From: an uncultured Pirellulaceae bacterium
GTDB taxonomy: Bacteria; Planctomycetota; Planctomycetia; Pirellulales; Pirellulaceae
Reading direction: 5' to 3'
NCBI GenBank assembly: GCA_937929805.1
Contig: CALFUT010000022.1
Location: 1 to 64,000 of the forward strand
DNA length: 64,000 bases
Position 1 is the stretch's first letter. Every line of letters starts with the position of its first letter. Under the pieces are notes generated by a model that had not been told where the DNA came from, made no database searches, and was given only the letters and a program-made list of their open reading frames with translations. Position numbers and translations under genes: made by a program. Below are positions 1 to 64,000 of the stretch, in pieces.

Positions 1-59
1 CCCGGCAGAAGCGGTGCAATCACTTCCCAAGTCTCATCTGATATTTCATGACGACGCAT
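1..59 (-). mobile_element. IS4/IS5-type transposase, N-terminal fragment (runs off the window)
   Basis: The complement of the first 59 bases reads MRRHEISDETWEVIAPLLP, an opening typical of IS5-group transposases, whose N-terminal domain starts with a Trp-containing 'D..W..I.PLLP' motif. A purine-rich ribosome-binding site lies just upstream of the ATG on the minus strand, around 64-72. The rest of the gene is left of the window, so it cannot be judged intact or broken. It marks the left edge of an accessory region next to the restriction-type genes. Family assignment is by motif memory only. Confidence 0.7.
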
Positions 60-553
60 CGCATTCCCTCCGTGGAAAACAAACTTGCGTCAACTTAACT
101 CATCCGTGAAAATCAAAAAATACGAATGTCCACACAACCTAGGCTTCGGCTACATCGTCATCAAAAGCCACTTGCGAATGCTGAGTGCCTAGCAAGCCAT
201 GCTGGGCTTGCTCACCTTCGGATAAAGCACCGCATTACTGTTCGCGGTGGTTGAGAAAGTTCAGAAACGCAAGTTCGATGAGAGTTCGGTGTGTCGGCGC
301 GTCGGATCGGGACAGGCAAACCACTTTCCCAAGATCATGGAGCTCTGGAGCGGCTTCAGCTCTCTTTGCAATTTGAAACCAGTACAATTCTCTCGAAGGT
401 TTTGAATCTTCAACAACTGCAACCAGACGTGTCGCAGCCGATGCTCATAAATAAACGTCTGAGCTTGGAGTCCTGCTGGTGGCTGACCTGTATGCCTGCA
501 ACTATATCAGCTAAAATGACGTTCACATTTACAAAAGGACATGCACTTAAATC
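60..553. other. Intergenic stretch between IS transposase and methylase gene
   Basis: About 490 bases with no convincing gene. It should hold the end of the IS element and the promoter of the methylase operon. Short ORFs here (185-376, 291-557) have no recognisable motif and a composition like random reading frames. I could not define the IS terminal repeat because the other end is outside the window. Confidence 0.4.
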
Positions 554-3500
554 ATGAGCTTTGATTTTCTCAACACGTCGATGCACTGGCCAAGCGCGAA
601 GGAAGTCTATTCTCCTTCGGGTGCGGGCTCGCGTATTCTCGTAAAACTCGCCAAAGAGAAAATCGAAAAAAATCTAGCTCGCCAGCTTGGCAAGACCGCA
701 AATGTCAAAGTTGGCTTGCTGACAAAGACGGCGGGTGCAGCCATGACCGCATCACCAATCGCTGTTGTTTGCGAATTCAACCACCCCATTACCAAACAAC
801 ATTTGGCGGAGGCCCATCGCCTTGCGTGGAATTTCTCACGAGCGCCACTACTGATTACGATCGAGCCAAATTTGATTCGGACTTGGTCATGCTGTGAACT
901 TCCCGCCAGCAATACGGAGGAAGTTGAACAGCTTGGTTTTCAGATTCGAGAAGCAACACTGGACTTCGGCACACCCGATTCCTTGTCGGATAGTGCAGCA
1001 CATGCATTGAACTGGGTGCGTTTGGCCAGCGGAGACTTTTACCGAGAGTTTCCTGAGCGATTCAGGCGTGCGGGAAGAGCTGACCAAGCCTTACTCGATG
1101 AATTAAAAGCTGTTCGCAAAGAACTTGAACGACAAGAACTGCCGAGAGATACAATTCATGATTTGATTGCTCGTGTCATTTTCATTCAGTTCTTGTTTGA
1201 CCGCAAAGACTCGGAAGGCCGTTCCGCACTGAACCCCTCCTTGTTGGAAAAACTCTACAACGAAGGCACGCTCAGAGGTGTCCACGTCAACTTGCAATCA
1301 ATTCTTGCGAACTTTAAGGAAGCGTATCGTTTCTTTCAATGGCTGAATGACAAATTCAATGGCGATTTGTTTCCGGGCAAAGGTGAAACCAAGACCGGAC
1401 GCGAAACTGAATGGCGAAATGAAAAAAATGCAGTTGAGGAACATCATCTCAAAACACTTGCGGATTTTGTGAGTGGGACGTTAAAGGTCAAAGATCGTCA
1501 ACGATTGTTTTGGCGTCAGTATTCTTTCGACGTTATCCCTCTGGAGTTTATTAGTAGTGTTTACGAGGAATTTGTAACTTCCAATTCAGCGCACTATACG
1601 CCCGGGTTTCTCGTTGACTTCATGCTTGACGGCGTGTTGCCTTGGGACGGCGATGAATGGGATCTAAAGATTCTCGACCCAGCTTGCGGGAGCGGGATTT
1701 TTCTTGTTAAGGCCTATCAGCGATTAATTCAACGTTGGAAAAATGCCAATGAAAATGAGCAGCCGTCGCCAAATGTTCTGCGTCGCATCCTTGAACGCAA
1801 TTTGTTTGGCGTAGACATTGACCCGCACGCTGTGAGAGTTGCATCGTTTAGCTTGTATCTGACGATGTGCGATGAGATTGACCCTAAGAGCTATTTGAGT
1901 GTTTGGAAATTTCCTCGTATGCGTGGGGAAAGACTGATCCATTCCGACTTTTTTGCTGAAGGGATTAAGGGCTTCGACACTGGTGAGGATGTCTCTTCAT
2001 ATGACTTGATCATTGGTAATGCGCCTTGGGGCAAAGATACGGTTACTGACGCTGCAGAGGCATGGGCAAATGACCCTAATCACAAATGGCCGATTGCAAA
2101 CAAAGCCATCGGAACGCTATTCCTTGCAAAATCTGGCGAGCTCGCGAAAAGCACGGGCCTTGTCTCTTTGATCCAGCCAGCGAGCTCATTACTGTTCAAC
2201 TCAATTGGCACGTCGGTTCGATTTCGACAAATGCTGTTTTCGAATTATTCGGTAAAAGAGATTGTGAACTTGTCGGCCCTCAGATTTCAACTTTTCGGTG
2301 TCGCTAGACGCGCGACGAAATCAACTTCTCCACCATGTGTTGTTACATTCTCTCCGACAGTTGGCGAATCAGAACCAATTCTTTATATCAGTCCGAAAAA
2401 GTCCATACTCAATGACAAATCTGAAACAGGAGAGAACGACTATTGGATCATCGTTGAACCTTTCGATATATCGTTGATTTCACACGCGGATTGCATAGAC
2501 GCTTCAACGTGGACAGCCTTTTCGTGGGGAGGGAGGAGAGACTATTTCTTGATTCAAAAACTTCAGAAATTCACATCTCTGAAGGAGCTTGAATCTGATG
2601 GAACAATTTTGTCGAGGCGAGGAGTTAGTCGCGGGAAAAACAAGCAGAAACGGCAGGAGGGAATTCTGGATATGCCAATGGTCTCCAGCGACGACGATAT
2701 TGACGAGAACTTTAAGTTCCTCAATGCAGCATCGCTATCAAGAAATAGCGATCCGTTCACACACGAGGCTGATTCAGTAGACATGTCCGCTTTTTCATTA
2801 CCTCAACTTATCGTTAAGCAGAGCTGGCAGAAGCGCACTTCAAGATTCAAATGTTTGATCGTAAATTCGACGCCTAGTTTGGGCCCGGTTTTTTGCACGC
2901 GCAGCTATTTTAGCATTCATGTTGCTAAAGAATCAGATTCACTTGTCGAACAAATTTGGACAAGTATCAACAGTTCAATTGCTGTGTATTTCCTTCTCTT
3001 GACCAGCGGAAGGTTGGCATCGTGGATCCCAGAACCAAATAAAAAAGACTTTCTGAACATTCCGATCGCGATCGGAGGGAAGAAGTCATCCGTGGAATCA
3101 GTTGCAGATATTGATCGTAAGGCAACATTAGATTTTGATTTGAAGGACTCGGAATCAGTTTTGGTGAGTGACCTCTTCAAATTCACGATGCCGGACTTCC
3201 AAGGCAATGATTCCTCTCCTGGTCGGCAGTTTACGCAGCGAAATGATACTTCAAAACGAGTTTCAACACGCGAGCCAGAGGTTTCGCAATACTGCAAATT
3301 CTTCTTAAGGGTTCTTAAATCGGTGTCGGGTGACGAACAAAGTATTCGCGCTACCATTTTCCAAGACTCATCAAAGCAAAGGCTTCCCGTTCGCTTGGTT
3401 GCCTTCTATTTGGATATGGATCGAAGTGAGGAAATCACCGTAGAGACGATTGACTCTGACGAATTGTGCTTTCTTTTGGATACATTGAACGAGACTTACC

Positions 3501-3730
3501 TCAAAATCCATGGTGTTGACCGAGGAGGCATTTTCTTCCAGCGTGTTGCTCGAATTTATCTTGAGCAAGAGATCAACGGAGTCCTCACACCAGTCGTTTA
3601 TATTGTAAAGCCTGATCGGGTTCGCTATTGGACACGATCCGCTGGCTTGCGAGATGCTGACGAAGTTGCTGCGGACGCTCAGATATCGCAATCTGAAAAT
3701 CCTCCGTCCTACGATGAAGCGGAGGCGTAA
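554..3730 (+). CDS. Large N-6 adenine DNA methyltransferase, restriction-modification/defence type
   Basis: This 1058-residue protein carries the gamma-type N6-adenine methylase signature. SAM-binding motif I (DPACGSGIFL) is near residue 375, preceded by the HYTPGFLVDFML segment found in HsdM-like and type IIG enzymes. The catalytic motif IV is near residue 488 and reads NAPW instead of the usual NPPY/NPPW. A long region before the methylase core (about 1-330) and a C-terminal half of about 500 residues are probably for scaffolding and target recognition, as in type IIG and PglX-like enzymes. The stop overlaps the next gene's start (TAATG), so the two are translationally coupled. Both genes look more AT-rich than the flanking housekeeping genes, which suggests transfer. 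I cannot tell from sequence alone whether it modifies host DNA as part of R-M or belongs to a larger defence system extending left of the window. Confidence 0.85.
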   Translation: MSFDFLNTSMHWPSAKEVYSPSGAGSRILVKLAKEKIEKNLARQLGKTANVKVGLLTKTAGAAMTASPIAVVCEFNHPITKQHLAEAHRLAWNFSRAPLLITIEPNLIRTWSCCELPASNTEEVEQLGFQIREATLDFGTPDSLSDSAAHALNWVRLASGDFYREFPERFRRAGRADQALLDELKAVRKELERQELPRDTIHDLIARVIFIQFLFDRKDSEGRSALNPSLLEKLYNEGTLRGVHVNLQSILANFKEAYRFFQWLNDKFNGDLFPGKGETKTGRETEWRNEKNAVEEHHLKTLADFVSGTLKVKDRQRLFWRQYSFDVIPLEFISSVYEEFVTSNSAHYTPGFLVDFMLDGVLPWDGDEWDLKILDPACGSGIFLVKAYQRLIQRWKNANENEQPSPNVLRRILERNLFGVDIDPHAVRVASFSLYLTMCDEIDPKSYLSVWKFPRMRGERLIHSDFFAEGIKGFDTGEDVSSYDLIIGNAPWGKDTVTDAAEAWANDPNHKWPIANKAIGTLFLAKSGELAKSTGLVSLIQPASSLLFNSIGTSVRFRQMLFSNYSVKEIVNLSALRFQLFGVARRATKSTSPPCVVTFSPTVGESEPILYISPKKSILNDKSETGENDYWIIVEPFDISLISHADCIDASTWTAFSWGGRRDYFLIQKLQKFTSLKELESDGTILSRRGVSRGKNKQKRQEGILDMPMVSSDDDIDENFKFLNAASLSRNSDPFTHEADSVDMSAFSLPQLIVKQSWQKRTSRFKCLIVNSTPSLGPVFCTRSYFSIHVAKESDSLVEQIWTSINSSIAVYFLLLTSGRLASWIPEPNKKDFLNIPIAIGGKKSSVESVADIDRKATLDFDLKDSESVLVSDLFKFTMPDFQGNDSSPGRQFTQRNDTSKRVSTREPEVSQYCKFFLRVLKSVSGDEQSIRATIFQDSSKQRLPVRLVAFYLDMDRSEEITVETIDSDELCFLLDTLNETYLKIHGVDRGGIFFQRVARIYLEQEINGVLTPVVYIVKPDRVRYWTRSAGLRDADEVAADAQISQSENPPSYDEAEA

Positions 3731-4386
3731 TGCGGCGAACTTATCAGCAAAGACGTTGGCCAAATACACCTTTGTTTCAGTCTGTCGCAAAAAAGTGGTG
3801 CAAAAACCAGTCCTCGCAGCTGCTGGGAATGGTGTGGCACGCGATCGACGCAATGTGCGAAACTGATCTTGAAAAAGTTCCGATGAGTGATTCAGACGAA
3901 GCAAAGGAAGAGTCGCTTAACCTTATGCTTTCAGTGCGAATTGACAAACTTAAGTCAGGCGACGAACCATTTGCTGTGGTTCATCAACCTCCCGAACAAA
4001 ATAAACGAAAGACAAAAAACGCCCGCTCACCAGCACCTGACATCGGTTTTGTTTGGCATGAAAACCCGAACTGCGTTTGGCCAATTGAAGGCAAGATACT
4101 GAAGAGTGCAGAGGATCTTGGGGAGTACGAAAAAGAGATAACAGACAACTTTCTATCAGGTCGATACGCCACTTTCAGCACTGAAGGTGCAATGCTGGGG
4201 TACTTACTTTCAGGTGACTCAGAACAAACACTTAAAAATGTCGCGAAGAAGATTCGAAAGCGTCTAAGGACGCATCCAGAATTCGAAAACAGAAACCACA
4301 AGATTTCCAAACACATTCGCTCGGGCGTTGACGACCGAAAAAAGGAGACGTTCTTTTGCCACCACATGGCAGTTGCTGTTTATTGA
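3730..4386 (+). CDS. Small PD-(D/E)XK-like endonuclease candidate coupled to the methylase
   Basis: A 218-residue protein whose ATG shares its first base with the stop of the methylase gene. It has a plausible PD-(D/E)XK active site: Asp104 (in PAPDIGF), then a short strand, then Glu120 and Lys122 (in WPIEGKIL). That matches the D-x(n)-E-x-K arrangement of restriction-type nucleases. The C-terminus contains a CHH motif (near 211-213) of unknown role. The pairing suggests it is the cleavage subunit of a two-gene restriction system. This is inference from motif and operon; I do not recognise the named family. A non-catalytic partner or specificity factor remains possible. Confidence 0.6.
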   Translation: MRRTYQQRRWPNTPLFQSVAKKWCKNQSSQLLGMVWHAIDAMCETDLEKVPMSDSDEAKEESLNLMLSVRIDKLKSGDEPFAVVHQPPEQNKRKTKNARSPAPDIGFVWHENPNCVWPIEGKILKSAEDLGEYEKEITDNFLSGRYATFSTEGAMLGYLLSGDSEQTLKNVAKKIRKRLRTHPEFENRNHKISKHIRSGVDDRKKETFFCHHMAVAVY

Positions 4387-4773
4387 TTTTGAGGGTTTGT
4401 CTTGGCCAAAAATGGGCGACTCGAATCCAAAGTTCTGTCCCTCCATCATGTTTTTTGCAAATGCAGCCAAAGAGCACAGACTCTACATTTACGCGCCCCA
4501 CGGATCGTCATTGGCCGGGTGTTTCCCTACTTCGGTCACACCGTCCGAAGCTGTCAAGTCCGTTAGTTTGGAGTGGCGTCGTCGAGCAACCGAGCATTAA
4601 TCGGGACGAGTTCCCGAACCCTTGGTTGCGAGTTGGCGGGGCGGTGCGTTGATCGAGTCGATCATCGACGGGGTGACACCGATCGTTGGCAACAAAACGG
4701 CGAAAATCGTGACCGTTCAAATGACTCCAACGCCAATCGGTATCGCGGTTAATCTAAGCCCATCATCCGCCCA
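4387..4773. other. Intergenic stretch between nuclease gene and selenoprotein gene
   Basis: About 390 bases with no supported gene. Several overlapping frames are open here, but none shows a domain, a ribosome-binding site or a signal peptide. It is probably the junction between the accessory island and the ancestral chromosome. The two flanking genes converge here, so their terminators should lie in it, but I see no strong hairpin with a T run. Confidence 0.4.
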
Positions 4774-5916
4774 TCATTTCTCGATTTCTTCCAGTCGATC
4801 CAGCAGTGCTTTTTGGTAGGCGACCAAACCCTCTTGGTCTACCGGGAAGCTCAACCCAGACAACGCGCCACGGTCTTCCGAGATCGCGGTGGAGATTCGG
4901 CCCATCAAGGCACGTTGCCTCGGACTTAGCAGCTTGGCCGCTTTTGATTGGCCGCCGCGAAACCGAGATGAAGCCAACACATTTAGCTTAACCGCCTGAA
5001 GCTCGTTCAGTGGTAAGTAAGCCAGCGCGGTGTTTCTCAGATGATACTTTTGTTCCGACTTGCGGACGCGACGTGTTTCGAGCGATGGCTTCCATTCGAC
5101 AATGCTCGAAGCTCCCGCCCGATCCGCAATTTGATATTGCTCTTCATCGAAGGTGTAGACGACTGACGCACAACGCATGCGACGGGCACTGGTTAACAAT
5201 CGACTGTAGTCAATGACCTCCGGGTCGTAAGTGACATGCACAACCTCGTGATGACCTGCCCAAGCAGATCGGGTTGAGTAAACACCTTCCAAGGAGCCCA
5301 ACTGGGCTTCACCCGTCCAGTATCACGACATCGCAAAAGTTGCACGACGAAATTTGCTTTGCCAACTGAGCGACACGGTTTCAAGGAACTTGGGAACTTT
5401 CTGATTGGCGGCCTTCAGACTGGCAATCATGCGAGCTGCCAAGCCCGAGATGCTCCACACCCCGGCTTTCCTTCGAATCAGATCCTTTCCGTTGTGGTCC
5501 AAAAATCTAACGATCGGGTTATTCCAAGACGGTTCGCCAAACGCTTTCAGGATCGCGGCATCTTCTGCCTTATTGTTGTAGACGACGACAGGAATGAAAC
5601 TGTCTTCGATTGCTTCAACCATCAATGGCTGTGACAACGGACCGTTGCCAAAGTTCTTGCACGTTCCTCAGCCGGGCACTTCTTGAAAAAGCAACAGGAT
5701 GGGCTTACCCGTTTTGGCCGATTTTGCTTTGGCCGCATCCAAATCACGTCCCCACGCGACGTTTCCCAATTCTTCGGCTTGATTGCGAATTCGGGGCCGC
5801 CGCTGCGATTGGCCGTCCGATTCATCAAACGCTGCAAACCGATCACCAACCTGATACTTGGCCATCCACGATGCGAGAAGTAGCGACGCTACCGCGAAGC
5901 AAAGAGACAATTTCAT
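4774..5916 (-). CDS. Thioredoxin-MsrA fusion selenoprotein with two in-frame UGA (Sec) codons
   Basis: Read through two TGA codons (5668-5670 and 5323-5325), this is a single 380-residue frame with no frameshift. Residues 1-20 form a signal peptide or anchor. Residues about 50-180 are a thioredoxin-like domain: ILLLFQEVPG is followed by UGA at residue 83, then GTC, giving a U-x-x-C redox motif, and a cis-Pro-like NNPIVRFLD strand follows. The second UGA, residue 198, sits in FAMS-U-YWTGE. It matches the MsrA catalytic signature C-F-W-x-x-E with the Cys replaced by Sec. GVYSTRSAWAGHHEVVHVTYDP then matches the MsrA continuation (GV..T..GYAGG......YDP). The final 100 residues are diverged. It is probably an exported methionine sulfoxide reductase with its own reductant domain. 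A twice-mutated pseudogene is the alternative, but both stops are UGA and both fall exactly on redox cysteines. Confidence 0.85.
5295..5308 (-). promoter_or_regulatory. SECIS-like hairpin after the second UGA
   Basis: On the coding strand, AGCCC pairs perfectly with GGGCT around an AGTT loop. The loop begins 19 nt after the UGA at 5323-5325 and has G as its second base, matching the bacterial SECIS rule of a G within the first two loop positions. The stem is short, and an A-C mismatch separates it from a further G-C pair. Folding was done by eye. Confidence 0.55.
5633..5649 (-). promoter_or_regulatory. SECIS-like hairpin after the first UGA
   Basis: On the coding (minus) strand, GGCAACG pairs with CGTTGTC across a GTC loop: seven pairs including one G-U. 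The loop begins 25 nt after the UGA, inside the 16-37 nt range known for bacterial SECIS elements. It starts with G, as the bacterial consensus requires. Folding was done by eye. Confidence 0.6.
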
Positions 5917-6474
5917 TGAGCCATTCCTAAGATCTGATCGTTTTTACACGGCTATGAGTTTTTAGAAAGCAAGGTTCGTAGAAAAGCCTTTAGGCTTTCG
6001 GCTGTCGTTTTCAAGCAACTCTAGCCGCTACTACGAACGGCCCGAGCGCGCAAATGAAACGCCCGTCACAAAAATTCACAGCCACTACTGGCGTCGAACG
6101 ATTACTGGACGCACTCAGCAAGCCAGTTCTTTCGCCCAAACCACGCTCAGTTATATAGCTCACAATCGCTAGCATTGACGAGCGAACTGCAGGGTCCGCC
6201 CACGTTGAGCCGTGCCACGCCAAGTCTTCATTTCGGCTATCGTGCGGCAAATCCCAATATTTTTGCGGGCTTTAAAGTCATCAAGGGCCAAATGATGTCT
6301 GCAAACCCTCAGTCGGCATGAAATCGCAATCTTGGAGGATAGGGAGGCAGCCGCGATTCGCATTGACTCAATAATTGATTCGGAACAGATTATCTGGCTG
6401 CAAGGATCGCAACATTGACTCAATCTATTCGCTCGCGAACGATCGCGAGGAAACCTCGACACGAAGGTGCAAGG
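5917..6474. other. Divergent intergenic region
   Basis: About 560 bases between two genes that point away from each other, so it should contain both promoters. A perfect inverted repeat (AAAGCCT-TT-AGGCTTT) lies near 5983-5998. No conserved riboswitch or gene was recognised. The long minus-strand frame at 6169-6777 has no domain and overlaps the start of the next gene antisense. Confidence 0.35.
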
Positions 6475-8865
6475 ATGCTCGCGTTGAATCGAAATCATCA
6501 AAACTCGTTCGCCAAAAATACTCTCAATCTCCGATCCACCATGGTTCGAAGCGTGGCGTTGGTTGCAATCTGCGGCTTGGTCTCCGTCCCGTCGATGTCG
6601 TCGGCTCAAAGCTACGATACAAATTATCAGGACTCGCCAGCTGCTAAGCTGCCGCCGCGAGCACCATCGATTCTGATCCGCGATGACGCTCCAACCCGTC
6701 CAGCAGCGGCCCAACCGCTCCAACCGAGAGTTAGCAGCCAACCGTTCACTCGGCAGCACGCACAACCTTTGGCGCAAAGATCAACGCAATCGTCGGCTCA
6801 GCCGTCCAGTTCTTCATTGCAACCGCAAGTTTCCTCGTCCGGCTTTCAGATTCCGAGCAGCCCCACACGCGAGGACTTTACCAACCCCAACACCAACAGC
6901 GTGATTCGCGCCACGGCATCGGACGAATCATCAGCCTTTGGCACGTTCGCTGATCAATCCGCGGAGCCAACCGCTGAACCGAAACCGCCCGCAGCACCCG
7001 TTCGATCTTTCGGATCAACTTCGGTTCCTGTCCGCGTTGCTCAACCCGCTGGCTTCATGCAGCCGCAGCAACCGGATCAAGAGATCACACCGATCGTTCA
7101 CAATGACCTTCGATCCAACAACGCAAACGAATCATCAGGCTCGCGAGTTGGAACAACGGATGAGTTTGGCCAACACACAGAACCGAAAACAGATTCCATG
7201 ACGGCGTCTTCACGTTTCGTTGACACCAACCCGGCACCTCCTGCGGCCATGCCAAGCACTTCGCCGCAGCGTTTCAATCCGCAGATCTTTTCGCCGGCTC
7301 AGGTTCAGACTCCTCAGCCACAAGAAGAAAAATCGGAGCCCCTACCGTTCACTGCCGAACCCGCTCGAACGATCGAGCAACCGGCGTTCGACAACCAAGT
7401 CACCCCCACCAGCTTTGCACAAGCGATCTCCAAAGAAAATTCTGGCACAGCCGATCTAGCGCAAACGATCGTGGACCGCTACTCGATGGACAACGCGTCC
7501 GAACCGTTGCCGGGCGAACCGATGACGCTTAAAGAATTGCTTCAGCAACCGCTCCCGCAACAGTATCAACCGGCGATGGTCAGCCAGTATTGGGAGACAT
7601 GGTTCGACTGGGCCAGCTTGCAAAACGCGATCGCCTACCAAGAATGGCTGGACTCGGTTCCCAACGCTTCGGCTCAAGGCGAGCAGGGTCTGCTGGACAC
7701 CGCGCGATCCGCCGCAGAGAACCAAGCCTTGGCCGCTAAGATTCAGCTGGGAAAATCGCAATCGAAGCTGGTTCGATTCATGCCGACCCGCCGTTCGAAT
7801 CTTGCACCGTTGCCCAGCGATTCACCATTGGTCGAGCGATACGAGACTCATTACGAAATCTATAAAGCCCGCAACCTGTTGCCCGCCAAGTTGATCGGCA
7901 TCGATCAAATGCTGCCTCAGACTTTGACATTGATCAACCACCGAGCAGAAACGGTTCAAAAGTCGCAAGCGGCGATCAAGCAAAACTTGGAAGGCTACTC
8001 AAGGAAGCGGGTTCCTTTGGCGTCTGTTTTGGAAGCGGCTCGAGTCTGGCGGGCGGCCGAGCAAGACCTGTTGGCTTCGGTGACCAGCTACAATCGAGCC
8101 ATTGCGGACTATGCTTTCAACATTAAGCGCCAACCAACGACGCCCGAACAGACGGTGGCGATGCTGATCGGCACTGGAAGTGCAAAATCCAAGCAGCAGC
8201 CCACGACATCACGCACCGCGTCCAACGCGGCGTCGCGAAACAATAATCGCGGCAACCGTCGTAGCCGGAACGATTCATCAACGGCCGCCACCGCCGCCTC
8301 GTTCGGTCAACCAACCAACCGGTCAAACGCAAACGCTTCGACGGACACACAAGAGTCGTCTACCAGCGACACGCTCGCGGCTAACGAAAAACTCGCACCG
8401 ACCGATCGCCCGGCATGGGGTGGCGGAAACAACAGTAGGACGCTTCCTTCAACCGCCGGAACAAGCAGCCGATCGCGGACAGCCTCCAGCCGCTCAACCG
8501 CCGACGCCCGACCATCGCTGGGCACTTCATCTCGAGATTTATTTGGTGGTCAGTCAGCAAGGTCCGGCTCGACCGCAGCCCCATCGGTGTCATCCACCGC
8601 ATTTGGTTCCCCGGCGACCGGATCCAACTCGGCGACTTCGCCCTCAACGAGTCGACCATCAAGCAGGAATTTTGGTGGACGACCAAGTTTCGGTGATCGC
8701 TCCAGCATCGGGACCAACGGATTTGCAGGCTCCAACAGCGCCGCATCTTCTTCGCGAAGTTCAGCAGCCGCGACAACTTCGGCTGCACCCGCGACGCCGA
8801 CTCGCAAACCGTTTCCGCTGCCCAAACGCCCCTCGACATCAAGCAACAACTTCGGCGGATTTTAG
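6475..8865 (+). CDS. Large secreted Ser/Thr/Pro/Gln-rich protein of unknown function
   Basis: The first ATG in a strong context is at 6475 (AAGG just before it), giving 796 residues; a TTG 60 bases upstream is in frame but less likely. A long positively charged N-region precedes a hydrophobic segment (MVRSVALVAICGLVSVPSM, ending SSAQS), which fits the extended signal peptides seen in planctomycetes. Residues about 40-340 are Pro/Ser/Thr/Gln-rich and probably disordered. A middle block of about 200 residues (Trp-rich start, then long helices ending SYNRAIADYAFNIK) is the only part with folded character and loosely recalls the helical hairpins of TolC-type proteins. The C-terminal 230 residues are again Ser/Thr/Arg low complexity. 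No family recognised. Confidence 0.75.
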   Translation: MLALNRNHQNSFAKNTLNLRSTMVRSVALVAICGLVSVPSMSSAQSYDTNYQDSPAAKLPPRAPSILIRDDAPTRPAAAQPLQPRVSSQPFTRQHAQPLAQRSTQSSAQPSSSSLQPQVSSSGFQIPSSPTREDFTNPNTNSVIRATASDESSAFGTFADQSAEPTAEPKPPAAPVRSFGSTSVPVRVAQPAGFMQPQQPDQEITPIVHNDLRSNNANESSGSRVGTTDEFGQHTEPKTDSMTASSRFVDTNPAPPAAMPSTSPQRFNPQIFSPAQVQTPQPQEEKSEPLPFTAEPARTIEQPAFDNQVTPTSFAQAISKENSGTADLAQTIVDRYSMDNASEPLPGEPMTLKELLQQPLPQQYQPAMVSQYWETWFDWASLQNAIAYQEWLDSVPNASAQGEQGLLDTARSAAENQALAAKIQLGKSQSKLVRFMPTRRSNLAPLPSDSPLVERYETHYEIYKARNLLPAKLIGIDQMLPQTLTLINHRAETVQKSQAAIKQNLEGYSRKRVPLASVLEAARVWRAAEQDLLASVTSYNRAIADYAFNIKRQPTTPEQTVAMLIGTGSAKSKQQPTTSRTASNAASRNNNRGNRRSRNDSSTAATAASFGQPTNRSNANASTDTQESSTSDTLAANEKLAPTDRPAWGGGNNSRTLPSTAGTSSRSRTASSRSTADARPSLGTSSRDLFGGQSARSGSTAAPSVSSTAFGSPATGSNSATSPSTSRPSSRNFGGRPSFGDRSSIGTNGFAGSNSAASSSRSSAAATTSAAPATPTRKPFPLPKRPSTSSNNFGGF

Positions 8866-9023
8866 AACGCGATTCCCGATTTCGATTCTCGTATTCCAAA
8901 CCACCGCCGTCTTTAGCTGACCTTGATCCCTTTCGCCAATCGATGAAGACAAGCATCAAGTTTCTTCAATCTTTGAAGATTCTGGACAGTTAACTCGATC
9001 GAGTCGAAACAACGACCTTGCGA

Positions 9024-9986
9024 TCACTTGGCCGCAGCCCGACGAAGCCGATCCATGATCGCTCGACCAAGATCCTGTTCGGGCACCGCTTCCGCAACGA
9101 TCAAATCAAGATCCATCTCATCAAGCCGACGCATGACCGAAAACAGGTTTGCGGCTGCCTCACGCAAACAACCTTGCTGCGAAAGCACCTCGCACGCCAC
9201 AAACGAATCGGCCGCATTCGCTGGAGCTAGACAGATCAAGCCTACACGATCCGCTCCTTCGCAAAGCGACTCGGCAGCCACGCCTTCGGCGATCACCAAC
9301 CGCGTGCGTGGGGAATAGTGCCGTGACAACTGGCCCGGTGACGTTGGCTGCGATTCCTCGTGAATTTTCGATTGAATCGGACCCGTGACCGTTTCGATTT
9401 GCTCCTGAGTCACTCCGCCATGCCGCAGCAAACGTGGTGAACCATCGTCCGAATCCACGAACGAAACGACCGCCGATTCGACGCCTATTTTGCATGGACC
9501 GCCATCAACCACGTGCAGCGAATCACCAAATTGATCGGCAACATGTGCCGCCGTAGTGGGGCTGACCATGCCAAACTTGTTCGCGCTGGGGGCAGAGATC
9601 GGTAAATCGGCCGCTCGAATGATCTTCGCTGCAACCGGATGTTGCGGGCATCGGATCGCGACCGTCTGCAGACCCGCCGTCACGATATCAGGCACACACG
9701 GTTTCTTCTTCAGCACGATCGACAGCGGTCCGGGCCAGAATTTTTCCGTTAGTTCAGCAGCCAAGGGTGGCACTGTCTCGACCAAATCAGACAACTGATT
9801 AGGATCCGCAATATGAACGATCAAGGGATCAAACTTTGGACGACCTTTCAACTCAAAAATCTTTGCCACCGCGATCGGGTCAAGCGCATTGGCTCCCAAC
9901 CCGTAAACCGTTTCTGTTGGAAACGCAACAAGCTCGCCCCGCTTTAGCAGCTCGGCCGCATTTTGAATTTGTTCGTCGGTCGTCAT
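9024..9986 (-). CDS. tsaC: L-threonylcarbamoyladenylate synthase (Sua5/TsaC family, two-domain)
   Basis: A 320-residue protein that makes threonylcarbamoyl-AMP from threonine, bicarbonate and ATP for t6A37 modification of ANN-decoding tRNAs. The YrdC domain is clear: GELVAFPTETVYGLGANA near the start, the KGRPKFDPLIVHI loop binding substrate phosphates, and PSANKFGMVSPT further on. The C-terminal SPGQLSRHYSPRT linker and about 100 extra residues identify the longer Sua5 form rather than short TsaC. The start MTTDEQ was chosen because the 87 residues encoded upstream come from the GC-rich repeat region and match nothing in the family. It lies downstream of hrpA on the same strand but separated by 380 bases, so it is probably independently transcribed. 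Confidence 0.93.
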   Translation of the reverse strand: MTTDEQIQNAAELLKRGELVAFPTETVYGLGANALDPIAVAKIFELKGRPKFDPLIVHIADPNQLSDLVETVPPLAAELTEKFWPGPLSIVLKKKPCVPDIVTAGLQTVAIRCPQHPVAAKIIRAADLPISAPSANKFGMVSPTTAAHVADQFGDSLHVVDGGPCKIGVESAVVSFVDSDDGSPRLLRHGGVTQEQIETVTGPIQSKIHEESQPTSPGQLSRHYSPRTRLVIAEGVAAESLCEGADRVGLICLAPANAADSFVACEVLSQQGCLREAAANLFSVMRRLDEMDLDLIVAEAVPEQDLGRAIMDRLRRAAAK

Positions 9987-10365
9987 TGAGTTTGAAAACA
10001 CCGTTTTAGAATTGTCAATCTTTGAAAGTAGAACAAAGCGATTGCTCGCGATCAATGAGATGCCGAGACATTGGAATGCGGTAGTTTTCTTTCCGCTGTT
10101 TATCGCCGCGTGTTGCCGGGAGTGTTGGGCCGCGTGTCGCCGGGAGGGCGAGGCTCCGCCCGAGCCGTGCGGAGGAAAAAGCTTAGCCATTAAAAGGGGG
10201 GGCGGATGGAGCCTTCCCCCCCAAATCGTGCACGAAAAAAGCCGCACCAGCGAAGCGGAGCGGATGGCGCCTTCCCGCCCGAGGATCGGTTTCGCTCAGC
10301 TAACGTCGCACTATTTCATTAAAACTTTTGGTGAAATCCACGAAGGGTTTCTCATCACCGACTCT
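9987..10365. other. Intergenic region carrying REP-like palindromes
   Basis: This gap between hrpA and tsaC has no gene. It carries GC-rich palindromic repeat units (listed separately) and should also contain the tsaC promoter near its left end. Confidence 0.5.
10129..10284. repeat. REP-like GC-rich palindromic repeats
   Basis: One unit, GGGAGGGCGAGGCTCCGCCC with a GAGCC-GCGGAGGAA tail (10138-10178), is followed by two inverted, degraded copies (GGGCGGATGGAGCCTTCCCC at about 10199-10220 and GCGGATGGCGCCTTCCCGCC at about 10260-10280). The same core occurs at 23737-23920 and 47745-47825, always between genes. The units can fold into long stems. Confidence 0.75.
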
Positions 10366-13300
10366 TCAAACTTTTCGAACCTTGGCCAACTGCTTGTCCA
10401 AGCGATTCGGCGAGACCTTGATCACCGTGCCTAGCTTCTGAGCAAACAGCGACACACGAAACTCCTCGATCATCCACCGTAGCGATTCCAGTTCCGGATC
10501 GACGATCGCCTGAGCGTCCTGCGCGGCCTTGAGCGTTTCATATTGCTGCCAGTAGTGATCCAATTGGCCCATCGCGTCGTCTTCTTTCTCGCGCGAAGTC
10601 GATGACCGCTTTTCAAGACGATACGCAATCGCTTCCAAATAGCGCGGGTATTGCTCCAACCATTGCCATGGTGTCGCGGCCAGAAACTGATTGGTCGTCA
10701 AATGTTCCAACTGCTGATTGATGTCCACCCGAGTTCGCTCGAAACGATTCGGACAATCTTCAATCGCTAACTTTGCCTCGAACGCCGCGTTCGAGATCTT
10801 TGGCAGCCACTTGGCGATCGCTTGAGCCGCAATGGAAACACTCTCAATCGCCTTTTCCTGAATGTCATCAAATTGCTGTCGGTCTCGAGGGATCTTTTGC
10901 CGATCCACAAACGCGACGCGGCTGATCAAGTCGGCCAGCTGCGGCTTGAGCGACTGCGAACCAACGATTCGAGTTAGTGACAACGCGTGCTTATCGAAAT
11001 CCGGCAGCCAATTAATCTGAGACTTGATCGCTTTTCGGTTCTTGATCGCAAACAAACGCACCAAGCCCTGTCGGGTCGTCGAGTCGGCCGCGTTCTGGGA
11101 ATCCGTCAACCGCAAGCCAACCGCGTCGCCCTGATCGACGATCGCCGGCCACGCACTGAGCGTCGTTCCACCTCGCTGAATCGGGACCTCGCGGGGTAGG
11201 TCGCCCCACGTCCAATCGGTCATGCCATCTTGCTGCCACGTTTCGTCCTCGACTTCCACCACGCTGCTGGCATGCTCGGCACCCAACTGACTGCGAATAT
11301 CAGCCACGCTGCGGCCCTCGGCCAGCATTTCGCCCGACTCATCAACCACCTGCAGATTCACTTTCAGATGGTCGCCAATTTTCTCGGTGCGAAAGTCGTT
11401 CACCGTGATCGGCATACCGCCAATTCTGGAAAGATGACCCGCCACGACCTCGTTGAAGATGCCTCGACCGACTTCCATTTCGTTGACGATCTTCTGAGCC
11501 GTCTCCGGCGCAGGGACCACGTTCCGACGAAGCGATTTCGGCAAACTGCGAATCAAGGCAACGATTTGTTCCTCGAACAAGCCCGGCACCAGCCAACCTG
11601 TTTGAGCATCATCCAACTGCCCGACGCCCTCGATCGGAATCCGGACCGTTGCGCCGTCGTCGTTCGAGCCGGGCTCAAATCGATACTGCATCGGGATCTG
11701 CATCGATCCAACTGTCACGCGATCGGGAAACAACTGCTTCGCGTCGTCGTTGTTCAGGTTCGGAAGCAAATCAGCCCGAGTCATCTTCCAACCGGATTGC
11801 ACTTCCGGATCGGCTTTGATGTGTTTCTTCAGGCTGGCGGCATCGGTGGCATCGTCGGGCAGGTGGGTGTGGTAAAAATCAACCACCGTGGCGATATCAA
11901 CGATCAGTTCGCGATTGCGAGTCTTATCCGCTTCGTTTTTGATCTCTTCCAGAAGCCACTGGTTGTGCGTCCAAAAGTCCAAATTGGTTTCGAACTCTTG
12001 CTCGGCCAAGCCGGACTCGATGAACAAGCCGCGACTGACTTCGGTGTCGATTCGCGAGTACCCCACCAGCCGACCATTAACGACCGGAAGCCCGAATAGC
12101 GACACGTGCTCGGACGCCATCACCGACTGACGTTTCTTACTCCAATGAGGATCCGTGTACCGTCGCTTGAGCAGGTGCGAACCGATTCGCTCGAGCCAAT
12201 CCGGCGAGATCTTGGCCACCGTCCGAGCGTACCGGCGCGAGGTTTCGACGATTTCTGCCGACACGGTCCACTTCGGTTTCTCTTCGAAAACACCCGAACC
12301 GGGCCACAGATGAAACTTCAGCCCGCCGGCCCCCGTGTATTCGTGTCGATCCCCCAACATGGCGACTCCGGACAGCAGACCTGACAGTAAACTTCGGTGA
12401 ATGGCGTTGTAATCATTTTTGCGACTGCGAGCCTTCAGTTTTTGCTCAGACGCCATCCGCTTTAGCTGGCGATGAATATCCTGCCACTGTCGCATCAACG
12501 GATACGAGAGAAAGTTCTGCTCGCACGCTTTCTTCAGTTTGCCGCGAGAGAGATTCTCTTTTTGCTCGTGGAAGAAATCCCAGATGTTTAGCAGCGTCAG
12601 AAAATCCGACTTGCCATCGAGGAACTTTTCGTGGGCCGCATCGGCCGCTTGTTTTCTTTCGACCGGCCTCACCCGAGGATCCTGAATTTCCAAAGCTGAC
12701 GCGATGATCAATATCTCGGTCAGACAGCTTTCGTCGTCCGCCGCAAACAGCATCCGACCAATGCGTGGATCAACCGGCAGACGAGCCAGCTTCTTGCCCA
12801 ACGGCGTCAACTGCCGGCGTTCGTCAACGGCTCCGACTTCAAACAACGTCTTGAAGCCGTCGCGAACGGTGTCGGGCCGCGGCGGATCGGGAAACGGAAA
12901 CTCATCGACTTTGCCCAACCGCATCGAAAGCGTTTGCAGAATCACGGACGCGAGGTTGGTGCGCCGGATTTCGGGAACAGAGAACTCCGGGCGGCTCAGG
13001 TAGTCTTCTTCGCTGTACAGTCGCACGCAGATACCCGGACCGATTCGACCACAACGCCCGGCTCGCTGATTGGCCGAAGCCTGACTGACCGCTTGGATCG
13101 GCAATCGCTGGACTTTGCTTTTCGGCGAGTAATGGCTGATTCGAGCGGTTCCGGTATCGATCACGAATCGAATTCTGGGCACGGTGATGGAGGACTCGGC
13201 CACGTTGGTCGCCAGCACGATTCGGCGTTTCTTGCCCGGTTGAAAGATCGTGTTCTGCTGGTCGGTCGAAAGCCGAGCGTACAACGGCAGGATCTCGGTG

Positions 13301-14406
13301 GCTCCGCCACGCAGGTTGGCGGTTCGCAGTTTCTTGCTGGCGGAGCGGATGTCGGCTTCGGTCGGAAGAAAGATCAACATGTCGCCGTTGTCGATCCCGG
13401 ACACTTCGGCGACCACGTCCACCAGATGATCGATGGTGTCACGCTGTTGATTTTGGCCGGCTGTCTCTTGGTCCGCACCCCCCTCAGCGCCTTCAACGGG
13501 GCGGTACTCAATGTCGACCGGATACGTTCGCCCGGCAACCTCGATGATTGGCACCGGCTTGTTTTCGTCCAACGTGAAATGCTCAGCAAAGCGCTGGGTA
13601 TCGATCGTCGCCGAAGTGATAATCAACCGCAGGTCCGGACGCTTTGGCAAAATCGTTGTCAGGTAGCCGAGCAGAAAATCAATGTTCAACGAACGCTCGT
13701 GGGCTTCGTCCACGATGATGACTTCGTACTGTTCGAGAAATCGGTCGGACTGAGTTTCCGCCAACAGGATTCCGTCGGTCATCAATTTGACATACGAACT
13801 TTCGCCCGTCTTGTCCGCAAACCGGATCTTATAGCCGATGTCCTGTCCAACCGGCGATCCCAACTGCGATGCGATCCGATTGGCAACACCGGTCGCCGCG
13901 ATCCGACGTGGCTGCGTATGTCCAATCGTGCCGCCGACTCCAAAACCGGCCTGCATCGCCAGCAGCGGCAACTGGGTCGACTTGCCACTGCCCGTTTCGC
14001 CACTGACGACGACGACTTGATGGTCACGCATCGCCTGACAGATTTCGTCACGTCGCTCAAAGATCGGTAACGTCTCATCCAGCTTCAGTTCCGGCAATCC
14101 GTTCTGCCGTTTCTCTCGCAACTTGGCCGATGCCGTCGCTCGCGCGGTGAGTGACTCGATCTGAGTTTCGACCGGCTGTTTCTTTTTTTGGGCTGCCCGA
14201 ATCCGGTCAAGCTCTCGCTTCAACCGAAACCGATCGCGCAGCATCGCCTTGCCAACGAGTTCTTCCAGATCTGCGAGGGTCACGGGCAAAGAATGGTCAC
14301 CAAAGCGGAAAAGCGCGAAAAGAGAGTCAGTGTAGTCGACACTCTCGTGTCCTGACCAGTTCGCGCTGTAGATGGGGGGCTTTTTAAGCCGGGCAAACGC
14401 CCGCAT
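10366..14406 (-). CDS. hrpA: ATP-dependent RNA helicase HrpA (DEAH box)
   Basis: A DEAH/RHA helicase of 1346 residues, the full length for HrpA (about 1300 in E. coli). Motif I GETGSGKST is near residue 135 and motif II DEAH near 235. SATIDTQRFA (motif III), the helicase-C region (VAESSITVPRIRFVIDTG, then QRAGRCGRIGPG) and the HA2/OB segment follow. The C-terminal third is the DUF3418 domain typical of HrpA. The first 41 residues look unlike the family; similarity begins around VTLADLEELVGKAMLRDR, so a GTG start near 14283 is a serious alternative. It lies 30 bases downstream of the DUF11-type surface gene on the same strand. Bacterial HrpA acts on ribosomal or messenger RNA; no specific substrate can be inferred here. 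Confidence 0.95.
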   Translation of the reverse strand: MRAFARLKKPPIYSANWSGHESVDYTDSLFALFRFGDHSLPVTLADLEELVGKAMLRDRFRLKRELDRIRAAQKKKQPVETQIESLTARATASAKLREKRQNGLPELKLDETLPIFERRDEICQAMRDHQVVVVSGETGSGKSTQLPLLAMQAGFGVGGTIGHTQPRRIAATGVANRIASQLGSPVGQDIGYKIRFADKTGESSYVKLMTDGILLAETQSDRFLEQYEVIIVDEAHERSLNIDFLLGYLTTILPKRPDLRLIITSATIDTQRFAEHFTLDENKPVPIIEVAGRTYPVDIEYRPVEGAEGGADQETAGQNQQRDTIDHLVDVVAEVSGIDNGDMLIFLPTEADIRSASKKLRTANLRGGATEILPLYARLSTDQQNTIFQPGKKRRIVLATNVAESSITVPRIRFVIDTGTARISHYSPKSKVQRLPIQAVSQASANQRAGRCGRIGPGICVRLYSEEDYLSRPEFSVPEIRRTNLASVILQTLSMRLGKVDEFPFPDPPRPDTVRDGFKTLFEVGAVDERRQLTPLGKKLARLPVDPRIGRMLFAADDESCLTEILIIASALEIQDPRVRPVERKQAADAAHEKFLDGKSDFLTLLNIWDFFHEQKENLSRGKLKKACEQNFLSYPLMRQWQDIHRQLKRMASEQKLKARSRKNDYNAIHRSLLSGLLSGVAMLGDRHEYTGAGGLKFHLWPGSGVFEEKPKWTVSAEIVETSRRYARTVAKISPDWLERIGSHLLKRRYTDPHWSKKRQSVMASEHVSLFGLPVVNGRLVGYSRIDTEVSRGLFIESGLAEQEFETNLDFWTHNQWLLEEIKNEADKTRNRELIVDIATVVDFYHTHLPDDATDAASLKKHIKADPEVQSGWKMTRADLLPNLNNDDAKQLFPDRVTVGSMQIPMQYRFEPGSNDDGATVRIPIEGVGQLDDAQTGWLVPGLFEEQIVALIRSLPKSLRRNVVPAPETAQKIVNEMEVGRGIFNEVVAGHLSRIGGMPITVNDFRTEKIGDHLKVNLQVVDESGEMLAEGRSVADIRSQLGAEHASSVVEVEDETWQQDGMTDWTWGDLPREVPIQRGGTTLSAWPAIVDQGDAVGLRLTDSQNAADSTTRQGLVRLFAIKNRKAIKSQINWLPDFDKHALSLTRIVGSQSLKPQLADLISRVAFVDRQKIPRDRQQFDDIQEKAIESVSIAAQAIAKWLPKISNAAFEAKLAIEDCPNRFERTRVDINQQLEHLTTNQFLAATPWQWLEQYPRYLEAIAYRLEKRSSTSREKEDDAMGQLDHYWQQYETLKAAQDAQAIVDPELESLRWMIEEFRVSLFAQKLGTVIKVSPNRLDKQLAKVRKV

Positions 14407-14436
14407 TGTTGGGCGTTTCCAGAATACAAGTCGATC

Positions 14437-16074
14437 TTACTTCAGGCTGCGGGCGTCCGGTTCGAAGGGTGGCAATGGTGCCGCCAGTTCATATTGATCC
14501 AAGACGGTCGATTGAAAGATCGCTTGGCCTCGGAACTGGTTGTCGACCCCGAGCGTGACCTTTTGCAGATGGCCATCCGAAGAGACCATTTTCGCTAGGT
14601 AGCGAATCGTTTCCTCGGAACTTGCGGCGACTTTCGGCAGTTTCCACGTGATCGTACGAGCTTTGCCGTCAAACCAAGCGTCGCGATCAAGCACCGTTAC
14701 TTCGATGCCTGTTGGGATGGCAAGCTGAACCAGCACTTCATCCACGTCCTCAGTCGAAGCATTTTCAATTGAAACCTGATACTCGGCCTCTTCCCCCGTC
14801 ACGGCATGTTGAGGACCGTCGATTTTCGTTTTCAATTGGGACTTGAACCAACCATTTTCTGGGTCGGTCGATGTGGCGGAAACCTGAGGCGTCACGTCAT
14901 CCGCTACAGGGATCGGCTGGGACTCGACCATATTTCTACTTGAGGCTTCCGGTGTGTTATCTTCCATGACTGAAAGCGAGCCAGCGGCAATCTCATTCAC
15001 GTTTTGCGTGATCGCGGTTGGCGTTGCTGCTTCCTCGATTTGTGGGTTCGCAACCATAACCTTCCCCGGAATACCCACCTGACCGTAGCTTAAGCGAGAC
15101 TGAGCCTGCCATTTCTTGCGAGCTTCCTCTGCCGACTGCACGTTCATTTTCGGCCCGGCCGAGACGGTGCGAGCGGTCACTTTTTTCCGTTCTTCAACCT
15201 TGGATTTCGATTTCGGGGTCGCAATGGGTTGCAACCTCTTTTGTTCAGCCCAAACGTTCACCTTGTGTGGTTTGGAACGAGCGGCCAAGTGACGAACATG
15301 CTCCAACGAGAACCGAGATTCGAACACGATGTCTTCGCCAGCACTCGGGTTCGTCGTCAACTCAACCGTTTCTGAATCTCCCGGAGCGATGGAATCAAAC
15401 TTATACCGAGCCGTTTTGCCAACAACGACTGTCTCATAGGGAAAGACTTCGATGATGTGCGCGTGATTTGGAACGACCAGCTCGATCACCACATTCTTCG
15501 CCACTTTGGGACTTGTGTTCTCAATTTTGAAAAAGTGGCGGTTGGGTGACGAAGCTCGTGATTCGGGCGGATGAATGAGGATCGCCGATTCTGCCTCAAC
15601 CGAAGACATCGGTGTCGACTTCTTATCCGGAAGTAGTGCAGTCACTTGGCTGACGCGGTAACTGAGTGTCTCGTCGGCTGCCAATTCAAAGTTGGCGTTC
15701 ACCGAATTCGCCGTATCTTCGGCAGTTTGATCTGCCCCAAGCTGCAAAGACGCCGCCACCATCGATTCAAGTTCAGCAAACATACCGCTCGCGAAGGTCG
15801 ACTCGACCGGAGCAACTATTTCCTCAAGCTGGTTCACATTTGGTTCTGGAGTGATGTCCGCATTGATCTGAGTTCGTGCGTGTTCGACGGCCAAGATAGG
15901 TTCAAGAATCGATGGAGCTGGGTTTGTCTGAGCCCCTTTTGAATAGGCAGACGCAACCGGCGATGCGGCGGGAGCAACCGCTTGATCAAACGACTGCAAC
16001 GCAGAAACCTGACTGGCGGTGCCCACGGTCAGCATTGAAACTAAACACGCACGAGTGATCGTTCTTCGAATCAT
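14437..16074 (-). CDS. Secreted protein with two DUF11-like (CARDB-type) domains
   Basis: A 545-residue exported protein. The start MIRRTITRACLVSMLTVGTA was chosen because it gives a clean signal peptide ending SALQ and has GGGAAAG upstream; a longer frame exists but adds an unsupported extension. Two immunoglobulin-like modules are visible, about 180-290 (FFKIENTSPKVAKNVVIEL) and about 410-530 (YQVSIENASTEDVDEVLVQL, then a WFDGKARTITWKL strand). Both match the 'conserved repeat domain' common in planctomycete and Bacteroidetes surface proteins. The linker is charged and Ala/Glu-rich. It probably serves the cell envelope; no enzymatic motif is seen. Confidence 0.75.
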   Translation of the reverse strand: MIRRTITRACLVSMLTVGTASQVSALQSFDQAVAPAASPVASAYSKGAQTNPAPSILEPILAVEHARTQINADITPEPNVNQLEEIVAPVESTFASGMFAELESMVAASLQLGADQTAEDTANSVNANFELAADETLSYRVSQVTALLPDKKSTPMSSVEAESAILIHPPESRASSPNRHFFKIENTSPKVAKNVVIELVVPNHAHIIEVFPYETVVVGKTARYKFDSIAPGDSETVELTTNPSAGEDIVFESRFSLEHVRHLAARSKPHKVNVWAEQKRLQPIATPKSKSKVEERKKVTARTVSAGPKMNVQSAEEARKKWQAQSRLSYGQVGIPGKVMVANPQIEEAATPTAITQNVNEIAAGSLSVMEDNTPEASSRNMVESQPIPVADDVTPQVSATSTDPENGWFKSQLKTKIDGPQHAVTGEEAEYQVSIENASTEDVDEVLVQLAIPTGIEVTVLDRDAWFDGKARTITWKLPKVAASSEETIRYLAKMVSSDGHLQKVTLGVDNQFRGQAIFQSTVLDQYELAAPLPPFEPDARSLK

Positions 16075-16240
16075 GACTTTCCCTGTCTTCAAACTGAATG
16101 GCGAAAGCAGCGGACACGCTTCGCAGCGATACCGCGTCACCTGACTCAGATATCGGGCAACACGAAGCCCGAAGATTCGGAAAAATCCGCACAAATTAAA
16201 CTGCGGACGATCAGCGATTTTCTTGACCATCACAATCGTC

Positions 16241-16583
16241 AAACTTTAACAACCTGTGCTAGCAGTATCGCGGTTGCGAAGCCCCAGACCCAGTTGGGGC
16301 GCACTCAAGCAAACCACCGCTGCTTGCATCTCCAGACGCCAAAAAACCGTGGGGAATAGGCCCGCCAAAAGGTTTTCTGCAAATTCCAAACGGGCTGGAC
16401 CAACCGTGTCCGACCGCTCGCGAAGATAACACCAGACCCGGAGACAAGGTCAGCAACACCAAGATCAAGTTTGATCTGGCAAGCGAGCCCCGGCCGGCAA
16501 CCCGGCACTTCGGAGCCTTATTGACACGTATGCAGGAAGCAACTGCGAAACCATTTAGAGCCAGTGACGCTCAAGGAGAAACC
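16241..16583. other. Divergent promoter region and csrA leader
   Basis: About 340 bases between the divergent DUF11-type gene and csrA. Two small hairpins are visible: GCCCCA...TGGGGC (near 16295-16315) and AGATCAA-GTT-TGATCT (near 16460-16477). The leader contains GGA triplets, including the one in the Shine-Dalgarno AAGGAGA at 16573-16579. GGA is the core CsrA-binding motif, so autoregulation is possible but unproven. Confidence 0.4.
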
Positions 16584-16880
16584 ATGCTCGTTCTATCACG
16601 CAAGAAAAACGAAACCATCATCATCGACGGCCGCATCAAGATTGAGGTGCTCAAGATCAAGGGAAACACAATTCGCTTGGGCATTTCTGCTCCCAAGGAT
16701 ATGAAAGTTCTTCGGGGCGAGTTGAGCCCTTTCGAAATCGAGATCGAAGCCGAGATTAAAGATGATGTGAAATGTGTCGCCGAAGAAAAGCCTAGCTACG
16801 TTCAGCACACTAGCGGGTTTTTAGTTTCGGCAGACGAGGCAACCGCGTTACCTAACCCGTTTGCCGTGATCGCCAGTTGA
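16584..16880 (+). CDS. csrA: Translational regulator CsrA, long form
   Basis: A 98-residue protein beginning MLVLSRKKNETIIIDGRIKI, the unmistakable CsrA/RsmA opening. The start follows a perfect AAGGAG ribosome-binding site. The core keeps the residues used for GGA-RNA recognition: an N-terminal Leu-x-Leu-x-Arg strand, and VLRGEL in place of the usual VxREEI. Most CsrA proteins end near residue 60-70; this one has an extra 30-odd residues (from about 65) without a known domain. CsrA binds mRNA leaders and represses or activates translation. No fliW or flagellin gene lies beside it here. Confidence 0.95.
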   Translation: MLVLSRKKNETIIIDGRIKIEVLKIKGNTIRLGISAPKDMKVLRGELSPFEIEIEAEIKDDVKCVAEEKPSYVQHTSGFLVSADEATALPNPFAVIAS

Positions 16881-17138
16881 GCTCAGCGCGTCTCGGTTTA
16901 GGGAACGCCTTAGAGGAACGCCCAAGGGCGGCACTGCTTTGCCAAATCTTCATTGAACCGGCATCGACGCTTAGCAATGCCAGTGTCGCCCATTGGGGCC
17001 GCCAGACGAGGAGGCATCCGCACAATGAAAGGGGACTTGATTCTGGCGGAACTTAATGGACATTGACGATTGGCTTCGTGGCACACTTAGGGCACTAACA
17101 CGAATCCGCGTTGATTTCAAAACTGTCCGGTCCGTTCG

Positions 17139-17561
17139 ATGCAATCAAACTCATTCAAAATTCTACGAATCCTGCTGGGCGTAATCGGTGCCGGACTGTT
17201 GGTCGCCACGGCGGCCGTCTTCCTACCGGTCAGCTGGATGGCCGTCAGTCACCGTTGGCTTGGTCTGGGAGAATTTCCAGATTCCCCCATCACCATCTAT
17301 CTAGCCCGTTCAACTTCGTTGCTATACGCAGTCCACGGATTTCTGATGCTGTACACGGCCATTCGTCTTCGCCAACATCTACCCTTGGCAAAGATTTTTG
17401 GCTACCTGCACATTGCGATTGGCCTAGTGATGTTGGGCATCGATCTGACGACGCCCATGCCCACCTACTGGACCGCAGTCGAAGGCATTCCAATTTCGCT
17501 TACTGGCGCGGCGCTCGTTTGGCTGGCGGCAAAAGCAGAAGCTCACGCTACAATCAAATAA
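17139..17561 (+). CDS. Small four-helix membrane protein, unknown function
   Basis: A 140-residue protein with four evident hydrophobic helices (about 8-30, 52-74, 81-102 and 113-132) joined by short loops, one containing GLGEFPDSPITIYLARSTS. It has no enzymatic motif. It resembles the short uncharacterised inner-membrane proteins common in planctomycetes. The ATG at 17139 is preferred over an overlapping frame starting at 17111, which has no membrane pattern and is a shadow. It converges with the PEP-CTERM gene with only 9 bases between stops. The 258 bases between it and csrA show only a small CGCCCAAGGGCG hairpin. Confidence 0.75.
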   Translation: MQSNSFKILRILLGVIGAGLLVATAAVFLPVSWMAVSHRWLGLGEFPDSPITIYLARSTSLLYAVHGFLMLYTAIRLRQHLPLAKIFGYLHIAIGLVMLGIDLTTPMPTYWTAVEGIPISLTGAALVWLAAKAEAHATIK

Positions 17562-17570
17562 GCAGCTCCG

Positions 17571-18188
17571 CTAAGCGCTTCGCCGACGGCGGGCACAGCC
17601 TGCCAATGAGGCGACTCCCAACAACAGCAAACCAGAAGGCTCTGGGATTGCAGTCACCGGAACAGCTGGACGTTCCGCCGCTCCAAAAGCCTGAGCCCGG
17701 AAGCCAAGAAACGCTTCATCGGTAAGCGTGATGCTGCTGATGCCGAAGTCGGACACTTGCCACCCCACGTTACCGTTGCTCAAAGTACCGATGAAAGTGT
17801 TCCAAAATCGATTGTCCACATTGAAGTCGGGAGTATCCGTGTCACCTTCGTAGGAGAACGTGTTGATCGCCAGCCCTAGATCACCACCGAAGTCTGTCGT
17901 GTCCAGTTCTAAAGTGCTTTGGCTGACGATTTCAAGCAAGCCATCGGCTGCGCTTGTGTCGGGTGCATCCCACTGGTATCCGAACGCATAAGAATCTCGT
18001 GGCCCCGTGGCCGAAAGCGGGCTGCCACCAAAATCGATTACGAAGTAGGACGTGTTACTACCGATCCCAAACAGCCCCTCCAGTTCAAGGACTCCGTCTT
18101 CGAGCGCAACCTGTGCACGCGAAGATTGAGCCATGACGCTTAGCAAAAATAGGATCGTACAGATCGTTACGCTCGTTGGTTTTCTCAT
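17571..18188 (-). CDS. PEP-CTERM sorting-domain protein, downstream of a B12 riboswitch
   Basis: A 205-residue exported protein. It has an N-terminal signal peptide (MRKPTSVTICTILFLLSVMA, ending SSRAQ), a beta-rich passenger of about 150 residues full of Asp, Gly and Thr, and a classic PEP-CTERM tail: IPEPSG, a Leu/Val/Ala helix, then CARRRRSA. The tail directs processing by an exosortase and anchoring at the cell surface. The passenger has no named domain, but its FGYQWD and FRAQAFG segments resemble PEP-CTERM surface proteins. It follows the DUF1559 gene by 64 bases on the same strand and is probably co-transcribed, which would put it under the cobalamin riboswitch upstream. Confidence 0.85.
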   Translation of the reverse strand: MRKPTSVTICTILFLLSVMAQSSRAQVALEDGVLELEGLFGIGSNTSYFVIDFGGSPLSATGPRDSYAFGYQWDAPDTSAADGLLEIVSQSTLELDTTDFGGDLGLAINTFSYEGDTDTPDFNVDNRFWNTFIGTLSNGNVGWQVSDFGISSITLTDEAFLGFRAQAFGAAERPAVPVTAIPEPSGLLLLGVASLAGCARRRRSA

Positions 18189-18252
18189 TTGAAGTCTCTA
18201 TCGATAAAGGTAACTAAAACTTGGTTCTTTTGGTTCTATTCGCGAAGGTTCA

Positions 18253-19110
18253 TCATTGATCAATGATCTCGCCACCGTCTCGCGTTAATATCGCAATCAA
18301 CACGTCTTGATCAATGCCGTCGTCAAAGTACGAAACATGACCGTCACAAAACGCTAGATTTACTCCGCCCGGATGGTCGCTAAACAGTTCATTATTCTGA
18401 GTCTCATTGATGCCGATGTTGAAACGCTGATCAAACAGGTTCTGTCCGTTGATCCACTCCGACTGAAACTGGCCGTCTCGCCCGGTACATTCACCGACGA
18501 CCGCCGTGTTGGACAAGCCATCACGAATCTCGGCTGTGGTGACCGGAGTCTCATAGACCATCACACCAAGGTGCTCCGGCAATGGCTCGGGTACGGAGAA
18601 ACCGACTCCGAACAGCCCACCGTAGTCAGTGAAGGCCAAGTTGTCGCCCGCGTCCCACTGACCGTTCTGATTCTTGTCGCCCGTCGTCGATCCGGTTCTT
18701 TCGGTCGTAGCGGTTGATGGACAAAGATAGACCGGCAGCACCGATCTACCCGCGTCTCGGTTTTCGATCGCATTGAATCGATGCTGGAAACTGATTTGAT
18801 CGTGGACGGCTTGTTGCTCGATGAACGGCAACAAACTGGCCGACCATGCCAATTGAAGCCGCGGAGCCGGCAGACGCCAATCGCACTCAATGCAACCGGC
18901 TGGGAAGAATTGATGCGTCGCCTCGTAATTGGCCAACCCCAATCCGATTTGCCTTAAATGATTTTGACACGCCGTCCGTCGAGCCGCCTCGCGAACCTGC
19001 TGCACGGCGGGCAGCAACATTCCGATCAAAATGCCGATGATCGCGATTACCACCAGCAACTCCACCAATGTGAACGCGGGTCGATCGAATTTTGGGCAGA
19101 CAAGCTTCAT
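18253..19110 (-). CDS. DUF1559 prepilin-like protein with H-X9-DG tail
   Basis: A 285-residue member of the large planctomycete DUF1559 family. The N-terminus has a type IV prepilin cleavage/methylation motif: a short basic leader, then [20 protein letters not shown], followed by [30 protein letters not shown], which is diagnostic. The C-terminus carries the H-X9-DG motif ([22 protein letters not shown]). Members are thought to be pseudopilin-like envelope proteins; their functions are mostly unknown. The leader between 19111 and 19475 holds a cobalamin riboswitch on the same strand, so expression is expected to fall when B12 is plentiful. The PEP-CTERM gene follows. Confidence 0.95.
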
Positions 19111-19252
19111 GTTGTTTCAACACACACGCTGGTGCTGGAAAATCGGCATCGGATAACCACCGCCACAACGTGCGCACGGCGATCCCTTAGCCCTTGATGG
19201 GTACATTCACCTCGAACGCGCTCGTCCCTCGCAGACCAACGTTCGACATCCA

Positions 19253-19477
19253 AAACTGGCAGGTATTCTGACTCTTGACTTATCGCTGCGGCCTTCTCAC
19301 CCGTCTTTGTTCACCTAGAACAACGGTCGGCAATGGCTTTTAGATTCGCAGCGATTTGGAATTCGATCGAAGCGTGTTCGACACGAATTCTATCAATTAC
19401 AGCGGCGGGGCCGTTCGGGGATTTCACCCAATTCCCTCTAACCGACCGCGAACAGGCGATCGATCACCAGCTTTGTG
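19253..19477 (-). ncRNA. Cobalamin (B12) riboswitch upstream of DUF1559 gene
   Basis: Read on the minus strand, this leader contains the conserved cobalamin-element blocks in the right order. They are GGTGATCGATCGCC with GGTTAGAGGGAATTGGGTG (about 19470-19425), then AATCCCCGAACGGCCCCGCC followed by GCTGTAA (about 19423-19395), AAGCCATTGCC (about 19340), GGTGAGAAGGCCGC (about 19300), and the B12 box GAGTCAGAATACCTGCCAG (about 19273-19255). The last differs from the consensus AGCCAGGAGACCTGCC at only a few positions. It ends about 140 bases before the DUF1559 start. Boundaries are by eye. Confidence 0.92.
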
Positions 19478-19882
19478 GAAGATCGGATCATAGTCGACGA
19501 TCAAACCCCAGTCAAAGAGTCATACTCCCTGCCATTAGGGCTGTGCCATCCACCGAATAGCCGATTCCCTTTTGCACTCGCTTTGACAACACCAAACAAA
19601 GCACCGCCACTTCGCAGGTCCGGTTGTTCCGTTTGTACCGATCTCAACAGCCTTTTTGCCAATCGGTCGAGACCCGAAAACTTCCGTTCTGCATAATTTT
19701 GGCCTCGCAACCATCCAAGCGAGCTAGATTTCGTGCACCCCTTAGCGTCATTGTTGCGGGAATTGATATCCCCGCAACATCTGGGAGTCCCCTTCGGTGA
19801 GCTGTTACCCCCCACCCTGAAACGGGTACACGGACTCACGCAAGATTAAAAACTTAAGCGATCATTTTGACTTAGTCATGTC
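19478..19882. other. Divergent intergenic region
   Basis: About 400 bases between the riboswitch and the HAMP-type gene. One clear hairpin is present at 19752-19779 (GTTGCGGG, 10-nt loop, CCCGCAAC) without a T run. Promoters for both directions should lie here. The minus-strand frame 19501-19839 shows no domain. Confidence 0.4.
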
Positions 19883-20365
19883 ATGAAAAACAAATCGAAC
19901 AAACGATGGCGTCTGCTCGCAGACTTCTCCACCCAAGGACCCATTTGCCTGCGAATCATTTGTTATTGGCTCGTATGTCAATTCGCTTGCATCGCAACCA
20001 TGCTCGGCTTGGCAAGTCTGGATTCATCGTCCGACTCGATCTTCCAAGATTTAGTTGGCCTTCTTCCGATGACCTTCGTCGTTTCAGCCTGCCTACTGGC
20101 AGTAGCTCTACTAGACGCCCTGATATTCACGAACCGATTCGCCGGCCCGCTGCTTAACTTCCGCAGAAAATTCGCGAAGCTGGCCGAGGGGGAAATTCCA
20201 GAAGAGCTGCTTTTCCGTGGTGGAGACAAATATCGGGACATTGAGAAAAACTACAACAAACTGCGAACCCGCATGCAACGGCTTGAGGAACTGCAAAGGG
20301 ATACGGGCGGCGTAGACAGCAGCTTGAACGAAATCACCGACCGCAAAGTCGTATCAAGCAGCTAG
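19883..20365 (+). CDS. Membrane protein with two helices and a HAMP-like domain
   Basis: A 160-residue protein. Two transmembrane helices (about 22-45 and 55-82) are followed by a stretch matching a HAMP linker: FTNRFAGPLLNFRRKFAKLA, then EGEIPEELLFRGGDKYRDIEKNYNKL, and a short coiled coil. It has no kinase, methyl-acceptor or cyclase domain after the HAMP, so it is a stand-alone HAMP protein. It sits 107 bases upstream of the first TadE-like gene on the same strand and may be transcribed with that cassette. A signalling or assembly role for the Tad cassette is inference only. Confidence 0.7.
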   Translation: MKNKSNKRWRLLADFSTQGPICLRIICYWLVCQFACIATMLGLASLDSSSDSIFQDLVGLLPMTFVVSACLLAVALLDALIFTNRFAGPLLNFRRKFAKLAEGEIPEELLFRGGDKYRDIEKNYNKLRTRMQRLEELQRDTGGVDSSLNEITDRKVVSSS

Positions 20366-20472
20366 AAATATTCCAAGTCAAAACAATTCAAGTCACTACA
20401 AGATCATCGTCACATCAACATCACTTAATCCACTCGTGTTCAATCGAAAATTGGCAACTCAAAGGTCTTCCC

Positions 20473-20952
20473 ATGCCATTTCACCATTTCCACAAAACAA
20501 GTAAGCGCCCGATCGTTCGTGCGCCGTCGAGGAATTCCCGTAGTCAGCAACGCAACTGCCGAACCGGCGCGACCACCATCGAAATGGCCATGGTCGCGCC
20601 GTTCGTGTTTTTTCTAATTTTCGCATCAGTCGAATTCTCTCGAATGATGATGATCAAACAGGCACTGACCAACGCGGCTCGCGAGGGCGCGAGACGCGCG
20701 TCGTTGGTGACCGCCCAGAATTCTGATGTCGCTGACGCGGTTGTGCGAGACATGCTTGGCCCGACCATGCAGCACGCTGACGACCCCGACATCTTGTTTG
20801 TCAAATTCGACTATCCAAACGGTAGCAATGCACAGTCAGGTGACCGGATCACAGCACAGGTGAGCGTTAACTGCTCGGACGTTTCATGGGCCGCAGGACC
20901 GTTTTTTGGGCAAGCTCGAATATCTTCGATGGCCTCGATGGTGCGTGAGTAA
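20473..20952 (+). CDS. TadE-like pseudopilin protein (first Tad cassette)
   Basis: A 159-residue protein with the TadE signature: a basic leader of about 35 residues, then GATTIEMAMVAPFVFFLIFA and SVEFSRMMMIKQALTNAAREGARRASL. The Glu five residues after the processing site and the AAREGAR motif are typical. TadE-type proteins are prepilin-peptidase-processed pseudopilins of tight-adherence (Tad/Flp) systems or related secretion machines. The ATG has AAAGG eight bases upstream. It is the first gene of a TadE-TadE-TadG cassette; no TadA ATPase, secretin or Flp pilin is encoded nearby. Confidence 0.88.
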   Translation: MPFHHFHKTSKRPIVRAPSRNSRSQQRNCRTGATTIEMAMVAPFVFFLIFASVEFSRMMMIKQALTNAAREGARRASLVTAQNSDVADAVVRDMLGPTMQHADDPDILFVKFDYPNGSNAQSGDRITAQVSVNCSDVSWAAGPFFGQARISSMASMVRE

Positions 20953-21107
20953 ACGCTGTCCAAGATTTAGATCCTCACAGCCAACTACATTTTTGACCAA
21001 TCAAATTTATTTAACTCAGACTGGCGAACAGCGGTTTCCATTGGGCAGTCACTGTTCCGCGAATATCAGAACCCGAGAATCCGAAAGTCTTATCACGAGA
21101 ATTGACC

Positions 21108-21578
21108 ATGAGAATTAAATGTCGTCAGCAGCGGTCAAAGACGGGTCGCTTTCGACGCGCGACAGCCGCCGTCGAGGCCGCCATCGTCATGCCGGTCTTG
21201 ATTTTCACGACTTTGGGTGCGGTTGACATCGCGCAGTACATCAACTTGGCACAATCCGTATCTAACGCCTCCCGAGAAGCAGCTCGCATGGCCAGCCGTG
21301 ACTCCACCGTGTCTGCGGACCAGATCGACACGTTGACGAAGTCATATTTTTGCGAAACGTTCCCGACGTTATCGGAAACGGAATGCGATAAAGCGACCTC
21401 CATCGTCGTCCGAGATGGAGACAACAAATTAATCACCGGCAGCGACCTGAACTCAATCGCCTCCGGTGACCCAGTTTCAGTCACCGTCGAGTTTGACTTT
21501 GCTACAGTGCGTTGGCTCAATGCTTTCAACTACAGTCCGGGAGCTAACATCTGCACCACCGTCGCTCGCCGTCAGTGA
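21108..21578 (+). CDS. TadE-like pseudopilin protein (first Tad cassette, second copy)
   Basis: A 156-residue TadE family protein: a basic leader, then TAAVEAAIVMPVLIFTTLGA, VDIAQYINLAQSVSNASREA and ARMASR. The ATG at 21108 is preferred over the TTG six bases earlier. The remainder is a small periplasmic domain with two cysteines (in YFCETFP and ETECDKA) that could form a disulfide. It is spaced 155 bases from the upstream TadE gene and 89 from the TadG-like gene, so the three probably form one transcript ending at the terminator at 22793. Confidence 0.88.
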   Translation: MRIKCRQQRSKTGRFRRATAAVEAAIVMPVLIFTTLGAVDIAQYINLAQSVSNASREAARMASRDSTVSADQIDTLTKSYFCETFPTLSETECDKATSIVVRDGDNKLITGSDLNSIASGDPVSVTVEFDFATVRWLNAFNYSPGANICTTVARRQ

Positions 21579-21667
21579 CTGCGTAGGCCCCAAGCCTTCA
21601 GAGAATCAACTTCAACTTAGAATCTGACATCAACTGATTTATGCCACGTGAAAACCCGGAGTCTACC

Positions 21668-22747
21668 ATGAACTATCGAACAACCGTCGAACGTCGAGGA
21701 GCCACTGCCATTCTCATGGCCGTATTAACGGTTCCGCTGCTAGGGTTACTTGCCTTCGCTGTGGACTATGGCTATCTGCTTTATCTTCGCACAGACATGC
21801 AACGCGTCGCCGATCAGGCGGCACTCGCTGCCGTCAGAGAATTGGTACCTGACCCATTTGGAGACCAAAATCTTGATACCGTCCGTGACGTCGCCAAGGA
21901 ATATGTTGAGCGAAATTTTGGCGAACAATACACCGTCAATGATTCGGATATTACAATTGGTCGCTTCGAACCTTCAACAATTTACTCCGGAAATCCGCAA
22001 ATCCTGACCGACGGGATCGCAGACACCGTCCGAATTACCTTGCGCCAAGACGAGGACACCAACGGTTCAATTACCCTGTACTTCGCGCGCCTCCTCGACA
22101 AGAACCAACAGGATCTATCGGTCGTATCAACGGCCGCATTGCAGAAAGCAAGATACCTTGCACCCGGCACTGATTTGCTACCAATCGCAATCTCAACTCA
22201 GGCCTGGAACCGACTTGATCCGGGAGACGAGATTTCGATTTATGGTGATGGCAGACTTACAGATGATCGAAACAAGGCTATCCCTGGCAACTGGGGAACG
22301 ATCGACGTAGGTGCAAACTCGAACAGCACACGAGACCTCAAGGATCAGATCAGCAACGGCCTTTCCCAGTCCGATTTGAATGACTTGCATCGGCAAGGTA
22401 CCATCCCAACGAGCGAATACATCGACAGCCAACTCGATATTGAAGTGAACGGTGACACGGGATTCTCGGGGGGATTGAAAAATGCCTTAGAGCCCGAAGT
22501 TGGTAACACAAAACTGATTCCGATTCACAAGGGCAACCTCAACGGCAAAGGTGGAAACTTGAGCCTCGAAGTGGTTGAGTGGGGTGTCGTCACCATTACG
22601 AATGTCCACTTCAAAGGTGGCAAATCTTCACGACTTAAAGTTCAGAAAGCTTACATCTACGACCAAGACCTGCGTCCGCAATTGGATTTGAGTGATACGT
22701 CCGATGTTATCGAAGGAGCCTACACCGGGTCAGTTTTGATTCAGTAG
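21668..22747 (+). CDS. TadG-like pilus-assembly protein (first Tad cassette)
   Basis: A 359-residue protein. The N-terminal module is typical of TadG/TadE_F: RRGATAILMAVLTVPLLGLL, AFAVDYGYLLYLRTDMQRVA and DQAALAAVREL, where the hydrophobic helix is followed by the 'D.g.l...r..lq.aaDaAALA' pattern. The periplasmic part contains a region on abnormal-position strands (LLPIAISTQAWNRLDPGDEI) shared with other planctomycete TadG homologues. The ATG at 21668 has GGAG six bases upstream; an in-frame ATG nine codons earlier lacks a ribosome-binding site. Unlike the second cassette's large protein it has no von Willebrand A domain. Confidence 0.85.
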   Translation: MNYRTTVERRGATAILMAVLTVPLLGLLAFAVDYGYLLYLRTDMQRVADQAALAAVRELVPDPFGDQNLDTVRDVAKEYVERNFGEQYTVNDSDITIGRFEPSTIYSGNPQILTDGIADTVRITLRQDEDTNGSITLYFARLLDKNQQDLSVVSTAALQKARYLAPGTDLLPIAISTQAWNRLDPGDEISIYGDGRLTDDRNKAIPGNWGTIDVGANSNSTRDLKDQISNGLSQSDLNDLHRQGTIPTSEYIDSQLDIEVNGDTGFSGGLKNALEPEVGNTKLIPIHKGNLNGKGGNLSLEVVEWGVVTITNVHFKGGKSSRLKVQKAYIYDQDLRPQLDLSDTSDVIEGAYTGSVLIQ

Positions 22748-22792
22748 ATATCGAGAGATCGGAAACTAAATTCCGTTAACCAAAACTTCCAA

Positions 22793-22826
22793 GGCAGCGT
22801 CTCATCTAGACGCTGCCTTTTTTTTT
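22793..22826 (+). terminator. Intrinsic terminator of the first Tad cassette
   Basis: A perfect 10-bp stem (GGCAGCGTCT / AGACGCTGCC) with a CATCT loop is followed directly by nine T residues, 45 bases after the TadG stop. It is a textbook rho-independent terminator. Confidence 0.95.
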
Positions 22827-22904
22827 GTGCGCGGTCAGGGCAGAATGTCCACCCACTAACGTCCATTACTCGCTATTTCGAAACAACTTTCAAGCCAACG
22901 GCCC

Positions 22905-23606
22905 ATGAATATTCTTGTGACCAATGATGACGGGTGGGCTGCAACAGGGATCGCTCGGCTGGCTGACGTTGCAGCGCAGTTTGGATCGGTCACCGTGATC
23001 GCGCCAGCAGGGCCCCAGTCGGGAATCAGTCATCAATTGACGATGGGCCGTGCGATGGAGCTGGTCGAGCACAAACCAGACTGGCACTCACTTGCTGGAA
23101 CACCGGCCGACTGCATCCGGTTTGGTTTGCATCATTTGAGCCGAGAATTTGATCTGGTTCTTTCCGGAATCAACCACGGAGCCAACTTAGGGGTCGATGT
23201 GTTTACCTCAGGCACCGTTGCTGCGGCTCGCGAGGCCAACTTCCATGGCGTGAGCGCCATCGCTTTTTCGCAGTATCGCACCAGCATGAGCTCGGACAAC
23301 TTTGATTGGAATCGGTCAGCAGCATGGACGGCCAAGACGTTACAACATTTACTCGTAACGCTTGATCAAAAACCTAAACCGGCCAGCCCAGCGCTGATCA
23401 ATGTCAACTTGCCGGATCCAGATTCGTCCGAACCTGCACCGCCGGCGATGGTCGAGTGCCAGACGGATCTTAGTCCGTTGCCGACCGAGTATTCGCGGTC
23501 GGGGAACCGAGTTCAGTTCGCGGGACGGTACCAAAATCGAACTCGCGTTGCTGGCCAAGACGTTGCCGTTTGCTTCGGCGGCAAGATCGCAATCAGCTTT
23601 TTGTAA
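22905..23606 (+). CDS. surE: 5'/3'-nucleotidase SurE
   Basis: A 233-residue SurE family phosphatase that dephosphorylates nucleoside 5'- and 3'-monophosphates (and short polyphosphate in some species). The metal site is intact: MNILVTNDDG at the N-terminus gives the Asp-Asp pair, APAGPQSGISHQLT supplies the Ser/Asn region, and LVLSGINHGANLG supplies the conserved Asn. The GTPADCI loop is also typical. Length is normal (about 230-260). It follows the Tad terminator and is probably a single-gene unit. Confidence 0.95.
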   Translation: MNILVTNDDGWAATGIARLADVAAQFGSVTVIAPAGPQSGISHQLTMGRAMELVEHKPDWHSLAGTPADCIRFGLHHLSREFDLVLSGINHGANLGVDVFTSGTVAAAREANFHGVSAIAFSQYRTSMSSDNFDWNRSAAWTAKTLQHLLVTLDQKPKPASPALINVNLPDPDSSEPAPPAMVECQTDLSPLPTEYSRSGNRVQFAGRYQNRTRVAGQDVAVCFGGKIAISFL

Positions 23607-23930
23607 CGGATTGGCAAATCTCCAACCGAGCACCGTCTGAATGGCGAGGCGTGGCCGGGAAGGTGAAGCGTGGTCGGGAGGGCGAGGCGTGGTCGGGAAG
23701 GTGAAGCGTGGCCGGGAGGGTGAAGCGTGGCCGGGAGGGCGAGGCTCCGTCCGAGCCGCGCGGAGGAACAAGCTCAAACATGGAAACCGCGAGAGAGTAC
23801 CCAGCCTAACTTAATTTATTGCTTATTGATTGGATGGGGTGCGGGCGGAGCCTTACCCTCCCGATGACGGCGCGGCACACCCTCCCGATGAAGGCGCGTC
23901 ATCAACCTCCCGAACATCGCAAGCCACTTA
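23607..23930. other. Intergenic repeat region between surE and the RND pump gene
   Basis: About 320 bases between two convergent genes, largely made of tandem 19-bp repeats and REP-like palindromes (listed separately). No gene and no conventional terminator is seen. The repeats may serve as a bidirectional transcription stop. Confidence 0.5.
23642..23920. repeat. 19-bp tandem repeats plus inverted REP-like units
   Basis: Five consecutive 19-bp units (23642-23736) alternate between TGGCGAGGCGTGGCCGGGA-like and AGGTGAAGCGTGGTCGGGA-like forms. They run into a full REP-like unit GGGCGAGGCTCCGTCCGAGC (about 23737-23756). After 80 bases, inverted copies appear (GGGCGGAGCCTTACCCTCCC at about 23841-23862, then two short CCTCCCGATGA-type units to about 23920). 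The core matches the palindromes at 10138 and 47745. Confidence 0.8.
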
Positions 23931-26900
23931 TTAAAACGATTCGTCGCGAATCGCATCGATGCGGTCGGGGCCGAAGAAGTAAAACATGCCGGGGCGAATT
24001 AGAAACTCGCACAACGTCGAGGTGAATAGACCTCCCACCAAAACCGTCGCCACCGGATACAGCAACTCGCGGCCGGGCAAATGAGACGACCAGATCAGCG
24101 GCAACAAACCAATCGCCGTGGTCAGCGTTGTCATCAAGACGGGCGTCAGTCGCTCCAGACTTCCGGCCAGAATTGACTGCTGAGTAATCGCGCCGCCGTC
24201 TTCGGTCTCGTGCAAGTAATTCGACACCAACAGCAACCCGTTTCGCGCGGCGATGCCGCCAAGCGAAATGAAGCCAACCATCGCAGACACCGTCAACGAC
24301 TGATTAGTCAGCCACAACGCAAAAACGCCACCCACAAATGCCAGCGGCAGCGAGTACAAAATTTGCAATGCGATGCTGAACGATTGATAGACCGAGTACA
24401 ACACGAACAGAATAGCCAACACCGCGACGGCGCTCAGGATTAGAATCCGCCGCGTCGCAGCCTGCTGTGCTTCGAATAAACCGCTCAAATGGACGTGGTA
24501 TCCTTCGGGCAATTCGACTTTTTGGTCGATCGCATTTCGAATTTCCGCGACCGCACTTTCTAGGTCTCGCCCATCCGTATTGACGCGAACAACAATCCTT
24601 CGCCTAGCGTCGTCGCGTTGGATCGTGTTTCGGCCGGCTCCGTTGCGAACGGTCGCCAAAGTAGCCAAAGGCACCGAACCTTCGTCAGGCAAATCAATCG
24701 CCAATCGCTTTAGCTCCTCGACATTCTGGCGATATTCGTCCGAAAATCGCATCACTACATCAAACGAGCGCTCTTGTTCAACCATCGTCGACACGACTCG
24801 ACCCCGCATTGCCGTCTCGACGACTCGCAACACATCTTCAGCGTTCAACTTATAAGCCGCCAGCTGTGCGTAGTCGGGAATGACCTGCAACTGTGGCACG
24901 ACTTGCTGCTGTTCAACAAACGGAGGCTTCAGCCCATCAATGGTCGCGATCGCGTCTCGCAGCTCGTTCCCTTTTCGAACGAGCGTATCCAGATCGTCAC
25001 CGTACAACTTCACCGCGATCTGAGCCGTCACGCCGGAGAGCATGTGGCTGATCAAATGGGCGATCGGTTGCTCGGTCTCGTTCTGAACGCCCGGAATATC
25101 CGTCGCCAATTCCCCGATGCGTTTCAAACTTGCTTCACGCCCAATCTGAGCATCTTCAATCGGCGTGATCGTGTACTCGGTCGTGTTGACTCCCATGATG
25201 TGTTCGTCGTTCTCCGCGCGGCCGGTTTTTGCGGTGAAGAATTTGATGAATTGTTCTTTGCCGTTTTCGCTTTCTCCGCTGTCAGAACTATTCACCTCAT
25301 TCGTGTCTTGCTTCACCAACCCTGACAACTTCATCGCGGCCAGTTTCGAGATCTCGCTAGACGTCGACAACGATGTACCGGGTTCGGCGTAGAGATTCAG
25401 CTGCGTCGCGCCTTCGTCAAAGGTCGGCAGAAACTCCTTGCCCATTTGAACCACAAACAGGCAACTGAGCACAATCGCCACCAGACTAGACAAAAACAAC
25501 GCGGAGAAGCCAAACCGAGTCATGCTAAGTCTGACAAGAGGCGACACGAATGCCTTGATTGCCTGAACCAAAAACGTGTCGGATCGTTGAACGCTTGAGC
25601 CGCCGCGTTTTCCGGTTTTGGACAACAGCAACCAAGAAAGCACTGGCGTCAGCGTCAGCGACACGGCCGTTGAAGCCAGAATCGAAACGATGTAAGCGAC
25701 CCCCAGCGGCACGAACAACCGGCCCGTGATCCCGCCAAGAGCGAACACTGGCGCAAATGCCAAAATCACCAAGACCGTGCTGAAGATAATCGAATTCCGC
25801 ACTTCCACGCTGGCCGAATAGATCACTTTCAGTACCGGCTGGGGCGAATCACTGGCCGAGTTCTGTCGCAAGCGGCGGTAGATATTCTCGACGTCCACGA
25901 TGGCGTCATCGACCAGCTCGCCCAAGGCGACGGCAATCCCTCCAAGGGTCATGACATTGATTGACAATTCAAAGTAGCGAAACACGAGTGCCGTGATCAC
26001 GATCGAAACCGGGATCGTGACCAATGTGATCACGGTCGTTCGCACGTTTAGCAAAAACAGAATCAGGACAATGATCACCAACACCGTTCCGTCGCGCAAC
26101 GCGTCGACGACGTTACCGATCGAGGCATCGATAAAGTCACTTTGCTGATAAGAGACCTCCAGCCGAACGCCTGCGGGCATCGCGCCACGCATTTCATCAA
26201 TTGCTGTTCGAATCGCATCCGAAAGCGCTCGCGTATCGGTTGCCGGTTGCTTCTGAATGGTCAACACAACGGCCGGGAATCCGTTGATCGCGGCATCGCC
26301 TCGCTTGGGCTGGCCGACAGGTTCGATTTTCGCCACGTTCTCCAGCAAGATGGCTCGATCGGTGTCGCGTCCCACGACGATCGACTTCAGCTGATCCACA
26401 TCTCGCAACCGCCCGATACCCCGAACCAAAAACTCCTTCGCGTTCCGCTCAATGAAACCGCCGTTGACGTTGTAGTTACTCTGCCGCAACGCGGACTCGA
26501 CGTCTTGCAGCGTCACCTCAAAGCGGTGCAACTCGTGGATGTCGATCAGCACATGATATTGCTTTTTCTGACCGCCCATCACGATCACTTCCGAGACACC
26601 ACGCACGTTTTGCAGCCGAGGCCGAATCACCCAATCGGCCATCGTTCGCATTTCCATCGGCGTGGTAGCGTTTGGATCGTCCGCTGGCAACTCAGTCCAC
26701 AATCCGACCAGCATGATTTGGCCCAGCAACGAAGACAGCGGGGCCAGCCGAGGCTGAAGGTTGGCTGGCAGATTCTGCCGCGCGATACCAAGCCGCTCGC
26801 TGACGATTTGGCGACACCGATAGACATCGCTGCCCCAATCGAATTCCACATAAATGACCGACAGCCCAATGTCCGACTGACTGCGAACGGCAACTTGGCC

Positions 26901-27131
26901 CGGCGTGCCGTTGACGGCAATCTCGATCGGGATCGTGACCAGACGCTCGACTTCTTCCGGGGCCATGCCCTGACATTCGGTAACAATCGTCACGCGAGGC
27001 CGAGTCAAATCGGGCAGCACGTCGATCGGCAACTGCTGGATCGTCATCCCGCCAATCACCAGCAGCGCAACAGCGGCGGCGAGAACAAAGCCCCGTTGCC
27101 GCAGCGCGAATTGGATGATGGCGTTAAGCAT
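23931..27131 (-). CDS. Heavy-metal RND efflux pump inner-membrane protein (CusA/CzcA family)
   Basis: A 1066-residue proton-driven RND pump of the heavy-metal class. The N-terminal helix is followed by LPIDVLPDLTRPRVTIVTEC. The fourth-helix motif GGIAVALGELVDDAIVDVEN carries the acidic proton-relay residues typical of HME-RND pumps. The second half contains FLPTFDEGATQLNLYAEPGT where CusA and CzcA have EFLPPLDEG. Methionine-rich substrate-site signatures of CusA are not obvious, so silver/copper specificity should not be assumed; Zn/Co/Ni or Cu are all open. It is the last gene of a TolC-adaptor-pump operon, 27 bases after the adaptor gene. Confidence 0.93.
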   Translation of the reverse strand: MLNAIIQFALRQRGFVLAAAVALLVIGGMTIQQLPIDVLPDLTRPRVTIVTECQGMAPEEVERLVTIPIEIAVNGTPGQVAVRSQSDIGLSVIYVEFDWGSDVYRCRQIVSERLGIARQNLPANLQPRLAPLSSLLGQIMLVGLWTELPADDPNATTPMEMRTMADWVIRPRLQNVRGVSEVIVMGGQKKQYHVLIDIHELHRFEVTLQDVESALRQSNYNVNGGFIERNAKEFLVRGIGRLRDVDQLKSIVVGRDTDRAILLENVAKIEPVGQPKRGDAAINGFPAVVLTIQKQPATDTRALSDAIRTAIDEMRGAMPAGVRLEVSYQQSDFIDASIGNVVDALRDGTVLVIIVLILFLLNVRTTVITLVTIPVSIVITALVFRYFELSINVMTLGGIAVALGELVDDAIVDVENIYRRLRQNSASDSPQPVLKVIYSASVEVRNSIIFSTVLVILAFAPVFALGGITGRLFVPLGVAYIVSILASTAVSLTLTPVLSWLLLSKTGKRGGSSVQRSDTFLVQAIKAFVSPLVRLSMTRFGFSALFLSSLVAIVLSCLFVVQMGKEFLPTFDEGATQLNLYAEPGTSLSTSSEISKLAAMKLSGLVKQDTNEVNSSDSGESENGKEQFIKFFTAKTGRAENDEHIMGVNTTEYTITPIEDAQIGREASLKRIGELATDIPGVQNETEQPIAHLISHMLSGVTAQIAVKLYGDDLDTLVRKGNELRDAIATIDGLKPPFVEQQQVVPQLQVIPDYAQLAAYKLNAEDVLRVVETAMRGRVVSTMVEQERSFDVVMRFSDEYRQNVEELKRLAIDLPDEGSVPLATLATVRNGAGRNTIQRDDARRRIVVRVNTDGRDLESAVAEIRNAIDQKVELPEGYHVHLSGLFEAQQAATRRILILSAVAVLAILFVLYSVYQSFSIALQILYSLPLAFVGGVFALWLTNQSLTVSAMVGFISLGGIAARNGLLLVSNYLHETEDGGAITQQSILAGSLERLTPVLMTTLTTAIGLLPLIWSSHLPGRELLYPVATVLVGGLFTSTLCEFLIRPGMFYFFGPDRIDAIRDESF

Positions 27132-27158
27132 TTTCGGTGTCGGTGCCTTTTGGCCCGG

Positions 27159-28637
27159 TCAGTGAGAGTGTCCGTGGTGCGAGTGACCACCGCCGCCACC
27201 CGACGCAGCCTGTTTCAGTGCCATGTTCAGTTGATGAGCTTTATTCAATGCGTAATTTTCGTACAAATCCAGCTTCAACTGATCTTCCAAGACGGCGAAG
27301 CGAGCATCTTGATACAAAACTCTTACAGGAATCTTCTCGAACTCGACAATTACTTTCCCGTCATCGGTTTGATGCGTGTGATCCATCTTCTTGAAGACAA
27401 ACGTCTCCGGTCCATCCGTCACGACGGCGGAAATCGGCGCGATCACCTGCTGGATCCAATTTTCAACCGGGATCTCAAGATGGGCTCGTTGCCCCGGCTT
27501 AAATCTCCAGTTGACATGCCAACGCCCGGCCGAGTCACGATGCCTGCTGGCAACTTCATTGTCGATCGACACGTAGACTGGAAACGTTTGCGAATCGCGA
27601 TCAACATGATTATCGATCGAAAACAATGGCAAGCCTTCACGCCGCAAGTGATTGGCTGCTTCCCCAAACCCGGCTGCAAACGGCAAACCTTGCTTTCCTG
27701 CCGCCGCGATCACCTGCATATCAGATTCAAACGCCATCCCTTTGAGCAATAGCTTGCCGTGCCACGTCAACACGCACATCTGATCGCCTCTTTGGAAGGA
27801 TGTCCCCTTTTTCGCATCGATGGAATCAACAGTCAGCCAATTCTCATTCTCTTGTTTCTCTTGCTCGCCAACCGAGTCCACCAAATCAACGGTTGTCAGC
27901 TGACCACCGATTTTGGGTGCAAACACATCGACGGTTCGATTGAAGGTCTTGCCTTCCAGAACGGCCTGCATTCCTTGTTCGTCGACGCCACGAATTCGAA
28001 TTTCTTCGATCAGTGATTTCTTTCGACGTTCTAACTGCTCCATGTCCAGTTCTAAGTTAATCACTTGCTTGCCAGCGATGGCTCCTTTGTCAGCCAGCGG
28101 GCGAAGGCGATCGAGTCGCGTCTGCTGTGATTCGATCTTTGACATGACCGACATCAAATTCAATTGAGCTTCCGACATCGAGGTGTCGGTGATCGTTAGC
28201 TCGAACAGCTTCTTGCCGGGCTCGATGGCCTCGCCGTTGGTTACAAACACTTGGGAAACTCGACCGGCCAACGGCGCTGCCACGGCCTGTCGCCCTTGCG
28301 GTTTGTATTCTTCCACTTGAGCCGGGACGCGGATGTGGTGGACGTAATCGCGTTGCTGGAACTTGCCTGTGAGCAAATTCATGTTCGCGACCGTCGTTTC
28401 ACCAAGCTCGACGATGGACGAACTTCCGTGCCCCGCATGACCGTCGGCCGCCGGTTGACCGCCGTGCCCGTGATGACCATCGTGAGCCCCGTGCCCCGAG
28501 TGACTATCGGTGTTGGTGGTGACTTGGGACGTTGGCACGATCAAAGGCCGAGCCAAAAAACCGATCACGCCGCCAATCGCCATCAGCACCGCACTGAAGA
28601 TCAGCGTGGGAACAATACTGGATCGTGATGAGTTCAT
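27159..28637 (-). CDS. RND efflux periplasmic adaptor with His-rich termini (CusB/CzcB family)
   Basis: A 492-residue membrane-fusion protein. It has an N-terminal membrane anchor (about 8-30), and a histidine-rich stretch at about 38-75 with repeated HGxH-type clusters. A lipoyl/barrel-sandwich core (APLAGRVSQVFVTNGEAIEP) is split by a coiled-coil hairpin (about 150-215), and a beta-barrel domain (FKPGQRAHLEIPVENWIQQV) follows. The C-terminus again ends in a His cluster (GGGGGHSHHGHSH). The His clusters should bind divalent or monovalent metal ions in the periplasm and may hand them to the pump. It is the middle gene of the efflux operon. Confidence 0.92.
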   Translation of the reverse strand: MNSSRSSIVPTLIFSAVLMAIGGVIGFLARPLIVPTSQVTTNTDSHSGHGAHDGHHGHGGQPAADGHAGHGSSSIVELGETTVANMNLLTGKFQQRDYVHHIRVPAQVEEYKPQGRQAVAAPLAGRVSQVFVTNGEAIEPGKKLFELTITDTSMSEAQLNLMSVMSKIESQQTRLDRLRPLADKGAIAGKQVINLELDMEQLERRKKSLIEEIRIRGVDEQGMQAVLEGKTFNRTVDVFAPKIGGQLTTVDLVDSVGEQEKQENENWLTVDSIDAKKGTSFQRGDQMCVLTWHGKLLLKGMAFESDMQVIAAAGKQGLPFAAGFGEAANHLRREGLPLFSIDNHVDRDSQTFPVYVSIDNEVASRHRDSAGRWHVNWRFKPGQRAHLEIPVENWIQQVIAPISAVVTDGPETFVFKKMDHTHQTDDGKVIVEFEKIPVRVLYQDARFAVLEDQLKLDLYENYALNKAHQLNMALKQAASGGGGGHSHHGHSH

Positions 28638-28729
28638 GGGACTTTAGTTAGAGCGGTGTAGGGCTGGGTGCGTTGCGACAGAAGGGTGCGATGTAAAAGT
28701 TGAGCAGGCAAAATCAGCCAACTGGTTTG

Positions 28730-28765
28730 AGCGGTATGGTTCAAGCGGTATGGTTCAAGCGATAT
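28730..28765. repeat. Short tandem repeat in the efflux operon spacer
   Basis: Two exact 14-bp copies of AGCGGTATGGTTCA (28730-28743 and 28744-28757) are followed by a broken third copy starting AGCGATAT. They lie between the TolC-like and adaptor genes. Confidence 0.8.
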
Positions 28766-28777
28766 TTATACTCGATA

Positions 28778-30208
28778 TCAATTGGTCAGAGGATCGGAAA
28801 GAGTCAAACCAAGAATTTGCTGACGAGCATTCCAAAGGATCTCCAACGCATCCAGATACTCTAGGGTCAAAGCCAACAAGGATTGCTGAGCGGTTGCCAC
28901 TTGCAGGAAATCGACTTCTCCGGCCCGATACCCGATTGATGCAATCTCAAGCGATTCGCGTGCTTTGGGAATTAGGTTGGAATCGTACATTTCAACCTGA
29001 GCACTCGCGGATTCATAATTTTCAAATTGGCCCGTTAGCCGCCTAGCGATCAACAGCTCCACTCTTGCCAACTGCGATTCGGCTCGCGCGACCCGAGCCC
29101 GAGCTGCGGCGATGTTGCCCTGATTTCGATCGGAAACCATTAGCGGAACCTGCAGCTGAAAGCCCGTGAAGAAATCGTCCGTTGCTGTATCCTGACCGAA
29201 GGTGAGCTGGGTTTGGTAATCCGGGATCGCCTGAGCCACCTGACGCCGCAACTGAGCTTTCGAAAGATCAATCGCAGCGACGGCTTCTTCGCGCTCAGGA
29301 CTAGCGGCCAAGACAGTTTCAAGCGTGTCCTCAAAACCGATTGGGTCGACGATCTCATTGAGCGAACCCTCGACTGAGCACTGCGGCAGGTCCGGAAACG
29401 AAACCGCCGTCGCCAGCCGTCGCCACGCGGCCGTCGCCGCAATCTTTGCTTGGCGCAGCTTCAGCTCGACACGTCCCGATTGAACTTGCGTTTGCAGTAA
29501 ATCGGTCTTTGGCGTTTCTGCAGCGTCGTACAGCAGCTGCGCAGTCTTCAGTGCTTCCGCCTGCAAGTTATGTAGCTGAGAGGTTAATTCGACGCGACGC
29601 TGCGACACCAACAGGCGATAGAATTCCGTTTTCACATCGGTTTCGATTCGCTGCAATTGCTGCCGCTGAGTTTGAGTCAACACGGCGGCTTCTAGGCATT
29701 TCGCCTGCTTCGCAAGTTCTAGTTTACCGCCGCGAATAATTCGGCGTTGCAGGTAAACGCCAATCAGACCAGCCGAGTCATCATTGCCGACCTCGTCAGC
29801 GAAAATACCCAGTTGCGGATTTGGTCGAAGGCTTGCCTGCAATGCCTCGCGCTTTGCCGCGACAACATCAGCAGAGGCAACATTCAACGCCGGATGATTT
29901 TCAACGGCCAACTGCCAAAACCATGACAACGACGCTGGCGCTTCCAGCGCCGGCTGAGCGATTGGCGACGCTTCAAGCGGTTCAGCCGGTGGCGGCCCTG
30001 ACTGATCGACGGCCACGGATTCGTGGGTTATCGATGCTGCCTTTGTCACAAAAGCCCGACGGTGCGAGAGATGTTCGGATCTCGTTTGGGCAAAAAGCGG
30101 TGGGCCTGCTTCGAAGGCAACAATGCACGCGATCAGGATCGAGTACCGACACCCGCGCAGCAGCCACCAAGGACGTCTGGTCAGGTTCAAACCTCTAGGT
30201 GCGGACAT
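28778..30208 (-). CDS. TolC-family outer-membrane efflux channel (CusC/CzcC-like)
   Basis: A 476-residue outer-membrane factor. A long N-terminal region of about 90 residues (signal sequence and Pro/Glu-rich linker) precedes the canonical ENHPALNVASADVVAAKREA opening of the first TolC repeat. The second repeat is visible as FFTGFQLQVPLMVSDRNQGN IAAARARVARA and the closing GYRAGEVDFLQVATAQQSLL. It is the first gene of the operon; 140 bases separate it from the adaptor gene and include a short tandem repeat (28730-28765). It completes a tripartite metal efflux system spanning both membranes. Confidence 0.92.
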   Translation of the reverse strand: MSAPRGLNLTRRPWWLLRGCRYSILIACIVAFEAGPPLFAQTRSEHLSHRRAFVTKAASITHESVAVDQSGPPPAEPLEASPIAQPALEAPASLSWFWQLAVENHPALNVASADVVAAKREALQASLRPNPQLGIFADEVGNDDSAGLIGVYLQRRIIRGGKLELAKQAKCLEAAVLTQTQRQQLQRIETDVKTEFYRLLVSQRRVELTSQLHNLQAEALKTAQLLYDAAETPKTDLLQTQVQSGRVELKLRQAKIAATAAWRRLATAVSFPDLPQCSVEGSLNEIVDPIGFEDTLETVLAASPEREEAVAAIDLSKAQLRRQVAQAIPDYQTQLTFGQDTATDDFFTGFQLQVPLMVSDRNQGNIAAARARVARAESQLARVELLIARRLTGQFENYESASAQVEMYDSNLIPKARESLEIASIGYRAGEVDFLQVATAQQSLLALTLEYLDALEILWNARQQILGLTLSDPLTN

Positions 30209-30566
30209 ATCGATAGCGTGAGCTTGCTGGGAAACCGTGGTATCAGTTTTATCGGTTGGGCGGGTTGCTCAGGGCAATAAGGCCTCAGACGCGTGCGCCA
30301 CTGCCCTAATTTGCCTGTCCGGAATAAACCTTGTCGAAAACCCGTTGCTTTCAGCCGATCAAAATGACACTTACGGCAATCCGTTGCGGCTGTAACGATT
30401 ATGAGGCTCGAAAGCTGCCTAATCTGAAAATTCGCATGCCGCCTGTAAACTTTTCATCCGCATGTTCGGTGATTTGATCATACGGTTCCCAAGTAGAACA
30501 CCTTACCGCTTTCGTGCTGGACTTCGCGGTCCGGCAAACCTGTCCCCCACGTAAAAATCTGTCACC
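30209..30566. other. Divergent intergenic region between efflux operon and second Tad cassette
   Basis: About 360 bases that must hold the promoter of the metal efflux operon (minus) and of the second Tad cassette (plus). I found no clear palindromic operator, riboswitch or small gene. Confidence 0.4.
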
Positions 30567-31100
30567 ATGTTGTCGCGTTTTAGAAAAAACTCGAAGACAC
30601 AACCCTCTAGGTTTGTGCGCTTTTCCTCTCGGAAACAGCATCGATCGGGCGCTGCTGCCGTCGAGTGCACGTTTTGTTTGTTACTCTTGCTGCCGATCAT
30701 CTTTGGTACTTTGGAAACATGTGCGGGATTTCTGGTCAAGCAATCGCTGACGGTTTCCGCGTTTGAAGGCGTCCGTGCGGGAGTTGGACGAGGCACCACG
30801 AACGCAGACATTTTAACTCGAACTGCCCAAGTTCTTGAGTTTCGTAATGTTTCTCTTGGTGAAGCATCAACGACCGAGTTCGCACAACCGGGTGCTGAGC
30901 ATGGAATTTTTCTTATCACTCGGGACGGGCTACCGGTCGAAGAACTCGACGCTCTTGACCCTATCACCGTCCGGATTGTTGCTCCTGCATCAGGCAACGC
31001 AACGCCTATCTTTAAACACTTGTTGAACCGGGATATTGAAGCGAGCGTGACGATGGTTCGAGAATTCGACCAACCGGTTACAAACGTAGTCATCAATTGA
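30567..31100 (+). CDS. TadE-like pseudopilin protein (second Tad cassette)
   Basis: A 177-residue TadE family protein: a strongly basic leader (to about residue 28), then GAAAVECTFCLLLLLPIIFG, TLETCAGFLVKQSLTVSAFE and GVRAGVGRGTT. The Glu after the processing site is kept and the EGVR motif replaces the usual REGAR. The C-terminal domain of about 110 residues is beta-rich. It opens the second TadE-TadE-TadG cassette, with the next gene 25 bases downstream. Confidence 0.85.
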   Translation: MLSRFRKNSKTQPSRFVRFSSRKQHRSGAAAVECTFCLLLLLPIIFGTLETCAGFLVKQSLTVSAFEGVRAGVGRGTTNADILTRTAQVLEFRNVSLGEASTTEFAQPGAEHGIFLITRDGLPVEELDALDPITVRIVAPASGNATPIFKHLLNRDIEASVTMVREFDQPVTNVVIN

Positions 31101-31125
31101 ATCCACTATCAACGATCTGCGAACC

Positions 31126-31644
31126 ATGTTGAACCTACTTCGAACAAAACGAACCTCTCGCTCAGCGAATCGCCGTGGAGCGACGGCCGTAGAATTCGTA
31201 ATCGTGCTGCCCATTTTTGCACTTTTCTGCGTCGTCTGTCTGGATTTTTCAAGACTTAGCATGGCTCGACACGTCGTTCAAAACGCGGTCTACAGAGCCG
31301 GTCGACTTGCGATGACCGAAGGTGTGACTAGGCAAGAAACCATCGATGCCGTCGAAGACTACCTGAACACGTTCGGGTTTGCAGCTGAGGAAGGGTCAGT
31401 CATTGCTGGGCAGATCTACCTAGACGATGACGGCCGCGTCCTGCCAGTCAATACAACGAATGAGTTTGACAGTGAGTCGGTAGAATTTCACGTCGAAGCG
31501 AGCGTTTCGTTTGCCAATGCCACGCTTGTTTTCCCCACATTCTTTCCGAGTTGGGTCAACGACCGAGAAATTAGATCGGAAATTCGCGTTCGGTCAGAGC
31601 GATTCAGCGGTTTTTTCAATCCGGCCGAAGCGTACGCGAACTAA
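31126..31644 (+). CDS. TadE-like pseudopilin protein (second Tad cassette, second copy)
   Basis: A 172-residue TadE family protein: a basic leader, then RRGATAVEFVIVLPIFALFC and VVCLDFSRLSMARHVVQNAVYRAGR. The second half is a small periplasmic beta-rich domain with no cysteines. The tight 25-base spacing from the previous gene and the 89 bases to the vWA-TadG gene support one transcript. It is more similar in layout to the second TadE of the first cassette than to its direct neighbour, suggesting cassette duplication followed by divergence. Confidence 0.85.
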   Translation: MLNLLRTKRTSRSANRRGATAVEFVIVLPIFALFCVVCLDFSRLSMARHVVQNAVYRAGRLAMTEGVTRQETIDAVEDYLNTFGFAAEEGSVIAGQIYLDDDGRVLPVNTTNEFDSESVEFHVEASVSFANATLVFPTFFPSWVNDREIRSEIRVRSERFSGFFNPAEAYAN

Positions 31645-31733
31645 CCCAAGCTGCTTATTGACGACGTAACGGACCCATGTTTTTAAACCTGCAACTTTGA
31701 TTGACTCAACACTGACGTAAACGGGGATTAAAA

Positions 31734-33536
31734 ATGCCAAATTTCATGAAACAACGCCGCGGGGCGATCGTCCCGACGTTTGCGGTCATCTTTCCATTGC
31801 TGATGATATTCTGTGCGATGGCAATCAATCTGGCCTATGTCCAGCTTTCTAACACAGAGATGCAGATTGCCATTGATGCATCGGTTCACGCGGGCGGACG
31901 TCGCTTGGGCACACCTGTTCCCAATGCAGATGGCACCGTTCAGACGCTCGCTGAAGCCAAAGAGGACGTGATGGATTTCGCCGCTGAAATCGCGGCGATG
32001 AATACGGTCGCTAATAGTGCGGCGATAGTTCCAAAATCCGCTATGGAGTTTGGTCGTTCATCACGAACTTTAAAAAACGATGGCTCGTTCGGAGCTTACG
32101 AATTTACACCCACCAACAGCAATCAGATTCCAAGTAGCTTTCGGATCGTCAGCAATGAACTGACGCTAAATCACTTATTCGGACCATTTGCCTCGAGAGA
32201 TGGCAACAGCCCAGCGTCTACTTTCAAAGTCGCATCAACTTCCGTTTCGACTCAGGTTGACCGTGATGTGGTTTTGGTGCTTGATCGATCTGGATCCATG
32301 ATCTTTTTCGAAGACGAGGCACTGCTCGGTAACACACTGTATAAACTCAGTCGAGAATCGTACACAGTCGAAGGTGAGGCGGTCTATGAATACCGGGTCC
32401 AGTGGAGAAGGCCGAGTGATGGCGTCATCAGTTGGAGAGACTCGTCACACGGGCCGTACATGACTGAGGCAGAATTCGCAGTCTACCCAAATTTTCCCAG
32501 TCGCAACGAATATCGCCTCAACTACAACAACCGTCGAACTCGTTCCGAGCAACCTGATGAAGTTCGTGAAAAGATCACGTCGTCCGAGTATGACGACGCT
32601 GATGAGAGCCTATACAGACGATGGTACACGCCCAACGTCATCTACTGGCTAGAGGACGAGGAAAACCCAAACCACCAACTCGGTGACGATCCGGAAACTT
32701 GGACCGATGGTTTGACCACATCGGAGCAACGTGCACTCTTGACGGGTCACATGGCTCAGTATGCTCATGACTACCGGTACATCTACAAAAACAATGACAA
32801 GAACATTGCTTGGCATCAGGATATCGCGAATCGTCAGGCACCGGCCTTTAGCCGCTGGTACCACCTTAATCGTGGCGTCACCGTTTTCCTAAATGTCCTT
32901 GGCGGAGGCGTTGATCCAGATGGTGGCGTTTCTCGAGACGGTACGGTTCAAAAAGAGCAGATCGCGATTCTGCCATTTAACGCGTCACCCGATAACACGA
33001 ACATCACGTTTGGAGGCGTCAACTACTATGACAACAACAGCGATTTTGACTACGGCCTGCAAGACGATGGATTCCCGGCCGCCTACGTGAACAATAGCAG
33101 CGAACCCGGATACGACGAACCGTATCAAGGATCATCGTTGTCGCTTCGCGATATCCTGCCTACGATCTGTCCCTACGGAGGCACCGCGATCGGTAACTCG
33201 CTGCGTGAGGGTCTTCATCTTATCCGCAGTGCGTCATCCGGTGATCCGGACGCACGAGCGCGAGCCTTCGCGGCCAGAACGCTTGTCGTGTTGACCGATG
33301 GTGACAACACCGTTGGTAGCAACCCGGTGACTGTGGCTCGAGATGAACTCGCGAACGAAGACATCATCGTACACACGATCACTTTCACGCCGGGCGTTTC
33401 TCAGAATGGAAGAAAAGCCATGGGTGATGTCGCCGGGTACGGTAAAGGCAAACACTACCATACCAACTCGGGAACTGGCTTGGCGACAATCTTCGAAGAA
33501 ATCGCGAACAACCTGCCAACGATCTTGACCCAGTAA
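31734..33536 (+). CDS. TadG-like protein with von Willebrand factor A domain (second Tad cassette)
   Basis: A 600-residue protein. The N-terminal Tad module (RRGAIVPTFAVIFPLLMIFC, then INLAYVQLSNTEMQIAIDAS) is followed by a vWA domain starting about residue 180. The MIDAS residues are present: DRSGS at about 184-188, the Thr in YGGTAIGNSLREG at about 483, and LTDGDN at about 520. Roughly 190 residues rich in Tyr, Asn, Asp and Arg separate the DxSGS motif from the next vWA strand (GVTVFLNVLGG), far more than in a standard vWA domain. The domain probably binds a metal-dependent ligand outside the cytoplasmic membrane. It ends the second cassette, just before an intrinsic terminator. Confidence 0.88.
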   Translation: MPNFMKQRRGAIVPTFAVIFPLLMIFCAMAINLAYVQLSNTEMQIAIDASVHAGGRRLGTPVPNADGTVQTLAEAKEDVMDFAAEIAAMNTVANSAAIVPKSAMEFGRSSRTLKNDGSFGAYEFTPTNSNQIPSSFRIVSNELTLNHLFGPFASRDGNSPASTFKVASTSVSTQVDRDVVLVLDRSGSMIFFEDEALLGNTLYKLSRESYTVEGEAVYEYRVQWRRPSDGVISWRDSSHGPYMTEAEFAVYPNFPSRNEYRLNYNNRRTRSEQPDEVREKITSSEYDDADESLYRRWYTPNVIYWLEDEENPNHQLGDDPETWTDGLTTSEQRALLTGHMAQYAHDYRYIYKNNDKNIAWHQDIANRQAPAFSRWYHLNRGVTVFLNVLGGGVDPDGGVSRDGTVQKEQIAILPFNASPDNTNITFGGVNYYDNNSDFDYGLQDDGFPAAYVNNSSEPGYDEPYQGSSLSLRDILPTICPYGGTAIGNSLREGLHLIRSASSGDPDARARAFAARTLVVLTDGDNTVGSNPVTVARDELANEDIIVHTITFTPGVSQNGRKAMGDVAGYGKGKHYHTNSGTGLATIFEEIANNLPTILTQ

Positions 33537-33589
33537 AGTCCAGCGTACTTTCGTCCAGCGGACTTTCGGTAGAACTTTTACGCTTAGCA

Positions 33590-33624
33590 GCCTCCTTGGA
33601 TCTAATATCCGAGGAGGCTTTTTT
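33590..33624 (+). terminator. Intrinsic terminator of the second Tad cassette
   Basis: A 12-bp stem with one G-T wobble (GCCTCCTTGGAT / ATCCGAGGAGGC) and a CTAAT loop, followed by six T residues, 54 bases after the vWA-TadG stop. Confidence 0.93.
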
Positions 33625-33713
33625 CTTGCACCTGAACTGAACTAGAATAGGGACGAAAGACAATACCATCACCTTCCATCCATTGGACGCCGCCGGCGTA
33701 AGAGACATTGACC

Positions 33714-36131
33714 ATGAGTAAGGACGAACCTCTTGAATCTTCCAACCTGCAACCATTGGCGGCCAATGAACTTCGATGGCAATGCGACGTAGAGAGTCTA
33801 ACCTTTGAAACAACCGACGACTTGAGCTCCGACGCAAAGGTTGTCGGTCAACCAACGGCGCGGGAAGCTTTGGAGTTTGGGCTAATGTGCCTTGCCCCCG
33901 GTCAAAACGTTTACGTCCGAGGCCAACGCGGAACGGGACGAAAAAAGCTGGTGCTGGAACTGCTCAACCAGCTGCAACCGGAATGCGATTCGCTTCAAGA
34001 TTTCTGCTATGTGCAAAACTTTGAATACCCGGACCGTCCGCGATTGATTCGACTGCCCGCCGGTAGCGGAAATGATTTCCGACAAGCGATGAACGACTTC
34101 GCAACCTTCGTCGAAGATGATCTAGGCAAAGCGCTCGATAGCGACCCTTACGCGTCGCGACGTGAATCGATTCAGCAGAAAACCAGAGACGAAATTGCGA
34201 AACTGACCGACCCATTTGAACAGGAACTTCGGGCCGACAGCATGCAAATGGTCGAAGTTGGCGAAGGCCCCGCGACTCAGAAGTTGATCGTGCCTGTTGT
34301 TGAAGGAACGCCGGTCGCTCCAGAGCAACTTCGCCACCAAGTCGCTGAAAACAAAATCGACTCTAGCGTTTTGGATGCATTCGAAGCCAAGTTACCCGAT
34401 CATGAAAAACGAATGATCGAAATCCGCAGAAAAGCAACCGAACTAGTCCGCAAGGCTGCAATCGACATCCGTGAACTCAACGAATCCGCCATCGGCGAGC
34501 TCACGCTTCCGCACGCAGATGGCATCCGGGGCGATTTCTCATCTGAGAACGTCAACGTGTTTCTTGAAGAAGTGGTCGAACATTTAGTCGACCTGCTTGC
34601 CGATGGTCCTCCGGATTCCAAGGAAGCAATTGATCTGAAGGAACTTTACGGCGTCAACATTGTGCATTCGCACGAACCGAATGCCAAACATCGGCCGGTG
34701 ATTGAAGAATGCCGCCCCAGCCTGATGAACTTGCTGGGAACGGTCGAACCTCAATGGGGGCCGCAGGGCATGGCGATTTCCGATTACCGAGGAATCCACT
34801 CGGGTGCCCTGTTGCGTGCCGATCAAGGCTACCTAATTCTTGACGCGGATGATTTGCTTTCCGAACCCGGAGCTTGGCGAGCACTCACGCGAACACTGCG
34901 AACAGGCAATTTGGAAATCGTGCCACCGGAGGTCGGGTTCCTAAGTCGTCAGGTCGTTACTCAACCGGAAGCCATTCAGGTGTCCGTGCGAGTGATCTTG
35001 ATCGGAGATGTTGGTACGTTCTATCAACTGGATCACGCCGATCCTGATTTCGCGGAACTGTTCAAGGTGCTTGCCGACTTTGACAGTGAACTGATTCGAG
35101 ACGACCGTGGCGTCATGCAATACGCGCAAGCCATTGCACAGTTGGCCGAGGCCGAATCGCTGCCCGCCTTTGATAAATCTGCGATCGCTTCGCTTGCCGA
35201 ACATGGTGCTCGCATCGTGTCACGCAAGAAAAAGCTGACCGCCCGATTTGGACGCATTGCCGACATCGCGCGTGAAGCAGCGTTCCTTGCAAAGAAAGAC
35301 CGCGTCAAGCGTGAGCATATCGAGGATGCGGTTCGGCGGACCAAGGCGCGGGCCAGCCTGCCATCGATCAAGTTTCAAGAATTGGTCGAAAACGAAACGA
35401 TCCTTGTCCAAACCACCGGCCATGTCGCCGGTCAGATCAACGGCTTGGCGGTGATGAAATCCGGGCCACTGACCTACGGATTTCCCGCTCGGATTACGGC
35501 CTCGATTGGAGCCGGGAACGCGGGGCTTATCAACATCGAAGGTCAGGCACAGATGTCCGGGGCGATCCACACCAAGGGCTTTCATATTCTTGGCGGCCTG
35601 CTGAGAAACATCCTGCAAACCAAACACCCGCTGTGCTTCAGCGCGTCGTTAGCATTCGAGCAAAGCTACGGCGGCATCGATGGCGATTCGGCGTCTGGCG
35701 CGGAGATCGTTTGCCTGCTAAGCGCCCTAACGGGTGTGCCGATCCGCCAAGAAATGGCCATGACGGGCGCGATCGATCAGCGAGGAAATCTAGAGGCGAT
35801 TGGCGGCGTGAACGAAAAGATCGAAGGCTTTTTTGACGCGTGCGAACACTTTGGCTTGACCGGTGATCAAGGCGTCGTCATTCCCGCCGCCAACGCGGGA
35901 GACCTAATGCTTCGAGACGACGTGGTCGATGCCAGCCGCAACGGAAAGTTTCACGTGTACGCCGTCGACAACATTTTTGACGCCGTCGAACTAATGACCG
36001 GCGCTGAAGCCGGAAAGATTGACTCCAACGGCAACTATCCAGTCGACAGCCTGCTGGCGATCGCTCAGTCTCGCGCGGGCGAATTCTGGAAGATGACCCA
36101 CAGCAACCCGAACGTTGGCTGGAAGGTATAA
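33714..36131 (+). CDS. Lon-like ATP-dependent protease (LonB/YcbZ type)
   Basis: An 805-residue protein of the Lon protease family that lacks the N-terminal substrate-binding domain of LonA. The C-terminal protease domain has the Ser-Lys dyad at Ser659 (GGIDGDSASGAE) and Lys702 (GGVNEKIEGF), with the 43-residue spacing of true Lon. The AAA region is degenerate: the P-loop reads GQRGTGRKK, with Arg where the catalytic Lys should be, and the Walker B-like strand is YLILDADDLL without a following Glu. A coiled-coil insertion (about 170-260) is typical of this subfamily. It may be ATP-independent or weakly ATP-driven. The ATG at 33714 is preferred over the TTG six bases earlier. The gene is a single unit after a terminator. 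Confidence 0.9.
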   Translation: MSKDEPLESSNLQPLAANELRWQCDVESLTFETTDDLSSDAKVVGQPTAREALEFGLMCLAPGQNVYVRGQRGTGRKKLVLELLNQLQPECDSLQDFCYVQNFEYPDRPRLIRLPAGSGNDFRQAMNDFATFVEDDLGKALDSDPYASRRESIQQKTRDEIAKLTDPFEQELRADSMQMVEVGEGPATQKLIVPVVEGTPVAPEQLRHQVAENKIDSSVLDAFEAKLPDHEKRMIEIRRKATELVRKAAIDIRELNESAIGELTLPHADGIRGDFSSENVNVFLEEVVEHLVDLLADGPPDSKEAIDLKELYGVNIVHSHEPNAKHRPVIEECRPSLMNLLGTVEPQWGPQGMAISDYRGIHSGALLRADQGYLILDADDLLSEPGAWRALTRTLRTGNLEIVPPEVGFLSRQVVTQPEAIQVSVRVILIGDVGTFYQLDHADPDFAELFKVLADFDSELIRDDRGVMQYAQAIAQLAEAESLPAFDKSAIASLAEHGARIVSRKKKLTARFGRIADIAREAAFLAKKDRVKREHIEDAVRRTKARASLPSIKFQELVENETILVQTTGHVAGQINGLAVMKSGPLTYGFPARITASIGAGNAGLINIEGQAQMSGAIHTKGFHILGGLLRNILQTKHPLCFSASLAFEQSYGGIDGDSASGAEIVCLLSALTGVPIRQEMAMTGAIDQRGNLEAIGGVNEKIEGFFDACEHFGLTGDQGVVIPAANAGDLMLRDDVVDASRNGKFHVYAVDNIFDAVELMTGAEAGKIDSNGNYPVDSLLAIAQSRAGEFWKMTHSNPNVGWKV

Positions 36132-36139
36132 CCCCGTCG

Positions 36140-37639
36140 TTAAACGAATTCGCCAATCAGATAGGTCAATCCAAACCCGATGACTGAGATGGCCGTCGTC
36201 AGAACCGTCCATGTTCGGAACGTCTGCCGTTCGCTCATGCCAAGATAACGGCTCACCAACCAAAATCCGCTGTCATTCAAGTGCGACCCAACCGACCCAC
36301 CGAACGCGATCGCAAGGACAATCAAAGCCATCTCATTGGCCGAAACAGGATCGGGTAATCCGGTGATGATTCCCGCCAACAATCCCGCCGAAGTGATCAT
36401 CGCGACGGTGGCAGAACCTTGAATCAGCCGAATCATTGCAGAGATCACATACGCCAGCACCAGCAGAGGCAAATCCAAGTCGACCAGTGTTTTCGCCATT
36501 GCTTGGGCCGCACCAGAATCGCTAAGCACCGTTTTGAAAACACCCCCCGCGCCAGTGACGAGAATAATGACGCCAGCCGGGGCCAGCGAAGCCGTTGAAA
36601 GATCCATCAGGTCAGCGGCCGAAAATCCTCGCTGAATCCCCAACACGTACCATGCCGCAAACGTCGCTATCAACAACGAGACGAACGGGTGGCCTAAAAA
36701 GGAAAACAGTTTCCACATCCCTGCGTTAAAAAACAGTTCCGGATTTTTACAGGCTTCCTGAATCGCGGCTTGCGAAGGCGTCACAGCACCGCCAAGCTGA
36801 ATCACCAAGTCGTGCGCCTCAGACCGGCGCATGGAGTCAATGACGCTTCCCCCGACCATCAACAATAACGGCAGCCCGATAATCAACAGGATCAAACCAA
36901 AGGCCGGAGGCGCCGTCGTCGTTGACCGTAAATCGTTGACGTGTTCGCTTCCCAAAAGATCGTCAACCTGTCGCAAATCCGCAGGGTCGATCGTTTTCGC
37001 AAGCCAAACTCCCAAAAACGGGCCGCAGAGAATGGATGTTGGCAGGCCGACAATCACTCCAAACAAAATCACCAGCCCAAGTTCCGCTTGTAATAGTTCA
37101 GCCACCGCGATCGGACCGGGAGTTGGAGGAATGCAGGCATGGGTCACGACCATTCCAGCCAGCAATGGGAAAGCGAAATACAACACAGATCGTTTCGCGT
37201 CTCTCGCCAATGCAAACAACAGCGGAGCCACAAGAACTAGCCCCACGTCTAAGAATACCGGAATCGAAATCAGAAAACCGGTCACCGTCAAAGCCCACGT
37301 GGCCCGTGATTCTCCAAACGTTTTGATCAACGAGTGAGCGATCGCCTCGGCTCCCCCAGAGGCCTCCAAAATCTTACCGAAAATCGCCCCTAGACCGACC
37401 ACCGTGGCAATGAACCCAAGCGAATTCCCCATCCCTTTTTGAATGCTGCCGCCAATCGATAACAAATCCATACCGGAAAGCAACGCCAGTAACATGCTGA
37501 CGAAAATCAATGCTAAAAAAGCATGGATGCGAGCAAAAATGATCATCGCAAAAAGCACGACAATTGAGATCGCAACGCAGCTTAACAGCCAAGCAACCGA
37601 TGGGTCAGTTGCGTTGACTTGAGCGATCAGACTTTGCAT
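36140..37639 (-). CDS. GntP-family gluconate/sugar-acid:proton symporter
   Basis: A 499-residue inner-membrane permease with about 12 helices. The match to GntP is clear: IGGSIQKGMGNSLGFIATVVGLGAIFGKIL near residue 70, the HACIPPTPGP motif near 170, and a late GSATVAMITSAGLLAGI segment. Family members carry gluconate, 2-keto sugars or D-glycerate with protons. No sugar-acid kinase or dehydratase lies next to it, so the substrate is unknown. The ATG at 37639 was chosen over an in-frame TTG immediately upstream. It converges with the Lon-like gene, with 8 bases between the stops. Confidence 0.93.
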   Translation of the reverse strand: MQSLIAQVNATDPSVAWLLSCVAISIVVLFAMIIFARIHAFLALIFVSMLLALLSGMDLLSIGGSIQKGMGNSLGFIATVVGLGAIFGKILEASGGAEAIAHSLIKTFGESRATWALTVTGFLISIPVFLDVGLVLVAPLLFALARDAKRSVLYFAFPLLAGMVVTHACIPPTPGPIAVAELLQAELGLVILFGVIVGLPTSILCGPFLGVWLAKTIDPADLRQVDDLLGSEHVNDLRSTTTAPPAFGLILLIIGLPLLLMVGGSVIDSMRRSEAHDLVIQLGGAVTPSQAAIQEACKNPELFFNAGMWKLFSFLGHPFVSLLIATFAAWYVLGIQRGFSAADLMDLSTASLAPAGVIILVTGAGGVFKTVLSDSGAAQAMAKTLVDLDLPLLVLAYVISAMIRLIQGSATVAMITSAGLLAGIITGLPDPVSANEMALIVLAIAFGGSVGSHLNDSGFWLVSRYLGMSERQTFRTWTVLTTAISVIGFGLTYLIGEFV

Positions 37640-37697
37640 CAATCATACCTATTTGAAGACAAACGTAATGGAATTCCTAACGCCGGGGCCTCAACAC

Positions 37698-38438
37698 CTA
37701 GTCGGAATCGGCGATCCTGTTCGCGATCGCGTCAACGAAATGAGGCAAGTCCAACGGGCCTCGACTGGTCACCAAACGGTCATCGATCACGACGGGGTCG
37801 TCAACCAATTCGGCTCCGGCGTTCTCTAAATCAATCAGCATCAAGGGCCAACTGGTGGCCTTCTTGCCGGACACCAAACCAGCGCTGATCAACACTTGCG
37901 GGCCATGGCAGATCGCACAGATCAATTTTCTCGCTCTGTCCATGTCTTTGATGAACTTCAGCACTTGAGGATTTCCTCGAAGCAAGTCTGGATTCCATGC
38001 ACCGCCCGGAATGATGACCGCGTCGTAACTTAATGGATCGGCATCGGACAACCAAACGTCAACCGGATGCCACCCCGCGGGCTCGATAAAACGAATCGTC
38101 ATGATGTGCGAACTCCGAGACGCAGGCATGATGATTCCCAATGGCGGAATGTCTGACGATTCTGGCGAAACAACATCGACCGTCGCCCCCATGGCTCGCA
38201 GCTTGTTCAACGGAATCGTCAACTCGACCTCCTCGACTCCATCGGTCGAAAGAATCGCTATCCGTTTACCTTTGAGCAGATCGGCGTTCTCCTCACGTTG
38301 CAAGAATGCGAGCAGTTGCCGATTGGCTTCATCGGGATAGCTAAGCAGAAGATTCGTATCAAGCGAAGGAGCAAGCGGCGACGCGGCGGTGGACTTTGCG
38401 AGTGCAATCGCTAACTCGGATTCGTTTTGATCGGGCAT
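37698..38438 (-). CDS. DJ-1/PfpI family protein (class I glutamine amidotransferase-like)
   Basis: A 246-residue protein. The core from about residue 50 is a PfpI/DJ-1 domain: GKRIAILSTDGVEEVELTIP, VIIPGGAWNPDLLRG, and the nucleophile elbow AICHGPQVL holding the reactive Cys with an adjacent His. Relatives act as proteases, glyoxalases or protein deglycases. The N-terminal 50 residues are an extra helical part. The protein lacks a signal peptide, so it is cytoplasmic. It lies 59 bases upstream of the GntP gene on the same strand and may share its transcript. Confidence 0.9.
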   Translation of the reverse strand: MPDQNESELAIALAKSTAASPLAPSLDTNLLLSYPDEANRQLLAFLQREENADLLKGKRIAILSTDGVEEVELTIPLNKLRAMGATVDVVSPESSDIPPLGIIMPASRSSHIMTIRFIEPAGWHPVDVWLSDADPLSYDAVIIPGGAWNPDLLRGNPQVLKFIKDMDRARKLICAICHGPQVLISAGLVSGKKATSWPLMLIDLENAGAELVDDPVVIDDRLVTSRGPLDLPHFVDAIANRIADSD

Positions 38439-38597
38439 GATTTAGAAACTCAAAATGGGAACATCGAACTTTTCTTAACGGTAACAGGCACAGGCTGCGC
38501 CGGGAAGTGTCAAAGGTCTGGGCCATTTTTGCTCGATATTGCACCGCCACAGCTGATACAATGCCGCCTCTTCTCTGTGAGAACCAACAACCGAACC

Positions 38598-39347
38598 ATG
38601 AATATCATCCTGTTCGAAAATCATGAGACCGATGCGCCGCTTCGTCGGGATGATCACCGAGCCCAACATATTCTTAACGTGCTGCGGCGGCAGGTGGGTG
38701 ATTCAATCGACGTGGGATTGGTGAACGGGCCACGTGGAAAAGCGATCCTGAGGTCTGTCAGTGAACAAAATGTGGTTCTCGAATTCACTTGGGGCGAAGA
38801 ACCACCCAATCTGCTACCCATCGATTTGATCGTTGGGCTTTCTCGACCTCAGACTGGCCGAAAAATACTGCAAGAAGCCACCAGCCTTGGAGTTCGTCGC
38901 ATCTATTTTGCTGCGACACAACGGGCCGAGCCCTCGTACGCCACATCCAAGCTATGGACAACCGATGAATGGAAACGGCTGGTGCGAGCCGGTGTTGAGC
39001 AAGCATTTTCGACTCGCTTTCCCACGGTCAAATTCGGAGTCGGCCTCGAATCTAGTATCAGCGAATGCCTTGAATCAACAAATTCAGCTGACCACCGAAT
39101 TTGCTTGGACAACTACGAATCGACCGGTAGCTTGTGGGAAGCGTGCATCCACGCGGAAGAGAAAGGGCATCACGCTCCTCGGCCATCGGTTGTGTTGGCC
39201 GTTGGCTCGGAACGAGGCTGGACCGAAAAGGAGCGACAGCTATTTCGTCAAAACGGTTTTGCATTGGCAGATCTGGGCGAGCGACCACTCAGAACAGAAA
39301 CCGCCACGATTGCCGCGATCAGCATTGTCAGTGCTCAAATTCGATGA
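38598..39347 (+). CDS. rsmE: 16S rRNA (uracil-1498-N3)-methyltransferase RsmE
   Basis: A 249-residue SPOUT methyltransferase that methylates U1498 of 16S rRNA using SAM. A PUA-like N-terminal part (HRAQHILNVLRRQVGDSIDV) is followed by the trefoil knot: VLAVGSERGWTEKERQLFRQ, then LADLGERPLRTETATIAAIS, which is diagnostic for RsmE. The start was placed at MNIILFENHE because family similarity begins there; the reading frame stays open 171 bases further upstream without a sensible N-terminus. It is divergent from the PfpI gene and converges on dnaE. Confidence 0.95.
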   Translation: MNIILFENHETDAPLRRDDHRAQHILNVLRRQVGDSIDVGLVNGPRGKAILRSVSEQNVVLEFTWGEEPPNLLPIDLIVGLSRPQTGRKILQEATSLGVRRIYFAATQRAEPSYATSKLWTTDEWKRLVRAGVEQAFSTRFPTVKFGVGLESSISECLESTNSADHRICLDNYESTGSLWEACIHAEEKGHHAPRPSVVLAVGSERGWTEKERQLFRQNGFALADLGERPLRTETATIAAISIVSAQIR

Positions 39348-39422
39348 CACGGACGGGATGACCAACGCGCCGCACATCGTCCAGCCGGCTGTCGTCTCGC
39401 TGCAATTTGCACAATCAATCGA

Positions 39423-42400
39423 TCACGATCTGGCCCAACTCTTTTTCTCGGGTGCTTTGGCGGACAGCGACTTGCGATCAATCAGCATCTCGACCGATGT
39501 CTTGCCCAACAGCTCGGTCAAACGAGACGTCAATTGCTCCGTGATGTCGACCTGCCGATTGGATGCCAATTCGACCCGCATTCCGTCCTCCAAAATCACC
39601 TCGATCTTCAGCTCTCGTCTTCCCGGATAGCCGCGAATGATCTCGTACGCCGTTTTCAATCCGTCTTCACCATGAATATTTTGGTCGATCATGATCTTGA
39701 TACCGTGCGTCAAGTTCTGATCCAACTGATCGATCGGAATCACTTTATCGACGATCATGTTTGCCTCATCGCCGCCGCGATAATCCAATCGCCCTTGCAA
39801 CACGACGACCGCATCGGCCGTGATAAACTGACCGACATTCACAAAATCATTCGGCCAGCAAATGCAGCGAATCGCGCCGCCCACGTCCTCCAAGTCGAAC
39901 ATGGCATACTTGGTGGGTGAATTCGGATCGCGCGGATTTTTGACGTGCGATTGCTTGATCGAGCTAATCATGCCGCCCATGCTGACACGGTCTCGGTCTT
40001 TGGTTCCCTCAAGCCCCGTCGTCTGATGCGAACAGTAACGATTCAGCTTTTCCTCGTACGCCGCCAACGGGTGACTGGTCAGGTAGTAACCCAAAACTTC
40101 TTTCTCAAATGCTAACAGCTCTCGCTCTTCCCATTCGTCCATTTCTGGCAAGACAACAGCGACCGGCTCGCCTGATTCATCCACATCGTCATCGCCGCCA
40201 AACAATCCCATCTGGCCGCTCTTCTTATCCTTCTGAGCCGACGCACCCGCTTGGAGTGCGCGATCGACGATGGAGGAAAGTTGGGAACGCTTGGCTCCAA
40301 AACAATCCATCGCACCGGCCTTGATCAATGACTCGATCGAGGAACGATTGCATTGGCTCGATTCAATTCGTTCGCAAAAGTCAAAAAGATCCTTGTAAGG
40401 ACCGTTCTCTTCTCGGCTGTTGACGATCGCCTCGGCTGCCGAAGTGCCACAACCTTTGATGGCCGAAAGTGCAAAGAACGCCCTACCGTCGTCGACCGTG
40501 AACCCGACGCCGGACGTGTTGATGCTCGGTGCGACGACCTCGATCTCCATCCGGTCACAATCTTCCATGTGCTCGACCAGCGAGTCTTTGGACGTGAAAT
40601 TTCGCCCGGGAATGTCGCCCGTTAGCAACGCCGCCATGAACTCGACCGGGTAATGCGCTTTCAAATAAGCGGTTTGCCACGCCACCAGCGCGTAAGCGGT
40701 CGAGTGACTTTTGTTAAAGCCGTAGCCGGCAAACTTCAGGATCATGTCCCACAGATCCTGAGCCTCTTTTTTGGAGACGCCGTTGCTTTGAGCACCCTCC
40801 ATGTAGTTTTCGTAGTTGGCCGCGATCAGTTTTTCTTTCTTTTTACTGATCGCCTTAATGCACGTGTACGAAGAAGCCAGTTCGATGTTGCCGACTCGAT
40901 TGAGAATCTGCATCACCTGTTCTTGGTAAACCATCACGCCGTTGGTTTCTTCCAAAATCTCCTTCATCACGTCGTTCAAGTACTCAGGCTCGCGCCGCTT
41001 ATGCTTGACGTCGATGTATTGCTGGACCATCCCGCCTTCCAGCGGACCGGGACGATACAACGCGGCAGTCGCGATGATGTCGCTGAAGTGATCCGGCTTC
41101 ATCTTGGAAAGCAAATCTCGAATACCGCCAGATTCCAACTGGAAAACGCCTTTGGTCTCACCGCTTTGAAGCAGCTTGAAAGTCGCCTCGTCTTCCAGCG
41201 GGAAGTCAAGAATATCAATTCGCTCGCCCGTCGTCTGTTCGATCAAGTTGATCGCGTTGCTCAAAACGGTCAGCGTCTTCAGACCAAGGAAGTCCATCTT
41301 CAGCAGCCCGGCCGCCTCGACATCGTTCATCGACCACTGAGTAATCACATCCTCTTTGCCGGGCACACGCCCCAGCGGCACGTAGTCGGTCAGCGGCCCG
41401 TCACCGATCACGACCGCCGCCGCGTGCGTTCCGATGTTACGCGCAAGACCTTCCAGCTTTTTCGCAAAGTCCAACAGTTCGGTGATTTCGGGATCACCTT
41501 CGTAAACGCCTCTTAGTTCCTCACTGGCTTCGATCGCCTCTTCAAGCGTGATCCCCAACTGGTCGGGCACCATGCCAGTGATCTGGTTGACACGCGCGAG
41601 CGGAATCCCCAGCGCGCGGCCGACGTCCTTGATCGCCGCACGAGCCTTCATCGTGCCGAAGGTGCCAATCTGTGCGACGCTTTCCTCGCCGTATTTCTTC
41701 TTGACGTACTTCATGATGTCGGCACGACGTTCCTTGCAGAAGTCGATATCGATATCCGGAGCCTCCAAACGATTTTCGTCTAAGAATCGCTCGAACAACA
41801 ACCCGTACTTGAGCGGACAGACATGACTCAAATACAGGGCGTAACAAACGATCGCACCGACACCGCTACCACGAGCCGTCGCGGGCACGTCCAGCCGCCG
41901 GGCCTCCATCACGAAGTCCCAGCAGATCAAGAAATAATTGGCGAAACCCAGCTTGTTGATCACGCCCAGTTCGCGATTCAGACGCGCCATCACCGGTTCA
42001 GACAGCACGCCATCTTTGCACATCTCCGGGTTTTTCTTGTATCGATCTCGCAAACCTTCTTCGCACAACTCACGCAAGCGATCTTCGGGCGTGACCTCTT
42101 TGGGAAGTTCGTAAACGGGGAAGAAACGCTTGCCCAGCTCTAATTCAATATCCACCGAGTCGGCGATTTGCTGACTGCGAGCACACGCGTCCTCCAAGCC
42201 GACAAAATTGCGGTACATCTCCGACGGAGGCCGCAGATAAAACTCGTCGCCCTCCATTTTCATGCGACTGGCATCGGTTCGGAACCGGCCCGTGTTGATG
42301 CACAGCATCACATCTTGAGCCGTCGCATCATCGCGGTCGACGTAGTGGCAATCGCTGGTCGCCACCAACGGCAAGCCGACCTTATTCGCCACTTCAACCG

Positions 42401-42995
42401 CACCTTGCAGCTGCTGGCGCTGGATCTCAAGGCCGTTGTTCATGATTTCGACGAAGTAACGGTCGCCAAAGAGATTGCTGAACCAACCGGCAACCTCGGC
42501 CGCTTTATCAAGATGCTCTTCCGCTCCGTTGCCGCCGCCCTTAAGAATCGCCCGGCTGAACTCACTGCTAACGCAACCGCTCAAACAGACAATGCCTTCG
42601 TTGTGAGCCTCAAGCAACTCCTTGTCGATGCGCGGCTTGAAGTAAAAACCTTCCAACGCGGCCGCCGATGCCATCTTGATCAGGTTCTTAAAACCCGTCG
42701 CGTTCTGGCACAGCAACGTCAGGTGGTACGACGAATCGCTGCGCCCTGTCCCCTTGGTCGTCCGGCTGCCCGGCGCGATGTAGGCTTCGTAACCAATGAT
42801 CGGATTGATGCCAACCGCTTTGCAAGTGTTGTAGAACTCAAGGGCACCGTGCAGATTACCGTGATCCGTCAACGCCAGCGCGTTCATGCCATGATCGGCT
42901 GCCCGCTGGACCAGTTTCTTGATCGAGCCAGCTCCATCAAGCAGGCTGTAATGGCTGTGGCAATGGAGGTGAACAAACGGCTGTTCGTTGGACAT
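39423..42995 (-). CDS. dnaE: DNA polymerase III subunit alpha
   Basis: The replicative polymerase catalytic subunit, 1190 residues from the ATG at 42995 (GGAG seven bases upstream; an in-frame ATG 13 codons earlier is possible). The N-terminal PHP domain starts VHLHCHSHYSLLDG and LALTDHGNL. The catalytic aspartates lie in PDIDIDFCKERR. GRVPGKEDVITQW and EKKKLIA-type segments, the tandem helix-hairpin-helix and an OB domain (VVVLQGRLDYRGGDEANMIV) follow. Length is normal for bacterial DnaE1. No other replisome gene is adjacent. Confidence 0.97.
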   Translation of the reverse strand: MSNEQPFVHLHCHSHYSLLDGAGSIKKLVQRAADHGMNALALTDHGNLHGALEFYNTCKAVGINPIIGYEAYIAPGSRTTKGTGRSDSSYHLTLLCQNATGFKNLIKMASAAALEGFYFKPRIDKELLEAHNEGIVCLSGCVSSEFSRAILKGGGNGAEEHLDKAAEVAGWFSNLFGDRYFVEIMNNGLEIQRQQLQGAVEVANKVGLPLVATSDCHYVDRDDATAQDVMLCINTGRFRTDASRMKMEGDEFYLRPPSEMYRNFVGLEDACARSQQIADSVDIELELGKRFFPVYELPKEVTPEDRLRELCEEGLRDRYKKNPEMCKDGVLSEPVMARLNRELGVINKLGFANYFLICWDFVMEARRLDVPATARGSGVGAIVCYALYLSHVCPLKYGLLFERFLDENRLEAPDIDIDFCKERRADIMKYVKKKYGEESVAQIGTFGTMKARAAIKDVGRALGIPLARVNQITGMVPDQLGITLEEAIEASEELRGVYEGDPEITELLDFAKKLEGLARNIGTHAAAVVIGDGPLTDYVPLGRVPGKEDVITQWSMNDVEAAGLLKMDFLGLKTLTVLSNAINLIEQTTGERIDILDFPLEDEATFKLLQSGETKGVFQLESGGIRDLLSKMKPDHFSDIIATAALYRPGPLEGGMVQQYIDVKHKRREPEYLNDVMKEILEETNGVMVYQEQVMQILNRVGNIELASSYTCIKAISKKKEKLIAANYENYMEGAQSNGVSKKEAQDLWDMILKFAGYGFNKSHSTAYALVAWQTAYLKAHYPVEFMAALLTGDIPGRNFTSKDSLVEHMEDCDRMEIEVVAPSINTSGVGFTVDDGRAFFALSAIKGCGTSAAEAIVNSREENGPYKDLFDFCERIESSQCNRSSIESLIKAGAMDCFGAKRSQLSSIVDRALQAGASAQKDKKSGQMGLFGGDDDVDESGEPVAVVLPEMDEWEERELLAFEKEVLGYYLTSHPLAAYEEKLNRYCSHQTTGLEGTKDRDRVSMGGMISSIKQSHVKNPRDPNSPTKYAMFDLEDVGGAIRCICWPNDFVNVGQFITADAVVVLQGRLDYRGGDEANMIVDKVIPIDQLDQNLTHGIKIMIDQNIHGEDGLKTAYEIIRGYPGRRELKIEVILEDGMRVELASNRQVDITEQLTSRLTELLGKTSVEMLIDRKSLSAKAPEKKSWARS

Positions 42996-43312
42996 CAAGC
43001 GGCTCCGGCTGAGGCTGTCGGCTTCTCGTTGCATGGTGAGCCGCGATTTTAAGGGATCGCAAACCGGCTGGCTATCGCCCGAAAAAGCGCCGGGTCGTAA
43101 CGGCTGTGCGGGCTATGACGAGCGGTTTTGCCGAAACTTCAAGGCGCCGCAATCAGCATCACAAGTCGCCAGAAAACGATCTTTCGAAGCTATTTGCAAC
43201 CTATACTTCCAGACATGCCCGCCCTTTAAATTTGGGTCGCCAGTGCCAGAGCCCTGCTCGGACGTGGCGAACCACCCAGATCAACGACCCTTATTTGCAG
43301 CAGCGATTCACC
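42996..43312. other. Divergent intergenic region between dnaE and the coiled-coil gene
   Basis: About 320 bases with no supported gene. It should contain both promoters. No repeat or hairpin of note was found. Confidence 0.35.
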
Positions 43313-44239
43313 ATGGCCAGACGACGAACCAAAAACCGCTCTCGAAAAATCGCGGAAGCGGCAGATGTGAAAAAGGATTCGAATCAAGAAAACCAATCCA
43401 GCGAATCCGCACCAAACGAATCAGCGCCGATTGAAGCACCATCCTGCGATCAAAAGAAAACGAAAAGTAACGCAATCGCTGCTTCCAAAGATCAAGCTCA
43501 TGCCGATCGAGTCGCCAAGACGTTGGCCAATGTCGAGCGATTGCTAAGCCAAGCGAATGAAAACGTTCCGACGGATGTTTCTGATTGGCTGGAAGCATCT
43601 CTACAGAAAACCCATAACAGACTTTCCGATCAGCTGGAAAATTTCGCACATAGCTTTGAAAAACGATTCGACGAACTGCAGCGAACAATATCAGAAAGTC
43701 TCGACAGCAAGCGGATCGCGCAAATCAACAACCAAGGTGCTGAGCCAACCAAGGGTGCCTCAAAGGCGGACGCGTCCGATGAACCGGAGAGCGAATGGGA
43801 AAGTCGCAAGCGTAAAATGTACGCAGAGTATGGTGAAGAGTTACCGGCCACCATGAAGAAGTCGAAAGAGAATACGGTTGATCCTAGCGATGTCGACACC
43901 GCGAACGGAGACAGTTGCGAAGGAGATGAATTGGCGTCTTTGCAGGAGTCATTGCACGATTCGATCGAGTCGCTGGATGAAGTTCAAGCGGAAGAAATTG
44001 AAGAGTTGCGATCACAGCTGACCGAAAAACTGCGTGAGGCGGAGGTCGAACTATCGATCAACCGCGCCAAACTGGATCAGCGCAAAGCAGAGCTTGAGCG
44101 TCGACAGACGGAGCTCGACCGCCGCGAGAAATCGCTCAACAGCAAATACGCCAACGTCAACGGCGCACCGCAGAAGATGGGCGTCTTAGATCGACTGACT
44201 CGTCATCTTGGCGTACGAAAACAAGCCGATTCGCTGTAG
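43313..44239 (+). CDS. Charged coiled-coil protein, unknown function
   Basis: A 308-residue soluble protein starting MARRRTKNRSRKIAEAADVK. A basic and then Ser/Asn/Glu-rich N-terminus leads into helices (about 60-140) and a long C-terminal coiled coil (about 215-285, with heptads through ELRSQLTEKLREAEVELSIN and the RKAELERRQTELDRRE stretch). It ends in a short globular-looking tail (KMGVLDRLTRHLGVRKQADSL). No domain is recognised. The frame is open further upstream (to 43106), but the N-terminus there is not protein-like. The last 74 bases of this gene are repeated at 45001-45074, and two small ORFs lie between the copies. Confidence 0.75.
   Translation: MARRRTKNRSRKIAEAADVKKDSNQENQSSESAPNESAPIEAPSCDQKKTKSNAIAASKDQAHADRVAKTLANVERLLSQANENVPTDVSDWLEASLQKTHNRLSDQLENFAHSFEKRFDELQRTISESLDSKRIAQINNQGAEPTKGASKADASDEPESEWESRKRKMYAEYGEELPATMKKSKENTVDPSDVDTANGDSCEGDELASLQESLHDSIESLDEVQAEEIEELRSQLTEKLREAEVELSINRAKLDQRKAELERRQTELDRREKSLNSKYANVNGAPQKMGVLDRLTRHLGVRKQADSL
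44165..44238 (+). repeat. 74-bp direct repeat, copy 1 (3' end of the coiled-coil gene)
   Basis: This copy encodes the last 24 codons of the coiled-coil gene plus most of its stop. It is identical to 45001-45074 except for one base, CTG versus CTA, which is a synonymous Leu codon. The stop is TAG here and TAA in copy 2. Confidence 0.95.
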
Positions 44240-44246
44240 GTTCGCA

Positions 44247-44474
44247 GTGCCACAGCCACCAAGCAAAACGAATCAACCGTTCGATGGCAACGATGTCCCT
44301 TGGTGGCATTGGGCTATTCTGGTCGCGTTTGTTGTTTGCCCATTCCCATACGCTTACTGGCGATACGGCAGCGCATGGTGGGGTTTCGCAATCATTTTCG
44401 TAGAAGTTAGCATCGGCCTGATCCATCTCTGGTTTGACAGTTACGCCCGCTGGTTTTTTGACGACAATCCTTAG
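44247..44474 (+). CDS. Small membrane protein inside the repeat-bounded cassette
   Basis: A 75-residue protein if started at the GTG at 44247; a TTG start at 44208 would overlap the coiled-coil gene. Two hydrophobic helices are rich in Trp and Phe: WWHWAILVAFVVCPFPYAYW and WWGFAIIFVEVSIGLIHLWF. No known family. It is one of two small genes between the 74-bp direct repeats. Confidence 0.5.
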   Translation: MPQPPSKTNQPFDGNDVPWWHWAILVAFVVCPFPYAYWRYGSAWWGFAIIFVEVSIGLIHLWFDSYARWFFDDNP

Positions 44475-44612
44475 TTGACGACCCTATTAACGCTCCGATC
44501 AACTGGTGATCGATGAACCTCCAACATGCGAACAACAAAAGCTTCTCTGCAATACTAAACCAGCCCCCGACTCGTTTACTCGCACGTTTCCGCACTTTGA
44601 AATGAAGATAGC

Positions 44613-44981
44613 ATGAACAAACAGTGGATTGCGCCAGTTGTAATTTTTCTTTGGGGTGTTGTGTTCGTTGCGATTTCAGACACTTACAGCCAGCATTGCG
44701 GAGAAATAGGTGGCAGTGCTTTCTACGGGTACTGTTCTGACAAAAAATGCGTCGTCCGAAAAAGCCCACACCCTAGTGCCACGAGGACAGTTGTTAAAAG
44801 AAAAGACTGGGAATGGAACTACCGGCTTGCTATCGCACAGCGCAGTTTCTTTTTCGTGAGCGCGTTTCTCGGAGTGATTCTTTCCGTTTGGTTCTTTATT
44901 GCAACTGACCTCATACAGTCCAGAAAACTCGGGGCAGAAAAGGGTGTCAACCGATTTTCGAGAATAGGCGGTTTAGAATAA
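44613..44981 (+). CDS. Small two-helix membrane protein inside the repeat-bounded cassette
   Basis: A 122-residue protein with two transmembrane helices (about 6-22 and 76-97). They flank a loop with three cysteines (SQHCGEIGG, GYCSDKKCVV) that may form disulfides or bind a metal outside the membrane. No known family. The region is visibly more AT-rich than its neighbours. A weak GAAG ribosome-binding site precedes the ATG. Confidence 0.55.
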   Translation: MNKQWIAPVVIFLWGVVFVAISDTYSQHCGEIGGSAFYGYCSDKKCVVRKSPHPSATRTVVKRKDWEWNYRLAIAQRSFFFVSAFLGVILSVWFFIATDLIQSRKLGAEKGVNRFSRIGGLE

Positions 44982-45000
44982 CTCATTTTTTGAGGATAGA

Positions 45001-45074
45001 GCACCGCAGAAGATGGGCGTCTTAGATCGACTAACTCGTCATCTTGGCGTACGAAAACAAGCCGATTCGCTGTA
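45001..45074 (+). repeat. 74-bp direct repeat, copy 2
   Basis: A copy of the 3' end of the coiled-coil gene, lacking the rest of that gene, 836 bases downstream of copy 1. It differs only at one synonymous position and in the base completing the stop codon. Confidence 0.95.
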
Positions 45075-45105
45075 AAACGCGGCTAACTGATCGTGGCTTT
45101 CACGG

Positions 45106-45795
45106 TCACGACAATTCGAATCGATAACCAACGTCGCGAATGGTTCGAATGAACTGCGGTCGGCTGGGCTCGGGCTCGATCTTACCGCGGAGTGTCGCGA
45201 CACATCGATCAACGCTGCGCCCACTGACGATCATCGATCGCCCCCAGACCTCGTTCATGATCTCGCTGCGAGTCAGTGCTCGATTGGCGCGGGCGATGAA
45301 GAAATCGAGCAAACGGTACTCTTTTGTGGTCAGCGGAACCTCCGCGCCGTTTCGCGTCAGCACATGAGCCACTCGATCGAGAACCAGATCTCCTAACTCG
45401 ACTCGATCGCAGGGCTGTTCAGTGCGTTGCCGCAGCAGGCGATGAACTCTTGCCTTCAGTTCACGGATTCCAAACGGCTTGGTCACGTAGTCATCGGCCC
45501 CCAATTCCAGCCCGCGCACGATTTCTTCTTCCTGCCCCTTGGCAGTGAGCATAATGATCGGCAGGTCCAGTTTTGCGCCTCGGACTCGCTGGCACAAATC
45601 GTACCCGTTGAGCAAAGGCAGCATCACGTCAAGCAAAACGACATCCGGCGGGTCATCGAGAACTTTCGTCAGGCCGTCACGACCATCGGTTGCGGTGGCA
45701 ACAGCAAACCCCTCGTCCCGAAAGTTGTCGCTCAGCCCTCGCAACAAGGTTGCATCGTCCTCAATAATCAGAATACGTTTGGGTTCGTCGTTCAT
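45106..45795 (-). CDS. OmpR-family response regulator
   Basis: A 229-residue two-component regulator. The receiver domain (about 7-120) has the acidic pair in IIEDD, the phospho-acceptor Asp56 in VVLLDVMLPLLNG, the Thr in IIMLTAKG and the Lys in DDYVTKPFG. A winged-helix DNA-binding domain follows (TTKEYRLLDFFIARANRALT to IRTIRDVGYRFEL). The start codon overlaps the stop of the upstream kinase gene (ATGA), so the two proteins are made together. The target genes are unknown; the secreted TPR-like gene upstream is the obvious neighbour. Confidence 0.96.
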   Translation of the reverse strand: MNDEPKRILIIEDDATLLRGLSDNFRDEGFAVATATDGRDGLTKVLDDPPDVVLLDVMLPLLNGYDLCQRVRGAKLDLPIIMLTAKGQEEEIVRGLELGADDYVTKPFGIRELKARVHRLLRQRTEQPCDRVELGDLVLDRVAHVLTRNGAEVPLTTKEYRLLDFFIARANRALTRSEIMNEVWGRSMIVSGRSVDRCVATLRGKIEPEPSRPQFIRTIRDVGYRFELS

Positions 45796-47705
45796 TTTGA
45801 CCTCGGCAATCGGATCGTAAACGTGCTACCGACATCCGGCTTACTTTTGACCGAAACGGTTCCGCCATGTGCTTCGATGATTGAACGAACAATACTCAAA
45901 CCCAGCCCACATCCACCATGAGTCCGCGCGACCCGTTGATCGACTTGATAGAAGCGTTCAAAGACTCGGTTGAGCTCGCGAGGCGCCAAACCAATGCCGT
46001 CGTCGCAAACGGATATTTCCACCCATCCATTTTTGACACCGACCGACAGGTTTATCTTTTTTTCGTCGCCTCCGTACTTCCACGCATTTTCCAACAAGTT
46101 CACGATCGCCGTGACCATGGAGTCCGAGTCGCACGAGACGTTGGCAACTTCTTGGACATCGACGCTCAAGCATTTGCTTGCTTCGGGGCAGTGGTCACGG
46201 AAGACGCCGACCGCTTTTTCGATCAATGTGCCCACATCAACAACCGAAACATCGTATGACTTTCGCCCTTGTTCCATGCGTGAGAAAGTCAAAAAGTTGT
46301 CGATCAATCGACTCAAGCGAGTGTTTTCGGCAGAGATCAACTGCAGGTACTCTGTCGTTTGCTGAGCCCTTGCCACGCGGGCTTCCTGATCGTCATTTTC
46401 CAACAGCGTATCGACCAGCAAACGAATGGAAGCCAGCGGGGTTTTCAACTCGTGCGACACCGTCGCAACCAGATCGTTTTTCAGCTGAGCGACTTTCATT
46501 CGACGACGCAACGCCGCAAGCAGAAGCCACGCCAGTACACAGGTTGCTGCCACGGTCAACGCGGCGATCCAAACGTAAACCGCGTTCTGTTGCTTTGAAG
46601 ACTCGCTGAATGGGTTTCCGTCAGTCACTCGCAAACCCAACTGCCAGTCGCCAATCTTGGGTCCAAGCGAAACATCTACCAAATGGTTCATTGCTTCGCC
46701 CGGTGCCGCAGCCGAGAATGCCACTCCCTCTGGCAACGGCAACTCTTCACACAGATTCAGCAGAGTCTTTCGAACCGTTTCGGTACGATACAAAGCTGCG
46801 AGTTTGCTTTCTTTTGAGTAGTTCTGCCAAACATCGGCAAGCGAGGTTTTCCGAAGCCCAGCAGGTAGCTTGATCGTTCCATCTTTCAATTGCTCAACAA
46901 ACTTGATCGCCAACGACTCGGCATCGTAGGTCGGGAACTTACTGAAATCATCCGTCAACTTTTGATACTGCTTAGTTAAAAAACGACGCTCATGAGAACG
47001 CAGCGGAAACTTCTCATAGTCAACGAGCCGCCGTTTAAGTTGACTCGCAGCGACTTTCCATGTGGGCGTCCAGTTGTCTGCGACCTCGAGCAATCGCAAG
47101 TATGCCGCACACCGATGCGATTCTCCTGCTCCCACCACACGAAAATGAGACACGCTTTGCAGAGTCTCAATCACCGCTCCTTTACGCTCACCCGCCTTGT
47201 CTAAGCATCTGGCCTTTGCAAGGACCGCCGCCAGCGTATGGGTGGGTAATTCGTAGCCTTCGATCACTTGATCGTAAGCCGTTGCCGCTTTGAGATAGTC
47301 GCCTTCAACGAACTCCAGATGGCTGGCCGCTTGCCATTGTGAATCGTCTTTTGATTCAACACGTTCAATCGAGCGATCGATCTCCGGATAAAGAACTCCA
47401 CCCCACTGGTCACAAAGAATCACACTATCAACGGACGTGTTGGCGGCAACGATCTTGGCAAACGACGAAGCCAATCGCTGATCGTCGATTCGACCGGACA
47501 TTTTGACAAACTTTCGATCCCAGCCGTCTTTTACTTTTTCAGCAGCCTGTTCAAGTTGCAGTCGATAGGCTTCAAGCAACCGCTGGTTCGTTGCGGCTCG
47601 TTCATTGCGAACCGCCTCGCGCATCATCCACATGACTCCCGCTGACGGAATTAAAACCGTCAACAGCAGGAGCAAAATGGGCCACGCAAGGCGATCACGT
47701 TTCAT
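45792..47705 (-). CDS. Membrane sensor histidine kinase with large periplasmic domain
   Basis: A 637-residue kinase. The first helix (about 8-28) is followed by about 340 residues predicted to lie outside the membrane with a helical, TPR-like character (SHLEFVEGDYLKAATAYDQV). A second helix (about 375-395) leads to the HisKA domain with His418 in VSHELKTPLASI. The ATPase domain has NLLENAWKYGG, DDGIGLAPREL and GGCGLGLSIV. It phosphorylates the response regulator whose start overlaps its stop. The start MKRDRLAWP gives a clean N-terminal anchor; the upstream extension comes from the repeat region. The ligand is unknown. Confidence 0.93.
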   Translation of the reverse strand: MKRDRLAWPILLLLLTVLIPSAGVMWMMREAVRNERAATNQRLLEAYRLQLEQAAEKVKDGWDRKFVKMSGRIDDQRLASSFAKIVAANTSVDSVILCDQWGGVLYPEIDRSIERVESKDDSQWQAASHLEFVEGDYLKAATAYDQVIEGYELPTHTLAAVLAKARCLDKAGERKGAVIETLQSVSHFRVVGAGESHRCAAYLRLLEVADNWTPTWKVAASQLKRRLVDYEKFPLRSHERRFLTKQYQKLTDDFSKFPTYDAESLAIKFVEQLKDGTIKLPAGLRKTSLADVWQNYSKESKLAALYRTETVRKTLLNLCEELPLPEGVAFSAAAPGEAMNHLVDVSLGPKIGDWQLGLRVTDGNPFSESSKQQNAVYVWIAALTVAATCVLAWLLLAALRRRMKVAQLKNDLVATVSHELKTPLASIRLLVDTLLENDDQEARVARAQQTTEYLQLISAENTRLSRLIDNFLTFSRMEQGRKSYDVSVVDVGTLIEKAVGVFRDHCPEASKCLSVDVQEVANVSCDSDSMVTAIVNLLENAWKYGGDEKKINLSVGVKNGWVEISVCDDGIGLAPRELNRVFERFYQVDQRVARTHGGCGLGLSIVRSIIEAHGGTVSVKSKPDVGSTFTIRLPRSK

Positions 47706-47744
47706 GGTTTTAGAACTCAAGAATTGTTTTGCGGCATTTGGCTG

Positions 47745-47826
47745 GAAGGGCGAGGCTCCGTCCGAGCTTTGCGGCTGAGCAAGCGTTCGCTTAACGCGGC
47801 TCGGGCGGAGCCTCGCCCTCCCGAGC
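47745..47826. repeat. Inverted pair of REP-like palindromes
   Basis: AGGGCGAGGCTCCGTCCGAGC (47747-47767) is answered by its near-exact reverse complement GCTCGGGCGGAGCCTCGCCCT (47799-47819), with 31 bases between. The pair can form a stem of about 21 bp. It lies between the kinase gene and the upstream secreted-protein gene and belongs to the same repeat family as at 10138 and 23737. Confidence 0.85.
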
Positions 47827-47834
47827 AACACAAC

Positions 47835-49262
47835 CTACTTCAGCTCCATGCTATCGATCAGCTTCTGAATCTCAGGAAACTGCTTGTCTTTCTCATCCGC
47901 AGGCATGAGAAATTCCACGTCAAACGCCGTTTTGGGTCCAAACACGATGAATCTTCGTCCGTGCCGGCGAGCCTTGTCACCATCGAACTCGAAGTCCAGC
48001 ACCGCGGCTTTGTGATTAGCAACGTTAAGTGTTTTGATGCCTGACTCTCCCGCAGATACGTTCTTGTAAAACTTTTTGATCTCGCCAATTTTAGATTTCA
48101 ACCAAGCCTGAGGTGAATCGAACTGCTTCTCGTCTGCGTCGATCGGCAAATGAACAACTCGCGATCGCATCGAGTTATCTGGGTCCAGCAGCCACGTGAC
48201 ATCGTCCGAATCGAAACTGTACCAACCGACGGGTAGCGTCAGCGAGAATTTTTCTCCGTCGGTCGTTGTCGATGCTGAACCCGCTTTTCGCACCTCAACC
48301 AAATTCGCTTCAACGCCGCCTCCTTCAAAACGAACAATCTCTCGTTTGTCACCCGTTGAAATCCAGAACGTCTGACCGATGCTCAACTCCAGCCTGAAGC
48401 ACTCGTACTCTCCAGCCGGAACCTTGATGGTTTCAACTTCGGTCACTTTCAATTCGAGTGGAACGAGCGTTTGAGTTAGCGTTGGGACGACGTTGATTGT
48501 TCCCTCATAACCTTTCGCCAAGGGAAGACGGCGGAACACCTGAGCCCCTTGCTCGTTGTCGTACGCTGGAGGATCAAGCTCCAAAGTCTTCACGTCTTCT
48601 TTACCGACCATGGTGATTGCGACCTCGCTACTTGAGAACTCAGCCGACGCCTCACCCAGCAAGTTATGGCGCCAATGACTTTCAATCGGAGCAAACGAAT
48701 CGAAATCCACCAGAACACGGCTCTTTCCCCCAGCGTTGTTCAGAGTCACGGTCTGCCAGTTTTGACATTCCCAGTAGTCCTTTCCATCGACATTCTTCTT
48801 GGCGACTCGAAAAACTTGATACCCGGCTGCCATTCCGCCGGGTAACTTCATGTGCATGTGCAGTTCATCACCGTCCCCCCACGGGATGGGAAGCAACTGA
48901 TTGAGCGTTGCCAATTGCTCTGCGGTTCGTTTGACCCAAGCTTTGGAAGCCCGGTGGTTTTCAGCAACTAATTGAAATGCCTCGACCGCCATTTTTGTTT
49001 TTCCTTGGCGGGCAAGGCAGGCACCGATGCGATACTGAGCCTCCGCCGCCGCATCGATGGCTGGCTCGCTAGCCGACAACACCTGCTGATAACCATCGAT
49101 CGCTTTATCGAGATCACCGACGGTTTCTTCAATGTAGATTGCCTTCTCCAACAGCTCGGCTGGAGAATCGGCGAAAACTGACGAAGTCGACCCGACAGCA
49201 AACATGATCGTGCTAACGGCTGTCAGCAATAAACTTCTCGAAACGATACTCTCACATGACAT
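47835..49262 (-). CDS. Secreted protein with TPR-like N-terminus, unknown function
   Basis: A 475-residue exported protein. The start MSCESIVSRSLLLTAVSTIM follows GAGGAG and gives a signal peptide ending VFADS. Residues about 30-130 are tetratricopeptide-like (IDGYQQVLSASEPAIDAAAEAQYRIGACLARQGKTKMAVEAF). The rest is a beta-rich module with DELHMHMKLPGGMAAGYQVF, a GEYECFRLELSIGQTFWIST strand seen in DUF3108-like lipocalin-type folds, and a C-terminal globular part. It may sense or process an envelope compound for the kinase-regulator pair downstream, but only position suggests this. Confidence 0.75.
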   Translation of the reverse strand: MSCESIVSRSLLLTAVSTIMFAVGSTSSVFADSPAELLEKAIYIEETVGDLDKAIDGYQQVLSASEPAIDAAAEAQYRIGACLARQGKTKMAVEAFQLVAENHRASKAWVKRTAEQLATLNQLLPIPWGDGDELHMHMKLPGGMAAGYQVFRVAKKNVDGKDYWECQNWQTVTLNNAGGKSRVLVDFDSFAPIESHWRHNLLGEASAEFSSSEVAITMVGKEDVKTLELDPPAYDNEQGAQVFRRLPLAKGYEGTINVVPTLTQTLVPLELKVTEVETIKVPAGEYECFRLELSIGQTFWISTGDKREIVRFEGGGVEANLVEVRKAGSASTTTDGEKFSLTLPVGWYSFDSDDVTWLLDPDNSMRSRVVHLPIDADEKQFDSPQAWLKSKIGEIKKFYKNVSAGESGIKTLNVANHKAAVLDFEFDGDKARRHGRRFIVFGPKTAFDVEFLMPADEKDKQFPEIQKLIDSMELK

Positions 49263-49778
49263 GGCTAGACTCCTCAGATTCAGGTTGTTGCGACTCAAAC
49301 GGCTACCGCCCACAAAGTGTCCCGGCTGCCCAACGCGAGGTATCTTCGTCCATGAATGTTACGGCTTTGTTACCCGTGTGTTTCGAGCACGTCTTTTTTA
49401 AAATGATTCTTCACAGAATTTAGTTGCAAAGGAATCCCGCCGACCCCATCCGGGGTGGATGAGAATCGTCGTCTGTCGTCTCGGGGTTTCCACCCCGAGC
49501 TATCGACGCTGGCCCCGTCCGGGGCAGGTGCCTCGCCCCGGATGGGGCCGACGCATGTAGCTCAGAGCGGAAGCCCTGAGAGAAATGTAAGGCGAGACCG
49601 GCCACCCCGGATGGGGTCGACGCAATACTTGGAACAGACCCCGCAATGCCACTAAATTCGGTGAAGAACCTTTAAAATTGGACCGCACGTTGAAATGCGC
49701 ACACGAATTCGCGTGAGATCTGATATCTCGGCGAATATTGCCGTTCCTGAAAAGAAATATCAGGCTGAGAAACAAAGT
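49263..49778. other. Intergenic region with planctomycete-type GC palindromes
   Basis: About 515 bases with no gene. The central 190 bases are a dispersed-repeat cluster (next entry). The left part should contain the promoter of the secreted TPR-like gene. Confidence 0.45.
49437..49625. repeat. CCCCATCCGGGG palindromic repeat cluster
   Basis: Two composite units face each other. The left one reads CGACCCCATCCGGGGTGG, then TCGGGGTTTCCACCCCGAGC and GGCCCCGTCCGGGGC. The right one has GCCCCGGATGGGGCCGACGC, GTAGCTCAGAGCGGAAGCCC and CCACCCCGGATGGGGTCGAC. Each element is itself palindromic. The family resembles dispersed repeats I remember from Rhodopirellula-type genomes. It differs in sequence from the GGGCGAGGCTCC palindromes. 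Confidence 0.85.
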
Positions 49779-51143
49779 CTATTCCTGACCCTCCGCGTTT
49801 TCCCACTCGCAAATGTAGCGTGCACGGACAGTGGCCCTAGTATCCGTCCACTTCCATCCTCGTCCTCGGCGCATGGCGGCATGATGCTCAGTCTGATTTT
49901 CATTGTTCGGCTGACCTCCATCCCAATTCTTGTACGGCAAAGGTTGACCCAACGAATTGCGCCATTCTGATTCGGTTTCCTCGTCTGATCCGTCGATCCA
50001 GATCATATCTCGCTTCGACCCGGTTGCATTTGCCAGTTTCTCGAGAAACGCCTGCTCATCTGCATCGTCCACTCGAACCAGATGCCCACCGAGTTGTTTG
50101 CAAACACGATGAGCGACATGCCAGGTCGCTGATTCGCTTATCACCAGGTATTTGTTTTTTCGAAAAGTCACGGCCTTCTCCGGGACGTCCACTTTCGCAC
50201 GTTGCCCGCCTTCCCATTCGCAAATGAAGCGACGGCGTTTGGACGAGACATCATCATTCCATTTGCCGCCCAAATCACGGCGCATGTTTGCGTAGTGCTG
50301 AAGATTGTCACCATTGTTAGGCTGCCCCGAATCCCAATTCGCGTACGACAGGGGCTCGCCCAATGAATTGTGCCACTGTGATTCCGCTTCCTCGTCCGAT
50401 GCATCAATCCAAAACGAGTCGTACTTTGAGTCAACGCTTGTCAACAGCTTCACCAAAAACGCCTGCTCATCCGCATCACCCACACGCACCAAATGACCGC
50501 CGTGTTGCCTGCAAATTCGCACCGCATGATGCCAAGTGACGTGTTCGGGAAAGACCAGGTATTTGTTTTTCCGAAATGTCTTGGCTTTCGCGATGTTAAT
50601 TTTGCTCGACCGCCCTTGAATGTTTCCGACAGGAATGTCCATGGCCCCATCGCGCCCAGATGTGTCACGTCGACGAGGAACGCGGGGCCGCTTTCTGCCC
50701 GGCTCTGGCTGTTCCTCATTCTCTGCATTGTCAGTGCCCGCTGACTTCCCCGCATCGGTCGAGTCGTCATCGCTGCCAACCTCTTCATTTTCTTGGGCGC
50801 CTGCTTTCTCCAACAGCGATCTTGCATCAAGCAGATTCTGGACTTCCGCGTAGTCTTTGTCCTTCGTCGCGGTGCGCAGAGCAATGTCGAATTGTCCCAG
50901 CAGATCGTTTCGCAGCCGGTCTTTTTCCTTCTGCGAATCAGTCTCCAACTTTTTCAACGCCTTGCGGTATCGAGCCACTTCCGCAATCGCCTTTTTCGAG
51001 GTCAGTTTTTCAAAGGCCGAATCCAATTCTGAATTCGATTCTCTAGCTGGAAGATTGGCCATTTGAGCTTGAGCCAACAGCGACTGGCACGAACCAAGTG
51101 CGATCAACACGACAGTGATTCTGCAAATGAGCGGACGAATCAT
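49779..51143 (-). CDS. Secreted protein with two C-type lectin domains
   Basis: A 454-residue exported protein. A signal peptide (MIRPLICRITVVLIALGSCQ, ending LLAQ) is followed by a helical coiled-coil segment (about 40-125), an acidic/Pro-rich linker, and two C-type lectin-like domains (about 210-325 and 335-450). Each has the loop motif GQPNN (QPN, a variant of the sugar-binding EPN/QPD) and the closing RFICEWE or RYICEWE. The first keeps the calcium-site WND (GKWNDDV); in the second it is WTD. Such proteins are expanded in planctomycetes and may bind polysaccharides. The start is set at the signal peptide; the longer frame overlaps the next gene's region. Confidence 0.88.
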   Translation of the reverse strand: MIRPLICRITVVLIALGSCQSLLAQAQMANLPARESNSELDSAFEKLTSKKAIAEVARYRKALKKLETDSQKEKDRLRNDLLGQFDIALRTATKDKDYAEVQNLLDARSLLEKAGAQENEEVGSDDDSTDAGKSAGTDNAENEEQPEPGRKRPRVPRRRDTSGRDGAMDIPVGNIQGRSSKINIAKAKTFRKNKYLVFPEHVTWHHAVRICRQHGGHLVRVGDADEQAFLVKLLTSVDSKYDSFWIDASDEEAESQWHNSLGEPLSYANWDSGQPNNGDNLQHYANMRRDLGGKWNDDVSSKRRRFICEWEGGQRAKVDVPEKAVTFRKNKYLVISESATWHVAHRVCKQLGGHLVRVDDADEQAFLEKLANATGSKRDMIWIDGSDEETESEWRNSLGQPLPYKNWDGGQPNNENQTEHHAAMRRGRGWKWTDTRATVRARYICEWENAEGQE

Positions 51144-51308
51144 TCCATTTTCCTTGAAAGTAAAAAGTCGAATGCGGTTAGCGGCTGCGGCGATTGTAAT
51201 CGTTTCCAAACCCAAGGTCACGTGAATTCGTATGGCTGGAGTATTTTGGTTCTCGCCAGTAACATGTTGACCATAGCTTCCTTCCACCTACCACTCACGG
51301 AGCAACCC

Positions 51309-52970
51309 ATGTTGGGCATGCTGGATTGGGCGATTATCGCCCTGTACTTTCTAATCTTGCTGGGCATCGTTTACTGGACGTCGCGACGAAACGAGTCGAC
51401 CGACGATTACTTTCTGGCGGGGCGAAACGTTGGCTGGTTCGCGATTGGAGCGTCGTTGTTCGCCTCCAACATCGGATCCGAGCACATCGTGGGACTCGCC
51501 GGGGCAGGGGCCAGCACCGGCATGGCGATGGCTCACTGGGAACTGCACGCTTGGGTCATGATCATGCTCGGCTGGGTCTTCGTGCCGTTCTACTACAAAT
51601 CAGGCGTGTCGACGATGCCAGAATTTCTGGAGCGACGATTCGGATCAACGACTCGCTGGATTCTATCTTTGGTTTCGCTGGCGGCCTACGTGCTGACGAA
51701 AGTTTCGGTCACCGTTTATGCAGGGGCGATCGTCTTCAAGACCCTGTTGCCCGACACATTTGGCACGCCCGAGAACGCGTTTTGGATCGGCGCTTTCGCG
51801 ACAGTGATCCTAACAGGTCTTTACACCGTATTCGGTGGACTGCGAGCGGTTTTGTACACCGACAGTGCTCAAGCCGTGGTGTTGTTAATTGGATCGGCCA
51901 TGATCACGTGGATTGGCCTAGACAAATTGGGCGGCTGGTCCGAGCTACAGTCTTTCGCCGCCAACGATATTGCCAAGTACGCGCTTTGGCGACCGTTGGA
52001 TGACCCCGGGTTTCCGTGGTTGGGAATTCTAATGGCGTCGCCCATCATCGGCATCTGGTATTGGTGTACCGATCAATACATCGTGCAACGTACCCTTGCC
52101 GCACGGAACCTGCAAACCGCTCGGCGAGGAACAATCTGGGGCGGGTTCTTGAAGATTTGGCCGGTAATGATTTTTCTGGTACCCGGCCTGATCGGAGCCG
52201 CGTTGCACGAGAGAGGTGTCATTCAGATTCCACTCAATGGCAGCGGCACCATCGACGGCGACCAAGTATTCGCCACCATGGTCGTTGAAATGTTACCGCT
52301 TGGATTGCGAGGCCTCGTGATCGGTGGCATGCTGGCGGCGCTAATGAGTTCGCTTTCTTCGCTGTTCAACAGTAGCGCGTCACTTTTTACACTGGACGTT
52401 TATAAAAAGATCAAACCACAGGCTTCCGAGCAACAGTTGGTTTTTGTTGGACGCATGGCAACCCTGACCATTGTGGTGCTGGGCATGTTGTGGATTCCGA
52501 TCATGGCCAGATTGGCTGGCAACGAGGGCGTCTACAAGTACTTGCAGAGCGTGCAAGGCTATCTTGCGCCGCCGATCACCGCAGTTTTTCTGCTAGGGCT
52601 GTTTTACAAACGAACCAACAGCGCAGGAGCGATTGCTGGCCTGGTGATCGGTTTCATCTTGGGCATGGGCAAGCTGACAATCGAAACGTTTTATGGCGGC
52701 GATCAAACAGAGCCATCGGTTCTCTCATTTATCGGCAGCATCAATTTCACTTACATGTCGGGCATTTTGTTTGCGATCGTCGTGGTGTTGGTGCTGGCGG
52801 TTTCTCATCTGACATCGCCGCCCGATGAAGAACAAATTCGCGGCCTGACCTATGCGTCGATCGACCACGCGGACGTCCGCCGCAGCTGGAACACGTTCGA
52901 CTTGATCGCAACACTGATTGTTTTGGGGCTGACGTTTGGGTTTTACGTGTACTTTAGCTTCTGGATTTGA
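51309..52970 (+). CDS. Sodium/solute symporter (SSS family, SGLT-like)
   Basis: A 553-residue transporter with about 14 helices. The SSS hallmarks are DDYFLAGRNVGWFAIGASLF ASNIGSEH near the N-terminus, YVLTKVSVTVYAGA, the GGLRAVLYTDSAQAVVLLIG signature, and the QRTLAARNLQTARRG cytoplasmic loop shared with sugar (SGLT) and myo-inositol symporters. CGGAG lies seven bases before the chosen ATG; other in-frame starts upstream overlap the lectin gene's promoter. The substrate is probably a sugar, given the SGLT-like loop. It is divergent from the lectin gene. Confidence 0.93.
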   Translation: MLGMLDWAIIALYFLILLGIVYWTSRRNESTDDYFLAGRNVGWFAIGASLFASNIGSEHIVGLAGAGASTGMAMAHWELHAWVMIMLGWVFVPFYYKSGVSTMPEFLERRFGSTTRWILSLVSLAAYVLTKVSVTVYAGAIVFKTLLPDTFGTPENAFWIGAFATVILTGLYTVFGGLRAVLYTDSAQAVVLLIGSAMITWIGLDKLGGWSELQSFAANDIAKYALWRPLDDPGFPWLGILMASPIIGIWYWCTDQYIVQRTLAARNLQTARRGTIWGGFLKIWPVMIFLVPGLIGAALHERGVIQIPLNGSGTIDGDQVFATMVVEMLPLGLRGLVIGGMLAALMSSLSSLFNSSASLFTLDVYKKIKPQASEQQLVFVGRMATLTIVVLGMLWIPIMARLAGNEGVYKYLQSVQGYLAPPITAVFLLGLFYKRTNSAGAIAGLVIGFILGMGKLTIETFYGGDQTEPSVLSFIGSINFTYMSGILFAIVVVLVLAVSHLTSPPDEEQIRGLTYASIDHADVRRSWNTFDLIATLIVLGLTFGFYVYFSFWI

Positions 52971-53320
52971 GACACCTAGAGCCATAGGAAACACTGAACA
53001 CTTGAAGACTTCTCGGCTCACGGCCGACGAATTGCACCAACATTAATTGCACCAACATTACTACGCGTGGACCTGTCATCACACCAATAGCTACGAAGTG
53101 GCAGGCCGTAAGTTTTGATTCGATCGCCGCGCGGTCAAGGCAAAGGTTGATGAACCGATGCTTGAGCGGCTAAGATTATCAAGGCACGACCGATCGGCAG
53201 TAGCCTTCTGCCGCCGGTTGACTCGTTCAACAAAACCTTGAACACCATAAAATGGGGAACGCGCTTTCTGAAGAAGTGGGAGAGTCCTCAAAAGCCTATC
53301 CGCCCACGAAGGAAATGATC
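52971..53320. other. Intergenic region before the ABM-domain gene
   Basis: About 350 bases without a supported gene. A short direct repeat AATTGCACCAACATTA occurs twice in a row (about 53031-53060). Promoter elements for the next gene should lie here; none is unambiguous. Confidence 0.4.
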
Positions 53321-53608
53321 ATGCCGCTTACGATTGTCGCTCATATTACCGCTGCCGAGGGCAAGGAAGACTTTGTCTTTACCGAACTGAAGAATCTGGT
53401 TGCGCCGACATTGGCCGAAGCAGGTTGCATTCAGTACGACCTGCATCGCGACAACGACAACCCGGCTCATTTCATGTTCTATGAAAACTGGGAAACGCGA
53501 GAACTGTGGCAGGACCATATCAACTCGGCCCATATCGCGGCTTACGTGCAAGCGACCGAGGGAGCGGTCACGGATAAAGCCATCTACGAAATGACTCAAG
53601 TCGATTGA
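53321..53608 (+). CDS. Antibiotic biosynthesis monooxygenase (ABM)-domain protein
   Basis: A 95-residue protein of the dimeric alpha/beta ABM (YgiN/LsrG-like) family: MPLTIVAHITAAEGKEDFVF, then AGCIQYDLHRDNDNPAHFMF and YENWETRELWQDHINSAHI. The pattern of strand, 'Y.lh.....p..f...E.W' and final helix is diagnostic. Members act as cofactor-free monooxygenases, quinol monooxygenases or stress-related isomerases. The ATG at 53321 follows AAGGAAATG; ATGs at 53315 and 53252 are in frame but the family similarity begins at MPLTIV. It is a single gene. Confidence 0.92.
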   Translation: MPLTIVAHITAAEGKEDFVFTELKNLVAPTLAEAGCIQYDLHRDNDNPAHFMFYENWETRELWQDHINSAHIAAYVQATEGAVTDKAIYEMTQVD

Positions 53609-53700
53609 TGGCCGTCCAGCAAGCAACCGCTACCTCGTGACCGGGTAGAATGGCTAAATCGATCACCGTTTCGATGCGAAAGGCGACTTGGGCGATCAGA

Positions 53701-54630
53701 CTACGGCTCGAACGGCAACGGTGCCCCAGCAGTCGGCACTGCCGATGGCTCTACCTCCTGTGATGGATCTTCCGCATCTGTCGGTGCCTCTGCAGCAACT
53801 CCTTCGCCTTCGTCTTCTCTTAAGCGAATGTGAATCGCGTCTTCAATCACTTCAATGGACTCGATGCGTCGTAGCACCTTGGCGGTTTCCGGATCGTCGT
53901 AGACTTGCTTCGCAAAATTCTGTTCCTTCATCGGTTGGATAAACGCTTCGGGCAGTGGCTCGCCTTTGACCGTTGCGTCCACCAGTTTAACAACCAAGAC
54001 ACCGTTCTCCATCGACACCTCAAGCTCCGCATCTGCGTTGAAGTAGCGACCTTTTCCGCCGGGAAACTCGTCTAGTGGAACGCTGACTTCACCTCGAACA
54101 TTGCCGTCCTCAAGCACGACATGAACCATTCCTCGAAGCGACTCGTTTGAGTGAATCAAAGCGTTGATTTCGTCGGCCGTGAGAACCAGCTCCATGGGAG
54201 CCTCCGCGAGCTCAGCTCCCTCTTCACCTGCCAGCTCCGCATCGTCATCAGCCAGTTCGGCATCCGGCTTGCCGGGAGCGATCCGCTTTGAGAAAGACTC
54301 GATTCGCTCCTGCAAACGCTGCAGCTCTTCCTCTTCCATTTCGACGGCGGGGATGTCCGCTGGTTCGACATCGGTGTATTTTTCAACTTGTTTTGCAAGA
54401 AACCAATATCCACCGAAGCCCAAGCCGGCCATCAGCAGCAGACTGCCGATTAGTATCCCGGCACAACCATAGCCCCAGCACCCGCAACCCTTCTTCTCTG
54501 ATTGGTGAGAATTCCCCGCCGGTGCGTACGGAGAATCTGTGCCAACGGGCAATGCCTCAAGCACGGTTGAACTGCTTGATTCTTTGGTGAGCGATTCGCC
54601 GAACCGTTCCGTTTGAATGTCATCCGCCAT
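53701..54630 (-). CDS. Membrane-anchored protein, unknown function
   Basis: A 309-residue protein. A cytoplasmic N-terminus of about 45 residues ends in KKGCGCWGYGCAG (three closely spaced Cys), followed by one transmembrane helix (about 55-80). An acidic Glu/Asp/Ala-rich coiled-coil segment (about 95-145) comes next, then a beta-rich domain (about 150-270: MELVLTADEINALIHSNESL, GNVRGEVSVPLDEFPGGKGR, DAELEVSMENGVLVVKLVDA). The tail is Pro/Glu-rich. No family is recognised, though the beta domain recalls small envelope proteins of planctomycetes. It stands alone between the ABM gene and the end of the suf operon. Confidence 0.7.
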   Translation of the reverse strand: MADDIQTERFGESLTKESSSSTVLEALPVGTDSPYAPAGNSHQSEKKGCGCWGYGCAGILIGSLLLMAGLGFGGYWFLAKQVEKYTDVEPADIPAVEMEEEELQRLQERIESFSKRIAPGKPDAELADDDAELAGEEGAELAEAPMELVLTADEINALIHSNESLRGMVHVVLEDGNVRGEVSVPLDEFPGGKGRYFNADAELEVSMENGVLVVKLVDATVKGEPLPEAFIQPMKEQNFAKQVYDDPETAKVLRRIESIEVIEDAIHIRLREDEGEGVAAEAPTDAEDPSQEVEPSAVPTAGAPLPFEP

Positions 54631-54840
54631 GATTGATTTCCGTTAGAGTGCTGACTCACTGAGACGCCGATTGAAGAAACAAGAACTTAGGATCGCACAA
54701 CCGTTTCGGGCGGCGCCTCGTCGTTCCGAACAATCGGCTCAATACATTTCCGTTCGTTCACTGACTGCCCAATCTTACCGAATTGGTAGCCTCTTTGGCG
54801 AGGTTATCTTTGCTAACGAACAATACTCCCGCAAGCCACT

Positions 54841-55791
54841 TCAAAAATTCGCTTTTTTAATCTTCGCCAGATAAAAACCGTCAAATCGATCGTTGGGCAG
54901 AATGCGACGAGTGTGCTGCAGCTGGTCGCCAAATTCACTGTCGTCGAATGAAACCAAACCCGGCTGCCAATTATCAAAAGGCATTTCAATTGGCTGCAAT
55001 TGAACTTCGTCACCCGCACTATCCAACAAATGAGCCACGATGGCTTCGTTTTCCTCGGGAGCGAAACTGCATGTGCTGTAAACCATCGTGCCGCCGGGCT
55101 TCAGGCATTTGAATGCGGACTCGATCAAACCTTTTTGCTTTCGCGATTGTTCTTTGATTTTTCGCGGGCTCCAGAACTCGTAAGACTTCGGATCGCTGGT
55201 ATGAATCCGAGATTCGCCGCTGCACGGAGCGTCCAACAACACACAATCAAAGCGCTCGGGTACTTTCTGCCCGGCCTTGCGCCCGTCCATTAAATACGTC
55301 TTACTGATCGAAACGCCCAATCGCTTCATGTTGTCGGCAAGCCGATACATTCGTTTCTTGATGGGCTCGACCACCGACAACTTGCCTTGGTTCTTCATCA
55401 ACGCTGCGACATGAGAAGCTTTGCCACCAGGAGCCGCGGCCAGATCCAAATTCCACTGGGCCGGCTGCGGATCCAACACCAACGAAGCGAAGATGCTGGA
55501 CAAACCTTGAACGTAGATTTTGCCATCGGTCGCCAGTGGCGAGTGAGTCACCGCGTCTCGTTGATCGTGTTCGACGACGAACGCGTGATCGCACCAAGGA
55601 AGCGCGTCGAGGGCAAGTCCGTCGATCTGGAATTGCTCGGTAACCTCAGCCGTTTCGGCCAAAATCGTGTTCACCCGAAACGATGTTCGTTTTGGCTCTG
55701 AAAAACTAGCGGCGACCAAATCGAAGGATTCATCACCCACGATCCGCCGTAGTCGATTCAAAAAATCAGCGGGCAGGGCAGGGTGGCTCAT
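54841..55791 (-). CDS. RsmB/NOP2/Sun-family RNA cytosine-5 methyltransferase
   Basis: A 316-residue SAM-dependent m5C methyltransferase. Motif I is DLAAAPGGKASHVAALM, motif IV DAPCSGESRIH with the first catalytic Cys, and motif VI VYSTCSFAPEENEAI with the second Cys. The substrate (16S rRNA C1407-type or tRNA) cannot be decided; the short N-terminal region and lack of a NusB-like domain argue against RsmB proper and fit RsmF/YebU-like enzymes. It begins 23 bases after sufD and is probably the last gene of the suf transcript. Confidence 0.92.
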   Translation of the reverse strand: MSHPALPADFLNRLRRIVGDESFDLVAASFSEPKRTSFRVNTILAETAEVTEQFQIDGLALDALPWCDHAFVVEHDQRDAVTHSPLATDGKIYVQGLSSIFASLVLDPQPAQWNLDLAAAPGGKASHVAALMKNQGKLSVVEPIKKRMYRLADNMKRLGVSISKTYLMDGRKAGQKVPERFDCVLLDAPCSGESRIHTSDPKSYEFWSPRKIKEQSRKQKGLIESAFKCLKPGGTMVYSTCSFAPEENEAIVAHLLDSAGDEVQLQPIEMPFDNWQPGLVSFDDSEFGDQLQHTRRILPNDRFDGFYLAKIKKANF

Positions 55792-55814
55792 TCAGTTTTC
55801 AACGTGCTGATCTG

Positions 55815-57128
55815 TTAATCGTAATCTCGAACGCGGCGAGCAATCGCCAGTGCCAACGCTTCGCGGACAGATTCGATCGTAATCCGGTCAAATACCTGCT
55901 GAAAGAACCCCGTCACGATTGCGCGGATGGCTTCTTTGCGAGTGTAGCCGCGACACTGAGCGTAGAAGACTAGTTCTTCGTCGACCTTACCGCTGGTGCT
56001 ACCGTGCGTGCAGCGTACATCGTCGGCTTCGATCTCCAAACCGGGAATCGAATCGGCACGGGCTTTCGTGGACAACAACAGGTTGTCGTTTCGTTGAAAA
56101 CCGTCGGTTTTCTGCGCGTCGGGATCGACCTTGATCATGCCTCGCCAAACGGTGCGAGACTTATCCTGCAACGCGGCTTTGTACAGGAAGTCGGAAACGC
56201 AATGAGCTTTCTGGTGATGCTGCAACGTGTGATAAGACAAGTGTTGCTTGTCCTCGGTGAACATCACACCATTCACTTGCACGGTTGAACCGATACCGGC
56301 TTGAGCGACCGATTGATTCACTTTCGAAAGTCGTGACCCCAAAGCTCCAACGGTCCATTGAAGATTCGCATCACGGCCAACTTTGGCTTTTTGGTGACTG
56401 AAGTGCCAAACTTTTTGGCCCCAGTCTTGCAAGTTCACGTATCGCAAGTTGGCTCGATCGCCGACGAATAGCTCGATGGCACCGCAGTGCATCGCGGCAG
56501 CTGTTTCGTCGCTGGACGCTTCGGCCAACACGGTCGCTTCGGCACCTTCTTCAACCACGATCAACGTGTGACGCAGATCACTGCCACCGTCGGTCATCAG
56601 GCTGGAAATATGAACCGGCTGATCCATCGTCACGTTTCGAGGAACGTACAAGAACACGCCGTTGGTCCACATCGCTGCATGCAACGCCGAAAAGCGATCA
56701 AAGTTTGGATCGACCAGCTTGAACAAGTGCTTCTGAATCAAGTCGCCGTGCTCGGCCAATAGGTCACTGATCGTGCCAAAGATCACGCCCTTGTCTTTCC
56801 ACTTTTGATCAAGCTCCACCGCACCGTTGGCACGTCCGTCCAACGAGGCAACGCTTCCCGCCAAATCAACACCTTGATTGAAGACGGTCACTGGAAGATT
56901 CTCGTTGGGCGAATCAGCTTTCAGGGCGAATTTGTCCAGCTTGAACAAACGGATGTCGGTACGCATCCACTCTTCTTGTCGGTTGTTGGGCCATTCGAGT
57001 TCGTTGAACTTCGCCCAAGCGGACTTACGCTGATCGGTAACCCAAGCGGGTTCCTCAAGCGTTTCAAGCAATTGATTAAAACCTTCGTCAGTGAAGGAGA
57101 GTGATTGGCTGGAGGTAGCTGTAGTCAT
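55815..57128 (-). CDS. sufD: Fe-S cluster assembly protein SufD
   Basis: A 437-residue SufD subunit of the SufBC2D scaffold. The C-terminal beta-helix has the SufD signature: DNLLLSTKARADSIPGLEIEADDVRCTHGSTSGKVDEELVFYAQCRGY, with the conserved His of CTHGST used in cluster assembly. The N-terminal helical domain begins FTDEGFNQLLETLEEPAWVT. It is downstream of sufB, with a 99-base spacer containing dispersed short repeats. Confidence 0.96.
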   Translation of the reverse strand: MTTATSSQSLSFTDEGFNQLLETLEEPAWVTDQRKSAWAKFNELEWPNNRQEEWMRTDIRLFKLDKFALKADSPNENLPVTVFNQGVDLAGSVASLDGRANGAVELDQKWKDKGVIFGTISDLLAEHGDLIQKHLFKLVDPNFDRFSALHAAMWTNGVFLYVPRNVTMDQPVHISSLMTDGGSDLRHTLIVVEEGAEATVLAEASSDETAAAMHCGAIELFVGDRANLRYVNLQDWGQKVWHFSHQKAKVGRDANLQWTVGALGSRLSKVNQSVAQAGIGSTVQVNGVMFTEDKQHLSYHTLQHHQKAHCVSDFLYKAALQDKSRTVWRGMIKVDPDAQKTDGFQRNDNLLLSTKARADSIPGLEIEADDVRCTHGSTSGKVDEELVFYAQCRGYTRKEAIRAIVTGFFQQVFDRITIESVREALALAIARRVRDYD

Positions 57129-57227
57129 AACGTCAGTTTTCAGTGTTCAGTTTACAGTGTGCAGTTTTAGTATGCGGCATTGGGCAAGTGCTTGATTCCG
57201 CACTCCCCATTCCCAATTCCGCATTGG
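57129..57227. repeat. Dispersed short repeats in the sufB-sufD spacer
   Basis: The spacer holds two repeat types seen again in the same operon: GTCAGTTTTCAGTGTTCAGTTT (57132-57152; the TTTTCAGTGTTCAGTTT part recurs near 59947-59963) and ATTCCGCACTCC/ATTCCGCATT-type units (57194-57225; related units flank the four-helix-bundle gene). Confidence 0.75.
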
Positions 57228-58655
57228 CTATCCCACGCTGCCTTCCATTTGCAGTTGGATCAAGCGATTCATCTCGACCGCGTACTCCATTGGAAGCTCT
57301 TTCACGAGCGGCTCAATGAAGCCGTTGACGATCATCGTGCTGGCCTCGGTTTCGGAGAGTCCGCGACTCATCAAGTAAAACAATTGCTCTTCACCGATCC
57401 GGCTAACGCTGGCCTCGTGACCGACCGAAACATCTTGCTCACTGATCTCGATGTACGGATAGGTGTCGCTGCGGCTTTCTGGATCCAGAATCAAAGCATC
57501 ACAAACGACGCTACATTTCGAGCCCGTGGCTCCTTTGTCGATTCGAGCCAAACCACGATAACCGGCACGGCCACCGTTCTTTGAGATCGACTTGCTGATG
57601 ATTGTTCCCGTGGTGTTCGGGGCACTGTGTACCAGCTTGGCTCCCGCGTCTTGGTGTTGACCGGCACTGCTGAACGCGATCGAAAGGATCTCACCGCGAG
57701 CTCCCGGCTCCATCATGTGGACAGCGGGGTACTTCATGGTCAGTTTGCTGCCAAGATTTCCGTCGACCCATTCCATCACCGCGTCTTGGTACGCGAATGC
57801 TCGCTTGGTGACCAAGTTGTAAATATTGTTGGCCCAGTTTTGAATCGTCGTGTAGCGGCAACGAGCGTCCTTCTTCACAATAACTTCCACCACGGCACTG
57901 TGCAGCGATTCGCTGGTGTACATCGGAGCGGTACAGCCTTCGACGTAGTGAACCTGAGCCCCTTCGTCGACGATGATCAGCGTTCGCTCGAACTGACCCA
58001 TGTTTTCTTCGTTGATGCGGAAGTACGCCTGCAGTGGGTAATCAATCTTCACGCCCGGAGGAATGTAGATAAACGATCCACCCGACCAAACGGCGCTGTT
58101 AAGAGCCGCGAACTTGTTGTCGGCGGATGGGATGATCTTGCCAAAGTACTCACGCAGCAATTCAGGATGCTCGCGAACGGCCGTATCCGTATCCGTGAAG
58201 ATCACGCCTTTGTCGGCCAGCTCTTTTTGAAGCGAGCCGTAGATCACTTCCGATTCAAACTGAGCCTTCACACCGGCAAGGTACTTTCGTTCGGCTTCGG
58301 GAATGCCGAGCTTTTCGAAGGTGTCTTTGATCTCCTCCGGAACGTCGTCCCAGCTTTTACCTTGCTCGTTGGTCGGTTTCAGGTAATAGAAAATATCCTG
58401 AAAGTCCAAGTCGATATCGCCGCCCCACTCGGGCATCGGCTTGCTGTTGAAAATCTCCAACGCTTCCAGACGGAACTGCCGCATCCAATCGGGCTCGTCC
58501 TTGATGTCCGAAATCTGGTTCACGATTTCCGCATCGATTCCCTTCCGAGCCTTGAAGACGGCGGTCGTCTTGGTCTTGAAATCGTACTTATTGATATCCG
58601 TCGCGCGCAGTTGCTCGTCTTCGGATAGTTCGGTGGAGGTGATATCGGTTGCCAT
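57228..58655 (-). CDS. sufB: Fe-S cluster assembly protein SufB
   Basis: A 475-residue SufB, the scaffold subunit on which clusters form using SufC ATPase. It has [39 protein letters not shown], and the cluster-site region [20 protein letters not shown] with the Cys used for sulfur transfer. The end matches SufB ([20 protein letters not shown]). Length is normal. It follows sufC, but with a four-helix-bundle gene between them. Confidence 0.97.
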
Positions 58656-58660
58656 CTTTC

Positions 58661-58690
58661 AATGCGGAATGCGGAGTGCGGAGTGCGGAA
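58661..58690. repeat. GCGGAATGCGGAGTGCGG repeat at the left edge of the four-helix-bundle gene
   Basis: AATGCGGAATGCGGAGTGCG and GAGTGCGGAA follow one another directly before sufB. Related GGAATGTGGAGTGCGGAATG sequence borders the other edge (about 59069-59090, minus strand). Confidence 0.75.
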
Positions 58691-58705
58691 TTTCAGTTCC
58701 AACAC

Positions 58706-59071
58706 CTATGCTTTCTCGTTCTTCCGTCCTTTCTTTGAAGTAGTGATACTCGAAACCGTAATTCGCAAAAGCTGATCCGTTTCCGAGAGCAGTTCATTCA
58801 TCTGTTCGTTCTTAACAATCCCTGACTCTACGAGTAGTTCGAGCCAAAGCTGCGTTTCATCTAATTCTTGCTCGACGATCCCCATTTTCGAGCGAAACTC
58901 AGCGGGCGACCTCGCTCGACATGCTTCGCGGTAGTTTGCTGCGACGCTGGTTCCAGATCGCAGCACCTGTTTACCCAACACTTGGGCCTCAGGTCGATTC
59001 TTGGGAAGTGAGGCGTACATTTTCACAATTCTAAGAGCAAACGATTTCGTTCGATCTCTCAAATCGTTCAT
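58706..59071 (-). CDS. Four-helix-bundle protein of the 23S-rRNA-IVP family
   Basis: A 121-residue protein of the 'four helix bundle / 23S rRNA intervening sequence protein' family: LRDRTKSFALRIVKMYASLP, LRSGTSVAANYREACRARSP and EQELDETQLWLELLVESGIV are diagnostic. The SGTSVAANYREA motif is almost invariant. The start MNDLRDR is preferred; an ATG seven codons upstream would translate the short repeat sequence bordering the gene. The function is unknown, and it is often found near mobile or repeat DNA. Here it sits between sufC and sufB in the same orientation, so it should be co-transcribed with Fe-S assembly genes. Confidence 0.92.
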   Translation of the reverse strand: MNDLRDRTKSFALRIVKMYASLPKNRPEAQVLGKQVLRSGTSVAANYREACRARSPAEFRSKMGIVEQELDETQLWLELLVESGIVKNEQMNELLSETDQLLRITVSSITTSKKGRKNEKA

Positions 59072-59104
59072 TCCGCACTCCACATTCCCCAATCCCCATT
59101 TTGA

Positions 59105-59923
59105 CTAAACAACCGCCTCTTCTGCTTCAAGTTCTTCATTCACTTTCGCGGCTTCTGGATATTGTTTCCGGATACGCTCGTATCCTGAATCGTGCAGCTC
59201 TTGAGCAAGAGCCTTCCCTTCGCATGTCTCGACAATCTTGCCGCCAAGAATCACGTGCGTGAAGTTTGGTGGGTTGTGCTCAAGCAGTTTGTCGTGGTGA
59301 GTAATAATCAACAGGCCCATCTTGTTGTGGCCAATTTCGTTAATCGACTGACTTGCCAAACGAACCGCGTCTGCATCCAATCCAGAATCTGTCTCGTCCA
59401 GAATCGCAAACTTGGGTTGAAGCATCGCCAACTGCAGAATCTCGGCTCGCTTCATTTCGCCGCCACTGAAGCCATCGTTGACGTAACGACGAGCGAACTC
59501 GCTGTCCATTTGCAACTGTTCCATGTTCTCTTTGATCTCTTTGCGGAATTCACGCATCGGGATCAAGTCCTCACCTTCCTTGCGGTCCGGATTGCGGACA
59601 TTGGTCGTCGCGTGACGCAGGAAGTCAGCCATGCGAACACCGGGAATCGCAACCGGGCGTTGGAAAGCCATGAACACGCCAGCACGAGCACGCTCGTTCG
59701 GCTCCATTTCGAGGATGTTTTCGCCGTTAAGCAAAATCTCGCCCGACGTCGCTTCGTAAGACGGATGCCCCATGATGGCGAGCCCCAGCGTGGACTTACC
59801 GGACCCGTTTGGCCCCATCAACGCGTGAGTTTCGCCCCGGTTGATCTCAAGATTAACGCCGCGAAGAATCTCTTTGTCGTTGATCGATACGTGAAGATCA
59901 ACAATTTTTAATACATCAGACAT
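59105..59923 (-). CDS. sufC: Fe-S cluster assembly ATPase SufC
   Basis: A 272-residue ABC-type ATPase driving SufBC2D. Walker A is GPNGSGKSTLG, the signature is FSGGEMKRAEI, and Walker B is FAILDETDSGLDADAV, which is the SufC-specific version. The C-terminus is about 20 residues longer than the E. coli protein (EEAEAVV-like acidic tail). It is the first structural gene after the regulator. Confidence 0.97.
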   Translation of the reverse strand: MSDVLKIVDLHVSINDKEILRGVNLEINRGETHALMGPNGSGKSTLGLAIMGHPSYEATSGEILLNGENILEMEPNERARAGVFMAFQRPVAIPGVRMADFLRHATTNVRNPDRKEGEDLIPMREFRKEIKENMEQLQMDSEFARRYVNDGFSGGEMKRAEILQLAMLQPKFAILDETDSGLDADAVRLASQSINEIGHNKMGLLIITHHDKLLEHNPPNFTHVILGGKIVETCEGKALAQELHDSGYERIRKQYPEAAKVNEELEAEEAVV

Positions 59924-59967
59924 AGTTTTCTACTGTTCAGAAAAAAGTTTTCAGTGTTCAGTTTGTT

Positions 59968-60639
59968 TTATTTCAAGGAGCCGCTGGCAACTTTGCCGAC
60001 CGCATCCGTTTGAACTTGGCTGCCTTGAAACGAGCAGCATCTGTCGCCCTGTCGCTGACAGGTGCAAAGCTGCACTTCATCGCCCACGACTCGCTCAAGC
60101 ACTTGCTGTTCAAGTTCACAAATTTTTGTCCCGCTGTCGGACAACCCCGGATAGAGGCAACCTCCAACCGAGATCACAGGCAAGCCATCGTTCTGCTCAA
60201 ATCGAACCGGCAAATCACGCTCACCAAAGAAGCGTGAAATCGCCTCCATTCGCTCGCTGGCAGACTCACCCACGATTTCCGAATTGTACTTATCGACCAA
60301 CCGATCAACTGCACCCGAAACAACGGTTTCACGAATCGCCGCATCAGGAATCTGCTGGACTTGCTGCCACAGTGCAACCGCTAAGTCGGCCAAATTGTTG
60401 CCACAGCTCAGACGACCTTGCTCAGTTAGCGAGTACTGATGCACGGGACGGCCTCGCCCTTCCGAAACGGTGGATCGCTCGACGTAGTTCATCGACATCA
60501 AACGCCCCAACCGCTGACGAACCGCTGTGGCGGTCACGCCCAGTCGCTTCCCCAATTCGTTGATTTCTTGAGGAGAGTGAACCATCAGTAAGTCGACGAC
60601 CTTGCGGTCGCTGGCGGAAAGACGACGTTTTTCGCTCAT
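59968..60639 (-). CDS. sufR: SufR-type Fe-S-sensing transcriptional regulator
   Basis: A 223-residue winged-helix regulator. The DNA-binding half (about 8-75: VVDLLMVHSPQEINELGKRL, GVTATAVRQRLGRLMSMNYV, RGRPVHQYSLTEQG) is DeoR/ArsR-like. The C-terminal half has cysteines at 161, 174, 192, 194, 201 and 202, suited to hold an Fe-S cluster as in cyanobacterial and actinobacterial SufR. The position directly upstream of sufCBD supports the role of repressor responding to cluster status. The start MSEKRR is preferred to an upstream ATG that adds 17 unlike residues. Confidence 0.9.
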   Translation of the reverse strand: MSEKRRLSASDRKVVDLLMVHSPQEINELGKRLGVTATAVRQRLGRLMSMNYVERSTVSEGRGRPVHQYSLTEQGRLSCGNNLADLAVALWQQVQQIPDAAIRETVVSGAVDRLVDKYNSEIVGESASERMEAISRFFGERDLPVRFEQNDGLPVISVGGCLYPGLSDSGTKICELEQQVLERVVGDEVQLCTCQRQGDRCCSFQGSQVQTDAVGKVASGSLK

Positions 60640-61008
60640 CTTGTCGCTTTCCCTAAACGATTGCTGGTCGGTTGCTGGTAACTTGGGCACTCAAAATTAG
60701 ACCCCCGAAGGTGGGGAACCCGTTTCGCACGTGTGCCGTTAAGCCTTTACCGTATCATTAAAAACATTATTCACAAGGACAAATGTGAAAAATGTTCTGC
60801 AGCCGCAAACCTCGGGAAATCGACGACTTGCGTTGACCTGAGTGGCGTTACTGTTTCCAATCGGTACGCTGCACCGGTGCATGGCTTCAGCCGGCTCCCT
60901 AGACGGGTGGCAGCCAGCCCGCGACGAGCGGCAACCCGCATTTAAATCCATCCGATCGCCGACCATATTTGGTGAGATTGGAAACCGAACCCTCGAGAAA
61001 ATAGTTCC
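60640..61008. other. Divergent region between sufR and the AGCS symporter gene
   Basis: About 370 bases that should hold the suf operon promoter with a SufR operator, and the symporter promoter. I found no strong long palindrome. The plus frame at 60733-60945 has no ribosome-binding site or domain. Confidence 0.4.
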
Positions 61009-62784
61009 ATGAGCTTACTAATCCGAGCGCGATTTCCGTTCTGTTCGTCTTGGCCCACGCTGGTCCTACCAGTGGTCCTAAGTTTATCTGCTGCGTTTCA
61101 GCCAAGTCCAACGTTTGCCGCCTGCGTTAAAGCTCAAGAGGAATCAACCGAAACCCCCGCTGCGGCTGACCCCACGGAAGTCGTTCCACCCACTGAGAAA
61201 AGCATCACTCAAATCGTCAACGAAGCCATCGAACCGGTGGACGCGTGGTTTGGAGAATACTTAGTTGGGCCTCTGGCTAGTTTTTTCTTCTTTGATTTTT
61301 ACACAGGGCCTCGGTTCGACTCAAATGGCGTCAAAACATCCAGTGGCTGGCTAGGAGTTTCACTCCCCTTCGTTGTTATCTGGCTGCTGATCGGAGCCAT
61401 CTACCTGACGCTGCGAATGATGTTCATCAACATTCGAGGCTTCTTTCACGCAATCGCGTTGACGATGGGAAAATACGACGACCCAAACGATGTCGGCGAA
61501 GTTTCTCATTTTCAGGCCCTGACGTCGGCTTTGTCGGCGACCGTTGGCCTTGGCAACATCGCGGGCGTTGCGATCGCGATTGGAGCGGGAGGCCCCGGCG
61601 CAACGTTTTGGATGATTCTGATCGGTTTGCTGGGCATGAGCAGTAAATTCACCGAGTGCACCCTTGGTCAAATGTATCGTCGAGTCGATCCGGCTACCGG
61701 AAAAATTTCAGGTGGACCGATGCGTTATCTGGCCGCGGGTCTAAAGGAAATGGGGCTTGGGCCGCTGGGAACATTTTTGTCAATCTTCTTTGCACTGCTG
61801 TGTATCGGCGCATCTTTTGGCGGAGGCAACGCTTTTCAAGTTGGCCAATCACTGGACGCGATTCGTGGCGACGCCAGTCTCGGCTTCATCGACGACAACC
61901 CATGGATCTATGGGCTACTGCTTGCCACATTGGCCGGGTTTGTCATCGTGGGAGGCATCAAGTCAATCGGCAAGGTCGCTTCGAAGATCGTTCCGCTGAT
62001 GTGCGCCGCCTACGTCGCGATGGCCCTGTACATCATTGGAACGCATTTGGAGATGGTCACCCCGGCCCTTGCCAGCATCTGGGACAACGCGTTCAACTGG
62101 CAGGCAGGCATGGGCGCGATTCTGGGTGTGATGGTGATTGGAATTCAGCGAGCGGTATTCTCCAATGAAGCCGGCGTCGGTTCGGCCGCGATCGCTCACT
62201 CGGCCGCGAAAACAGACGAGCCCGTGAGCGAAGGCATCGTCGCATTGCTGGAACCATTCATCGACACGGTTGTGATCTGCACAATGACCGCGTTGGTTAT
62301 CATCATTGCGGGCGGCGACTGGGTTCCTCAAACCGAAGCGGACGCATTGCTAAGCAAAGACTATGGCAGTTGGACGAACCCGCAATACGGCGAGCATGTT
62401 TCAGGAGCAAAAAAATCCGGGGCGGCGTTAACCGTCGCGGCTGTCAGCGGAGACGCCGGGCTCAGTTGGTTCAAATACGTGCTGTACGTTGCCGTTGTCC
62501 TGTTTGCTTACTCCACCATCATCAGTTGGTTCTATTATGGCGAGCGTTGCTGGACACGCTTGTTCGGCGAGGCATCGTCGTTCATCTACAAGGCGTTGTA
62601 TCTGGCGTTCACGGTGCTGGGATCGATCGTGACGACCGGCAATATCTTGGACTTCAGCGACCTGCTGATCCTTTCCATGGCGTTGCCCAACATGCTAGGT
62701 CTGTTCCTACTGAGCGGCAAAGTGAAGGCAGCCTTAGACGATTATTGCCAGCGAAAACGGTCCGGCCAAATCAAGCCTCACTGA
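61009..62784 (+). CDS. Alanine/glycine:cation symporter (AGCS family)
   Basis: A 591-residue sodium- or proton-coupled amino-acid transporter. The family hallmarks are FQALTSALSATVGLGNIAGVAIAI, PGATFWMILIGLLGMSSKFTEC and the later IQRAVFSNEAGVGSAAIAHS segment. The N-terminus is unusual: about 35 residues resemble a signal peptide (VVLSLSAAFQPSPTFAACVKA) and are followed by an acidic Thr/Pro linker before the usual AGCS helices, giving about 100 extra residues. No RBS is obvious. It is a single gene divergent from sufR. Confidence 0.93.
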   Translation: MSLLIRARFPFCSSWPTLVLPVVLSLSAAFQPSPTFAACVKAQEESTETPAAADPTEVVPPTEKSITQIVNEAIEPVDAWFGEYLVGPLASFFFFDFYTGPRFDSNGVKTSSGWLGVSLPFVVIWLLIGAIYLTLRMMFINIRGFFHAIALTMGKYDDPNDVGEVSHFQALTSALSATVGLGNIAGVAIAIGAGGPGATFWMILIGLLGMSSKFTECTLGQMYRRVDPATGKISGGPMRYLAAGLKEMGLGPLGTFLSIFFALLCIGASFGGGNAFQVGQSLDAIRGDASLGFIDDNPWIYGLLLATLAGFVIVGGIKSIGKVASKIVPLMCAAYVAMALYIIGTHLEMVTPALASIWDNAFNWQAGMGAILGVMVIGIQRAVFSNEAGVGSAAIAHSAAKTDEPVSEGIVALLEPFIDTVVICTMTALVIIIAGGDWVPQTEADALLSKDYGSWTNPQYGEHVSGAKKSGAALTVAAVSGDAGLSWFKYVLYVAVVLFAYSTIISWFYYGERCWTRLFGEASSFIYKALYLAFTVLGSIVTTGNILDFSDLLILSMALPNMLGLFLLSGKVKAALDDYCQRKRSGQIKPH

Positions 62785-63110
62785 AGCCCACAACGCTCAA
62801 GTCGGATCGAGTCGGGGGCTGAGCCTGCGAACCGCTGAGCCGAATGCTGGCGGATGTCCTTCATGCTGATAAAGTAAAGTTTACGGGCATGATGACGTTC
62901 GTCGAACCCGAGCGACCTGCACAGCCCGCAGTTTCAGAACGGTGTTTGCTGCTGCTTCCGCTGCAAACAGATTCTTGCAGAAAATCCATCTGCGCCCGAC
63001 CGATGAAACAGAAACGCGACTTTGATTTCGGTTTACAAGGGACTTTCTGGACCTTCAGAATCGAATTTCGTTTCAATCCGGTTCAACTGCGAAGTTAAAA
63101 GGGCAAGGAC
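62785..63110. other. Intergenic region before the acidic secreted protein
   Basis: About 325 bases with no supported gene, repeat or hairpin. Two overlapping frames (62844-63098 plus, 62861-63076 minus) lack protein-like features. Confidence 0.35.
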
Positions 63111-63806
63111 ATGCCGAAACAAATTCACACAATCTTTGCGGCCGTGTTGCTTGCCGTAATCTGCCTTCAGACACCAACTGTCGATGCCCAAAACCTGCGT
63201 TCACGACAGCCGTTGCAGCTCGGCTTCCGCTGGCTTGGCCAAGGCTGGAGTGCAGGTTATCACCATCAAAACCCCGGGCCAAATACGGATTACTACAATC
63301 CGTACACCGCCCACAATTCGATGCTGATTTCTCGGATGCCGGGGTACCAAACTGGGCACGGCCAGTACGGCCACCACTCAGGCCTGCCCGCGTCTGCATA
63401 TTCAGATTACTCTCACGACTCAAGCTGGGACCAAGGTCATGCTGCTCAAAGCATCCAGCCAACCTTCCTGCCTGTAGACGATGACGATTTGGACTCGGAC
63501 GAAGACGACGACAACGACTTCGAGACCGACGACATGCCCGAAGTCAACTCAGACCCAGACGAGCCTGGTTCGATTCGTGTTAATGAGGACTCAGGGGAAG
63601 ACGCTGACTTTGAAGAGTCGTCGTTTGGTGATGACGATGCGTTTGACGATTTTGACGCCGATTCCGACGCTGGCTCGATGACAAAAGAGCCCGGCTCAAG
63701 CACGAAAGCATCTGGTTCAGGCACCAAAGCAACCAAAACGGGTTTCTCAACGGCCGAGCCCGGGGGCTTCGATGCCATGGACTTGCAAAGCTTCATGGTC
63801 AACTGA
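63111..63806 (+). CDS. Acidic secreted protein, unknown function
   Basis: A 231-residue protein. A signal peptide (MPKQIHTIFAAVLLAVICLQ, ending VDAQ) is followed by a Tyr/His/Gly-rich block (about 30-115: SAGYHHQNPGPNTDYYNPYT). An extremely acidic Asp/Glu block follows (about 120-190, with runs like DDDDLDSDEDDDNDFE), and a Ser/Thr/Gly-rich tail closes it. No domain. Such Asp-rich proteins may bind calcium or other cations in the envelope, but this is a guess. AAGGAC precedes the ATG. Confidence 0.75.
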   Translation: MPKQIHTIFAAVLLAVICLQTPTVDAQNLRSRQPLQLGFRWLGQGWSAGYHHQNPGPNTDYYNPYTAHNSMLISRMPGYQTGHGQYGHHSGLPASAYSDYSHDSSWDQGHAAQSIQPTFLPVDDDDLDSDEDDDNDFETDDMPEVNSDPDEPGSIRVNEDSGEDADFEESSFGDDDAFDDFDADSDAGSMTKEPGSSTKASGSGTKATKTGFSTAEPGGFDAMDLQSFMVN

Positions 63807-63930
63807 GCGTAAAGCTTTGGTAAAAGGGTCAAAGTTGCAACCGCCGGAAGCTCTTGCGGTCAATGGCGATTACCACGGCTAACACGAAACCCGCTGGCTG
63901 CCAGCGAGTAACTCAACTGAATTCACCAAG

Positions 63931-63970
63931 GCTGCCGTCACTTTTCGCATGAAATGTCGGCGGCTTTTTT
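63931..63970 (+). terminator. Intrinsic terminator after the acidic secreted protein
   Basis: GCTGCCG pairs with CGGCGGC (one wobble); the stem is extended by further interrupted pairs around a loop of about 20 bases, and six T residues follow directly. It lies 125 bases after the stop. Confidence 0.75.
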
Positions 63971-64000
63971 CGTGCCGCTCATTGCCCCGCACGGCGTTTC

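Follow-up and report, generated by a model that had tools for sequence, protein, structure and literature searches.

Probable double-selenocysteine variant of the NF041383 family

The window, i.e. the whole 64-kb stretch of DNA analysed, contains a gene that very probably encodes a variant of a known selenoprotein family, in which a second selenocysteine (Sec), with a SECIS of its own, lies on an MsrA domain stripped of two loops. As shown in Table 1, two TGA codons, 83 and 198, are all that interrupts the frame, and its read-through translation contained no TAA, TAG or frameshift. Reading TGA as Sec (U) gave a protein of 380 residues, with U83 in EVPG-U-GTC and U198 in FAMS-U-YWTGE. If the recoding goes unrecognised, the gene splits into two or three false genes.

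Table 1 Features of the double-Sec gene and its product.
Feature	Position	Strand	Basis or remark
Double-Sec gene	4774..5916	(-)	380 codons and TGA stop; ATG start 5916-5914; NF041383 match
N-terminal hydrophobic helix, residues 1-21, probable export signal or anchor	5854..5916	(-)	Model helix 2-21
Thioredoxin-like domain, residues 52-173, active site VPG-U83-G-T-C86	5398..5763	(-)	Pfam Thioredoxin_7; fold matches
UGA codon 83, Sec of UxxC motif	5668..5670	(-)	Cys/Sec in 106/106 homologues
Cys86, partner of Sec83	5659..5661	(-)	98/98 non-redundant homologues; search pattern partly selected for Cys86
SECIS-like hairpin 1	5632..5650	(-)	8-bp stem TGGCAACG/CGTTGTCA, loop GUC, 25 nt past UGA 83
MsrA-like domain and C-terminal helical subdomain, residues 187-347	4876..5358	(-)	4u66 fold match; hhalign
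UGA codon 198, Sec at MsrA nucleophile position, U-Y-W	5323..5325	(-)	Cys/Sec in 106/106 homologues; Trp200 in 98/98 non-redundant homologues
SECIS-like hairpin 2	5295..5308	(-)	5-bp stem AGCCC/GGGCT, loop AGUU, 19 nt past UGA 198
Glu224, equivalent of MsrA catalytic Glu (E. coli 94, CoMsrA Glu55)	5245..5247	(-)	97/98 non-redundant homologues; alignments
Cys249, candidate resolving Cys	5170..5172	(-)	90/98 non-redundant homologues

The NCBIfam profile NF041383, 'VPGUxxT family thioredoxin-like (seleno)protein, type 2', matched the read-through protein with 357.2 bits (cut-off 275) over residues 49-337 and profile positions 1-286 of 287, and it also matched 52/52 sequences of the family alignment. 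Judged by this full-length match, the thioredoxin/MsrA fusion is an already named family. A review and inventory of May 2026 enters NF041383 under the name hypothetical protein OS_HP5, gives it one Sec in the motif VPGU, and counts families with two or three Sec residues as a small subset (PMC13188914). The second Sec appears to be absent from this inventory, although NCBI records may already hold two-Sec entries. The preliminary description had regarded a fusion with two Sec as unusual; the fusion itself proved to be known, and it is the second Sec that is missing from the published list. The window protein and NF041383 thus have in common the full-length match above cut-off, the two-domain architecture and Sec at VPGU, but the family as inventoried has one Sec, whereas the window protein and 23 of the 105 other readable homologues have a second one at the MsrA nucleophile. 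Few bacterial proteins carry two Sec in separate catalytic domains.

Probable selenocysteine at both UGA codons

The family was searched with an alignment in which both Sec positions were masked as X. This found 540 relatives in GTDB genomes, and the best 80 of the 540 were taken, which came from Planctomycetota, Verrucomicrobiota, Bacteroidota (Saprospiraceae and relatives), Myxococcota and Ignavibacteriota; no relatives were found in viral contigs. Four loci that the motif finder did not read (L068, L069, L089 and L101) were left out of the state counts. Among the 106 readable homologues, 65 had Cys at both residues 83 and 198 (CC), 24 had Sec at both (UU), 17 had Sec at 83 and Cys at 198 (UC), and none had the reverse (CU). 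All 106 aligned through both positions with Cys or Sec alone, although the search had left both positions free. Together with the profile score, this places the two TGAs on catalytic positions far beyond chance, as the preliminary description had argued. The natural series of CC, UC and UU within one fold makes the benefit of each selenium testable.

Bacterial SECIS elements have a loop of 3-9 nt with G in the first two loop positions, a stem of 4-16 bp, a distance of 16-37 nt from the UGA and an MFE <= -7.5 (PMC13188914 Fig. 2). Both window hairpins conform to these rules, and the MFE of the 48-nt segment was -10.0 at site 1 and -17.4 at site 2. Across the family, we counted hairpins with a GU or GG loop and a score of at least 14, a threshold of our own choice. 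At site 1 they followed 78% of the Sec codons versus 0% of the Cys codons, and at site 2 79% versus 4%, the Cys-type sequences being mutually non-independent. Since the contrast is so large, both the threshold and the kinship of the Cys-type sequences are likely to matter little. Synonymous shuffles of the Sec sites, with the protein kept, gave a hairpin in 7%. At site 2, GU was found at nt 23-24 (counting the U of UGA as 0) in 18/19 Sec-type versus 7/77 Cys-type homologues, and of the Sec-type sequences, 10 close this loop with C-G and 8 with G-C, both pair partners being changed.

The source genome (74 contigs totalling 4.2 Mb, 96% complete) carries tRNA-Sec on contig C46 (70 bits, gathering score 47), selB on C20, selA on C7 and selD on C28, all exceeding their cut-offs, so the four genes by which the Sec reading was to be checked are present; the 64-kb window has no tRNA genes. 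The Cys/Sec-only pattern, the SECIS-like hairpins and these genes argue together that both UGAs very probably encode Sec and that the second Sec is a variant that recurs in the family; this upholds the double Sec first proposed. The UGAs might instead be true stops, in a decaying gene or in a code reading UGA as another residue, and standard translation does yield three separate ORFs; such a reading is already contradicted by the same homologue pattern, SECIS signal and sel genes as well as by the normal use of TGA as a stop, and we hold it to be extremely improbable. A pseudogene or a sequencing error was ruled out by the 106 homologues and the SECIS evidence. A genetic code that uses UGA throughout as a sense codon was also ruled out: TGA terminates 10 of the 27 ORFs of at least 300 aa within the window, and as an ordinary stop it indicates no whole-genome code change.

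Distribution and possible order of Sec acquisition

Of 392 sampled genomes of the phylum, 32 had NF041383 above its cut-off, and SelA was present in 29 of these 32 versus 213 of the 360 others (Fisher P = 2e-4). The presence of SelA did not set UU/UC genomes apart from CC genomes, because nearly all carriers in the phylum have SelA. The two Sec-type genomes without SelA (G173 and G164) are drafts, 77% and 84% complete.

In a maximum-likelihood tree built without the two Sec columns, UU proteins were found in both deep halves, well-supported branches forced at least three changes of the UU state, and UC proteins were scattered across the tree. The absence of CU suggests that the thioredoxin site acquires Sec first and the MsrA site afterwards. 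A statistical test on the tree of whether Sec198 occurs only with Sec83 had no more than three independent pairs on well-supported branches and was under-powered, which leaves this order at the level of an observation. One UC member outside Planctomycetota, L104 (Verrucomicrobia bacterium MAG-85), is a tree neighbour of Cys-type Verrucomicrobiota, by transfer or by parallel Sec gain. Many Planctomycetota genomes also hold a separate locus that matches the MsrA part of the profile only and has one TGA inside (for example G100:C49:37835-38176 and G056:C1:3208924-3209139); these may be free-standing Sec-MsrA genes.

Thioredoxin-like domain and probable export

The AlphaFold2 model of the protein had a mean pLDDT of 92. 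In this model, residues 52-173 fold like the C-terminal domain of DsbD (DsbD-gamma), DsbH and thioredoxins, with Z of 12-16. The fold of the first domain is thus shared with the DsbD C-terminal domain and DsbH (Z 13-16 for folds of this type), from which the window protein differs by its VPGUxxC active site and the fused MsrA-like domain. By a crude pattern test, an apolar N-terminus similar to that of the window protein was found in 94/106 homologues, and a lipobox-like motif in 16. The protein is very probably an exported redox enzyme; export, already part of the preliminary description, is supported by these apolar N-termini.

MsrA-like domain with two missing loops

Among all solved structures, the best match for residues 187-337 was 4u66 (Z 16.3, 30% identity, rmsd 2.1 over 138 residues), which, like 4lwj, is a structure of the selenoprotein MsrA of Clostridium oremlandii (CoMsrA). 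Comparison with canonical MsrA by hhalign gave a probability of 98 and an E of 1.6e-13, and Pfam PMSR scored 30.3 against a cut-off of 23.7 bits; the equivalog TIGR00401 was missed, with 23.2 bits against a cut-off of 108.1. The nucleophile motif Cys/Sec-[FY]-W was kept in the family, with Cys/Sec and Trp in 98/98 non-redundant homologues and F or Y between them.

The active site of CoMsrA consists of Cys16, Phe17, Trp18, Tyr47, Glu55, Gln89, Tyr90, His137 and Tyr140 (PMC4333827). Two loops of this site are absent in the whole family: the loop with MsrA Tyr82 in Neisseria/E. coli numbering (CoMsrA Tyr47), through a deletion of 13-17 residues ahead of Glu224, and the loop with Asp129/Tyr134 (CoMsrA Tyr90), where the stretch is shortened and not alignable. 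The MsrA scaffold is thus stripped of two substrate loops, yet its nucleophile and Glu are under strong constraint. With both loops missing, sulfoxide binding is not assured.

The window protein resembles CoMsrA in its fold including the C-terminal helical domain, in the Sec/Cys-F/Y-W nucleophile and in the catalytic Glu (PMC4333827); it differs from CoMsrA by the fusion to a Sec thioredoxin domain, the loss of the Tyr47 and Gln89/Tyr90 loops and the presence of the candidate resolving Cys249. This Cys was missing in L031, L040, L042, L049, L088, L109, L120 and L123, of which L040, L042 and L049 share one UU group; in these three, resolution would need the thioredoxin domain or another thiol. 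The second domain is MsrA by descent and fold, but it does not keep every catalytic feature. The Sec-MsrA-like assignment made at the outset therefore holds for the fold, the nucleophile and the Glu, but the domain is not a canonical MsrA, having lost two active-site loops and missed TIGR00401. At the level of sequence, the evidence shows Sec at both sites, the fold and the kept nucleophile and Glu; export is an inference.

Proposed reaction and alternative functions

As the best overall explanation, we moderately favour a double-Sec exported reductase of Msr type that carries its own Sec thioredoxin domain. The substrate would probably be methionine sulfoxide or a close relative, judged by analogy with known enzymes. 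In CoMsrA, Sec is the nucleophile and Glu the proton donor (PMC4479559). In PilB, DsbD reduces an N-terminal thioredoxin domain, which in turn recycles MsrA (PMC6210582). On the analogy with these two proteins, we infer the substrate and the electron path of the double-Sec protein as follows. The SelA, SelB, SelD and tRNA-Sec of the genome would decode both UGAs, with one SECIS hairpin for each, giving an exported two-domain NF041383 enzyme. Sec198 would attack the oxidised substrate, most likely methionine-S-sulfoxide or a related sulfoxide, with Glu224 as the acid or proton donor, and either Cys249 or the fused thioredoxin domain itself (Sec83/Cys86) would resolve the selenenic acid formed on Sec198. 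The Sec83/Cys86 pair would hand on the electrons and could be re-reduced from the membrane, e.g. by the DsbD-like protein (DsbD_TM) that the source genome encodes. The logic of the preliminary description, an envelope methionine sulfoxide reductase carrying its own Sec partner domain, would agree with this scheme.

PilB of Neisseria (Trx-MsrA-MsrB) is similar in having an exported thioredoxin domain N-terminal to an MsrA-fold domain and provides a precedent for DsbD recycling (PMC6210582). It has canonical MsrA and MsrB domains, whereas the window protein has no MsrB, a reduced MsrA, Sec, and a thioredoxin domain like that of DsbD-gamma/DsbH. No SelR/MsrB match was found in the window protein, whose chain ends after the helical domain.

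The Msr-type reading is favoured by CoMsrA as the best fold match, the conserved Glu224, the msr neighbours at six loci, the PilB precedent and the DsbD_TM protein. Against it stand the two missing loops, the low TIGR00401 score, the scarcity of msr neighbours (6/106) and a further MsrA of the source genome, a canonical Cys form whose N-terminus is lipoprotein-like. The loss of the loops might reflect a switch to a substrate other than methionine sulfoxide, in which case the protein would be a double selenoprotein whose MsrA-fold domain acts on peroxides, small sulfoxides or protein selenenic/sulfenic acids. Such a change of substrate, which would fit the family-wide absence of the Tyr82, Asp129 and Tyr134 positions and the complete canonical MsrA kept by the genome, seems possible though not probable, as the Cys/Sec-[FY]-W motif and the catalytic Glu are nearly invariant and msrA/msrB neighbours occur across several phyla.

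These neighbours were found near 6 of the 106 loci, being adjacent and on the same strand in five, and amount to about four independent cases. Three of the loci, L095, L097 and L102, are related Saprospiraceae loci with an MsrA gene immediately upstream in the same orientation. Immediately downstream there is an MsrB gene in L100 and an MsrB-MsrA fusion in L112, and L030 has an MsrB in divergent orientation. In the 0.58 Mb of flanking sequence, chance would give 0.3 cases, by a rough estimate that assumes two or three msr genes per ~5 Mb genome. The adjacent genes upstream in the three Saprospiraceae loci and downstream in two others would also suit a protein that mainly serves as a dedicated electron carrier for a neighbouring conventional MsrA/MsrB, its MsrA-fold domain being a module for docking or relay. 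The gene stands without an msr neighbour at most loci, among them that of the window, and a nucleophile in every homologue together with the catalytic Glu suggests chemistry of its own, which makes a mere carrier improbable.

Within the favoured Msr-type reading, the loss of the two MsrA loops could leave room for the Sec-thioredoxin domain to dock on Sec198, and a direct relay from Sec83 to Sec198 through a selenosulfide or diselenide intermediate is a speculative variant to which we give limited credence. If true, the protein would be an exported selenoenzyme that recycles itself and that gained Sec stepwise, at the thioredoxin site first and at the catalytic site next.

Genomic neighbourhood

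No operon partner of the double-Sec gene was found in the window, where its neighbours are an Eco57I/MmeI-type methylase gene, a gene for an 816-aa protein and a Sua5 gene. The methylase gene encodes 1058 aa and has a one-base overlap with a 218-aa ORF without Pfam match; this locus (554-4386, plus strand) is possibly a restriction-modification remnant or a defence locus. The 816-aa protein (6415-8865, plus strand) is rich in Ser, Ala and Pro, has no Pfam match and is of planctomycete type. A cobalamin riboswitch (RF00174, 68 bits) was found at 19241-19486 on the minus strand.
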